Assembly: GCF_002234675.1 (NCBI RefSeq)
Contig: NC_019864.2
Coordinates: forward strand, 16,695,582 to 16,759,581
Length of the DNA: 64,000 bases
Direction: 5' to 3'
Source of the DNA: Oryzias latipes
Lineage: Eukaryota; Chordata; Actinopteri; Beloniformes; Adrianichthyidae
The position numbers and the translations under genes are program-made. Every line of letters begins with the position of its first letter. Position 1 is the first letter of the stretch. Below are positions 1 to 64,000 of the stretch, one piece after another. Below the pieces are notes generated by a model. That model had not been told where the DNA came from, did not search any database, and worked only from the letters and a program-made list of their open reading frames with translations.

Positions 1-100
1 CAAAATCTATCCATCAAAATAAAGTTATATTGTCTTTGTAGATTCTCATTCCTCCAGGTAGATTCCATTGAAGTAGTAGGTACTTAGAAATGAGTTAACT

Positions 101-212
101 GGATTTGGTTTATCTTTTATAATTGAAGGTATTTCATCTTTTCTGAATCGACAAAGCCTTTTTTAGAAGAGATGAAATATCCTCATTAATAAAAGATAAA
201 ACTAAGTCCAGT
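101..212. repeat. Old diverged copy of the hairpin repeat seen at 20404-20643
   Basis: An imperfect inverted repeat in the hexa intron. The left part (about 101-150) and right part (about 165-212) are reverse complements with several mismatches, and the loop contains GACAAAGCCTTTT. The right arm, ending in AAGTCCA, matches the arm of the perfect hairpin at 20529-20643 in order (GACAAAGCC, GAGRTGAAA, AAGTCCA), so this is a shorter, older member of the same family. The copy is too decayed to define its ends or a target duplication. Confidence 0.6.
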
Positions 213-402
213 TTACTCTTTTTTTTCCCCTTACCCTTTATGTTGATGCTTAATGGATGTATGATAGCACAGACATTAAAAACTCGTTAAGTAAGAGTTT
301 AAAAAATACATTACTCTGATGAGATACATTTAGATGAGCACTCACCTTTTAATGGACAACTCATGGCTGTTAGCTTCATGTTGCAGCGCAGTGCTCTGTC
401 AG

Positions 403-2438
403 TGGTGGAGGTTTGGAAACATGGCTGTTACCTGTGTAAAGTACGGCAGGTGACCAAAGCAGGACTCCGGGTAATCCTAGCCTCCCCGTGGTATCTGGAC
501 CTACCAGGACCCACGCATAACTGGGCTCGCTACTACACTGTGTGGCCCCTTGCCTTTCCTGGTCAGAAAACAACTCGTGTGCTGTGGTTTGCTGAAATCA
601 AACTAACGGTTGTGATGTATACTCTGCAGATTAACCATAAGCTCCTTTAGATGTAGAACACATTTGTGTCTAGGGAAGACTTTCAGACCTAAGATGTTTT
701 AGCTTTTGACTTTGATCGTTTTAAATAGATGTTGCTTGATAAAAATAATGTTTTTATGATTAAAAAAGGTTCAGGATGAAGGAGACTGATTACTTTGGTT
801 CAAATTTAAAATGTAATGATTGGTCATGAGAGACAATAATGACAAGTAATTATTGAATTAAGCAGCAAAAGTAAAACCCTAAAATTGAGTCCCTCCCCAA
901 AAGTCACTGTGATTTCATAAGTTGCTTACGATATACATTTATGTTCTCTTGTCATAATCTGCAAATAATCATTTAAAGGGGAAAAAAAAAATTATGGCAA
1001 TAAAAAATGGCCCTATTTCTCCTGATGCTAAACCGTTTTTTAAAACAAAAATAACTAACAAAATAATCAATACCCCCGTCTAGCATTCTTGTCTCATCCC
1101 CAAGAAAATGATCCTTACAAGAATTTTCAGTCTTTTAATCACATATAAACTAAATATCACATATGGGGCATCGGTAGGGCGGTCGACCCATAATCGAAAG
1201 ATTGCAGGTTTGATTCCCGCCTTGCACGCCCATGTGTCGAAGTGTCCTTGGGCAAGACTCTGAACTCCACCTTGCCTCTGGTGGGAGGTTGGTGCCAGTG
1301 TTCGACAGCGGAGCCGCCATCAGTGCGTGAATGTGTGTGTGCATGGGTGAATAGGTCTGTGAATGTAAAGCGCTTTGGGTCTTTGAAAGAGGGTAAAAAG
1401 CGCTATATAAGTATACGCCATTTACCATTTCCCATATAATTCAGGTGCTTTAGTGTGTAATAGTAATTTATAACACCACAAAAAAGTTTTAGACATTTAA
1501 AAAAAAAATTTAAATAGCAATAAATGTGAAGAGATCCATTGAGAAAACAATACAAGGACATAATAATGCTCTTCTGTTAGACTGCTCAGTGCTTCACATC
1601 TGGGAAAAAAAACCCAGCCGGTTATCAGTCTTAGCTCAGAAGGATTATCAAATCTTGGTGGGATTTCCAAAAGGTCAAAATAGCTCCCTTGTTGTACAGG
1701 ATTTTCTAGTGTCTGGATTGTTTTGACATTGGGAAAACGCCAGAAGTTCTTGTGTGTATATACATAATTCACACAATTTAATTTGTTAAATCACAAGTTT
1801 AGAATTTAAAGTAGCAAATGGAAGAGGTCTGAACGAACTTCATTTAACTCAATTCAGTTTGGACTTGAGTTGCTGTGATGTATTTGAAATGAAATGGTTA
1901 GTTGGTGGGAAACTTTTTCCTATTAAAATGAACTGTTTAATTAAATACGTTTAATATTTTTTATTCCATCTCAGGTTCTGAAAAACAGAAGAGGCTGGTT
2001 ATAGGGGGTGAGGTCTGCATGTGGGGGGAATATGTCGACGCCACCAATCTCTTCCCAAAACTCTGGTATGAGATTGATACGAAACCACAAACGTATTTAA
2101 ATAAATCTACATGACAGTGTCAATGATTTTCCTAAATCTCACATCCAAAATTCCAGGCCAAGAGCAAGCGCTGCTGCAGAGAGACTGTGGAGTGACGAGA
2201 AGCAGACCTCCAGTGTGGAAAAAGCTTTTCCTCGACTGGAAGACTTCCGATGCAAGCTGCTGAGGTGTTCAACTTTTTCCAATTCCAATTCCACCTTTTT
2301 TGAAGCTTGTTTTTGTGATTCATTCTTTTACTTGCTTTCTTCTTTTACTTGCTTTCTTGAATTTGTTTTTTTAGGCGTGGAATCCAAGCAGGGCCTCTCA
2401 ATGTGGGACATTGCAAACACGAATATCAAAGTGTTTGA
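403..2438 (+). CDS. hexa: Beta-hexosaminidase subunit alpha, 3' part (last four coding exons)
   Basis: Lysosomal glycosyl hydrolase (GH20) that removes terminal beta-linked GlcNAc/GalNAc, including from GM2 ganglioside with GM2 activator. Coding exons: 403-561, 1975-2065, 2157-2264, 2375-2438 (TGA); all junctions are AG/GT and phases join. The joined C-terminal part reads [25 protein letters not shown], then [17 protein letters not shown] (human Trp460 and Glu462 equivalents kept), [22 protein letters not shown] and PLNVGHC. The LNVG ending and the 15q23-like neighbourhood favour hexa over hexb. However, human alpha has Asn-Arg (423-424) after WYL, whereas this gene has Asp-Leu as in human beta. 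The catalytic Asp-Glu pair lies in upstream exons outside the window. The exon numbering as human 11-14 is from memory of the human gene. Confidence 0.95.
562..1974 (+). other. hexa intron between the first and second visible exons
   Basis: A 1.4-kb AT-rich intron bounded by GTCAGA at 562 and CTCAG at 1974. It contains the SINE at 1165-1430. I see nothing else recognisable in 562-1164 or 1431-1974. Confidence 0.9.
1165..1430 (+). mobile_element. tRNA-derived SINE, + orientation
   Basis: The head looks like a tRNA promoter: GGGCATCGGTAGGGCGG near the start for the A box and GGTTTGATTCC at 1207-1217 for the B box. The body contains GTGTCCTTGGGCAAGAC, shared with the SINE at 25587. The tail has the common fish SINE motif AAAGCGCTATATAAGTA followed by CCATTTACCATT. 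It sits inside the hexa intron in the sense direction. A short CATAT occurs on both sides, but it is too short to be a firm target duplication. Confidence 0.8.
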
Positions 2439-2474
2439 AGATGAACAGAATTTCACCTTTCGGAGCATTCAGAT

Positions 2475-2480
2475 AATAAA
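2475..2480 (+). promoter_or_regulatory. hexa: hexa polyadenylation signal AATAAA
   Basis: First AATAAA after the hexa stop, 37 bases downstream, implying a very short 3' UTR. Confidence 0.6.
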
Positions 2481-5400
2481 ATACAATGTTTAGGGATTTT
2501 TATGAACATAAATTATTGAGTACTGTTTTTTTGCCATAGAAATCAAATGTTCAGGAAGTTACTATTAACATACAGATTTTGTGATTGACTTTTAACATTT
2601 GGTTGTAATATTTGGGATATTAAAACATACATACTGTATATTTTATGCAGGTGTTTAAAGCAATGGGATTGATATGTAATAAGATTCCAAGAATGTTTAG
2701 ATCATATACCTATCTTGTTGTTTTCTAATAGGTAAAAAGGTGAAAAACAAAATGGAAAATTTGAAGAACAAAATCAAAACAAACCGGTAATTGTATGTAA
2801 AATCCATAGTAGTAGTGAAGTAAAATTTAGCAAATAATCTGCCTTCTAGTGTGTTTAATGGTGCATTTTCCCAATGTGTGCTTGTTTTTTTAATTGACTT
2901 TTCCCAGTTGAGAAGAAGCCAGTCGAGAATCGAAATCGCAATGTCCAAACTTAAAGATGGATTCTAGTTAAACATGACTTCAATGTTTATCACAGTAGTT
3001 TTGAAAGCAATTGGCCAAAAAACATAACAACAATGAAAGCATTTCTTTCACATTGATTCTTTGAGCATTTCTAGGAGCCAAAAACCAGATTTTCCATATG
3101 AGTAATTTTAGCCCTTTTTGACTCTCACAGGGTTGTAGCTTCATTGTCTTGTTGTTAAAATATTCTGAAGGATCTTAAAAAAAGAACTGTCCTAAATCCA
3201 AATCTGTGTGTGAAGGACAAACTGTTTTTGCTCAATCCCTTAAATGATCTTTTAAAGCAAAATCTATGATGCCAAGACAGACAAACAAGGCATTTTGGTC
3301 AACACTATCGAACAAACTGCAAACAAAAGAAAAATTACCTGAATAAAAGGCACTTTGGAAATTAACAAGTGTCTATTGACTGAAACAATGATGCAACAAT
3401 AAAACATGTGCAGCAGTGATTTTAACAAATGTACGTAATGTCATTCAACCAAAGGGCTGAAGGGAAGGAGTCTGAAACAGTCTTTACCTCCAACCTGAAC
3501 AATGTGAACGATCTATGCCGGACTGGGTCCCTAAGGAGGATTGCAGCTCTCTTGATGGATCTGATAGCCTGTGGAAGACAATGGAGCTCTAATGATCTCA
3601 GCAATTTACACCACTCTGCATGGGTTAGTGGTCCATCACAGGAGTGCTGTGGCTAACAGAGATGCAGCACATCAAGATGTTCTTAGCAATATAGATATAA
3701 AAGTTTCAGTAGATGTTGTTTAAGCTTTAGAGGAGGTTTCGATAGATATTATCAATGTTAAAATCCAACAATGGATGACTTTAAATGTGTTAAGCATCAA
3801 TTCAGGAAAAAATAAATATTAGGTTCTGTTGTTTAACATTCTTTTCTAAGTTGAGGGCTTAAAAGAGCAATTTCTCCTTTCTTTTTCCCAACAAATTGAC
3901 AGTGTAAATATGTATTTATGCAAAATGAGAATATATGCACATAACATAGATTTATTTTTGACACAACCAAACAGAATACTAACATATTAACAGTTAACAG
4001 AAAGTAATATATGCAATCACACTTACCCTCAGTCTACTACTAGGTGCATGTTTCTCCCAAAAAAGTCACCACACTGCTGTGACCTGAAAATAACAAAGGA
4101 AACACCAACAAACGTAACCACAAGGAATGGCAGCAAGTATCATGTGTGAACTGAAAAAATAATGAACTGTACTTATTCGCTTTTCTTAGTAATAACCTCT
4201 AATTATATTTTTTAAATGAACCTTTATTTATTCACAGTTAAGAACAAATTTTTGCTTATAATTGTACAGAATAAAGTCTTGTATGGGACAAGAACTAGAA
4301 AATGATTTTTTTAGTCTCTAGTTTCCATCAACTTGATCTTGATGATTAGAAAACTGTAACTTATCAAGAAAACTGTCGAAGAGCCACAGGGAAGACATTT
4401 TCACCTATTACTTCATTAAAATGTTTTTTTTTTAATTAGGGAAACAATTTACCCACTGGATTAGCTCACAATTCAACCATAAACTGTTACTCTGATTATT
4501 TTAGATAAAGGATTTTAATGATGTGAAAAATGTCAGTGAAACCTGCAGTATGTAGCAGTATGAAGTAACACTAAAAGAAAACAAATATGAGTAACCTATA
4601 AAAAATCAATAATGGTAGTATGAAATATTGGCCAGGTTTTTCTTTTTATAAAGCCTGTCAAAGCCTTTTGTCTTTGTGCGCATGTTTCATCTGTATCTGC
4701 TAACACTGACACACTCACCCAGACAACTTCTTACCTATTTAACTTTTGTTTTAGTTTTTACATTTTCCTGCTAGTTTTGTAAGAATGATTAAAAATCAGT
4801 CTCTGTCCATCTTGTTTTAGACCCATGATTTGGTCATTTCAGAAGAAAACTTTCTACCCACAGTGTTCAGGTTAGGTTTCACATTCCTGAAAATAAAATC
4901 CTTTGACAACATGAAAACAAGAAGAAATACTCATAATTAACATCCGGATCTATGCAGGGCAAAGACATATTACTACCTTCAGTATGAATTCAGCTCTAAG
5001 TCCTCACTAAAGATTCATGGACAGCAGTTAACTTAAGTCGTAACTTTCATTTTCATTATCAATACAACTTTGTGTTGACATATTTTAGTGATCTATGCCC
5101 TCCAACTGTCAGTGTTTGGGTTGAATATACATCTGTTTTTATAATTTAAAACCAGTGCAAAGAAAAACCACTAAGAGTTGGCGTTACCTTGAATATTGTG
5201 TTCATGTTGCACAAGTAGGGTCTGTAAGTCTATAACTATTGCTGTACCTCAAAACAACTTTTCTGTCTTGTCTCAGCTTTAGCTAACTATTTTCCCAATA
5301 ATCACCATTTGATCTCTCAGACAAAGCGTGTCTGTCTCCCTCTGGAGACCAACAGGTGAGACAGACACACCTGAATGACCCAACAGGGTCTGTAGTGGGC

Positions 5401-8116
5401 TCAACCTAGAAATACACTATGGCTTCTCAAAAACAATAAGTCAGAGACTTTCAAAGCATATATTGGGGCTCTCTTTTATTATTTCAGACCATGCTCAAAT
5501 GAATGAAGAGTGTATGGAGAAATACAGCAAAAACCAATACATTCATACATTTTTCCTAGCAAAAATTTGCAATATGTTTTTAAAAAGTTAAAATGTTTTT
5601 CCTCACTTAGACCATAAGTGAAGTTCCTTCACCTGTTGAACTTAGATGACACGACTTTGATATGGACTGAGATAACTCATAGGCTCATATTTGGATTACA
5701 GTAATGACAGCAGATGGCAAGGCGGGGCAATCCCCGGCAGCCATAGTGCTGACACCTCAATCCTTCTTCTTCATCTGACTTTGGGGCACAACAGGAAATG
5801 CTGAACTGAAACCCAACAAAGCTTAGTCAAGAATGCAATCAAGTAGAAATGATAGATTTTTAAAAATATTTTCTATTTTCTTTCAATTCTTTCAGCTTTA
5901 TTTAAAAATTCCAAAATATATGATTAGCCTTTTGATAGATTTCAGTCTGAAAGAAATATATTGAATTGTTTGGCAACAAGTTCACAGGTTAATCTCTATC
6001 TTTGATAAAAGCTGTCGCATTAAGAAACCACATGCAAACACTGATGCAAAGCTTTAAGCTAGAACATGAGGCCATCATCTCAAGGACTATATAGATATAA
6101 TTCAAATATATGTACAGTTCTTGCACAAAAAAGCTTCTTAGACTTGCACATGGCTTTAGAATTATAAACCGTGCACTGCAGCTGAAAAAAGCTAAATATC
6201 TTTGAACCGACACGCTGCTTCAGAACTCATCAATGTGCAACAGCTGATCAGTTTGGGGTCACAAGCAACTGAGCTGGGTTTTAATGGTGACGTGTTCCAA
6301 ATCACCTGCACACCTCTGTCATCATCAAATTTTCCACTTAATACATAATCACTTGGCTCATGGCAGCATGCTGCTAAAGATTGACCTGCATCCAAACAGT
6401 AATCACACGGCTCAGACCTGAAGGAACGTGACAGTTATCCTCAGCAGGTAAAACCTCAAAGCAGCACTTTGCTGATGGCTGCAGCCTCTTTGCTGTGCAG
6501 AGAGCAGACTGTTGTACGTTCAAGAACCTAAACCAGGAAAATACTCATTTAATGCATAATTCTCTGAGCGTGTTGTCTTTAACAGATGTGACCATTGCAT
6601 GTGTGCATCATTAATCACATAGTAATCACAGTTGAAAATATCACAGGCAAATGCACACAAAGGCATGTTGTTTCGGGAACATGTTCTGCTCATTTAATTA
6701 CTTTTTTTTCTGTAGTTTGCACCAATATTTCAAAAATCCATTTTTGAGGGCTTTATTGGTTTGAAAAAGAGCACAAAGGTTACAATAAAGCAAAAATGGG
6801 CTCCTGCATTCAGAAACGGGAGCATTTTTGTGGGGGCACTTTGGGCTCTGCCCTGTTGGTTCTGCGTTGGGAACTGAAATTGGCTGATCCCAGATTACCC
6901 AGTTCCAGCATCTTGGTTCAGTAGTCATCAACCTGTGAAGCGCCTCAGGTGTTAGTTAAGAGTCGTCCATGACAGGTTTGTCGCCCCTTTTTGATTTATG
7001 CACTTTGGTAATTGGACATCACTGTCAGCAAGCAGAGCATTTTCACACCTTCTCCCCTAAACCCACACAGAAAATCTGAATGACGTTTTTTGTGTATGAT
7101 GCCCATCACATAACCACACTCTGGTGGTTGCTGTTGAATCTCTGTCCCTTACCTCCATTGCTCAAGAATGAGGGGCCATTAATCCTTGTATTTACCAATG
7201 ACATTGACTAATACCTTATGTATTATGTAGTGACTAATACCTTATGTAGTTTTTGGAATTATTATTCTACTTTTCTTCTTTCCTCCTATTATTTGTGCTG
7301 TTCCATAACCCCCCTCCCCCATATGTCCTCTTTTTTCCTCCATGGATAATGTTAAGTGTCTTTTTCCCCATCATCTTCTGCTATGACTTTCTTTAAATGG
7401 GAGCCCATATTGTTGGAGACTGAGTTTATTGTACTAATCTAGGCTGGATGCATTCTCGAAGATTAACTGTCATTGTCCAGACCTTGAGAGCACAAAGCCT
7501 AAATACACTTACTAAACTACAAATGAGGCTAACAAAAATACTGCCATATATATATCAACAAGTTAAAAATAGTCCCATTTAGAAATATTCAATTCCAACA
7601 GGGTTTAAGGTAGATGCTCAATGGGGCACAATTTAACCAAAAGTCCTACTGTTGATGAAATCATCAGTAAGTTATCTTATTCATGACAAAAGTTTATCAC
7701 TGCTTTCTTTTTTAAAGCACTCAGGGTGAAGATGTTGAAGAATAATTTGTTGGGTAAATTAAGTGGGTTCTGTGACTGGTTGATTTACCTTCATGGAGGG
7801 TAAAGATTAAGAGGATGACAAATCAACATTTGCTGACACAGGGCCTGGTGTTAATCTGCTTGTCTTCCTCCTGAAAGCCTCTAGACAATTCAAGCTACGG
7901 GACTGACCCCAGGAACTCCACATTACACCAGAGACGCCAGGAGGAGACAGCAGGACCGACCCGTCTTTACCTCTTAAAATAAATGAGAAATACAACAAAG
8001 GAACCATAAGAAAAATTCCCAAATTACTTTATATGAAGGAGGAAAAATAACCTGTCATATTTTTCTGAAAGAATTAACCAAAATCCTGAGAAATCACAAG
8101 AAAATACCTAGAACGA
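2481..8116. other. hexa-nr2e3 intergenic region
   Basis: 5.6 kb of AT-rich DNA with no exon that I can support firmly. It holds a weak minus-strand exon candidate (5677-5805), an 18-bp sequence TGACTAATACCTTATGTA present twice (7205-7222 and 7231-7248), and a CRX/OTX-type TAATCC at 7180-7185, about 930 bp before nr2e3. TGCTGACAC near 7830 resembles half of an NRL/MAF site. The last two are common short words, so a role in nr2e3 expression is only a possibility. Confidence 0.6.
5677..5805 (-). CDS. Possible last coding exon of an unrecognised Cys-rich protein (weak)
   Basis: On the minus strand, an acceptor-like TTGGGTTTCAG precedes 42 open codons ending in TGA (complement of 5677-5679). The peptide has pieces FSISCCAPKSDEEEG, LRCQHYGCRG and ICCHYCNP, with eight cysteines in 42 residues. 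I do not recognise it. No partner exon, start codon or poly(A) signal was found, and a chance open frame of 129 bases is not rare. It is listed because the Cys/His pattern and local GC content stand out from the AT-rich surroundings. Confidence 0.2.
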   Translation of the reverse strand, partial: FSISCCAPKSDEEEGLRCQHYGCRGLPRLAICCHYCNPNMSL

Positions 8117-10469
8117 ATGGAGGAGCATGATATAAAAACGGATATGTATTCATCAGACCACACACAACAGACCATTGACGGATGTCAATCAGGTGAGGCC
8201 TTAACTTTATCAACATATATAATATCTTTTAAGATTATTTTAATGGAGAACCTTCAGTTAAATCTACCCAGTCTGTGCCTTTAAAGGCTGTAGAGTTTAT
8301 AACACTAGAAAAGTACTTTAAGAACTAATCAAAGCCTTGTTAAAATGTTACTGAAGCAATCTAATCATAATTTCTATTCTTTTTTAGTCTTGGCAGAAAA
8401 AAGTCCTCGTAAAGGTCGTGGCCCAGACGTGCTTTGTAAAGTGTGCTCTGATTCCAGCAGTGGTAAACACTACGGCATCTATGCCTGCAATGGCTGTAGC
8501 GGCTTCTTCAAACGCAGCGTGCGGAGAAGACTGATTTACAGGTGAGGTGGAGCTGCCTGGGAACCAAAAGTCCGAGCAGAAAACATCAAGGACACAAACG
8601 GCGGTCATAATCTTTTCAAACCATTTCAAACTGTTCTATAAAATGATTGCAGATCAGACAGTGTCCCCAGACAGAGATGTTAAGCCTGTTTGTTTAGCTG
8701 TACAAGAATGAAAAATGTATGTTCTTAAGTTATATATTCTTTATTTTATGTTTTAGGTGCCAGGCTGGAACTGGAAGGTGCCCTGTTGATAAGGCCCATC
8801 GGAACCAATGCCAAGCTTGCCGACTTAAAAAGTGTCTCCAATCTGGGATGAATAAAGATGGTGAGAAATGTCAGCATATTTGATAACTCCAGTCATAGTC
8901 TTTTTTTTCATGAATGAATGAATGAATGAAAAAAATCAGTCATAGTCTGTGTTTTTTATATAGCTGTGATGCTTTTTTTTCTTTTTTTATGTCAGCTGTG
9001 CAGAATGAGCGACAGCCTCGAAGCACAGCTCATGTCAGCCTAGAATCCCTTAATGTAGAGGCTAAAAAGGAGCACTTGGCCACCACAAGGGAGTTCTCAA
9101 CCTCAGATCCCTACTCATCAGCCATCTGCAGACCTCTGGTTACTTCATCTGCCTCCAATTCATCCACTACACAGCCTTGCAGCAACCCAAGTATCAGCCA
9201 CCGCTTTATGGTCAACCTGTTGACTGCAGAAACCTGTGCAAAACTGGAGCCTGAAGATGGTGAGGTCACCAAGGAGAATTAAAATCAATGACTGTTTCTT
9301 TAAGCTGCAGTTCTTACGTTTTTGTTCAGGGTTATATTGGGGGAACTGGGTGGGTGGAGGGAGGAATCTGGTGAGGGAGGGGTGCGTTATTGTCTTTTGT
9401 TTTTCTGTTTTAATTAATTTTCATATTTTATGACTATTTTATTTGCCTATGTGTAAAGTTATCAAGTGTTATGAGGTCCTATACAAACAAATAAAGTTTG
9501 AGTGTGAGTGTACTTGGATTGAAATGACTGTAAACTAGTTCTTTTTTCCTGACTCACAGTGGAAGAGAATATTGATGTCACATCAAATGATCCAGAGAGG
9601 CATGACGCCTTAGAAGGTCACGCGTTTAACTCCATAGAGAGCGTGTATGAAACGTCAGCACGACTCCTCTTTATGTCAGTAAAGTGGACCAAAAATTTGC
9701 CAATTTTTGCTCACTTGCCATTTCGAGACCAGGTGAGTCTGAGTCTCCAAACAGTTCTGACACGTTTTTGCAGTGCCTCAGTCTTCATGTAGTGGCTTCT
9801 CTTGAACTTTGTCAGGTGATTCTGCTTGAGGAATCCTGGAGCGAGATGTTCCTTCTGTGTGTCATCCAGTGGTCTCTGCCCATGGACAGCTGTCCTCTTC
9901 TGTCACTGCCGGAGCTTTCTCCCAAGCAGCAGGCCAAGGTCAGCCCGCCAACATCCGACCTGCAGATCCTGGAGGAGGTTTTCAATCGTTTCAAGGCTCT
10001 GACAGTCGATCCCACTGAGTTTGCCTGTCTCAAAGCCATTGTGTTGTTCAAGCCAGGTAAGCAATTAATCATTTAGGAGGTTCAGTCACTGCTGACTGCA
10101 TTTTGTAAGTGTTTGCTGTTTGTCCTTGGTGCAGAAGCACGCAGCCTCAAAGACCCAGAGCAGGTGGAAAATTTGCAGGATCAGTCTCAGGTGTTGTTGG
10201 GTCAGCACATTTATTCAGCATATCCCAACCAGAGCACCAGGTGAACCATTTTTACTGTGTTTTTGTCAGAACGCATGGATTTCTAAATGAAAATATCATT
10301 AAATATTGCCAATGCTGCTCTTATTTGTCCCACCAGATTCGGGAGGATGTTACTCCTGCTGCCATCCCTTCACTTTGTGAGTTCTGCAAAAATAGGGCAG
10401 CTGTTCTTTCAAAGAACCATAGGGAACACACCCATGGAGAAGCTGCTGTGTGATATGTTCAAAAACTGA
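8117..10469 (+). CDS. nr2e3: Photoreceptor-specific nuclear receptor NR2E3
   Basis: Orphan nuclear receptor of the NR2E group; in vertebrate retina it acts in rod precursors with CRX and NRL to repress cone genes and support rod genes. Coding exons: 8117-8192, 8388-8541, 8757-8860, 8996-9259, 9560-9732, 9816-10056, 10135-10240, 10337-10469 (TGA). The total of 1,251 nt gives 416 residues (human 410, from memory). The DNA-binding domain spans about residues 42-108: zinc ligands C42, C45, C59, C62, then C78, C85, C95, C98; the P-box is [11 protein letters not shown]. The conserved stretches [23 protein letters not shown] and [11 protein letters not shown] lead into the ligand-binding domain (from about residue 220), which ends in [17 protein letters not shown] with the AF-2 helix. 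The start is the first ATG of a short exon giving [15 protein letters not shown]; it splices in phase to the second exon. A further 5' noncoding exon cannot be excluded. Confidence 0.97.
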
Positions 10470-10753
10470 ACACATCCTGTTACTTTAAGTATTTTGATAT
10501 TGCAGTTTTATTATCCTACAATAATAAGTACTTGATTATTTTCAATTACTACCTAAAGTTTTTCAGTGGTTTTCAGCTTGTTGTCATGTTTAAACATTTT
10601 CTTCAGCTTTATCATTGTGATATTTCACGTTAGTCTCAGTTTTGTAATCACTACACACTAATTGTCAATTTAGCATTTAGTCACAAACAGATTTCTTCTT
10701 TTAAAAAACCCTGGACATGACAGATGCGATGTGTGAACATGTTTTGATCCTTA

Positions 10754-10759
10754 AATAAA
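10754..10759 (+). promoter_or_regulatory. nr2e3: nr2e3 polyadenylation signal AATAAA
   Basis: AATAAA 285 bases after the nr2e3 stop codon, the first perfect hexamer downstream. Confidence 0.6.
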
Positions 10760-11845
10760 ATGGAAATTCTTAATTGTTTTTATTTTTATTTTTCATTGTT
10801 TGCTCCATTTTATTCTGCTAATGAGAGTAACGCTTTTTTCCGTATAATTTGAAAAAGAAACTAATTGAAGTTTAATACTTAACATCAACTTTGAGAACTA
10901 ATGTCTTAATCGCATTATTTGTCAGACAGTCCCATTTAAAATTTATCACATTTCAGTCTTTTATTGAAATAACAAATGTCATTGTACACTAAAATAAACT
11001 ACATAGACAAATACACATAACAATGTTGTAAAAAATAAAAAATAAAATAAAACAAGTGAACAGGCAAAGACCACAGCCTAAAAACAGTAACATACAAATC
11101 AACAAATGATCAATTTAAAACGTATACAGATTCTTAAATCAGAGAATATTTACGAGAGGGCTAAGGGATGAAATTACACATAAGCAGTCCATAAAGTGGG
11201 CTTTAGGACGTGATTGAACAAAAGCAAATAAACAAACAAACAAACAAGCAAACAAGACCCTAATAATTCTTTCTGTCTTATCCTCTTTGTCAGATTGTGT
11301 TGAGGGGCCTTATTCAGACCTACAAATCATTCATAAGAAAGACATTTTGTCTTTTAAAACTAATTAGAGGTTAAACTACAGCATTTGATGTCTATTTAGA
11401 AGCAGAGATTTTTTTAAAGATAAATGCAATAATAGATATTAACACATGCACAATCTGTTGTTATTAAGAAGGACCCATGTGTGGCATTTAATATTTCTAG
11501 AATTTGACCCCCCTGGAAAGGATGAGTGAGTGAAGATCATATGGACTATTTACTCAATGGAAAAATTGACATTTCAACTAAAATGAAAGATATACACTAT
11601 AAAAAAAGAATGGAAAAAATTGTGCCAATATTTGTAAAACCACTAAAATTCTCAGAGGATTTTGACAAAAACAAAAAAAACAGAACAAAAACAGGCCAAG
11701 TGCTGTGTATTATGTTTATTTCTGTTATATGTTGTAGTTGCTGACCTATGTCTGTAAACGCTGACAACTAGAAAACACTCAATGAAAACAAAGTAAAAAA
11801 AAAAGGGAAGTTGATGATGGAGACCAAAAGAAATAAGGAACGTAA
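10760..11845. other. nr2e3-stoml1 intergenic spacer
   Basis: About 1.1 kb of AT-rich DNA with short A-rich simple sequence (for example AAACAAACAAACAAACAAG near 11229). I see no gene or recognisable element in it. Confidence 0.6.
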
Positions 11846-11859
11846 ACACTAGATGGCAG
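11846..11859 (+). promoter_or_regulatory. CTCF-like motif upstream of stoml1
   Basis: ACACTAGATGGCAG matches the CTCF core consensus (CCASYAGRKGGCRS) except at the first base. It lies about 180 bp before the stoml1 ATG. It could also be part of a repeat: ACTAGATGGCAGTAG followed by a GAAGAAGAAG run is a combination seen in fish repeats. Sequence match only. Confidence 0.35.
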
Positions 11860-11925
11860 TAGTGAGCATCTTTTATATGGACACCATAAACTTCAAAGGC
11901 GAAGAAGAAGAGATGACACAAAACA

Positions 11926-11936
11926 CGGAAGTTCCG
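11926..11936 (+). promoter_or_regulatory. ETS-type palindrome in the stoml1 promoter
   Basis: CGGAAGTTCCG is an odd-length palindrome that presents an ETS core (GGAA) on both strands, about 100 bp upstream of the stoml1 start codon. No TATA box is evident nearby. ETS sites at this distance are typical of broadly expressed TATA-less promoters, which would suit stoml1. Inference from motif and position only. Confidence 0.4.
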
Positions 11937-12036
11937 CTTGTGGAGCTGTAAATAAACACACATGTAACAACGGCGTGTTTAAAATCAATAGCGATATTTT
12001 CAAATTGGTTTTTTTGTCAGTCAGCGGGTGAACGTG

Positions 12037-13627
12037 ATGTTTAGCAGGTCGTATCAGCAGCTCCCCCAGAGAGACTCTAACCTTCAGAGGAGCTCTGGTT
12101 TGTCTACGGACTTCCGCTACAAAGGAATTTCCTTTGACTATATTCCAAATGTTACTGCCAACGACTTCACTGGTGAGTATTTGGCTAAAACGGACATTTA
12201 GGAACCCATATTTCTATTTTACACGCGAACAACTTCATCTATCATTGTTTAACATCACTCGCTTTTTCACAACTACAATTTCAATGCGTCATGTGATTTA
12301 TAATATTCATGCATTAACTCAAACAAAACACGACTTACAAATATATGGTCCCTTGTGAAACAAAGTATTTAAAATAAATGTATAAATTAACAAGTACAAA
12401 TAAGAAAAACTAAAATAAATAATTATTAAAATGAAAATATATCAATATTTCTTCCAAGAGAATAATATCATCATAGTCTTTTCTTTTTAAAGTAAGGACA
12501 ACACATCATATTTACTAGACACCTCAACCATGCAACCATCAACATCAGTTACCTCCACTTTTAGACTGTTGCAGTTTTATCCCACAAACAGAAGGACAAA
12601 TGTATTTTCCCCCTGACCTTCAGTTTTTCTGGTCCCTCTGCCTGGAACTTTTTTCCAATCTCCCCTGAAATGATCTAAACTTGCTTCTTTTACATTATTC
12701 CGCCCCCTTTATGAGTCCCAGAGAAGAAGTGTCCATACATCAGTGCCTGTGTTTAAAACATGGGCTGACAACTAATGCATCTTGCATCTATTGTACTTTA
12801 TTAATGTCATGCTGCTCACAACTTTTGCACCGCCCAAATGGCTTTTTCTATATATTCCCATCTAAAATCACTAAGTCACTTTGTTGCACATGACTTTTAA
12901 TTTTATATTGTAAAATTCTAAAGTCATCATTCTGTTTTATTTTTGTTTTAAATTGAAACTTTATGCATGTGACATATGCTGCTGACCAGGTCACCAATGA
13001 TGAAGAGATCCTGCTCTCAGTGGGTTTCAACTGCTTAAATTAAGGTTGAATAAAAAAAACTAAAAAAAAACTAGTTATAATAAAGTAATACTTCTTTCTT
13101 AAATTAAAAAACACATTTATTTTTTAATAAACAAATGTAAATACATGCTGTAAATCATTTTCAAATTGAAAAGTTTCTTAAATTCATACATGATGTGATT
13201 CTTTCAAAGATACCTCGCAGGGATGGTTTTCCTGGATTTGCAACTTGCTTGTCTCCTTCCTTGTTTATACCTGCACCTTGATAACATTTCCTCTATCTGG
13301 ATGGTTTGTTCTGAAGGTGAGATGAAAATGAATGCATTCAGTCACACTTGCACAAAAATTATTCACCTTAACTTAGATTTTTTTTTTTTTTTCACAGACC
13401 GTGCCCAACTATCAGAGGATAGTAGTGTTCCGCCTTGGTCGAATTTGCCCTCCAAAGGGGCCCGGTATTGTATTTGTGCTGCCTCTTATTGACCAGTGGC
13501 AGAGAGTGGACCTTCGCACTCGTGCCTTCAACATCCCTCCCTGCCAGGTAAAACCTTTTCCACGCGCTACTGGGAATTAGCAGCTGGGGGTAAAACCTGC
13601 AAATATTGAAACACTGTTGATTTATTA

Positions 13628-13658
<31 letters not shown>

Positions 13659-15990
13659 TTTTTTTACATCCTTTCAAATGATTTTCTGATAGATGGAAGT
13701 TTTAAAGATGCATTTTCTCATGTATGTAGAGCCCTCACACCATGGTGGATTGTTTAAAACCATTTGTTGTAATCAGTTTCTGTGCAACGTTTTATTTACT
13801 GTTTTACAGTGTATTAATATCACTTTTAGATGTTTCCTATTTTTAATTTTATGATCATCTTGCATTTTGGTCTATAGAAAATGTAAAATGTGTCCAAAAT
13901 TTGGAAAATTCAGCAACTAGAAATAAAAGGCAAATAATTAGTTACATTAGTTGTAGTGTCTAATTTGTCCTGTAGGTGGCAGCCATGGTTTATTAATTTC
14001 TTTGCCTTTGGATCACCTGTAGTTGAGTTCGAAATAATCTGGGATGAAATAGGATTTTCCATCATTGTTTAGAAGTTCTTTAAAATATATTTTAGCACAA
14101 GTTACAGGAAATGCTGTCGTCGTAGGTGATCACTCGGGATGGCGGCTTGCTTTTGGTGGGAGCAGACATCCAGTTCCGGATCTGGAATCCCGTGATGTCA
14201 GTTGTATCAGTTCAGGATCTAAACGCTTCCACCAGGATGACTGCTCAGAATGCGCTGACCCACAGTCTGGCCAAAAAGACAGCTCGGGAAATCCAGAGTG
14301 AGAGATTGAAACTTGAGGAGTATCTCGGGGTCGGTCCACATGATTTTTTTGAATATATGTTTTAAGAAAATTGTCAAATGTTGTAACTTTTTCTGTTATC
14401 TTTATTTTCTATTGCAGATAGACATAAATGAGATGACTCGTCTTTGGGGTCTTGAGGTGGATCGAGTAGAACTGACTTTCGGTTCTCTAGGAAAAGCCTT
14501 TGAAGACATAGACGCTGCACCCCATGTCCATTCTTCTATTCCTGGACTAGAGGGCCTCGCTGGCCCCATTCAGCAGCTGGCCATGCAGTTTCTGAGCCCC
14601 AGCTGTCCTTCACAGCCCACTCAAGGTAAGGCTAAACACTAAACTCTCAATTTTTTAGTAAAGTATATGTTCACGACTCTAGCCTTTCCTTTTAAATGTG
14701 TCTTCTGTACTGCAGACAGCTTAACATTTACAGATGAGCGTCACAGTGGCCCCGAATCTGCGGTCACCACACCCACTTCAGTGGAGGAACTGCTCGGTGG
14801 CGTCCAAAGGTTGCTGTCTGAGTCTTTAGTCCGCCATGTTGGAGCCAGTTTCCAGTTTGAGATCAGTTCCATGAATGGGGAACAGCACAGATACTATCTG
14901 GATCTCAGCCAAGGTGAATCATTCCTTACAGTGTGGTTTGCCTTTAGAGAAAGATCATTAATATCAACCATCTTACAAACTTTAAAACACAACAAAAAAA
15001 AAAGTAATTTACAACTACATTTGGAGAAACAAAACAGAAGAATTGTAATTTATTACATTAAAACCCCAGAGCAGTTAAAAGAAAATCAAAACACACTGGA
15101 CAGAGATTTTTGGTGGAGTTCTCACATTTGTGTTGTCACAGTACATGTTTGCACAAAAAATGTAAAGATTGGACAAAATAACACACTATACGTTTAGGTG
15201 TTGCTTTTAACAGTTGAGTTTTGTTTTTTTTGGGTCAAAATTGGTTTAAAATTTAGCATCAGCTCAAACTGTGTGACCATTTTGTGGGATTCAGAGCATG
15301 GAGTGTGGCCAAAGGTGAACTAAACCCCTCCCAAATGATCAGATGAGTCTGATGACAGTAATCACAGCAGCATCAGAACTTACATGACCTAACACTCACA
15401 CCACTTATAATTTTGAGTTCCTATTTGGGTTTTATGACTTAAAAAATGCCTGATTAAGAAAGTCCTCTTAAATGAAGCAGGGAAAATTTAACGTCCAGCA
15501 TTAGATGAGATGAACAGGATGTTTTTACTGTTTTTGCAGACCACAGAAACGACTGCTTCTCTGCAGCGTTCATGAAGTTGCTTTAATGGTTAAAAGGATT
15601 GGCTTTTTAAAATGCAAAATTAATTCAAAACCCTTAATGTACGTGAAGTGAAGAAAGGACAATAATTCCATTGGATTTCTTCAAACTAAATGACATTAAT
15701 CTCGTTATCTGAGTTTAATCCATTCAGAAATGAAAATATTTAAATGAAATACTCAGACTGGAACGCATTTGTTTCCTTTTGCAGGCACCGGCAATGCTGG
15801 ATCTGGATCTTTGCTTCTTGAACCTGATGTCACGCTGAGCATGAGCGATTGCGACCTCCTGGCCATGTTCCAGGGTGGGCTGCAACCACTTGCGGCTTAC
15901 ACCAGTGGCAGACTGAAAGTTCAGGGGGAGATCAGTACAGCCATGAAGCTGGAAGAAGTCATAAAGCTCCTAAAGAAACAGCAATCATAA
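12037..15990 (+). CDS. stoml1: Stomatin-like protein 1 (SPFH plus SCP2 domains)
   Basis: Membrane protein of late endosomes; in mammals it binds stomatin and moves cholesterol to late endosomes through its SCP2 domain. Coding exons: 12037-12172, 13210-13316, 13398-13547, 14126-14329, 14418-14625, 14716-14913, 15785-15990 (TAA). The total of 1,209 nt gives 402 residues (human about 398). The N-terminus has a Tyr sorting motif, YQQL at residues 6-9, matching GYRAL in human. A hydrophobic hairpin segment lies at about residues 51-79 (WICNLLVSFLVYTCTLITF). The SPFH domain follows: VVFRLGRI, QRVDLRTRAFNIPP, VGADIQFRIW, TRMTAQNALT, WGLEVDRVEL. The C-terminal SCP2 domain (about 290-402) includes FEISSMNGEQHRYYLDLSQG and YTSGRLKVQGEISTAMKL. 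The exon 2 acceptor at 13209 was chosen because it gives frame DTSQGWFSW; a nearby CGCAG would shift the frame. Confidence 0.97.
12173..13209 (+). other. stoml1 intron 1
   Basis: 1.0 kb of AT-rich intron between GTGAGT and CAAAG. I see no repeat family or RNA gene in it. Confidence 0.8.
13621..13665. repeat. (TTA)n/(TTTA)n microsatellite in stoml1 intron 3
   Basis: About eight TTA units run into TTTA units and a T run. It is simple sequence inside the 578-bp intron 13548-14125, which otherwise shows nothing notable. Confidence 0.9.
14914..15784 (+). other. stoml1 intron 6
   Basis: 871-bp intron between GTGAATC and TTGCAG. The open frame of exon 6 continues about 280 bases into it but loses all similarity to STOML1 at the donor, so that continuation is intronic. 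Nothing else is recognised. Confidence 0.85.
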
Positions 15991-16075
15991 TCACGTATAT
16001 TTTTCTATTTATTGAAATCTTAACTTTAACTGTAAATTATGTTTTTACTGTAAAATCAAATTCAATTTTGCTTCA

Positions 16076-16081
16076 AATAAA
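16076..16081 (+). promoter_or_regulatory. stoml1: stoml1 polyadenylation signal AATAAA
   Basis: AATAAA 86 bases after the stoml1 stop codon. Confidence 0.6.
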
Positions 16082-16331
16082 CTACCCTGTTTGCACCCAG
16101 TTGCGTAATTAAAATAAACCAACTCAATTATATGTTTACACCATACTTAATAGGAAGTTGCATCACTCAGTTGGGTTGAGATTTCTTTAGATGCTATGTT
16201 GTAGATCCATATGCCACAAATTTCTGCAGTATTTATATACCTGGACTTAGAGGTCTGTGTGCACTAAAGGGGGAATCTTCAAAATTATAATCAAAACTTT
16301 GTCTTTAAACCAAAGTTTCACATAAATTCTA

Positions 16332-16770
16332 CAACTCAATTCAATTTTATTTATATAGCCCACTATTTAAAACAGTAGTCATCTCAATGGGCTTGAAACC
16401 GGTAATTGTGTAATAAATATGAATAATAAAGAACATAAAGTCATAGAATTCAATAAGTAATGGCGAAACTAAACTGAACAGACTAAGCTAAAGTGGGCAT
16501 CCCTGCCCTTATACCCTCCTTCGCGTTAAGGAAAAACCCCCTTAAAAAAATCAGATTCCGGAAAAAAGAGAAGAAACCTCAGGGTTGCCCAGATGAAGGA
16601 GGGATCCTCCCTAGGACGGACATGCGATGTACCAGAACTCTAGAGAAGAATTAGCTTATCTAACACTAGAACTACATATGTAAATAGTCCAGCAGATGGA
16701 CTTCATCCAGATGAGTGAGGGGATGGCTGGGGGCGCGATATGAGCCAGAGGTAAGGTCCAACTGAATCTT
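16332..16770. mobile_element. Teleost interspersed repeat with TTTTATTTATATAGC end
   Basis: It begins with CAATTCAATTTTATTTATA, the complement of a 3' end shared by many fish SINEs and LINEs. It contains blocks typical of such repeats: AAGGAAAAACCCCCTT, GAAGAAACCTCAGGGTTG, GGATCCTCCCTAGGACGGAC. It sits between stoml1 and cyp11a1, so the cyp11a1 upstream region is partly repeat-derived. The far boundary and exact family are uncertain. Confidence 0.6.
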
Positions 16771-17208
16771 TATCTTCAGTATGACTACTGGTACATTTAT
16801 AATCCGCACACAGCCGAAGAAACAAAAAATTTCGAAAGTTAACAAAAAATGATCTTGTAAACTAGGTCAGATTTAGTGAGATAATATGACTTCAGTGAAA
16901 AAATTAGTTTGCAAAAAAGCAGTTTCCCTTTTTCTTTCCCATTTTTCCCAGCAATTTCTTTTTTTTTTTACTAGAATGAATCATTAGGATCAGGTTCTTG
17001 TATACTTTTTTAATAGTACCTTCAGAAAAACATTTTGTTGCTGCTCAACATGATGGCACTGTATCTGCTTGGTTGTTTGGTTAAACTTCGCAGCCTTGAC
17101 AAAAGTGGGCCTGACTATGTGGACCGGCCTCCTACCTCCCTTTTTTTTTGCTTGGTAAGCCGGCGTGGCTGTCCAGGATAAAGCAGAGTGAGGAGTGTAG
17201 TCTCTAAG

Positions 17209-19631
17209 ATGGCCAGGTGGCATATGTGTCGGAGACCTGTGGGGCTGCCGCTGTCCTGGGCAGAGGAGCCGATAGCATCAGGTGCACGCTCCAGCAGCAG
17301 CATGCCTGTCATCCGGCAGGCATACCCGGAGAGCAGCAGCGTTGTCAGGCCTTTCAATGAGATTCCCGGACAGTGGAAAAACGGGCTGGTCAACCTGTAC
17401 AACTTCTGGAAACTGGACGGCTTCAAAAACCTTCATCGGATCATGGTGCAGAACTTCAACACATTTGGACCCATTTACAGGTAAAGAACAAAAAAAAAAC
17501 ATTTTGCAAAATAGTCTGATTTTTAGACACAACAGTAATGATGTGACTGGAAGTTAAGGCTTCACAAGGTCGAATAAATACAGAAGATGAAAAGGCCTTT
17601 TCATTTTTTCTCTCTTTGTGTCAGAGAGAAAATAGGCTATTATGAAAGTGTAAATATCATCAAACCTGAAGATGCTGCAACCCTGTTTAAAGCTGAAGGC
17701 CACTATCCCAAAAGGCTAAAGGTTGAACCTTGGACATCATACAGAGACTACAGGAACCGTAAATATGGAGTTCTGCTGAAGTATGTACTCTGACACGCTG
17801 TCATCACGGTTCAGCTTCCGCTCGATTGATTTCAATCGAGCGGATAAGTCACTTTATCAGCTTTAGAATTTTCTGTATCATCTTCTTTTATAGGGACGGT
17901 GCAGACTGGAGATCAAACCGTGTGATTCTTAATAAGGAGGTGATTTCCCTGAAGATGCTGGAAAACTTTGTGCCTTTGCTGGATGACGTGGGTCAGGATT
18001 TTGTGGCCAGGGTTCACAAAAAGATCAAGCGAAATGGCCAGAACAAGTGGACCACAGACCTTTCTCAGGAACTGTTTAAATATGCCCTGGAGTGTAAGAC
18101 TTGCATTTCCCCCCCATTTGTGTCAGTCTGCATGTATGCAGCTATTCTCACAAAGCTCTTTGTCTTTGTCTCATCCCATCCTCCACAGCTGTGGGCTCAG
18201 TACTGTATGGGGAGCGTTTGGGTTTATTGCTGGACTACATCGACCCTGAAGCCCAGCACTTCATTGACTGCATCACCCTCATGTTCAAAACTACCTCGCC
18301 CATGCTGTACATACCCCCCAGTGTGCTCAGGCGCATTGGATCAAAGGTGTGGCGGGACCACGTGGACGCTTGGGATGGGATATTCAACCAAGGTGAGACT
18401 ATTATCTGACTTTTGTTGTCTTTAAACAGTTTTCTAAAACAGTTCTGAGGTTTTTTGTTGCACTTCTATCTTTTCGGTGCATCAGCGGACCGCTGCATCC
18501 AGAACATCTATCGGGAATTACGTCTGGAGACAGGAACCTCTGAGAAATACCCAGGAGTCCTGGCTAGCCTCCTGATGTTGGACAAGCTGTCCATTGAAGA
18601 CATTAAGGCCAGCATCACTGAGCTAATGGCTGGAGGAGTAGATACAGTAAGAATAAAGAAATTAATGAAAATATGTCACTTACACGAATGTATGACTGTT
18701 TAATTCTTTGTTGTTTTTTTTTTGTCTATCAGACTTCCATAACACTCCTATGGACTTTGTATGAATTAGCCAGACACCCCAGCCTCCAGGAGGAACTGAG
18801 GTTGGAGGTGGCTGCAGCTCGAGCTGCAAGTCAGGGAGACATGATGGAGATGCTGAAGCGGGTTCCTTTGATCAAAGGGGCTATAAAAGAAACATTAAGG
18901 TGAAAAAAAAACATTTGAAAAGGTTAAATTTTAGAAATGAGACAGCATAGATAGACAAAAGCTTTTTTTTTAATCAAAAGGCTCCTCGTGATTAGTTTGT
19001 CTCAATGACTCAATAAACAAATAAAGCCAACATTTTATTGGAATATTTTCATACCTCAGGTTACATCCTGTTGCCGTGAGTCTGCAAAGATACATTACAG
19101 AGGATATAGTGATTCAAAACTACCACATCCCGGCTGGGGTAAGAAGCAGTTTTTTCAAAACATAGGTGCAAAAATGACATGACTTCTCTGACTTTTTCTA
19201 CTTTTCTTGTTGGTGTTTGTGTCTAGACTTTGGTCCAGTTGGGATTGTATGCAATGGGAAGGGACCCTAAGGTGTTCTTTCGTCCAGAGCAGTATCAGCC
19301 CTCCCGCTGGCTGAGGACAGAGACACACTACTTCAGAAGCTTAGGATTCGGCTTTGGCCCTCGCCAGTGTTTAGGACGCAGAATAGCTGAGACAGAGATG
19401 CAGATCTTCCTCATCCACGTGAGATCATTAACATTAGAAAGCTTAACCTGCACAGTTGATTATTATCAGTAAAATATGCTCGTTTTGAACAATATATCTC
19501 TCTTGCAGATGCTTGAGAACTTCAGAGTGGAGAAACAGCGACACATTGAAGTGCAGAGTACCTTTGAGCTTATTCTCTTACCAGACAAACCAATAATACT
19601 GACTTTGAAACCACTACAAGCTAATCCCTAG
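17209..19631 (+). CDS. cyp11a1: Cholesterol side-chain cleavage P450, mitochondrial
   Basis: Converts cholesterol to pregnenolone at the mitochondrial inner membrane, the first step of steroid hormone synthesis, with electrons from adrenodoxin. Coding exons: 17209-17480, 17625-17780, 17894-18093, 18189-18392, 18486-18646, 18733-18899, 19060-19138, 19227-19418, 19509-19631 (TAG). The total of 1,554 nt gives 517 residues (human 521, nine exons, from memory). The Arg-rich, Ser-rich N-terminus ([12 protein letters not shown]) suits a mitochondrial presequence. Later: [20 protein letters not shown]-helix AGGVDTTS (326-333), ExxR as ETLR (384-387), and the heme loop [12 protein letters not shown] with Cys461 as the iron ligand. 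The frame is open upstream of the ATG only from non-ATG codons, so Met at 17209 is taken as the start. No canonical NR5A1 site (CAAGGTCA) or TATA box was seen close upstream; AAGGTCC near 16754 is only a partial match. Confidence 0.97.
17818..17843. repeat. 12-bp perfect hairpin in cyp11a1 intron 2
   Basis: Arms CCGCTCGATTGA and TCAATCGAGCGG are separated by two T, within a 113-nt intron (17781-17893). The CpG-containing arms contrast with the AT-rich intron. It would form a very stable stem in the pre-mRNA. Function unknown. Confidence 0.9.
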
Positions 19632-20387
19632 CATCAAGCTGGAAGATTTGTGGTGTGCGGTAAGTAAAGATGAATTCTGTTGCCCTGTTTCCTCCCATTC
19701 AATTGTAAAGGGCTTCACCAAACACCACTTTAAAAAGGTTGGAAAATCTTCCAAAACGTCAACAGGGAGTGACAAAACATTAGGAAAGGAAAAAAGAGCT
19801 GCAATGGACATCAAGGACCTCATTGATTGACTATCTAATTTAGAAAGCACTTATATATACTGTACATACTTTATTTAGAGATTTGACTAGCTTTAAAAGT
19901 GTAATGTACAATGTGTTGAAAAACTGGAATGTACATGCAGATAAAAAAGATGTATTTATATAAGCTTAATAAAGAATAGAAATGATGTTAAAATGTAATT
20001 ATTTTGCATTTTATATGAAAATTAAGACAGTTTTGTTTATCAAGAATGACTGTGAAGGTTCTGACGCTTACTCCGTTTGCAAAAAACATTTTTTTCCCCA
20101 TTAGAATTTATTTTGACATGAACAAAATAAAGGCATGTTCCTAAAACAAAATGATCTCAATAAGATATGAGGGTGACTACGAATTTATATTGTTCATTTA
20201 TACTTTTAGCCTGAATGTTTAGTATCTGGACTGGCTTTTTCTTAATTACTTCACCAATTCTCTGGTAATTAAGATTCCTATTTCTACAAAAATTGCACAA
20301 AACACAAACATATATTATTTTTAATATTCACTCCAGGGGTGAGTATTAGTTTTTTTATTAGTTTTTGTCATTATGAATAAGCCAAAC
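19632..20387. other. cyp11a1 3' UTR and downstream flank
   Basis: The 3' UTR runs to about 19990. Beyond it lies AT-rich sequence with no recognisable element until the hairpin insertion. Confidence 0.6.
19968..19973 (+). promoter_or_regulatory. cyp11a1: cyp11a1 polyadenylation signal AATAAA
   Basis: AATAAA 336 bases after the cyp11a1 stop codon, in an AT-rich 3' flank. Confidence 0.6.
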
Positions 20388-20681
20388 CTTACATACATTA
20401 TAGTAGTGGGTTTAAAGGTTGTCATCTGGACTTGGTTTTTAAAGTTGAAGACGTTTCACCTCTTATCCAAAAGGCTTTGTCAATTCTGAAATAGCTGGTA
20501 AAAGAGCTGGTTTATATGCTGGTTTAAACATATAAACCAGCTCTTTTACCAGCTATTTCAGAATTGACAAAGCCTTTTGGATAAGAGGTGAAACGTCTTC
20601 AACTTTAAAAACCAAGTCCAGATGACAACCTTTAAACCCACTATGATGGATTCTGATGAATGAGAGACTTACATACATTAT
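20388..20681. mobile_element. Hairpin insertion: perfect 115-bp inverted arms with 14-bp target duplication
   Basis: Arms 20404-20518 and 20529-20643 are exact reverse complements over all 115 positions, with a 10-nt loop. CTTACATACATTAT occurs directly before (20388-20401) and after (20668-20681), a perfect 14-bp target-site duplication. The inserted body is therefore 20402-20667, including a 24-bp asymmetric tail (TGATGGATTCTGATGAATGA and four more bases). A 14-bp duplication suits LINE-type (target-primed) integration better than cut-and-paste transposases, yet there is no poly(A) or simple-repeat tail. The arms contain GACGTTTCACCTCTTATCC and GGCTTTGTCAATTCTGAAAT, a motif set I associate with a common fish repeat; the older copy is at 101-212. 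Confidence 0.85.
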
Positions 20682-23600
20682 TATTTTTCTTTTAGGCATT
20701 TTCCAATTTAAAAAAAAAAAAAAAAATTACAACTATTCTCTTGTAATTTTCTGCCACCAGCATCCGCTCTTCTTTTTAAATCAACCCATTTATCAGCATC
20801 TGAGTAAGTCTTTGTTGTAAATAAATATTGTTAACGTGAAATTGGTTAGAAGTATCAGGAATTAAATTTGCACTTAACAGTGATATGACCCCTGCAAACC
20901 AAAATACACACTTTCCTTTCATTTTGAAATAAGGTCTCTATAAAACTAATCAACAGCTGTTTTTTTTATTTTATTCTTTATAGAAAGAACTCTGGATAAA
21001 CAAAACATCTGGTTAAACCGAAGGGACTCTTGTTGATGCTGAAAACTCTAATAGCTGCTATTTCTCACTGTCTTATGGGGGACAAAACGTACGGTATCTT
21101 ACTTCTGTCTCCTGTCAACATTTGACAAAAATGCTAAAATGTTAGAATTGAACCATTAGAGCTTTGGTTTGATGTCTTCGTCCAGTCAGCTTTTCTGCAG
21201 CTATAAGATCCTGGTTTGCTTGAATTTAATAGCAACTTTTAAAAAAAGATTTATTTGCAGTGAACTGCCTTATAATTGGTAAAAGAAAAGGTTTGAATAT
21301 TACTTTATTTACCTGCTTGCAACCTTGATAGTTAAAACTTTTCTATAATGACAAAATAGTACATTTTAGATGTTTTTGCAGCTATAATGATCAAATGATG
21401 CCTCTAAGTTTGTATGGATTTGGTGACTGCTGAAGTTCCATCCATCCCCTTTACTTTGGTGTAAGCAGAGACCTTCAGCAGTAACTTCTCAGTGAGGGTC
21501 ACAAACTGTCCTTCAGGAGATAAGGGTTGTTATAACCACAGAGCTTATCGGGGTCCATGGCCCAAATGAGCTGTCTTATCACAAAATGCCACAGACTGGT
21601 TGGTAAAAGACACCCACAAGGATTTACAAACACAAAAAAGACTCTGTTTACGTAATAGCTTTTTATTTTTATTTATTTTTTGCTATTGAAATGACCTTAC
21701 GGTTCTTTCCAAAGATCTAGATTTTTTTTTAAAATCCAGAGCAGGCCGTCATCTGCTTTTTAAAAACAAAATGTTTCGCTTTTTTTTTTTTTTAAAACAT
21801 AGCGGTCAGGACAGTTTTAAATAAGGTTATGATTGCAGAAAGATTGCTACAAAGTTACTACATCTTATGAGAAATCGAAATAAAATTTCATCAAGATAGT
21901 TTATGTTTGGCAGTAAAGTAACTAAAACAAGTGCAGTGGTGGTATTGTACTGTACATACAGTAACACATAACCTCTTATTCTCTTCTTCTGGTCGTTGGG
22001 CAAATGTTTGCAAAATGATGAAAAATGAATGCTTTCTTTGCATCACAAAAGCACAGTTTCTGATATATATCTTATTAAATACATTTATTTTTGATAAATT
22101 TGGATAACTAAATGGATCGTTTTGCATGTGTTGCTCTAAAGGAAGTTTAGGAGTTTAACTTTTTCCCTCCAAATGAACTTTTGATCATTTGGAGTCTATC
22201 ATAGATTGAAATCTATGGTTTCAATCTATGGTTTTGGTGTAAAAATAATTCTGCAGATATCACTGTAACAGATTAAAGACCTTACTTTTTGTGAATTTGC
22301 CAGTTGTAAGAGACAATTGCTGATAAAGAGACATAATTGTGGGTAAAGCAAACCATCGGAAGAGGCAGTTTATCAGTCTGGTTTGCAATCTCAGTCCTGG
22401 TCATGACATCAGAATCAACGTCATCCACAGACACCGGCCAAGGTCAGCTACATGGATGGGTATCAGAGAAGAACTGCTGCATTCTTCCTCCCGATCTTAA
22501 TTTTTTTTCATGTTATTTCATCATTGCACAAGTTTTTCTTTTAATTTCCACAAGATCAATTGTGGGTAAATGTTTTTTTTTTTATTTATACATAAAAATA
22601 ATACAAGCTTTAAAATGCAATTTTAAAGGTTAATACACATGCACATTATTTTGACTAAAGAAAAAATATCTTAAAAACAATCATAAAATACAGTTTTTTC
22701 TGCAGTCTTCTTATAAACCATGAACATTATTTTTAGTTGTCAGTTAGCTATGATTAATACTTAATATACTTAATTACTTAATGTACTTAATTGTTTTATT
22801 TTTTCTCTTTATAGCTTTATAGCTATAATCTATGTAGCTGTTAGATGTTCTTCATCTGAGCTTTTTAAAAATGTCTTATTTTTTTAGGTATTTGATGCCT
22901 CCAGCTTCAGCTGTAGTGAGACATGTAATAGGGATACATATTAAAATGACCTCCTTTAGTGGTCGAAAATTTACATATTTTTTTTACAATATTACTTATA
23001 TTTTAAGAAAAAGCAATGATTAAGTTGTGAGATTTCAAAGATTTTTATTTTGTTCACATTTGAATATTTCAAACCTTTTCCAAAATTTTAGTTGAATTTG
23101 AGTCAGAGGGAGGAATTAAATAAGACTATTTACAAAAAGTGTTGAAAATGTTTAATCATTACCGTTTTTTTTCTCTAACAAAGATTCTGATTGTGTACTC
23201 AGAGTAGTCTTAGGAAACACATTGCAGGCCTGCTATCATGCTGTTCATAGCTCGTCTGGCAGCATCTAACCGCTTTTTGTTCCCTCGCACGCCACATATT
23301 TCTCTGTCATGTTGAAAAGCCTCCACTGAGAGGACACCAAGAGCGGGATCCAGCTGTGCCTATGAGAGGGGTAACAGAGAAGGAATTCTAATCTGAGATG
23401 GCGTGTGACTCCCATAGGACACAAGGGTGAAATTGAGCATCTAATTGAAAGGGCAAGGAAGAAGTGACAATCATGACTATAGATGAGATGAGGGGCCCCC
23501 ACAGGCATCATGGTGCGGTCATCTCCTCCTGATGATTCTGGAAAGTCTCTTTATGTGTCCAAAATAAGAAAAAGAATCCCCAGTTGTTCTGTCAGTTCCT

Positions 23601-23810
23601 TTTAAAACCCAACCTACTCTCCTTACTGATCAGCATTCTCAACAATGCTGATCTCAACAGCACAGCACATCAAAGAATATTGTTTTTTTAATGTCACATT
23701 AGTTTGTCATATAATATTTTTTAATCAGAAACCTCTTGCCCTGAGTCGCACAGTTTCATATTTGTTTCAGTATGTCTTATTGAAATCTGTAAAACTATGA
23801 TTATCCATAG
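20682..23810. other. Gene-free AT-rich region
   Basis: 3.1 kb with homopolymer T/A runs and a 12-bp-arm hairpin (22200-22230: CATAGATTGAAA and its complement around 7 nt). No coding exon, RNA gene or known repeat family is recognised. Confidence 0.5.
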
Positions 23811-23881
23811 GGTTCTATAGTGTAATGATTAGCACTCTGGACTTTGAATCCATTGATTTGAGTTCAACTCTCAGTAGAACA
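23811..23881 (+). tRNA. tRNA-Gln(UUG)-like sequence, probably degenerate
   Basis: It can be folded as a cloverleaf. The acceptor GGTTCTA pairs with TAGAACA in 6 of 7 positions (first pair G-A mismatched), D-arm GTGT/GCAC, anticodon stem CTGGA/TCCAT (4 of 5) with loop CTTTGAA giving anticodon TTG, and T-arm TTGAG/CTCAG with loop TTCAACT. The core TGTAATGATTAGCACTCTGG closely follows eukaryotic tRNA-Gln. The mismatches, and the absence of a TTTT terminator just downstream, suggest a pseudogene. No SINE body follows. Confidence 0.5.
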
Positions 23882-25171
23882 GTATAAAACTACATTGTCA
23901 TTAAAGACATCTGTGCTGAGGGATGAAATGCTCCTTTGTATTTTGCATGTGCTGTGCAATTTAGCTCCAATGAAATAACCTTCACTAAATCGATATTTAA
24001 AGACTGCATTCCAGCCACCTGTAGTACTCTGAATAGAAAAGAAATTATAAAATGATCAGAGAACTGATTGAAATGTCAAGATCACCGTGGTGAAATTGTC
24101 AGTCTTATCATCTCCTTCACTGCCATCACACTCAAAAATGTTTTATCATGCAATGATAAGTAATCCAGCCTCTGTGTCACATTTACAGCCTCCTTCTCTC
24201 GCCAATGTCCCCTAAATAACCCTGACACTGGGAATAGCTTCACTGATGGATTAGATATTGATCACGTTGATCATTGATGACCCCTGGATCATCTTCAGTG
24301 TCTCACACCTGGAGTAAAAACACATTTGTGATGGGATATTATTTCCTGGGTCTTTGCTCTTCAGAGCTCTACCCATTTCTATTTGAAGATCAGTTGTATA
24401 TAGAAATAGAAATACAAAGATAATTTTTCTTCTTTTTTGTTTGTTTTATCACAGCAGTTTCCTGGTGAATCATACAGTCATATACTCTTCTAGAGCTAGC
24501 AAAGTTGGGTTCATTGGATTTTAAATTGAGCCATATTTGTTAATGTGACTAAACAAAACAACTAAAAGGAAATGATTTTTCTTATTTAGATTTTTAAAAA
24601 TATTGAATGTCAGGGTGTAGTTTGTGGTTTTAAGATCTTTAATTTAAATAAAAAATACTGTAAGAATAAATACATTTCAGCAACTCCCAAACCTGTGTAA
24701 CAACGTATGATTGATTTTTGTTTAATGAAAAATTATGAATTTTAACCAACAACTTGCAGCTATGTTGTCTCAGTACTGTCTGTAATGTTTGGCACACTTT
24801 TACTTAGCTCTTCACTTCTTGAATATAAATGCTGTTGCATCACTACACAACCCACAACATAACATGAGGGCTCTTATGGGCAAAAGTACAAAAGCCCTTC
24901 AATAAATTTTGCATGCACACTTAAAACAGGTTGGGAGGCTGTGGAGGTTTACCACATAGACATAAAACTGTGTAATTATCTATTATCATCCGACAGAAAA
25001 CACAATATGATCACAACAAAAAACATTATGGTCGGAGGGGCTGCTGGGATTAAAAAAATAAAATGGAAAATGTGTACATCCCACAGACATTATAGTGGCT
25101 TTTGAGTGATGCCAGAATATTACATATAAATTCCTGTTAGGCTCATTGGCCCATTTTGTTCCACCTTCTCT
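23882..25171. other. Gene-free region
   Basis: 1.3 kb of AT-rich DNA in which I recognise no gene or repeat family. Confidence 0.5.
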
Positions 25172-25385
25172 TTAAGCCTTTTGAGCTATCTTAGATGACC
25201 CCACCCTTACATTGACGTGTTATTCCTACCATGTCAAAGGTGGATAAAGGTGGAAAGATTTCATGTAATCCATGGACACCAGTGAGGTTCACAAATCATT
25301 GAAGAAAAAAGGTTCAGCGCACTATCTAGTGGGTCTAGATGACCCAACTCCCAATGTTAAAGTGCCTAGGATAGCACAAGGGTTA
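25172..25385. mobile_element. piggyBac-like MITE with TTAA-type ends
   Basis: The left end starts at TTAA (25172-25175) followed by GCCTTTTGAGCTATCTTAGA. The right end, read in complement, is CCCTTGTGCTATCCTAGG, giving diverged terminal inverted repeats. The right flank is GTTA, one change from TTAA. At about 207 bp without coding sequence, this fits a non-autonomous element of a TTAA-targeting superfamily. The right-hand block (GTCTAGATGACCCAACTCCC) looks like a repeat I associate with medaka, from memory. Confidence 0.5.
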
Positions 25386-25586
25386 CACTGTCTTTTTTCA
25401 CGTTGCCTTCACAACTAAATTTTTTTAAATGCATGCCATGAAAATTGGTTTAACTGAAACATGAAATTACAAAAGATAATTATGATAATTTCTTAAACTG
25501 TTTACCTTTCCTAAAAAGCTGGGAGTCCCTCTGGAAGATCTGTGGAATTGGGTATTGGGTTATGAGCTGAAGTTATAAGCAAAACA

Positions 25587-25930
25587 GGTGGCTCAGGTGG
25601 TTGAGCGGGTCGTGCGATGATCGAAGGGTTGGCAGTTCGATCCCCGCTCCCACCAGCCAAAATGTCATTGTGTCCTTGGGCAAGACACTTCACCCTCCTT
25701 GCCTCCAGTGTGGCTCCACTGGTGTGTGAATGTGCATGTATGATCCCGGTGATGGTCAGAGGGGCTGTAGGCGCGAACTGGCAACCACGCCTCTGTCAGT
25801 CTGCCCCAGGGCAGCTGTGGCTACCATCACCAAGTATGAATGAGGAGTGAATGAATAATGGACACAATGTAAGCACTTTGAGTGTCTTGAAAAGCGCAGA
25901 TAAATCCAATCCATTATTATTATTATTATA
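25587..25930 (+). mobile_element. tRNA-derived SINE with (TTA)n tail
   Basis: The tRNA-like head has A box GGTGGCTCAGGTGG and B box GTTCGATCC (25635-25643). It shares the block TGTCCTTGGGCAAGACAC with the SINE at 1165. The body ends AAAGCGCAGATAAATCCAATCC followed by ATTATTATTATTATTAT, a typical SINE tail. The open frames overlapping it on both strands are by-products. Confidence 0.8.
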
Positions 25931-26029
25931 GAAGCAAAACCTAACAGCTCTGTGTCTGGCTGAGATGTAGTTTGGTTCCAAGCGAGCCTCATCACTGAAG
26001 AATGATTAGTAGTAACACACTAATGACCA

Positions 26030-26608
26030 AAATGTTGTCAAAGAGAAAAAAGGTTGAAGTGGAGTCATTTTTTGGATTTTCGGTAGCTATTGATGAAAGC
26101 ACCGACATCACAGATGAATACAGCTGTGCATATTTATTAGAGGTGTTGAAGAGACCGTCACAGCAGAGTTTCTTCAGTTGATGGACACAACAACAGCTGA
26201 TAAATTAGGCCGCATTCTTATGTTCACAAATGTTTGGAAGTTTAACTTAGTTTATTTTTTAATGGTTTGGACATTAACATTTTAGGCTGGTGTTTCATTT
26301 TTTCCGTAGCCCCCTCTTGAGTTTATTATCAGGATTGCTTCAGCGTCAGATGTAAAATATTCAGTCTGTATAAAATTGAATAGACCTTTTTTTAAGTGAA
26401 ATTAATTTTATCTAGGATCCATTGGCCTCTGTGAAGGAATGTGTAATAATAAGTGAACAGACTTCTATGTCGGTTGAGGCATTTGTTTCCAATTGAGTAA
26501 AAAAACAAAAACAAAGCTGCTAATTTGTTTTTATGTTAGTGGTCCGGCCCACTTAAGATCAGACGGGTTGAATGTGGCCCCCGAACCAAAATAAGTTTGA
26601 CACCCCTG
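26030..26608 (+). mobile_element. hAT-family transposase relic
   Basis: 26050-26210 translates, with a frameshift, to GFSVAIDESTDITDEYSCA then ETVTAEFLQLMDTTTADK, the conserved block of hAT transposases of the Charlie/GTF2IRD2-like type. The 3' end has the familiar terminal block GTGGTCCGGCCC ... GAATGTGGCCCC ... AAGTTTGACACCCCTG, ending near 26608. The frame is broken and most of the transposase is missing, so it is dead. The 5' end is not defined. Confidence 0.75.
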
Positions 26609-29600
26609 TTTTAGACATCATGCCCTTAAAAAATACATTTATTTTGAAAAACTTTTCATATGCAATCATCACATGCAAATCCGTGTTGAAGGATCATTAA
26701 TTGTCTGTCAGTACCTCTTAATCAGGTTGCTAATTGATGGTGAAGATCAGGTTAGAAGATTATTGATGACAAAGATCTAATTTGGAAGAAATGAAAGGAG
26801 AAAGAAGGCTAGAATCCAATAATTGGATCAAAGCTGAATAGTCTGTTGAAACCCACACATTCCGGACAAGTAAACCCCACAGTCCAGAAGAGATTCCAAC
26901 CAGGAACGTTAGTGCTTTGTGCTAACCACCATCATCTAACACTGGCTCAAAAATAAACAATTACTTATGAAAGCAAATCCAGAAATAACCACACGCACAT
27001 GCTGCAGCTGGTCAAATGAAATTCTACTCACGTTTCAAATAAATATTTTAATTCATGATAAATAATTCACGGCATGCTTTCAGCTGTATGCTCTGCTAGA
27101 AGACATAATCTCTACTAATCCAACTTGGGAAAACCTGTGTAAATGAAAAGCACTTCCTGCAGAGTGTAATGTCTCATTTTCATGCATGAGATTGCGCAAC
27201 AAATTTACAAAATAATTCACATTCACGTGAGCTTGGCAGTCACAGCTTGTACTCAAAGAGCCTCTGACCTTTTTACATAGGATCTCTGGGGAAAGAAGGG
27301 GGCAGGGGGGGACTCTGACTGAGTCGGCAAGACAAAATATGGTGTCTCGGTGGTGCCTGGTCTGGGGGTTAACATGATCAGAATTCAGCACACAGTGTAC
27401 AAAGTATAGCAAATGTGCTGTTTATTGAAAAACCAGTGTTGCTTCTGTTGCCTTCAATTAGCCTTCCAGAGAAGCACCGCCCCTATGAAGCTTCCTCAGC
27501 ATCTTCATCTCCTTTTCCATCAGTCCTTCATCTGATCTACGCTTTTCTAACATTTCCTCTTTCCCCACATTTGACATCTCCATCCTCTGACCTTGTCGTC
27601 CTTCAGCAGTCCCCTATGTCGCCACCTAAACATGATAAGTGGAGCAGAAACACTTAATGGACGCTGAGGTAAAATAGGCGCGAAAAGAAGTGAAATCAGT
27701 TGATGCAGAAAAATGGAAGCTGTTTGGTCTGTTGGACTTCTTTCATTTATTTCTGCAAAGATCTTAAAAGCTTAAAAGATTAGACTGAGAGATATCGACA
27801 AATTAGATCATAAAACAGACCAAACTGGCATGGATTATCATGTCGAAAGACATGCATATCATTTTTGATTCTGACCCATTTGGAATAATTTGATTTTTGA
27901 TGAGCACTGGGACAGTAAAGCAGAATTATTAACCTTAGGTTTATGCTGACGGAGGCAAATGTAACTTCCTAAAATTTAATTACATAGATCTGCCAGGGAA
28001 ATGACATTTGCCCTGCAAGGAATCTGCTGTCAGCAGAATGAACTCACATCTACAATGAGTGGCTGAGGGTCTAAAGGTTTTTAAATGGTAATATGGAAAG
28101 AGAAACAGAGAGGGATGGTGAGTAGGTGGAGGGACAGAGAGGGAGGTGTGTGTCAAGGACGGCACATGGCTTTGACTCAAGGACACGAGGGGCTTGACGG
28201 GCAGTAGTGCTCCAAGCAAAGTCCACTGCACAAGCAAAGCCAGCTATGATCCATAAATCACCATCTGTCAATTATGCTTATGCTTCTGTGAAAGGCACAG
28301 CACCCCATAAACAAACAGGACACGCAGAGACTGACAAGGCCGAGGCGACTTGGAGCATAATGAGCAGTCAATTAACAAAAAGCAACAACATGAGAGGAAT
28401 AAAAAAGGTAAGTCAGGGATTAAAATCCTCCATAACAGAGACAGAACATATACTGTTATTAATGCATATAAATGAAAAAAAAAGGCAGATTTATTAACAC
28501 GTGATGAATTTTGATAGTGTATAATTGCAAAATATTACTTTTCACCATCACAAGTTGGTTTATTCAATTTTGATACAACGGTAAATAAACTAACATTAAA
28601 ACACATTTAGCCGTTAAAAAACAAAACTGTATTTTTTGTTTTTCTACATTTAAATTCTGGAAGAGATTCTTAAAAATAGAGGCTTTGGGGAGCATTTAAC
28701 AGAAATCAATATCAGTCCTTGACCCTTATTTTTATTCCAGGCTGGTATCCATCCCACCATCAGCATCACAGCAAGTGTCAATGACTCTTTTTCCCTGCTG
28801 GCTCCATGCGACCTTTTCCAAAATGCTATACAAGCGAGGCCTAATGACTCACACTGCAGATGACATTTACTGAAGCCAGCTTGAGTTGGAATAATTTGGG
28901 AAAACATGAAAACTCTAATCTTCCTTGGATAGAAAAACAACTTGAGTAAAAGTGGAGATATGAGTAAAACATAAAATTGAACAAAGTTAAAAAAAATTAT
29001 AGAGAATTATACGTCTTCTTTTGGAATTAAGGAAAATCCACTCCCTGTTTGAAGCTGTGAAAAGGGCATGAAGATTGAGAGAGAATTAGGTGCGTGGTTG
29101 TCTTTGTGATCCATCATTCCCTTGTGACAGATCTGTCACTTGGTTCTTATTTATATTGGAGAGGGTAAGGATGTCAATGCCCAGCCACAGATCTCTACTT
29201 AAACCCTCCGATTTGAGGTCAGTGTCAAATTACAGGGATTGGAAAGCTTACAGGCAACACAGACTTACAGAGTAGATCCTCTCATGAGACAAATATCTTG
29301 AGAAAGCTTTGTTTCTAAAAAGGAAGCAATCTAAATCCGCTGAAAGCACAAGTGGGTGGAGTTACTGCGGCAAAAACGAGGGGCTGCAGACTTAAATCTA
29401 ACTGTTCCCCCGTCAGTGAGTACATCACGGTCTGAGTGGAGGATTTTTATTGTGGATTCTTCTGAAAAATCACTTGTCAAAGCATTAGCAGAAAGTGCAT
29501 CAGAGGGTTAAAAACCCACATTAGCCTGGTATTGACCATGGCAGGAAAACGCTTAGTGTGCATCATTTACATTTCAAAAATCAGATAAGAGCACGGCACA

Positions 29601-32600
29601 GAGACATTAACCTCAAACCGTTTTTGTGCGGAAAATCACTCTGATGTTTTAATGAGCTGGCTGGCCATTCATTTGTGATGGACAATGCAGCGTAGATAGA
29701 GCAACGATGGGCCATTAGCTGGAGCTGAGACAGTCCAGACAATGGCTGACACTGTTGAACAGCTTTATTGTGCAGTCGCAGACACTCTGTATTCAGGGAC
29801 CATCATGAGGGAACACATTTAGCTTAGGTGAGAAAATTAGATCTGCCTTAAATTTGTTCGACACGGCTGTGGTGTAAAGATATGGGCACTTCAAAAGCAG
29901 GACCGCAGCCCATCCTGCCGTCCAGGCTGGGGAGGCTGTGGTGTTATGTCCATTCACTCCTCTGTTATCAGTGGACACAGCAGCATGAGATAAAAATAAA
30001 AAACTGAGGAATCAGCAATAACTGAAAGCAGTAAATGCTCATCATGTGCGGTAAATGCAGATTTTTGAGCTCCCAGAACAAACGTACGTCAAACGGAAAA
30101 CTTTGCTGCAGATGGTTATGTCTTCAATTTCAGTGCCTGATTATATGTAATAAACTCTGATGAAATGATTTTTGTTTATGTGGTGAGAGTGAGCTTGATC
30201 ATGTGTGATGAGGTCCCACATAACAGAACCTTGGCTTGTTGTGACCCTCGCTCTTCAAGGTTTTTTTTTTCCCCAAAGCATTTAGCTCTTGTAGTTGGTG
30301 TGGAGGCGGACTGAACCTCCCACATTCATAAGCTCCCTCCTCTTCCCACACGTTCCATGCTGTCTTTCAGCCTTTGTCTGTCAAGGCCATCTTCTGCTCT
30401 ACGTGCAGTGGGCTGAGTCCAGTGCCTGTTGGCCTTGCAGTCTGTTGTCAGCTCTGCTTCTTGCATTCCAGCGCAGACAAAACAAAATGGTAGGAAAGCA
30501 AAGCAAAATGAGAGAACAGGGTTTTCTAGAGAAGACGAAAGTCAGACATTCAAGGTTTGAGCCCAGAGATCCGATGATTTACATTAACAGCTAGCTTTTA
30601 AGGAAATTAGTGCTGCATGAGCCAATTTTCCAAAGACAGAGAGCTCACTGACAACCACTGGGTGTCACTCTGACTCCACTTCAACCAAACCGAAACCTGA
30701 GTTTAAAAGGGAAGTTTCTCTAGTTCTGATTTGCTTTTGTTGATGTACTTTAAATGTGTTGCTGCAATCTATCCAAAGCGTCTGTAAAGCCATTACTATT
30801 CAGGAGCAGTTTTCACACGTCTAGTGACTTCTCTCTCCATTACTCACAACAACAGCAGCGGTCTCTAGAGCACTCTGAAAATACTGTCTGCTGTAGTTTT
30901 GCAGGATCGGGGAATGCATATATTACACTGTATGTGAACCCAAAGGTCCTTGTCTGTGGAGAGGCTTTTGCTAAAAAAATACATAAAACATTGCACACAA
31001 ACTATTACTATTGTTAGTTGAGCTGGAGGGATGCTTGGGCATGAAAATCAAACATAGGAGATTTGCAGCACAATTATTTAATAGCAAATCTGAACGACAA
31101 ACATTCATCCAAAGGAACACACGTCATCCTTTGCTACACTAAAAATTCTAAGATTTACCTGACTGTCTATCTGGCTTTTGTGTGTTCTGTCTGATGGGGG
31201 TGAAGTAATCCGATTCTTTTGAGAGCAGAAAAATCAATACCATATAAGGAGCTCTGATGAATTTGAAATCTGTACTTGGAGTAGATATCAAAGCCTATGT
31301 CCACACACAATCTATATGCAATAAAGAAAGGGAAAAACATGTATGTTGTTTCTCTGTTGTATGGAAAAGAAAGAGCTGCACATTGCAATCATCGGATAAT
31401 TTCCCGCAACATGGACCCATGGAGCCCTGACAGGAGGACCAGGGGTGTGGTGTGTTTGTCTTGACCAGAAGGAACAATGAGAGTGAGAAAGCAGCCGCTA
31501 GGCATTTGCAGCATTTAACACGATTTTAGTGAGCGCCTCCCAACATTTAAGAAAATATGAGATTTTAAAAACTGATAGGAAAGAGGATTAAAATACAGTC
31601 ATCTCATACTAAATCGGTTATGTTATCGGATGAAAGAATCACGGAGCCTGACTCTGCAGCAGACACAGCCAGTCTCATGTGAAATTGAAAGTATCTCATT
31701 CACGTCTTCCTGCAGCTTATAAAGAGGAGAGAGCTGTGGGCTTGTAGACACACTCCAGACTTCTTCCTAATAACATTACGAAAGGATATCCATTGCTTGG
31801 GATAATCCAGATGTTCACCACAATTACATTTTAACCCTCTAGACATCTCTAATCCAAGTTAATTGCAATAGCACTTTCCAGGCAAGACTTAATGACACAG
31901 TTACAGACTAGAAACACATAAAAAAAACAATTATGTATTTTTTACGTGTATTTTTTTTTTAGATTAAAAGATTAAATAAGTCTATGTCACTGTGGTCTAG
32001 TAATTCAACTAATAGCAGTGAGTTGAAATGTTTTGTCCAGAGTGGAAAAGTTCAAGCAGTGCAAAATGGGGAATATAAACAGGCACAAAGACATCTATAT
32101 AAACCAATTTATTCAGGAGACTTGATGCAGGATTACGCCTGCTTATCTATTTTTTTTAAGAAAACTTTCTCTTTGCAAATTGTCCTTCATTATTCTGGCA
32201 TCTGGAGGCCGTAATGAGCAGACTTTTTGTGGAAGCGCAATGGTCTGTTTCTGGAAATTGAAATGCAAAGAGCCCAAAGTGTGTTTGAGGAAAAACAAAG
32301 AGAGGAAAAAGCTATGCGCTGTCACACAGCCCTACCTTTGTTTTTCAGCACTTGTTTGGTCTGCTTGAATTGCCCACTCACTGACATGTAAGTATTGGTG
32401 TTACTTCTTTTTTCTTTTCAATATAAATAGATCCTAAATTGTGTTTTTTGCTTTCTGATTGGGTCAACCTCGTCCAGAAAAATCCCAATTTAGTCAGTCA
32501 ACAAGTGCAGTGAGAGAAACAGATGAGGTTGCATGCAGCAGCACGCAACCAGTTGCAAACAGAGTCCCCGCAGTTCTGTCCATGGTGCTGAAGAGAACAA

Positions 32601-35600
32601 AAGCATCAAAGCCACAGCTCTCCTCCTTGCTCCTCTTTTTCTGGGAGGGGCCAAGCTTTAAAGGCTATAGGCACCATGTGTACTTGATTCAATTAGACGG
32701 GCTGTGAGGCCTCCCCAGGGATCTGCCTGCAAAGAGGGGGGCTGCAGGCCTGTCTAACAGAGATGTTCAACCTACTCCGAATCCGCCTCATTAGTTAGCT
32801 GAGTAAGTGCTGATCACCACAAACAGTGTCTTGTAAATAAAATAAAATTTGAGTTTTTTTTTGTGCATGTAAGTATTTGCTAAGAAATTATGCAGTAATT
32901 ATTAATTTGATGAGTTTGAAAATAAAGATCAGCTTTATAAACCACGTAAAATGTCTGACAGTTCAGTTATTGTTGTTAGGAAATAAGATGTGTATTTGTA
33001 ATTTAAAAAATAAAACCAGATGTGATATTTTGAAACTCTGTGCGGTGTGAGGGCGTCAGTACAAGTCGTATCTCGTGGCAAACATCTGCTGTTTTCACTG
33101 CCTGAGTCAGCCCACTAAAAGCCTTGCCTGTTCAAAGTTGCCTCTGTGGCACAGAAAATAAGAGAGCATTGAGCTCTTTTCAAAGTCATACTGATAAATG
33201 CAGTCCAGTCACATTAGTATTCAACGGGCACATTACGAGCCTCTTTGAAACACGGATGTGCTTGTTTCTGTTTTTGCATGTTGAATTTTAAAGGATTAAA
33301 TCAGTAAATTTATGAGCTTGACCCCCTATAATCTATGCCATATTGTATCAGACAAAACCAATCTGTTCAGAACATTTGGAAGATAATTATTCAGAGATGG
33401 GAGACATGACCTGTTGAAAAAAAAAAACTCACACCCAGGTACCCCTTTCTAATCTGACAGGTGTGAGTGCTGGATGGGAATTGATGCACAATGTTTGGAA
33501 TCTTAAGGGAATTTGTGTAACAAATTCTCCCCTATGAAATTCATTAGATCACCTTTAATCCTCCTCTTTTCATTTGCACAAGCATATTCTAGTGTGTTCT
33601 TGTGATCACAAATCTATCCACTGATGTGTTCACGTGCACTCAGATTCAACGACACAACCAGCAGTCTGACACTCACACCTGCTGTGCTTTGGGACCTCTT
33701 GGCTGCTTTGGCAATCATTGCCACCATAGGAACCAGAGATAATTACACCACCTCCACCCACCAGGCTGGTCTGCGTTGCTAAAACTGTATTGGTCCTGTG
33801 CAGCAATAACACTTATCTAAATGAATACACAGCAATTTACTGCACAAATGAAAGCACCCATTTATTGTACTATCATCTGGTAGAAAAAAGGAAAAAAAAA
33901 CTATCAATTTGGCACTTAAGGCCCCATCCTTTTAAATAATGCACCACCAAACCCTTAGAAAAATCACTTATTTGATAAAAAGAGAAATAATTGTCACATT
34001 AAGTCAATCTTTCTTCAAGGATTTCCAGTTTCAGCTAACAAAACAGTTAAATTGTCTTTAAATAAACTCTAATAGATAAAATACATTAAAAAAACTGTTA
34101 GATCTCAATTAGATTTTTATCAACTCTGCCATTAGTCTAGTTGGGCATTTGTCATCATCAGAACACCAAGAAGGAAAGCATAGCTGTAAAACAAAACCAA
34201 AAGAACGAAAAATGTGAAAACAAAGAAAAAAGGTTATTTAGCAATGCAACATTTCAATCTTGTTCCTTGAATGAAACATTTTGGCTCACATTGCACAATG
34301 CAGCCCAGCATCAGAATAGCAGCTCTCCAACAACCGTCTACTGATACTATGATCCAGATCCCAGTAACACTTCTGCTCCTCCCCTTGGGAAGGACAGACG
34401 TTGGGCTGTTCCCTCTCCTGTGTCCCATTATATTCATGCAAATGAGTCTGAAGTCAAAGGAAATGTGGGGGCATCTTTTCCTGTTAGGGCTAATTAGCAA
34501 TGAGTGCAATATTTTATACATTATGTATGAGGTCTTCATCCATTCACTTAAAGTTTACAACAAGGAGCATGTAGTCACAAACTTTAAAATGGGATGAAAC
34601 TGTAATATATTTGTAACTATAATCCTGAAGTATAATAGTCAAAGAGCAAAAATGCTAAGGCTAAAAAATTCTGGCTGCACACAGATCTATTAATATCATA
34701 TGACTGCAGCCTGCCAGTGAAGTAGGGGCCATAAAGGAGCCAGACAGCAGGAGGGAGGAAGACTGGATGCATGTCTGTGTAACACACCACAATCAAGATT
34801 GCTTCTGTGCTCCTGTAAACAGCATTTCCTGAGATCCCATAAAAGAGGCTGTATTATTATTATTACAATGTTAAGATACCCATTATGAAAGAGCTGTAAA
34901 GTTAATTTAATGGCCTCTCCAGAAAAGTGCCATGATTTTTATTTTGTTACAGAGCCAAAAGGAGAGGACCTATTTTTTTCTGCAAGAGGAAAAGGAGATA
35001 ATAAAGAGAATGTTTGCTTGTGAGGCTGTGTTGCCTTTGGAAAAGGTACTTTATGCCTTTATGCCTGCAGCAACAGTCCGTTGGATGGGTTTAGGTATTA
35101 ACAAAAATGTTTGGGTGAAATTAAACTTGTTTCAGGTTTTGTCTTTTGGTTGTTTTTTTAATTTTTTTGTAAAATGGCTATTAACTTTTATTAAGGAAGA
35201 TAAACAGAAAGGAAACACACATTTAAGGGTAAATATCTAGCAAAAATGTAAACATGCTTTAGGTCTGTCTTTAGTCTAATGGACATTCATGAGAAGTATA
35301 ACACCAGTTTTTGCACAGACTCTTATCAGTAAGAAGACACGATGATCAACAGTTGGCACAGCCTGGCTGATCCCAGCAGGAAGTGCTGTTGTTGCATAGC
35401 TGAGGCGAGAGCATGCCCAGCACCTGGCTAATGCCCTGAAGGGTAGCTGGCAGATGGTACTGACTCAAGGGTGTGCATCCGCATACGCTGAGCATGTTTA
35501 AGCCTTGCTCACTGGAAGAGTAAAGATAAGAGGATGGAGGGATGCCTGCAGGTGAAGAAAAAAAAGCAAGGTCACCTGATGGGTGAAGCTGCAGAAGGTC

Positions 35601-38600
35601 TGCAGGGGTCACAGTGTGCCCCCGGCAGGCAGATGTTCCTGCTTATTAGTGTTCATCAGGCTCATCTGGATACTTTACAAAGCAACATCATATCTGCATC
35701 TTTCTGAAATTAGTCTGCATGAAATGTAATCATCCGTCTAAAATTTTGAATCCTCTATTTATGAATTCCTACCTTCTGCCAAGTTGAGCCCTGCTCTGAA
35801 GCATGCAGATAACCATGATTTGCATCTCATGAGGTCCTGTCTGCAGGGACTTTGGAATACAAAAAGGCCATTGGATGAGGCTCTTCAGAGAGCAGGCTTA
35901 GGTCATCAGTGATCCAGCGTCCGATTTTCTTATTGATTTCCAATTTACCACCATTTTGCCTACCAATTACATTCCCACCTGAAATTTTATTTCTTCATTT
36001 GTATGGTGTACCTTGACTATACTGCAGCGCCAACACATTTAAAATGAGATCTAAGGTCAGAAATTCTTGATATGTGCCACACACACAAAAAAAAAATCAA
36101 AATTAGGTATTTTGTTAAATTTTTTATAATCATAAATAGATCTAAAATCTATTTAAGTACTGTACATGTTAAGTGTAAATGTAAATATAAAAAAGAATTA
36201 TAAACATAATGTTAGTTGAATAGAACTTGCATAAAATGACTGTGGTTGTTGAACTTGAGCATATGAGTCACAAACTACAGAAATACAATCAAACAGGTCA
36301 AATTATTCCCACAGGAATTGGCCTATTTTTCAATTTAAAAATTGTTCCAAAATAAAATGATCAAAATAGTTATTTTTATAATGTCTTCATTTTTTTGTCT
36401 ATTGTTTGTCAATACTTTACTTTTTTTTTTTAATCCATAGAACATGCAGCATGCACAACCAATTAAACTAGATCAAAAATGTAAACTTTCTTTAACCTGT
36501 CAGTCAACAATCCCCAAAATGCCTACATGTAGAGTTAAAAAAGAACTGAACAGAAAGGGCTGTGCAGCTATGTGGAGAGTGTATATGTGTGAGATGCCTG
36601 CCTGAGCACAGATGGTGGCAGAGCAGGATGTACCAACCTGTACTTTTGCCCACAATTGTGCGTGCACGCTCACACACGCATACATACATACATAATCTCA
36701 TGAGCATGCATGAATGTCCTCCATACATTCACACCAACCAGCTGGTACTGACTGGCCAATTGAGTCACACATTTGATGGCAGAGAAAAGACAAGTTCTCA
36801 TTCAGTTTCTTCTTTTTGCAAATCAGATGTTAAAATCAACATGACTTAAATTGTAAACCAACCAATTACTTTTCTTTTCTCTTCGTTTGTGTTTTTATAT
36901 AAATAAAAAAAAATGCATTTAGAAATGTCTGTCAGTGGCTGGCTGCTGTTCAAAGCGACACCCAAGGCCGAGCAGAATAATTAGTGCACTGGAACAATCA
37001 ATGCGCCTGATGAAGGGGCTGGTTTGATGAAGAAGCAATCTGAGGAAGAGTGAGAAAAAAAGCTGCAAGGTACAGCAATATTCAGGCAGCCTAAATTTAA
37101 AAATCAGTGGTTGTAATGTTTAGAACAAGCAGACTGTTTGGCTTGGGGGATGTATTATAAACAATATTTATTATTTAAATGCAATCACTGACTTTCTCAG
37201 CATATCGATCAGCAAGACAAGCCAGTGAGATATTCTCAGTGAAGAAGGCATAAAGATAGGAAGACAGTTGGATGAATGGAGGTGAGGGCTCAGCGGATCA
37301 ATCAGCAAACGAAGAGCAGTAGTCCCTTAGGAGATGGGAGGCCTTTTTAACACTGTGTGAGTAGAGATGGATGACATGTGTCCTCTTTAAGAGGCTGAGT
37401 GCAGCAGAGAAGTTTGTGCCGCGACAGTCACAACGGTAAAAATGAAATAAGAGACTTTGTGGACATGGCGCTTGGTGGTACAACAGACGGTGCTGTTGAT
37501 GGGATGGGAGAGATGGGAGATGGGAGAGGAGGGCATGTCGTTTCTCCAGACTCCAGTTCCCCGCCGTGACTGTGGGATGGCAGCCATGCCCGGCACAGCC
37601 TTGCTCAGCTATGGCCAAATGCAAAGCCTGAATTTCAAAGAACTGTGAAAATTAACCTATAGGTTTTTCCATAAGTATTCCAGGAGTCAAACATAAAATA
37701 GCACAACTTTGCCTTTTTATGGGTTCTTTCTATCTAAATAGGTTTCAGTACAATCAACAAACAGATATAAAGCTATTGCAATGAAAGGATATAAATATAG
37801 GCATGTTTACTTTCACTCATTGTCCTTCAGAAACACACTCTCTGTGTCGTCATCCGGAATCTGTCATTTGTCTGCAGCTGAGTGATGGAAACATGGCTTC
37901 TCAGCTAAAAGCAAACTGCTCTCCATTTTTTCAGGATAATGGGAATTTGTAATGGCGACCTGTTTTCTGCATAAATGAAAACATGATGTGGGTGTGCACA
38001 GCCATCCCTGTTACCGATTAAGGTTCCGACACCCAGAGAGAAAATCCATATGAGAGAGCCAGATAAATAAAACATTGAGTTCTACCATTTTCACTGCAGC
38101 CACAGCTTCTCTATTATTAGAAAACGGGAAGGTGCTTCTGTATGTCAAAGGCAAGATGGACTCATGAATGCACAATAAAAGAAGCAACACAGCAATTCAA
38201 AAAAACATTTTACCGTAAATAACTGATAATGCTAAAATGATTATAATAATGAGGTTCAAGAAGATGAAATGGATAGATTTAATAAAAAAATGTTAAAGAG
38301 CATGAAGTTTAAGAATTGTGATGCTCATCAATTCCAATCCATTTATGGCACTGTGATATTTGAAATAAAAACGCAAATAATAAAAGGTTTATAGTGAAAT
38401 TCTATACTCATCCCAAAACATGTGTATGCACAAATGTTTTTGTCTAGTTTTTGTTTTATTCTACACATATTTATCTATTTTAATTTTCATTAAAGTGTTT
38501 TTTTCCTAACCAAGTTTAACCAGATTATCATCCTTAGCTGTTTTTGTTCAGTCATCAAAGCAAATGAGTCTGTGGTTTTGTTTGCATGTACATTAGTTCT

Positions 38601-41600
38601 GTTTTTTTGTTTTTTTTTGTCATTCCCTTTTTCAAGTCATATTAGTTATCTGTGATGCATTTTATGTCATGTTTCTGTTTACTTCATTATTAAACTACAC
38701 ATTCATGAGTCATTTTTCTGCCACTTTCCTGACATTTGCACAGGTTTCTGACTTCCTCCAAGAAGCATAGAGGCAGTGAGCAAAATTAAATTCACGAAAT
38801 ACTAAATTAAACTATTTTCCCAAAACACTTGTCAAATGATTTCTTTAGTCGTTAAGTTCATGATAAATAGCGAAAATACATTGTGGTGCATCTATGTTTT
38901 AACTTCATTTATGAAACATTTGGTTACAGATAAAAAAAATCTTATTAGAGCTCATATGCTACACACATTTTCTAAGTATTGTATTTTTTTAATTTAGTTT
39001 TTGTTAGGTTTGACACATTTATGCATGTGCTTCGGTTCACATCAATATACACATAAATACCCTTTTAATTTTCCCCTTTTCCCACTCCCAAACTATTCCT
39101 TTCAGTTTTTTTTACATAGTAAGTATTCCTTCTGCAAACACAAAACGTGAAAATGTGTTTAGGGTTCCCAACACTTTTACAAGAATGAACACGCAACCAT
39201 GGGTCCTAACAATTTGTGTCTCTGCCATGCCCTAATAAGTTGTGTTGAGTTGAATGAGCCTGGTTGGGTTGGTGCCATAACTATAATCCACCAAATCTTG
39301 CCCAAATCTGTGTATTTTTACATATTTTTATATATTTATATATTTTTGTTGTTTGTTTTTTGAAAGCTGATGTTTTTCTGGTCACACCTGGTCTCATTAC
39401 TAAATACCACAGGTGCAGCTCCTTGTGTTGATTATTCCCGTGTGTTTTTCTAAATCCGTTCAAGATACCTGCTAATTGGTTTAGTCAGAAAAATCTTCTG
39501 TTCTTCATTGGTGCAGTTTGTGGCATTTTTAGCATTTCTTTCTTAGTTTGTTCCTTTTTTTCATTAGTCAGTGTTTAAAAAGGGCCTTGCTGACAGAAGA
39601 AAGTACTTCTCAGTGGTCCATTCCAGTTGCCTTAGTGATATTTCAGCCTTGTGTTTATGCTTTCATATAGAGCAGTTGGCATTGTCTTTCATAATTGAAG
39701 TCAGCACCCTGAGGTGCATTAGTGCATTACAGCATGTGTGCATGTGCCCTCACAGACTGCAGCAGGCGGGCTCGCCCACCAGCCGTGCAACTCTTCCAGA
39801 GCATATTGATTAGACTGCTCGTGGATGCAGAATAAAAGGAAGGGAATGTTTCACTTACCGGTACCTACCCCGTTTGAATGGTAACGGTCCACTGTAGACC
39901 AGTTCTGCGTCCTGCAGGGGTTATGCATTGAGCTATTATGGAGTCTGCAAGATCACGAGAAAAATCAAGAAGGAATTTTCTGGGGTGGAGAGGATTGAGA
40001 GGTTGGCGTATGCTATCTATAAACCCCCCACTTAATCTCTGCTCGGCAAACATGGCTCATCTCTATTCCTGGTCACTCCCAGTTCTGCAGTATCACATGC
40101 CTGCATTTAACCTCAAGCTATGTGATACCACCCAACTGTCTGAAGAAAATCAATGAAATGACTCGCTTAAAATCAAATTCTCGCTTTACTTATTAAACTT
40201 AATTGGTTTTCTATCTCGCTTTGGAGAAAGAAAAGCTAAAAAATAAAGATGGTTATCATCTTCTTCTCAGATAATCTTAAAAAGATCTTAAAAAAAAGAA
40301 AAATGGTTTTAACCATTGCTTGGATGAAGAGGTTGTAAAGTCTTCTTCTTAATCTTACTGCTGAAAGACAAAGAAAAATGGTTGCAATATAAGAATTTGT
40401 AAACATGAGTTCAGTTAAGTGGAAATTTTTGCTGCAAAACCAAACTAAGGGAAAAAAAACTTGAGCACAACGATGTTACTGCCACAGAGGGGCAGCAGTC
40501 AATTAAATAAATTGAATTCCTGCAGATTAGGGTCTCTGCAGGAAGAGCATAAATTCACCTGGCAACGAAAACCTGTTTATGACCCAAGGCCAACATCTGT
40601 CTTAAGGGCATAAAAGGAAATAAATATTAGACTTCACCAACAGTGATTATGGCTTTGGCTACTCAGGAGAGTCTTCCACCCATACCTCTGTGGGAATCGA
40701 TGTTTACGACCGTCATAAAAAACCAAGAACCAGGAAGCCCCAAAAGCCGGAACAATAATTTCCAGTCCTCAATACACCAAAATCATTTTAAGTTCAAATA
40801 AAATTAACTTTAAAACTTGCTTTAATCTCTATAATTAAAAAAAAAACATTTTACTAAGAAAAAGATTGCTGTTTTCTTATTTCAGCAACATTGTTTTAAA
40901 AAAAATACATAGATAAAGTATTTCACAGATTATTTATAATGACATTCTTGAGAGATGTGCATATACAGTTTACCAAATTACATGTCTGTCAGCTCACTCA
41001 AAGAACTTCAGCACTTAATAAGGGTAAAGCTTTCGGAAAACCTTTGACATTTTTTAATCTAATAGCACAGCCTCTAAAACTTTAAACAGGACAGGACAAC
41101 ATAGTAATTACAGAGCCAAAAGACAATAGGTCACCTAAACTTTTTTTTAATCTTCCGTTTATGAGATGAGGAGGAGATGGAAAAAAACAAGAATCTATTT
41201 TTTTTTGTTTATCATATGTTAACTAACTGCAAAATGTTTTTAAGATTCTTAGAAAGTGTTAAAACTGAGTGGTTATGTATTTGTGTGCATTTTTTAAAGT
41301 AAAATTAAAATCCCTAATGTAAGCAGTGATTAGATATAAAAACAGAGAATGAGATGTAACTCTGAAGCTAGAGTTGCATAAAAAAAGGGGAAAGAAAGCA
41401 TGGATTATTCATGTCTATTCCCACAGTGCAAAAATCCCATTTCTGATGAATTGAGCCGGGGGCGCTCCTCTCTGCTCAATACCAACAGTCTGAGGCAGCT
41501 CTGCTTCACTCTGAACCACATGGTCAGGGCGATGAGCTCCCCCAGAATCACAGACGGAGCCGGCGGCTCTCGTCTCCTCTCTGCAGTCAAACATAATGAT

Positions 41601-42377
41601 GCTGTGTGGTCTGAGGTGAATCTGAATTCAAACTAGGGCATCAGGATCAGGGCAGTGGAGCAAAAAGGCAGCGGGGAGTGAGTGCTGATGGTATTTCAGT
41701 AAGCTGACAGAAGGAAAGAATTAGCTGAAGAAGTTTGTAACCAATCAGCTGGTAGATAGAGGAGCAACAGGGGGAATGAAAGACACAGAAGAACGTTGTG
41801 TTTGTCTGCGGCTGTTTACTTTGTGGGATGAAACTTAGGCTGCATCACTGATGGTAGAAGGAAAACTACAAGGATGCTGAGCCTTTTTCTGTCCATCATG
41901 CTTTCTGCAAGGATCACACCTCAGCTCCATGCAGGTGAAGAGTTAAAAGACAGAATGAGGAAAATTTGCTGATGGTTAACAATGAATGGGACTTTCTGGG
42001 TATTGTATGAAGGATTGAAATGCTGGAGGCTCAGTGTGAGGGCTTCCATTTCACACTGTGAATGCTTTGCTTTGACTGCAGACCCCAGACAATGGCTAAT
42101 GATAGGTGAGGCACAGAGACGGGAGGAAGGGATGGATCGAACAAGAAAGAATGATGAGCTGACAGACAGGAGGACAAGTTAAAAATGTGCACTAAAAGAG
42201 ATAATTGGAAGAGACACTAGCGAGAGCATATAACTGTAGGGAAAAAAGGATGGAGTAAAGCTGGCTAATAATATACAAGTATAGAACAACTGATCAAACT
42301 GAGAGAATGAAGGTGATTGGATGTAATCGTAGCCTGGTCCAAATCTGCACATGTCAGTTGTAGCTTTTATGGTCCAT
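26609..42377. other. Long gene-free tract
   Basis: 15.8 kb with no exon I can support. It alternates between AT-rich stretches and more complex patches (for example 28200-28400, 29690-29990, 32640-32800, 34250-34500, 37290-37630, 41440-41600) that could be conserved noncoding elements. Octamer ATGCAAAT words occur at about 34437 and 35819 (complement). A CTCF-like CCACAGAGGGGCAGC is at 40482-40496. Whether any of this is constrained needs other genomes. Confidence 0.5.
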
Positions 42378-42475
42378 CTACAAGCTTTTTCAAACTGCAG
42401 GTTTTCATCTGCTTCTGATTCACAACGATTTTGGCAAAGAAATTCTCGTAAATATAATTTTAAGCTCAGTTTTCT

Positions 42476-42696
42476 GCGTCAGACTAATGACCTGTCCAGG
42501 GTGTACCCCACCTTCACCCACCAGTGGCCGGAATAGGCTCCGGCAGCCCCAAAACCGCAAGAGAGACAAAACAGGTTTAGAAGATGAATGAATGAATGAA
42601 TGAATGAATGAATGAATGAATGAATGAATGAATGAATGAATGAATGAATGAATGAATGAATGAATGAATGAATGAATGAATGAATGAATGAATGAA
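42476..42696 (+). mobile_element. Truncated L2-like LINE 3' tail ending in (TGAA)n
   Basis: The segment GACCTGTCCAGGGTGTACCC ... GGAATAGGCTCCGGCAGCCC is the 3' tail of a common fish L2/CR1-clade LINE, followed by a (TGAA)n tail from 42584. TTTTCT directly precedes (42470-42475) and follows (42697-42702) and occurs once in the uninterrupted copy B (50419-50424), giving a 6-bp target duplication. The copy is strongly 5'-truncated and non-coding. Confidence 0.8.
42584..42696. repeat. (TGAA)n microsatellite, about 28 units
   Basis: An uninterrupted tetranucleotide run that forms the tail of the L2-like insertion. On the minus strand it produces a spurious open frame of repeated Ile-His-Ser-Phe residues. 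Confidence 0.95.
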
Positions 42697-42753
42697 TTTT
42701 CTTTATATATGTCCTCCATCATGAGAAAAATGCCACAAGAACACCTCAAAGCA

Positions 42754-45700
42754 CGATTCTCATCGGAGTGTGTCTTCAAGCCTGTATTCCTCTGTGTGTG
42801 GCAGTTCAGCCCATCAGGCTAAGCACAAAAATACCTTCCCTTCACATGAACTCTGAACTGAGGGTGAACCGGCATTTTTCCAGCTTTTTAAAAAAATACC
42901 CTGACTACAGACAGCATAAGTCTTTGCCAAATTTCTTTTGGCAGACGACTGAAAAGACAGAAAATAAAGGAATCCAGGAGGATGCGGGTCAGTTCTCAAT
43001 AACGAATGTTGCCTTGAGCTGTCTACACCCTAGACACCGACTGATGGTGAGAGCCAGCTTTGTGATGAGAAAAAACACACTTTCAATGTGGTCCATTTCA
43101 TCACTACACATTTAGCAGGCAAAAGTGGTAAGCTTAGTAACTCATGTAATGAGCAAATAATCATTCAAAGTACCTTAGCAACAGTTGAATCCATCACGCT
43201 GTGGTCCTAACTGCCAACTCGTGACTTTTCTGTCCTCCAATGAGCTTGCTTTACCTGCAGGGGGAGGAGGAAACTATAGCAGGATCAGGAACAAAGAGAA
43301 ACATTACACTGTCTCTGTATTCCCTCCACATTTGCCGCTTTCACGTCTCACATTCACTGAGAGTGCTATTCAGTCTTGTGTGTAATTATCATGTCACGCA
43401 CCTTGAACAAACAGAAGTTCGACAATCGTCAGTGAAGTTTTGTCTACAACTGATAAACAGGTGGACACAAAGAGATGGTTATTGTTTCATGCACATATTA
43501 AACCTTGATCTAACATTTTATATTCATTTCAGGAGGAAATTGTATCAAAATAGTGGCTCAAGAAGTCAAAAGACTTTAACAGGCCACATTTTTTTGGTCC
43601 CAAGGACCAATACGGGGACACTTCCAGTAAATTTGTTCCCATTTAAGATGTTTGAAACCAATTTGTGCTTAAATTACATTGTTTTCGTGTCTGTGTTTTT
43701 CTCCTTGACTCAGTTTCAAAGGCACTGATAAAGGGTGGAAAGCATTTCAACTTTAGCATGCCATGAAGTCAAGGCTTTGTATTTGTCTGGAGTTGGTAAA
43801 ACCTCAAGTCACTTCATGCTGGGTTTCAAAATGTTTATGGCAATAATCGGAATCTAATCCAAACTGTATAATTTTATTAAATCATAGAGTTTTCATAGAG
43901 GTGTTGCAACCTTTAACTGCCTATTCCCGCAGGCCTGCTGCTCATAGATCTCCTCTCTCCAGAGACTGTGTGGGGGCTGATCTCTGCTTCAGCTTAAAAT
44001 CAGCCCTGCACTTCCACTGGCCTCATTTACATCAATCTCAATTTTTCTCTGTGAATAACCAGGTAAAGAAGAAGTTATATGTCTTAATGAGTGTTATCTT
44101 CCTCATAAACTCTTATCCCAAAATAACAATGTTAAAATCCCATTAAACCAAAGTACAGAGAAAACAAAATAGCTTTTTCCTTCTTAGTGTTTTAGTCAGA
44201 AACAGAACAACAGGTTTCTGATCAGCTTTTTCTAACATTCCACTAGAGTCAAAGAGCGAAGTGAAATTATGCTGTTAAGCAATGCGGCTCAAAATGCTTG
44301 CCTAATCACTTGAACAGCTCACCAGTTTCCCAAACTTCTAATGGCCTAACTTGAATGCGTTCCCTCTCTCTTCAGAAGCCTGATCCTTCTTAGCCAGGAT
44401 GTGAGAAACGTGCCACCTGCTTCCAGTCCTACAGCTCAAGGCCTGACTGCCCTTGTGACACTACACTGCCCCTTAATCTCATTAACAAATGCACAGCTCA
44501 GATGATGCTATCAGATACAGACTCATGAATGCAAATGCATTTCCATCAACCAAAAAAAAAGCTTATGAGAAACTCAGAAAACATCTAAAAAATCTGCAAA
44601 TGCAATGCTTATTTTTACTCCAAAGAAACAAAAACCAAACCTTACAGACAATGACATCACATATTGCATTTTGAAAAAGTCCCACCGTCCCAAACTCCTG
44701 TTTTACTGGAAAAGTAGCCCGGCGCTGCCTATTAAAGTTGCCTTTCTGAACATGAGCTGTTTAAACAAGGATGGAGATGTCAAGCTGCATCAGCATCAAA
44801 AGAGGCACAAAGAAAAATCACTCATTAAATTTGTAGAGGCACTGCAGCTCTGCCGTCTGCTCATGGGACACGAGGCAGCACAAAGGGGGCATGGAGGCTT
44901 TTAGTAGCAAAGTTCATCTTTCAAAGTCACCCTAAATGGTCAAGAGTGGCCTGAACCGAACAACCCAAAATGAATAGGAGGGTTTCCTTTAAATCTCTTC
45001 CAAAAGATGTGCTCCATCGTGCTAATGTGAATCAGGAGTCAGCCAGATCTCTGAAATAGAAATTTATTATTTATGTTTGATCTAAGATAGCTGTACTTTG
45101 CTAAAATACTTAGTTGTTTATTCTTTATAGTCACATATTCATTAAAATGATAAAAACCCACTTTGAAATGTAAAGTCATTCTATTTAAATTCTATTTTAG
45201 TGACATAAAGTTGCTCACCAGTAAATAAATGTGAAAAAAATAATTCAGAATGTGTTACTGAATGAATATTCATTAGATTCAAATCTAACATTTTTAGATA
45301 GAGCACAGGGCCTTCGTCACACCAAAATGTACTACAAACTGTCTGATGTCTTTGTAAAACTGTTGTCATGTTGCCATGATTATTATTCATATTATATTGT
45401 TGCTGCCCTGCCTTTTCATTCTGCGATTACTGCAGTTGCTGTTCCAGGCTGAATTTTCTTGCAGCTGTTTGTTCTTCTGTTGTAAACAAAGGTTGTTGTT
45501 TTTTTTCTTTTTTTTCATAGTTTCTTATTTCAAGAGCCCCCTCCCCATGCCTTTTGTCTGTGAAAGCCCTGGTTTGTCATTGGAAGCCTTCGGCTGGCCT
45601 GCCCCTCTCCCGCCTCAAAGCCGGTTGTAGATGAAAAATTGATGACTGTATGTCTATTTCATATGAAGGGCTGCTGTGCTTCTTCTGATGCTGCCCCCAC

Positions 45701-47579
45701 TGATTGGGACCGCGCCCTCCGTCTTCAGTCGACCTGCTCTTTTCCGCACAGCAGGAGCACCAATCTGGGAAAGAGAGTGGGACTAGATCCACTCTTTCAC
45801 CAATTCATTAATACAGAACACCGTTTTCTTACTTGGACTGCCAGCACAGCTCTGTATCTGCCATTATTTCTAACACAAAATTATGTTTAGGACAATATCC
45901 TGCATGAATTATTTTTTATTAATGATAATTTCCCTTCTTTTTTATAACTGTCAAAGACTCAACAAAGAAATGTACTCCAAATTATTTTCTGTGCTACGCT
46001 GTTACATTTTTAAATTTCTTGTTAACATTTTCATTTAATTTCTCTACAAAAAATCTTAATTTTTAGTTTCTTGGAAAGAAAGACTTGCTTTATTTACTTT
46101 TTCATTTATCAGTTTTTCAGACTTGATGTGGTTTGGTTTCAGATTTGAAACTGACCGTCCAGATCTTAACATCCAAAGATTATTGGGAACTTTATCTTAA
46201 AATTGTAGGGGGAAAAAAGCTGTTCAGCAATGTTACAGACTAGAGTATTTGTTGATAATTCACAGACTCTGTTTTCGTTATTGTGTAACTGTCAAACATG
46301 TTTATCAAACGATGATTCCGATTATGAGAGTTTCCTTGAGCTGGGAAGAGTTATCTAGTGTGCATCGTGACAGCAATAACCCTTGTGAAGACATGGGTGT
46401 CTCTTTATATCTTGAGAAGAAATACAAAAAAACACATTTTCACACATTTTACATCATTTGCATATTACGCAAAACGATTAACTTGTCATCTTTGAGTGAC
46501 TCTACCTTCAATTTCTCTTCTCTTTATAAAAAAACAAAATTAATTTCCCTTTTTTCACATCACACACTTAAGAAATTGTTTTTTTTAAACTTGTTAGAAA
46601 AATGAGCACAATGAGCTAACACATTCATTTATGTTAGACTTCAAGCAAAACTGTAGATAAGTCCTTGTGCTCAAAGACCTTGGCAAAGTCTGCTCTCATG
46701 CATGAAATCACATTGGTTTCCAAGCAACAGGTAATTTCACAACACACGTCGCAGTGTGCTCAGCAGCAGCTTTTCATAGCAGGGTTTCAAGTCAATTTAA
46801 AGTCACATCAGACAGAAACCCTGAACAGCACAATGGTGTTTCAAGCTCTGGTCAAACCGGAGGGGGCAGTGCTACATTTGTCACTATGAACGAAGCTGCA
46901 GCTGGAAAGTCTTCTTCGGTGCCTTGAATCAACGTCCTTCCCCCGAGTGGCCTGCGGTGTCCAGGAGAGGGCTCAGGTTGCAAAGCTTAAAAAGATCAAA
47001 TGGAAATTGATCCATCACATTGGTTTCCAGGAAGAGCCCATCAGCACATGGAGTTATTGAAATAATGCAACAAAGTCATTAGTGAAGACATTAAGACTAT
47101 AATCTAATAAAATTGTGACAGATGAGATATTCATATTCAAAATGGGTAAAATGTGCTGGTGGATGGAGGTTTGTTAAAAATGAAAAACACAATGTCTTGC
47201 ATTTAATGACATGTAGCCACATGCCAATTAACATGCCTTTTACTACTAGTCTGTGCCAGACAACATATTCTTGCAAAAAGCACAAACAAGTCAAATAAAT
47301 TGGTTTTTCTGGCTGCTTGATGGGTGCTTTTTTTCCAACAGTACAAAGTTCATCAAATACAGAGTAAAAGCTTAAAACCTAGTTTCTCAACATCTGTCTG
47401 AAGCCACTGATAATCCTAAAAACTCAATTACTTGAATTGATTAGCAAAAAACACGCTTTAAAAACACAAACAAGCTAATGAAAGAAAATAATTCTCAAAT
47501 CTTGACCATTTAAAACACCACAGAATGTAAAATTCTGAACTTAATATCACGCTTCTCAGCAACGTTAAAAATCTACACC
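42754..47579. other. Gene-free region
   Basis: 4.8 kb without a supportable gene. GC-richer patches occur at 45530-45790 and 46830-47000; the latter contains the CTCF-like word GGAGGGGGCAGTGC near 46859. Octamer words occur near 44497 and 46452. Confidence 0.5.
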
Positions 47580-47793
47580 TCTTCTTCCTCTTTCGACTTC
47601 TCCCATCAGGGGTCGCCACAGCGAACAAGTCGCATGGTATATTTGGCAATGTTTTACGCCGGATGCCCTTCCTGACGCAACCTTCTCAAACCGGGCTTGG
47701 AACCGGCACAAAGGTAGAGAAGGGAACAGGGAGCAGCCCGGAGTCGAACCCTGGTTTCACGGATGGAAGGCGCCGCAAACCAGCACGAGCTAC
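47580..47793 (-). mobile_element. tRNA-derived SINE, minus orientation
   Basis: Read on the minus strand it starts GTAGCTCGTGCTGGTTTGCG, has B box GGTTCGACTCC (complement of 47740-47750), and ends with CTGTGGCGACCCCTGATGGG and a (GAA)-rich tail. It differs in body and tail from the SINEs at 1165 and 25587. It lies in intergenic DNA. Confidence 0.8.
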
Positions 47794-48328
47794 TTTGATT
47801 TAAATGCGTGTACTAACAAAACTGGCAGGTTATACATTTCCCTAAAACATGATCATGACTTCATATTGGCTTTAGAAAAGCAGCCAAAAGCAAAAACTGC
47901 TCGAAGCTGCAGGCAGGCAGCAACACTCCAGGAGTTCAGTCACATGGGATTCCAGGAAAGTCAATAATTCAGAGCAAGTCGAGACATCTTATAAGAAGAG
48001 ATGGAAAAAAAAGCAGCAGAGTAGATATGGGGGAGTATGGAGGATAGATCCTGTTTGTTGCTCCTGACCCAGACCAATAACATGTCAGCAGAGGCTTTCA
48101 GGGATTCTGCCTGTCAATCAGGGTGCAGTCAGTACAGTGGGAGTAGCAGAAAAAGAGACACTTTACTTCCATTTTCCATTTTCTGTGGCCAAGGTTACAT
48201 CAGTGAAAACACATAAAACCTGTGATGTGAGATAGTGTGTGAAGGAATTTGTTGCTGCAGGTTTAAACAACAGATGCAGGTAAAAAAAAGAAAAAAAAGC
48301 TGAGCACTGCACAGCATTTGGAGCTTAA

Positions 48329-48357
48329 ATGCAAATCACTGCAGAGGACATTTGCAT
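48329..48357. promoter_or_regulatory. Inverted pair of octamer (POU-type) motifs
   Basis: ATGCAAAT at 48329-48336 and ATTTGCAT at 48350-48357 are 13 bp apart and inverted. The octamer is the classic POU-domain binding site. A chance pair is possible in AT-rich DNA, so enhancer function is inference. Confidence 0.3.
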
Positions 48358-48597
48358 GGCAAAGGCTAATGACAGCATGAGCAATGACATTTGGTATTGA
48401 AACAGCCACTAGCATGAGTATAACAGATCCAACACTTCACACAGATAAGCAAAAGCTAAGTTGGTGTGTTTTTGACAAATGAGCTGCTAAATATGAGAGA
48501 CGATGAAGGTTTTACTGGCATATCAAAACCTATTTATTATTTCATAATTAATGATGAAAGTAAGAAAATTAAGCTAGGTTTTAAAATATGTATCTAT

Positions 48598-48626
48598 TCA
48601 CACACACACACACACAGATACATATA

Positions 48627-48666
<40 letters not shown>

Positions 48667-48676
48667 CATACATATA
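48598..48676. repeat. (CA)n ... (TG)n (TA)n compound microsatellite
   Basis: CA units, a short ATACATATA link, TG units and then TA units. The CA and TG parts are mutually complementary and could form a hairpin. Confidence 0.9.
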
Positions 48677-50338
48677 AAACAAATCTCTGAGTAACATGCA
48701 TTTGGTAGGAATACATTTTTGTGGAATAATGCACACATTGACTTCATTGTATTTGTACAACATGTATCTGACTAAGAAGAAAGCACCAGACAAAGCCCAC
48801 TCACTTGAGAAAAACAATGTTTGTACATCCAAATAATGCTGCCAGCTACCTGGAAACAGTTCCTTGATGTTTCTGCTCTCCAGAGGCAGAAAATCCCAGC
48901 AGGCAGAAATCAGATCCTTTGTTAGGATTAGAGCGCTAACATGTATTGGAGTTACATATTAGAGTTTGATTTAGCAACAACTATTGAAAATAATGCACTG
49001 ATATTTTTTTTTCTAGCAAAAAATATCTTGTACAAAAGGCCAGAAAAACAACACTTCCAAATTATTATTACTTCCAAATGATTTTAGCTTTACTTTAAGC
49101 TAATTGGCCCTGAAGTGTTCCAATTCCCCCCATCATACAGATGTACACCCACTCATTTGTGCCTATTCATGCAAATGACAGTCTGCTGAGGTAATAATCA
49201 AAGTCTGGGTCACCTCAACAGAAAACATGTTAGTTTTTGTGCTCAAAGAGATGTTTTTTTTCTTTTGGTGTACATTTTGTTCTAAAATTCTTCTTTAAAG
49301 AGGTTTGCTTCAGTTAACAGAAGGGACGTATTTATTTTTTTCTTCACCGTCCCCACAGGGGTTTCCTCACGGGCTTATCTACAAACTTCTCCGGGAAACA
49401 TGAGTCAAATTTCTGTGATGGTAATCGTAAATTGTAACCATGACGTCATTGAGACAAAGTGGATGTATTAAATTTTCAGTTACGCATCAGGGAAATCGTG
49501 ATCACAAACATATTTGCCACAAAAACAAAACAGCATACACCTTTGTTTCATGGCTGCACTGTTTTCAGAAAATAACCTAAAGTCAGGACTGAACCACAAG
49601 GCTTTGCTCTAATCCCTTTAACTGTTTGAGGTGTCTTGGGTGTTGGTAGAAATCTTCAATACTTCTGTTGATAAGTTTTAGGCCAGACTCTTCTTCTTTA
49701 TGTCTTTTAACTCATACCAATCCTGACCCGTTTTCCCTAAAACAAAAAAACAATGTGGGACATACCACAGACCAAGTGGACCATGGAACACATTTCTGAT
49801 GTTCATCTGTTACAATGAAGTCAACAGTGTTATTATGGTTCAAGACGCTGCTGCAGAATTTCATCTGCTTTGAGGTCTGGACTTTAAACCACTGCAAGAG
49901 ATTTGCCTTACAAATCTAAAACACTCTACAGTCTTTTCAAAATCCCATTCCGATCATCTTTTGATCTATTTTAAAAGCGTTCTCAGTGGTCTTTCAATCT
50001 CATTATACTTTTTTCTAGGACATAGTTTCTGAAGGGCGGCATTAGTTCATTAGAAATTCACCTCTGAGTTGAGGACAAGACTGCTTGCACAGCGTAAGCC
50101 CCTCCCCATTTCCCATCATCCATCTATGGTCTCCCACTAGCTTACAGCCTCTCACACCCCCAACCTAACATTACAGGTGCAAAAAAAATGGTGAGCAATA
50201 TTGGAGCAATCCATTTCAACAGTTTTCAGCCAGATGCCAGCATGGATGAGGAGAATGGATCCATTTCTCTACAAGTAGATATATGAGAATGAAGCGCAGG
50301 GAGCTTGTGGCCTGCCGACTGTAGCTTCAACGACACTG

Positions 50339-50478
50339 CTACAAGCTTATTTTTTTTCTGCTCCTGATTCACAACAACTCAAATACAGAAATACTCAGAA
50401 ATGCAATTTTGAGCTTAATTTTCTTCATGTATGTCCTCCATCAAGAGAAAAATGCCACAAATACACGTTAAAAACACC
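50339..50478. repeat. Dispersed repeat copy B, uninterrupted
   Basis: The continuous counterpart of the repeat at 42378-42753. It preserves TTTTCT once (50419-50424) where copy A carries the L2 insertion. The two copies are in the same orientation about 8 kb apart. Confidence 0.75.
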
Positions 50479-53400
50479 AAAAATATCTTTAAATCGATCA
50501 CTCAAATCAAGAACGCCAAGAGTACTGCCCCTTTGAACATTACACAACATTGTAATTTATGAATTACACAAGCGCTTTCCTTCTGTCAGGCTGTATTTAC
50601 CTAAGCTTTATTTATGGCTGCTGGCATTCCTCCTGCAGTGTGGGGTGTATACATGCATCCTTGTTCCCCCGCTGACATATGGACAGCAGTCTTTTGCTAA
50701 TGGAGTCCAGCAAGAGTGATCCTTGCAGAGGTGATGGCATTATGGTCTCAGGGAATCCAAGGAAATGCCTCAACTCCTGCTGGTTTGGCCATTTGGGCTA
50801 AACTATTACAAATCATCACCCTGACTGCTCCCCCCTGAGTTAAAAGCAAGGCCGTGAATCAGAAGTGACAGGAAAGACACATTTTTCTCATCATCTTAAA
50901 CCATCTTTGTGGTAAAACTGTTTGTAAATCATGCAAAGGCATCAGAAATGCAATCTGTGATGTCCATTTAGTGGGAGGATTTACAAAATGAAAAATAACC
51001 TAAACAAACACATTTTACTGGGAAGACCTGATTGTAAAGTGAATCATGTTGAAAAAAATTAAACTAAGTTCGATTGATTCACAACAAGCTACAACAGATG
51101 TTAAACATTTGTTTTATAAAATTGTTTTTTAAAAACGAAACTTTGACTTGTATATAAAGCATTTCATAAAACTTTTTCTTAATAAACTTTTTATAAAAAA
51201 AGATTGTCTTTCCAAAAATAGTTTTGCTTTTTAAAACTTTCTCTCTTCGTTTATTTTTATTTGAAGGGGCATTTAATTAATTTTAGTCAAAACTAAAGAG
51301 TCTTTTGATATTTTCAAGTGTATTTGTCGATGTTGAAATATTCAATTTTTAAATGTATTTCATTTTATGCTATTACTATCATTTTCTTTGTTTCTTTTGT
51401 GAAAACTGCTGTATTGATGTCTTCACTGTTTCCCTCACCCACAACATTTACATTCAGATTAACTACACCATTTACCTTTGTATCTTTTCTTTAACTTACA
51501 TATTTCAGTTTTTATATTATATTTGACATAATTTTACCTTTTTAACCAGTTTGTGTGTTTGTGAAAGTCCAATTTCAAAACCCTACATGCAACATCAAAG
51601 CCAAAGTTTCGTAATAAAGGACATAGTAAGGCTCTCTGTTCAGTTGTGCTAAAGTTCTGAACTCACCTTCTCCTTGATTTGCTTTTCTTAAAGTACAGAT
51701 TCCAGATGATAGAAGATCATTTATCCCATCTGTACTCTGTTTATGGTGCAGCAGAGATAAGCAGCCGATTATCTCTTTGTTAAGGAAATATGGCCTTTGT
51801 ATTTGATGTTTGTGAAACCTCAGCACTGCTTGTATTCAGTGAAAAGGAAGACACAAACGGTTGCAGTTTGAGATATACCTGCCACCGCCCTTCTATAATA
51901 GTTTCTGAAAGGCAGCTATTGTTTACATAGCTAAATAGACATTTTTGTAAAAACACTTTTTAAATTAATGTCCTCTGTCTACAGCTCAAAATTCAGCACA
52001 AAAAAAGCTGTTTAAAGGACACATTAAAAGAAAGGATTTTACAACTTTAAAAAACGCAGCAGCTGTCACTTCACAGACTCACCGTACATCAGAATATCCC
52101 AAATAAAACCTTTTTTTTTAAGTTAAATTAATCAGTATGTGTGCAGAAAATCAAAGAAGAGGCTTTACTTCTGGTATTTCAGCAAGACCTTTTGAGTGCG
52201 TAACTAATCTTTTTGAGACCTTTTAAACTTTTATATATATTTTCTCAGTGAAAATAAAACCAAAACAACGTAAAACACAAAAAAACGTAATTGCTTTCTC
52301 TGTCCGTGATGCTAAATTCATGCAGCTGTCATTATAAACCATCCAAAGTCTACATTTACTCAAAGAAATATCCATATACGCTACAGATTCTCTATCATGT
52401 CTTTTGTGCTTAGCAGGATATTCCCCGCAGCCTTTGATAGTTCAGACAGGCTCTTGATTCAGCCTCATTCCAGCAGAGATGTGTTAAAGTCAAGCATCTC
52501 TGAACACACAGAGAGGCTTCTGCAGCCTCAAACGATGAATACATTATTCATCAGAAAAATCTAACAGATGGAAAATGGAAAATGGTCAGACGTAACTGCT
52601 TTGGCAAAAATCAGGCTTGCACTCTACCCAGACATATTTTTGATTTGCAAAGGCACAAATTTTGACAACAAAATTACCCAATGTACCATATTCTTTATTA
52701 AGCATCTCTTTCTTTGTAGTACTGCTTAAATGTTTTCCTATCTGTAATGAGTCCACAAATAAATATATTTACATGCATATGCACTCACCCACACAGATTA
52801 TCCTTTATGCTTCAACAACCCAATCCTTACTGCCCTCAATTAGCTTTTGAAGGAATTTATATTTTGTACACTTTTCAGGGAGAGTTTGGTGCATTTCTAA
52901 TTTTGATATGATCCAGACGTACTGGGGGCAACATTTTAAAAAAAGAAAATGATGGTGCGAGAAATTGTAATCACTCTGCCGACTGACACAGAAAATAGCT
53001 GGTTAAAAACTTGTTTTCCACTGTATTTTTTTTCCTTATACACTATTAAAACATCTGTTGAACCCTTTATTGCAAACATTTAAGGTTTTATATTTTATAT
53101 ATATATTGAGTCAAAATAAAAGGTGTTTTTGAACATTTTTATCACCAAGATAACATTGCAACATGTGAACAACAAACATGCAAATACGAAACATGCCAGC
53201 TCATCTGTAAAGCCTTTTAATTTATGCTGACACCCATGACAGGTGCATTGATGAAGCAGAGGCCATGGACACAACATCATCTATCACACAGACATGTCTC
53301 AACACTCCAGAGTAATCACACGGTTGCAACAGCAAGACTTCCACCTTAAAGCTCCACGTGGAACTCTGTCTGTAAAAAGGTTTATTTACACCTCACACAA

Positions 53401-54090
53401 TAAACAGTGTTTTTCCTTGCTACCTTTTATTGTGAGTCTGTGTCTTACGTACCCTATTCACATAGAAGGATATTAGCTTGTAAAGGTGGTCTTCATAAAC
53501 CTTCAAGTTGCTTCAAACACACATAACACAAAACGCCACAATGATTGAGCGTATTTAATCACAAAATATAAGCTCTGCCATTTGAGATAAAGCGAAGATC
53601 AAATTGTTGTGTGTGCGCGGCTTGTTTAAAAGGTGTTTCCCCAAGCAGTTTCATAAAGCAGATTGTTATCCTGGTGCAAAACTGGACCCTGACTCGCTGC
53701 CATAAATTCAAGGTGCTTGTCAGGCCATTGCAACAGGAACGTGACAGAGTGTGCGCTGCAGACCACCCTCAGTAGCAAAATGATGATGACCACTTTAATA
53801 ACTATCAGGGAGATTTGTACTTGTCCAAGGCTGCCTAGAAACAACATCCCATTCTCTTTGCTCATAAAGACTGAGATAAATCTTTTTTACTCCTCGCTGC
53901 AGCAGCTATCATATATCAAAGCAAACAGATCTGTGGACCCCGTGAGTTTTTCTCTCAATGTAGGCTGTTTAACGTCAGACAGATGCAGTAAAAACCTCAA
54001 GTATTCAAGAATCACTCCAAAAATGTTCTTGCAAAATGAAATGTTTATCCTGCTCTTGTCTAATCTCTTTTTTGTAAGACACCTTTAAGT
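50479..54090. other. Gene-free region
   Basis: 3.6 kb of AT-rich DNA with no recognisable gene or repeat family. Confidence 0.5.
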
Positions 54091-54510
54091 AATGATGTCA
54101 GGTAGGGAGGGCTGGTGAGCTTGAAGGACCCAAAGTGCAGAGACGGGAGGCACACGGTTCCAGGGCAAGGGATTTAATCAACTAACAAAAAGCGCTGCAG
54201 AGCAGGAAAACAAAACTAAACTCACTGTGGGCAGAACATGAATACATGGCAGAAGGGATGCGACGATAGAGACATTACATGAGAGACATTAATGGACCAG
54301 CACAAGAGGAAGGCAGAGACGAGACTTATATACAGACAGGACTGACAAGACACAGGTGAACATGATCAGATTGGGACCAAGGAAGTAAAACTCAAGAACA
54401 TGACAAAACAGGAAACCTTTCAAAATAAAACAGGAAACAGAACTCAAACATGACTAAAACAAGCCGGAAAGCAAAAACCAATAGAAAGAAACCCAAACCA
54501 TGACAAATGA
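54091..54510 (-). mobile_element. Solo LTR of a retrotransposon with 5-bp target duplication
   Basis: The element 54096-54505 (410 bp) begins TGTCA and ends TGACA, the TG...CA pattern of LTRs, and is flanked by AATGA on both sides (54091-54095 and 54506-54510). On the minus strand it shows a TATA-like TGTATATAAG and, further on, an ATTAAA poly(A)-type signal, in the order expected for an LTR. No internal retrotransposon sequence is adjacent, so it is a solo LTR left by recombination. The superfamily is not determined. LTR promoter activity could affect neighbours, but none is near. Confidence 0.8.
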
Positions 54511-57154
54511 TTTATTGATATTTTTTTTGGTATGTAAAATGTGTTAACATACAGAAAAAAATGAAGGTTAGGAATTACAAATATTTAGATTTAACCCTTA
54601 AATCTTAAAACTGTTTTTTTATTTAATTTTTATGTCAAAGAGACATAAAATGCAGAAACTGTAAAATATGACTGTTGTGGGGATTTTTTAAAACATTTGT
54701 ATCTAAGTTTTTACCATTTAAATGACTCACAGACATGACCTGCGCCATGTTCTTGATACAGAGACTGGAAGTACTAAACATCCACTGTAGCTTGACTAAC
54801 ATTAATGAAGTGATTTCACTTGATGCCTTATTATTAAGAATTTACATTAAAATTTGAGTTGCAACCTTGTAAATCCATCTAGGTAGCAGGAATTACCTTC
54901 CATGAATTAATTTGTGGCCCTTTTCACACCTTCATCTCATTGTATTGACCTAAAACAGATGTCCTTGCGTTGACTGCCATTTTGCCAGGGCCATTTGTCG
55001 CTGGGACCACCTCTGTTGCTGCTTGCCTCAGTTCCACCTCCCTGTTCTCTGAAGTGCATCAGTGCTGCCCTAAATGGGTAAATAGGAATTTAAACTGAGC
55101 CTGGCACAGTTATGCCCGAAAAAGCAGGCTGTGTCTTCTCAATGACATGAAGTTGGGACAGGCTCAAAAAGTCAGAACCATGAACAGGTTTTTTTTTTTT
55201 TTTAGTATTTCAGATGAATTACCATGTTTGATTCAAAATAAAAGTGCTGTCCACCTTTTTCAGTTGTCTTTGTTTTTAATTTTGAATCAAAAGGAAATGT
55301 TCTCATTTTCAGAGTATAGCCATGGAATATGCCGTTAAAGCTCGTCACGTAAATCCCAAGACACTGTTTGAAGATGTTTGGATTATGGCATTATTATAGC
55401 CCTGCATGTTTTACAGAAGCAGTCTCAGTTACCCACTTTGTTGACTATCTGAGCGGGAATTTTGAATGAGGCAATTTTCCAGACAACCTATTCTGTGTTT
55501 TTCACTTTATACCACAATCTACAAAAATCTGGTTGTCTCTGTAAAATGATCAGCTTTCAGGGTCTAACAGAAGAGATGAGGACTTGGACTTGAGACAGGC
55601 GGAGACTTGAAAACCTCAAAAACTTCAGACTTTACTTACGACTTGACTTTTGGGACTTGTAAGCTGTGTTTCAATGTTGAATCTCATTTTTACCTCAGGG
55701 CATCACAGTCAGGTCTAACAAAAAATAGTTTGTTTTAGTTTCTCTGCAGTAGTTTAATTGAGCTTTAAACTCTTTTTCCTAAATAGACTTGCATGTTCTA
55801 TCGGTGATTTTAGTAGCAGAGAGACAGCAAATAATGCCAAAATCAGAAAGCATGTTTTATACGTGACAGTGTGAGGATAGAGATTAAGCTGAAACATATG
55901 GCAGCAAAAGTATCAGCTGAAAACAGAAGTAAATATCGTAAAATTTCGATCTTCTAAATTCAGTTTTTACAACTCAGTCTAGCTTTCAAGGCTCATGTCA
56001 ATAATTTTTCATGCGTGTTTGGTTGTTCAAGGCATGGAGATTTGGGGTTTGTAACTAAAATTATTTGTTGAAACCAACAAGAAACAAGACTAATGGATTA
56101 TGAGAGAGAGAAATGTTAATTTAAACATCTAAACCTGGCTTAAACAACAACACAAAGACAACAAAAAACTGAAATCCTCTCACACACTGCCAGCTGAGCT
56201 AATCTGTTCCCTCAAAAGAACATCATGTAGGTGTGGAAAACATAAACTGGGTAGTAAAATGAAAATAAAACTGTCTTTTGCCATGTCAAATATAATCAAG
56301 CATCTTAATCTAAATATTGAAATAAAAAGCATCACACAAATCAATAAAAAACACAAAATAGTCTCTCAATGTTGCTAAAATGTACAACTACCCAGCCTAT
56401 TTCTGCTTTATTGCAGCTGTCAACAGAGAGGAGAAGCGTTTTTCATGTCTGCTCAAATGTATGGGCTTCCACCTCAAATCCAATTATATTCTAATTGAGT
56501 GTTAGTGGGCTCATTGATTATGACAGAGGCAGTGGAACGGACCGAGCGGAGGAAATTGTTCCCAGTAATTAGTCTCGTGCACACAGGAGGCCTAGAAGCC
56601 AAAGAATGGTTAAGGCAATATTTCCCTTCATTGTTCATTGTTTATGGACTTTTAAAAACAAAGAAAGTCAGTGTATTTCCATCAAACAATAAACCACAAC
56701 ATAAGCAAAAATATGTGTTTTCAAAAATGTTCTACACGACTTAGCCACACAGGACTTCCAGCCGTGAAAGCAGTTTTCAAACAGAATCAGCATGGAAACG
56801 TCGACGTTTTCCACACTGAGTTTGAGAAATCAGATAAGGTAGCACCAGACACAGTCATAAATACTGTTATGGGCTGAACAAAAGTAATCTTTGCCTGACC
56901 TTTAAGTCAACAAATTCAAACTCCTCTGGTATAATAAGCTTTTAAAGATTAGAACATTTCACAAACAGGATCAAAGTTTGTCCAAATTCACCAAGGCTAA
57001 AGTATTTGTTTGGGTCTCACACTTAACTGAGGGGATTGTTCTAATATTATTAGAAAAAAGTCCTTAAGAAAAAATGTCAAACATATTCCTGCTATCATGC
57101 ATAATCTACTGTCCTTGTGAGTATGAGAGAAATTGCACATAATGGTTATTTCTT
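54511..57154. other. Gene-free region
   Basis: 2.6 kb without gene or repeat that I can name. A T-rich run occurs at 55190-55203. Confidence 0.5.
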
Positions 57155-57245
57155 GCTGTTCAGGGTCACAGCAGGGCTCAAGCTTTCATCAGGCTAGAGG
57201 CAGGGTACACCCTGAACGGTTCACCAGAGGGACACACTGACAAAA
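57155..57245 (-). mobile_element. L2-like LINE 3' tail fragment, minus orientation
   Basis: The complement reads CTGGTGAACCGTTCAGGGTG then TACCCTGCCTCTAGCC, a diverged form of the same tail found at 42485 and 59390 (GACCTGTCCAGGGTGTACCC in the first). It is short, with no simple-repeat tail left. Confidence 0.65.
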
Positions 57246-58014
57246 AACCCAGCAATCGCACTCCATCAGGAATTTTAAACTACTTATTAAATCAACATGC
57301 ATGTTCTCTGGGCTTTGAGGGAAAGCCAGAGTTTTTGCTGAAAGCCCATTCAAGCATGTGGACATGCAGTCAAACTCTCCACATGAAGGTACAGTCACAG
57401 ATTAGCTGAAAATTTTCTATGTAAGTCTTAAAGAAAATCACGATTTGATTTTTTTTTTCAAATTTAGTTTTTATTGAAAAAGCACATGATAAATTGTACA
57501 TTGCATTGGCAGATTACACAAAATTTGATTTTAAAGAGCAGGTTTTATTTAATTTAAAGTATTTAATATTTTATTTATTTTATATTTTTCTCAATTTTAA
57601 TATTTAAAATTTAATATTTTTTTCATTAAGACCAAAGTGATTGGCCTGCACAGTCAAGAATGTTTAACCTGCGTGCAACTTTAATTCATAAACCTGGATT
57701 TCCAGTTTCCTCACAGCTATCAATTTTATAATCTCTTAATCCCACTTGTCCTTTTAAAGTCTGTAAAAAATAAAACATGTAAGCAAAATGTTCTTGGTAC
57801 AGTTCTTTTCAACAACTTATTTCTGTTAGAACTTTGATATGAAAACAATCTGTACAACAGTATAGCACCAATTAAGAAACCCAACTTCAGATATATGTAT
57901 ATTACGGAGCCCCTAAAGGGCCATTGATAGGAAAAAAATGGAGGAAAAAAATTTTTTTTTTGAAGTAAAAATTTTTTTTTGAAGTAAAAAAAATAAAAAA
58001 AAATAAAACTAACT

Positions 58015-58287
58015 GGTGCGCACCAGTTAGTTTCAGGTGCGCACCCCTTAGTATCAGGTGCGCACCAGTTAGTATCAGGTGCGCACCCCTTAGTATCAGG
58101 TGCGCACCAGTTAGTATCAGGTGCGCACCAGTTAGTTTCAGGTGCGCACCAGTTAGTTTCAGGTGCGCACCAGTTAGTATCAGGTGCGCACCAGTTAGTT
58201 TCAGGTGCGCACCAGTTAGTTTCAGGTGCGCACCAGTTAGTATCAGGTGCGCACCAGTTAGTTTCAGGTGCGCACCAGTTAGTATCA
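58015..58287. repeat. Left array: 13 x 21-bp units
   Basis: Each unit is GGTGCGCACC followed by AGTTAGTTTCA or a close variant (TTTCA/TATCA; two units have CCTTAG for AGTTAG). The first ten bases are a perfect palindrome containing GCGC. 58006-58033 is a perfect 28-bp palindrome at the array edge. Confidence 0.97.
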
Positions 58288-58425
58288 GAAGATATCAGAT
58301 AGTTGACCTACTTGCTCATTGTGCACCAAGTAGCTACAGTTGTCTTGAGAATGGCTAAAGTTGAGGATATGGACCTTGTAAACTTTCTGAAAACAAGAAA
58401 TATTACTGACAATGTCATGATGTCA

Positions 58426-58803
58426 CCTGAAACTAATTGGTGCGCACCTGAAACTAACTGGTGCGCACCTGATACTAACTGGTGCGCACCTGAAACTAAC
58501 TGGTGCGCACCTGAAACTAACTGGTGCGCACCTGAAACTAACTGGTGCGCACCTGATACTAACTGGTGCGCACCTGAAACTAACTGGTGCGCACCTGAAA
58601 CTAACTGGTGCGCACCTGAAACTAACTGGTGCGCACCTGAAACTAACTGGTGCGCACCTGAAACTAACTGGTGCGCACCTGAAACTAACTGGTGCGCACC
58701 TGAAACTAACTGGTGCGCACCTGAAACTAACTGGTGCGCACCTGAAACTAACTGGTGCGCACCTGATACTAACTGGTGCGCACCTGATACTAACTGGTGC
58801 GCA
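58426..58803. repeat. Right array: 18 x 21-bp units, inverted to the left array
   Basis: Units are the exact complement of the left-array consensus, with the same two variants (GAAACT/GATACT). Because 21 is divisible by three, one frame reads PETNWCA or PDTNWCA 18 times, joined in frame to an ATG at 58351 in the spacer. Translation is doubtful. Confidence 0.97.
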
Positions 58804-59328
58804 CCAATAATTTATTTTTTTTCCTTTTTACTTCAAAAAAAAATATTTTACTCCCAAAAAATTTTTTTTTACTTGAAAAAAAAAATTTTTTCCTCCAGTT
58901 TTTTTTTTTTCATCAATGGCCCTTTAGGGCTCCGTAGTATATGTATATATACATAGTCTTTTTTATTTTATTTTTTATTTTTCAAACATGTTGATAATTA
59001 AAATACAATGATGTACCCCTAAATATGATAGCAATAATAAAAAAGTGCCACAATAACATTAACACAAAACATGTTTGGAATGGAACAGGCAGAAGCTTAG
59101 CTTGTTCAATAAAGCCTCCCCCTACAACAGACAAGGAAATAAATGTTTAGTTGAAAAGAGCGACATGAAAGTTGTTTGTAGTCCATGGAAAACACACTTC
59201 CTTAATTGTTGAAGAATATTTAGTTTTGTTGCCACAAAGACTATATGAAGCCTACATCTTCTCCATGTGTGTGTTTTTTTTTCTCAGTCCACTCCAGATT
59301 TCTACAAAATAAGTGTCATAGGTTGATT

Positions 59329-59493
59329 GCCGACTCTAAAATTGTCTCCTGTTGTGTTACTCGGTTTTGCCCTTTGATGAACTGGTGACCTGTCCAGGGT
59401 TATACCCCGTCTTCATTCCACAATAGCTGGATATGCTCCAGCGTCCCAGCTACCCCGACTGGGAATGGGCAAATATATAGGTGGATGGATGGC
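59329..59493 (+). mobile_element. L2-like LINE 3' tail, + orientation
   Basis: It contains GACTCTAAAATTGTCTCCTG, GAACTGGTGACCTGTCCAGG, ATATGCTCCAGCGTCCCAGC and the tail GTGGATGGATGG. This is the typical 3' end of a fish L2/CR1-clade LINE, 5'-truncated. Confidence 0.75.
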
Positions 59494-62400
59494 CCCAAAA
59501 CTAAATTACTTATTTGAATCATGGCAGTCAGACTATTTATATTAGTAAAAATTCAGAAAGGGGCTTTTTGGATTACAATTAAAATCTTTTAGCCATCAGT
59601 TCATTTTATCAATAAAAATAATTAAGATTAAATCAATAAAAAATAATTGAATCCACATCTGAACCACAAACTAAATCCCTTGGTTTCCTGATGGAGACTC
59701 AGATTGATTAATTTATTTTCCGACAGTATTTATATAAGATACAGAACTATTTGCAGCCTTCAGTGCACTTTTAGAGAAATATTCGTCTTACAATGCCTCA
59801 CATAAAATGCATTTGCTTACTTGTTATAATTTGTCTGCAGATAAAAGAGTCTACTAAATGACTGGTTCAGCAAAGTAAAGGTAACATGTTTTCATCTTTA
59901 AACTGTTAGAACTATCTCTCAACACTTATCCAAATGGCATGCTTACATATCATTTTGTTTAAATGTTGAACATTTAATTTAAATTGGACCTTTTTTAACA
60001 TGTGCTGTCTTGCAGAAGGACAGCAGTTAAAAAATAATGAAACAATTTCATAAGACAAATGAATGTGGTCTGTTTTATTCAAGAATTACCATGAAATGCA
60101 GTGACTCGAATCTGCCCTAATGATGTTTAAGTTGCTTCAGTCAAATTTTGTGTTTTTTTTCTTTCTTGTGAAATAACCTTTCGTTGGAGTGAAATAACTG
60201 TAGAAAGAGGAACAGTCTGACATTTAAACTGAAGAAATCTTCTGATAGGTCATCATAAGTCACCAGTACATAAAGGTTGTGGTTTAAGGAATCAGCCAGA
60301 ATATTTCCTTGTTATTATTATAACCTGAGAAATTAGTGTGTCTAGGTTTTTTTTAATGCATCAATTCATTTTTTACAGCTTGCATTTATCACATTAGCCA
60401 CAACAAGTACCTCACGACAGCTCTTTGTCAGTTTGCACACATCAGTACTTTTATGGTTCTTTCACCATCACAAGATAGAGACAGATCAAAGTCCCAACCT
60501 TCCTCGGAGTGAGGTGTACAGAGAAAAAAAGAAGAGTTGCTCTTGAGATTTTTGTTTATGCAAAAACTAGTTTTTTTTTTACCCCCAAGACTGGTGTGTG
60601 GGGAAGAAAAACAGGATCCAGCTGCTGCATAAGGTAAGAAGCAGATCTAAATTTAAAGCACTTTCTCTGAACAGATTTTGTTTCTATTATATTTGAGTGC
60701 AAAGAAAGGGGGAATCCTTCCACATAATAAAAAAACATGCAAGTATGATTCCCCAAAAAAGCACTTAACTTTGAGAGTATATGTTTGCTTGCAGCGAAAC
60801 ATTTAAACAGTCGGTTAGTCTTTTTCCTGTACATAAACATGTGTGATAAATATACTCTATAGGAAAACTTTTAGTCAATTTTGCCACAGAAGAGTGAAAG
60901 TAGGAAGCTGTTAATTGCCAAAAACACATGAGAAAGTGACTCCACGGCTCTGTACACATAAAGGACGCAGATGAAGGTGAGTCGGTGACCATCTGTGGCT
61001 GGCGGCTGAAAGCGTCTCTGTTCAGAAGATCAAGCTTCAAAGGCATGAAATTTGTCCACAGTGTCTATTTGAAACCGAATCCAGCCAGGTCGTCTGTTTT
61101 TCACTGGAAAATAAGAAGAACTTGCAGCTGCAGGGACTTTTTTTTTTTTTTTACCAGTTACAAACAGCAAAAGCAGATTTTTCAATATTTTTTTGAAATA
61201 TTTTGTTTATTGTAGAGCTTTTCAGATGTTTTTCTGAGAGGTTTCAAATTTACTTAATATTAAATAGTTCAGTTTTTGCCCTTTGATTTAATTAAAACTA
61301 CCAGTAATTAGTTAAACAACTATGTTTGTTTTCACAAAGTAAGTCTTTTGGGCTGACATCCTTAACCTGATACAAGTGAGCTGTCAGGCTCGAGCTTTGT
61401 GATGACAGTGTTCAAAGCATTCTTTGTTCAGTGACCCCTGTTTTGCTTTTATTTTGGAAGCACATTTGATTTGATGGCTTTCTCCCCCATTGAGAGCAGG
61501 TTTTCTCAAAGCTTTCAGAGGGGATGTTTGTTGCTTTTTTAAGTAGTGGGACAGTAATCTTGTCATAATGAGTGTTTGCAGACATGGAGGCGATGGAGCA
61601 AAACCAGCTTAGTCTTACTCTGAGCCTGAATATCCACTTGAAATTCTTTCTGCTTTCAGCAGGAAAAGTCAAGACTGACACTGTGGTATTGTCACGATCC
61701 TTGACCCTAGTGTGTCTTAGGAGCTCACATGTTTATTAACAATAAGACTTTGTATTGTAAAAGAAATGAGCCGCAAAAAAGTCATGATAAAAAATAAGAA
61801 ATGCCTGTGTGCTCTTTTGTCAAAAAAGCATTTTTTTCTAAATCATAAAGTTGCATTTCTACAGTGTAGTCTCTCCTAACTGCATTATTTCACAACACAT
61901 GGACTTACTTCAGAAATGACTTGTTTGTGACTTTTGCAAGTTTCAAAGCAAAGTTTTTGTTTGGGAAAAGAGCTAACATTTTCTGACCTGATATAACTGA
62001 AAGGTGAAGAAAGGTTCTTTGCAAAGTCTCTGACTGAGCATTTGATTCTGCCACTCAGAAGATAAAAACCCGCATAAATGAAGAATAAGTTTTATTCACT
62101 CTTTCACAACTCAGGTCATTTCAGATCATTTTTTAGAGAAAACATGCAGGTTAAAAAATGTGTTCAATACAATGCAGTTGAATTAAATTCTTTTCTGAAT
62201 CACAAAAGTCAATTTTGCATTGAAAGTGGAACTTTGCTGCATTAGCTTTTTTCAACTAGTTTTGGTCGAAATGTCAAAAATACCAGTAATCAGTCAATAA
62301 AACAGGAGACTGAATGGAAGCAACATTAACTGGGTCCCCTGATCTGGATACAAATATGGAACACATTGTAAATCTTAAAGGACAAACTTTAGAAAAAAAG

Positions 62401-63500
62401 ACAAAGCTTCATCAAAATCATGTTAATTTGCAATCTGAGCTATATAATTAAGAATTTCAAATAAAATGAGGTGTCTGGTAGAACAGAGTATTTTGTTAAA
62501 GAAATAAACACTTGCACCTTTCACATCCTGCATTACATTTGTCTTGTTCCAAAGTAAGTTTGTTCGATTTAATAGTTATTCTAATGAAAACCAATAAAAA
62601 ATTGATAGAGTAAGTTTTTGCATATACTGAATATGAACCATTAATTCTCACAGAATGAAGTGGAGAAAAACCGTAACATAAAACAAAACAGTCATCATGA
62701 CACAAATAATTCCTTAAAAATTCAACAATGTGATTTCTTGGATTCTTTAGTTATATTCTGACTCTCAGGGAATCAATGACAATCATAGCAGACCTCTCTC
62801 CTCTGTTGACAGGGTTGGTGGGTACAGAATTGGTGACTGACAAATACTTTTTCCCCCGCTTTACTTAAATATGCATTGATGTAAACATTTTCTTAATTTC
62901 CAAATTCAATTTTTCTGTTGATTTTATGTACTGAAACAAAATAGGAAACAAATGTGTCCAAACCTGCCTGGGCCCATGGATGGCAACAGTTTCCATATAG
63001 ACTTTGCTGTAACTGGCATTGGGTTTCACCTCACATTGGACAATTTGTAATTGTTCATTCCAACAACTTTTAAATCATTTAAATTAAATGTGGGCATGAA
63101 AGGTGTCTTTTAATATGTAGAATACAAAAGCACTGAGGTGAAGGAGTTAATTTTATTCTCACCCACAACTGTCTGTAATCTGCTGATTGGACAGTGGTGC
63201 TTTAGCTGAATGATCTAAACAAATATTGATTACATATTAGAATTGTTAAGAAGAAATTGGAATAATCAGTCGTGACATTATTCCAATCTTGATATTGTTT
63301 TATTCTTTGTGTAGCAATTTGAGACAATCTTCTCAATAAACAGGAATAAAATGAACTGGATTATAAACTTCCGTGGGAATCCCTGTGGTTCGAGATGTTC
63401 CTCCATTCTGATTTATTCGTTTCTATGTTATAGAGATGATTCATTTGGAATAATTGTTTGCAAATTCCCTTGACCTATGACAGGAGGAAAAGATGGGATG
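59494..63500. other. Gene-free AT-rich region
   Basis: 4 kb with T/A homopolymers and no coding exon, RNA gene or known repeat that I recognise. Confidence 0.5.
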
Positions 63501-64000
63501 ATTTCCCTGTTATCAGTCCAAAACTCCCATTCCTCTGATAGATCAGACTGATTACATGCAGCAACCCACACAGCCCTCACAGGAGTTTCATAACTCTGCA
63601 CACCTGACCCCCTCCCACCACTGGCCACAGGTCTTCAAAAGTAGATGTAATCCCTGTAAGCTGCAGGTGGCCATCCAGATTGGCTCCCCGGAATTCCACG
63701 TTTCCCCCTCCTCTCACATGGAGCGCCCCTCTCTCTCTTCCACAGGCTCTTGGTGCGGTGGTTACCCTCAGCTGAAAAAAGGGCCTTTATCAGGGTGGAA
63801 GCAGCCAGCAGTGGCCGGGACCTGTCACATTACTCTCAGCACCACAGTGCGACCGGGGCACCTGCATACCGCCTGAGAGGGAAAGCAGCAGAGTGTGAGT
63901 GAGAGTAGACCAAACACAAGAAAACAAGGACGCCTCTTCAGGAGCCGAGTCCAACGTGGGACTTGGGAGATACTTTTCCCTTGAGGCAGGGCCATCTCAA
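63501..64000. other. GC-richer right edge, possibly 5' region of a further gene
   Basis: Base composition rises sharply after about 63540. CTCTCTCTCTTCCACAG at about 63744 looks like a splice acceptor, and GAGTGTGAGTGAG near 63890 like a donor, so a noncoding exon is conceivable. The open frame 63556-63876 matches no protein family I know. The window ends before this can be resolved. Confidence 0.3.

Follow-up and report, generated by a model that had tools for sequence, protein, structure and literature searches.

A foldback-shaped element of 1,034 bp with TA...TA termini occupies positions 57903–58936 of the window, corresponding to C6:16753484-16754517. The window is the whole 64-kb stretch of the Oryzias latipes genome that was analysed (C6:16695582-16759581). 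The element begins with TACGGAGCC and ends with GGCTCCGTA, and the 6-bp target-site duplication GTATAT, read from the sequence and tested for equality, flanks it on both sides (57897–57902 and 58937–58942). On the plus strand, the left terminal inverted repeat (TIR) TACGGAGCCCCTAAAGGGCCATTGAT (57903–57928) is followed by an A/T block (57929–58014) and by an array of 13 units of 21 bp (58015–58287), each composed of the core GGTGCGCACC and a linker that is mostly AGTTAGTWTCA. The array is succeeded by a leader (58288–58350), which in long copies of the element sits between the array and a first exon, and by the first 68 nucleotides of exon 1 of a HECT gene (58351–58418), which read MAKVEDMDLVNFLKTRNITDNV and were recognized in a by-eye comparison with the long copies on contigs C10 and C19. 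A deletion junction (58419–58438, plus strand) leads into the opposite array. The remaining features are on the minus strand and comprise the right array with 18 inverted cores (58424–58805), the right A/T block (58806–58911), and the right TIR (58912–58936), which has one C less than the left TIR. The cores span positions 58015 to 58267 in the left array and 58439 to 58796 in the right array, and the fold-back arms of 279–298 nucleotides are 93–95% complementary. The mirrored A/T blocks contain short tandem repeats of 19–21 bp with alternating A and T tracts (57948–57990, with a 19-bp repeat, and 58825–58896), which are possibly bent DNA. Elsewhere in the window there are a perfect ATGA microsatellite of 28.5 copies (42584–42697) and exon-like frames at 9651–10076 and 18098–18903 of the plus strand, which in Pfam match the ligand-binding domain of nuclear receptors (E 1.2e-07) as well as cytochrome P450 (E 7.9e-08 and 3.7e-14).

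The bounds of the element, its mirrored A/T blocks, and its 13 and 18 opposed 21-bp units had been given correctly to the base in the original prediction. The more than 30 identical core sites in CpG-poorer surroundings that it described are borne out by 31 exact occurrences of the core in the window, every one within the element, and by a CpG observed/expected ratio of 0.675 inside the element and 0.336 outside. When up to two mismatches are allowed, the window contains 36 matches to the core, compared to a mean of 7.1 and a maximum of 15 in shuffled sequences. The left TIR is the sole match in the window to an 18-base TIR pattern searched without gaps at up to three mismatches; the right TIR is missed by this search because it is one base short. 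The same two unit variants had been proposed for both arrays, and this pair is indeed shared and makes up the two most frequent types of the subfamily, with 248 and 133 of 512 units; however, the left array also contains two copies of a third type, CCCTTAGTATC.

Relatives of the element were sought in the 734,051,031 bases of the 25 contigs of the genome. The inner 24-mer of the left TIR has exact matches at 94 sites. When two mismatches are tolerated, a 20-base TIR sequence is present at 368 sites, and when one mismatch is tolerated, a pair of units is present at 694. The reversed control of each search gave 0 sites. The loci taken were all 94 exact-TIR sites and 36 places among the matches listed (174 matches; 40 of 138 candidates scored), and three short elements alone were added from the further sites of the 20-mer. 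Sixty-four elements were parsed, of which 57 are two-ended, and the seven one-ended elements were excluded from the duplication counts. The two-ended copies are spread over many contigs, and most of them have TA..TA termini. Exact 6-bp duplications flank 38 of the 57, seven more have duplications with one mismatch, and 12 have no duplication even at one mismatch, whereas mispaired flanks match in 5 of 3,192 control comparisons. Extra internal TIRs are present in two copies, L017 and L033, for which the outermost TIRs were used; an exact duplication is absent from both. A mobile element with relatives in the same genome had thus been rightly anticipated; the absence of further copies had been named as grounds for abandoning the idea, and the target duplications, absent from the original prediction, are among the evidence that it called for.

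Four long copies with the same ends, of 10,727 bp (C5), 10,713 bp (C10), 10,602 bp (C19), and 7,772 bp (C7), are all flanked by exact duplications and provide the transposase-encoding copy whose existence had been considered worth a search. They carry a gene for the transposase and, convergent with it, a gene for a HECT ubiquitin ligase. The transposase frame from the C5 copy (P0001) contains a DDE integrase core (Pfam rva_4, E 1.7e-20), and P0003, a frame on the other strand, has a match to the HECT domain in the C-terminal part of that domain (Pfam, E 7e-8). Both frames are open in the C5 and C10 copies and damaged in the C19 and C7 copies, and P0001 is identical in two long copies. No DNA-binding domain was detected by Pfam in the protein pieces scanned. 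The inverted ends of each long copy can be aligned with one another, over 595 bp in C5, 574 bp in C10, separate pieces (463 and 404 bp) in C19, and 282 bp in C7. The C5, C10, and C19 copies have the same succession at both ends, in which the TIR is followed by the A/T blocks, the array, the leader, and finally a first exon with a GTAAGC donor behind it; the first exon was found at only one end of the C7 copy. The HECT-side exon 1 of 90 nucleotides, MAEVEDMDLVNFMKTRNITDNVIKKIVEDK, is predicted from the sequence to be spliced in frame into IDINVINVMTDQDL... past an AG acceptor. The copies at C5:18902500 and C10:15129336 have different duplications and are identical outside the arrays, as would be expected after very recent movement or copying. 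One of their arrays differs by one unit and the other by a 7-bp insertion and one substitution.

The 42 genome matches of P0003 were grouped by eye into 30 HECT places. A transposase match lies within 6 kb of 22 of these places and within 12 kb of 24, in a count that drew on 52 of at least 136 transposase matches; HECT and transposase are on opposite strands in 23 of the 24 places. Six places are far from any transposase match, and inspection by eye of the transposase matches listed revealed none nearer to them. At loci L009 and L013 it was also observed that this group of HECT-ligase genes mostly adjoins the present transposase lineage on the opposite strand.

The 6-bp duplication and the integrase-like transposase place the element in the IS3EU group, for which TA...TA ends and 6-bp duplications have been described as hallmarks (PMC10045372); the fungal IS3EU families reported in PMC12730594 have TAYGG..CCRTA ends and 6-bp duplications. 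The lack of an HHCC zinc motif ahead of the core is a further criterion of the group. Judging by its ends, its duplications, and the type of transposase in its autonomous relatives, the window element is almost certainly a non-autonomous IS3EU-type DNA transposon. It resembles IS3EU/GingerRoot elements in all these features and in an end that starts with TACGG, and the long copies resemble the fungal TET-bearing IS3EU elements described in PMC12730594, in which the transposase and another gene, for an alpha-kinase, are in opposite orientations. By contrast, the partner gene here encodes a HECT ligase, and the ends carry variable palindrome-cored arrays. Neither "subterminal" nor any wording on tandem repeats turned up when the main texts of PMC10045372 and PMC12730594 were searched for such terms, and the portions of PMC8268682 and PMC12763893 covered contain nothing on arrays of this kind. 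In the table of a survey of transposons in four teleosts, a single IS3EU value is given (PMC4746887), which by its size would fit zebrafish. A published IS3EU family with this 21-bp unit was not found in the PMC literature (Repbase and Dfam being outside the search), and neither a cross-family pattern of end arrays nor HECT cargo was found for IS3EU in the PMC literature (Repbase being outside the search). The literature on HECT together with transposons yielded one paper, on the coelacanth. Literature matches to the core sequence were unrelated by title among the matches listed, and no exact copy of the 21-nucleotide unit occurs in the viral-contig collection.

ISL2EU, first suggested by a TA-flanked CGGAG end, was dropped, since the element reads TA...TA with 6-bp duplications. 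Elements of the PIF/Harbinger-ISL2EU (PHIS) group have no duplications or duplications of 1–4 bp (PMC10045372), instead of the 6 bp observed here. The 6-bp duplication also differs from the 4–5 bp of Ginger1 and Ginger2. It equals the value for Polintons, which combine such duplications with a DNA polymerase gene and are longer than the long copies described here.

The kinship with FB/Galileo elements that had been suggested amounts to an analogy. Galileo, a member of the P superfamily from Drosophila, has long TIRs with internal tandem repeats, the number of which differs between the TIRs of one copy, and these repeats have been proposed as secondary transposase-binding sites (PMC3573991). 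The window element shares with it the variable tandem repeats within inverted ends that are unequal in number; however, Galileo has 7-bp duplications (PMC3573991), a P-type transposase, a repeat of about 210 bp, and a proposed exchange of sequence among copies, as opposed to the 6-bp duplications, rva_4 relatives, 21-bp units, and lack of significant exchange between arms in the present family. Tetris of Drosophila virilis is a Foldback-type element for which its authors suggest the Mutator superfamily (PMC4079207). It is similar in its foldback shape, tandem repeats in inverted ends, and changes in copy number, but it has duplications of 8–10 bp and repeats of about 220 bp, and no transposase copy of it was found, unlike the window element with its 6-bp duplications, 21-bp units, and transposase-bearing relative in the genome. 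Galileo and Tetris thus provide precedents both for tandem repeats of variable number within long inverted ends and for the proposal that transposase has additional sites there.

The window copy is an internal-deletion derivative of an approximately 10.7-kb element in the same genome. Its spacer, which had been called unique, consists by eye of the leader and the first 68 nucleotides of HECT exon 1, joined to the other array within a unit. It is not unique because this junction recurs, with up to four edits, in 30 of 60 elements tested, which include the window copy and exclude the four long ones. Since the junction is common to 30 elements, a single founder deletion was followed by amplification. 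The mean pairwise distance of the junction region among the 30 founder copies is 0.047 and the median is 0.033. The copy nearest to that in the window is L016 on C5, at distance 0 and with the derived junction letters in common. The spacers of the two copies are identical. Their arrays differ in length by a single unit in one arm and by two units in the other, so that 63 gap letters (three units) distinguish the arrays, along with 9 substitutions; outside the arrays there are 4 substitutions and 2 gap letters.

The arrays alter in length independently of each other and faster than the rest of the element. The number of units per arm ranges from 0 to 48 and is uncorrelated between the arms, both in the 30 founder copies (rho 0.14, p 0.45) and in 31 elements with at least three units per arm (rho −0.05, p 0.80), in agreement with the separate length changes that had been proposed. 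The exchange of sequence between arrays that was part of the same proposal did not find support. In 26 founder copies, the distance between the opposite arms of the same element is 0.142, compared to 0.133 between opposite arms of different elements (permutation p 0.94), and arms of the same side differ by 0.087 and 0.100. In 18 copies, one rare unit type is common to both arms of a copy, compared to an expectation of 0.49 (p 0.42). The proportion of GTATC units exhibits a weak, non-significant trend toward exchange between the two arms (rho 0.29, p 0.11, 31 elements). Gene conversion between arms was thus tested and is not significant. With regard to a possible role of CpG methylation, the CpG of the core has undergone 20 C-to-T and 26 G-to-A transitions in 949 units, which exceed those at most other G/C positions, but unit positions 9 (43), 12 (26), and 20 (88) equal or surpass them. 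In our opinion, these high counts arise because variants multiply within arrays and because array-end units are included.

An open frame on the plus strand (58303–58956) includes the exon-1 start codon, contains MAKVEDMDLVNFLKTRNITDNVMMS and then PETNWCA repeats, and continues through the right array beyond the end of the element. Its phase is never shifted by the number of units, since 21 bp are seven codons. The frame is probably incidental. A coding role of the arrays was dropped as the main reading because several array frames are open on both strands and other families also have periods of 20, 22, and 23 bp.

Subterminal arrays are present in other families of the same transposase lineage. 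At least 136 matches to P0001 were obtained in the genome, with 133 of 391 candidates scored. Thirteen loci around relatives of about 40–60% identity were taken, and together with P0001 they were assigned by identity and ends to eight families, F1–F8, in which the catalytic D, D, and E are invariant in one aligned member per family. By eye, F3 copies have the TIR TACGACGGAGTATTAGGGCC and duplications CTAAGG and TATTTA, and F4 has the TIR TACGGAAGCTCTGAGC, TATGG at one end, and the duplication CATATA. The units, also assigned by eye, are based on GGTGCGCACC in F1, on GTTCGAAC in part of the units in F2, on CGTAAATTTACG in F3, and on CTCGTTATAACGAG or a close sequence in F4. The F5–F8 ends, TACGGTGGCC, have units of near 20 bp with no obvious palindrome, so that at least some palindrome-cored units occur in four of the eight families. 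Transposase and HECT gene lie on opposite strands at the F1–F4 loci, and no P0003 match was found within the 10 kb taken at the F5–F8 loci. The best autocorrelation lags are 21 and 21 in F1, 21 and 22 in F2, 23 at three ends in F3, 44 and 44 in F4 (22 being second), 20 in F5, 20 in F6, 40 in F7 (20 being second), and 20 in F8. These 13 ends are not independent, since F1, F2, and F4 contribute two each and F3 three. Twelve of the 13 surpass all of 200 shuffles (10 of 11 when the window element is left out), with narrow margins for the F2 end on C8, both F4 ends, and F5, and the exception is the transposase end of F3 on C12. Among 192 control windows from the 64-kb stretch, four exceed 60 shuffles, one of them at a lag of 20–23, 40, or 44. 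The set contains a single end per F2 locus and for F5–F8; loci L081, L083, L084, and L086, which belong to the same families, are outside it, and the transposase end on C14 was excluded because a second inverted copy is present there. A second inverted end was observed near the transposase side of an F3 copy (L078, 6300–7741), which suggests nested or rearranged ends.

Copies with few units provide information on how much of the arrays is retained. Thirteen short copies are 126–302 bp long and contain 0–5 cores, and exact duplications flank eight of them, which indicates that long arrays are not needed in a copy that has duplications. It is possible, however, that the arrays of the short copies shrank after insertion. 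At least one core with up to one mismatch is kept in 56 of the 57 two-ended copies and in 12 of the 13 copies of up to 302 bp, compared to 1 of 1,300 shuffled controls; one 126-bp copy is without any core. Three more diverged short copies, with best ungapped core mismatches of 1 (L096), 2 (L094), and 3 (L095), provide partial support for core retention.

As a whole, the observations are probably best explained by an IS3EU-type deletion derivative that is moved in trans and whose arrays are candidate protein sites. The transposase of the long copies would recognize the TIRs of window-type copies and move these in trans, and such mobilization by the long relatives is very likely. The palindromic units may bind a dimeric protein, for which the transposase or another factor encoded by the element is the most likely candidate, with a single unit sufficing in the shortest copies. 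The chance that the units serve as binding sites for an element-encoded protein is about even. Long arrays are not obviously needed for movement, the units of F5–F8 have no obvious palindrome and those of F2 have it in part of the array, and the periods, at 20, 21, 22, and 23 bp, do not all correspond to whole turns of the helix. Units would be gained or lost in each array separately, through slippage or unequal exchange. Given their position immediately ahead of first exons, the arrays may in addition regulate the genes of the element.

It is conceivable, but doubtful, that regulation is the only function of the arrays, as promoters or enhancers of the two genes that are bound by host transcription factors, have no role in transposition, and hitch-hike in deletion copies. 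In three of the four long copies, about 60 bp separate the end of each array from a first exon that has a GTAAGC donor, at both inverted ends, and the F3 transposase starts, by eye, directly after the array. However, the retention of a core in nearly all two-ended copies, tiny ones included, speaks against this possibility, and units that are wholly different between families of one host are unexpected under one conserved host factor. In maize MuDR, the long TIRs hold the promoters of two convergent genes; that element has a different transposase and another duplication length, and to our knowledge it is without a 21-bp palindrome array. The arrays could alternatively be a neutral by-product, in which a slippage-prone palindrome near the TIR expands alone in the manner of a minisatellite, as the wide range of unit numbers, the uncorrelated arms, and near-identical copies that differ mainly within arrays would allow. 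We regard this as rather unlikely, since nearly the same period with unrelated units is not expected from free slippage, and all 13 ends from eight families, even if partly non-independent, have best lags of 20–23, 40, or 44, with 12 of them above all shuffles.

The extensive complementarity of the fold-back arms and the presence of exon-1 sequence of the autonomous gene in the element could also indicate a source of hairpin RNA that silences autonomous copies via small RNAs. This is improbable, as the arms are not kept homogeneous, which weakens the case for selection for pairing. Inverted tandem arrays are error-prone in assembly, and a single array might have been collapsed or duplicated into two. 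Nevertheless, an assembly artefact is extremely improbable, since an exact target duplication flanks the element, its junction is shared by 30 elements spread over many contigs, and long copies at other loci are built in the same way.

The preferred explanation, an element moved in trans with arrays as candidate protein sites, permits a broader and tentative idea. Subterminal arrays of 20–23 bp, a period close to two turns of the helix, might be a lineage-wide organ of these IS3EU elements, with a palindrome or word particular to each family: family-specific, fast-changing platforms that would co-evolve with the DNA-binding protein of the element and insulate families from cross-mobilization, with the number of units tuning dosage and the inverted ends supplying the promoter and first exon of the HECT gene. 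The C5 and C10 copies of 10.7 kb offer a clean measure of array change, since both arrays already differ while the rest is identical. If the explanation is right, one genome holds a natural series of eight families with different end-array words at nearly equal spacing, in which the co-evolution of transposase and end sites and the avoidance of cross-mobilization would become directly testable. Furthermore, a group of fish HECT ubiquitin-ligase genes would be largely transposon cargo, which matters for gene annotation.
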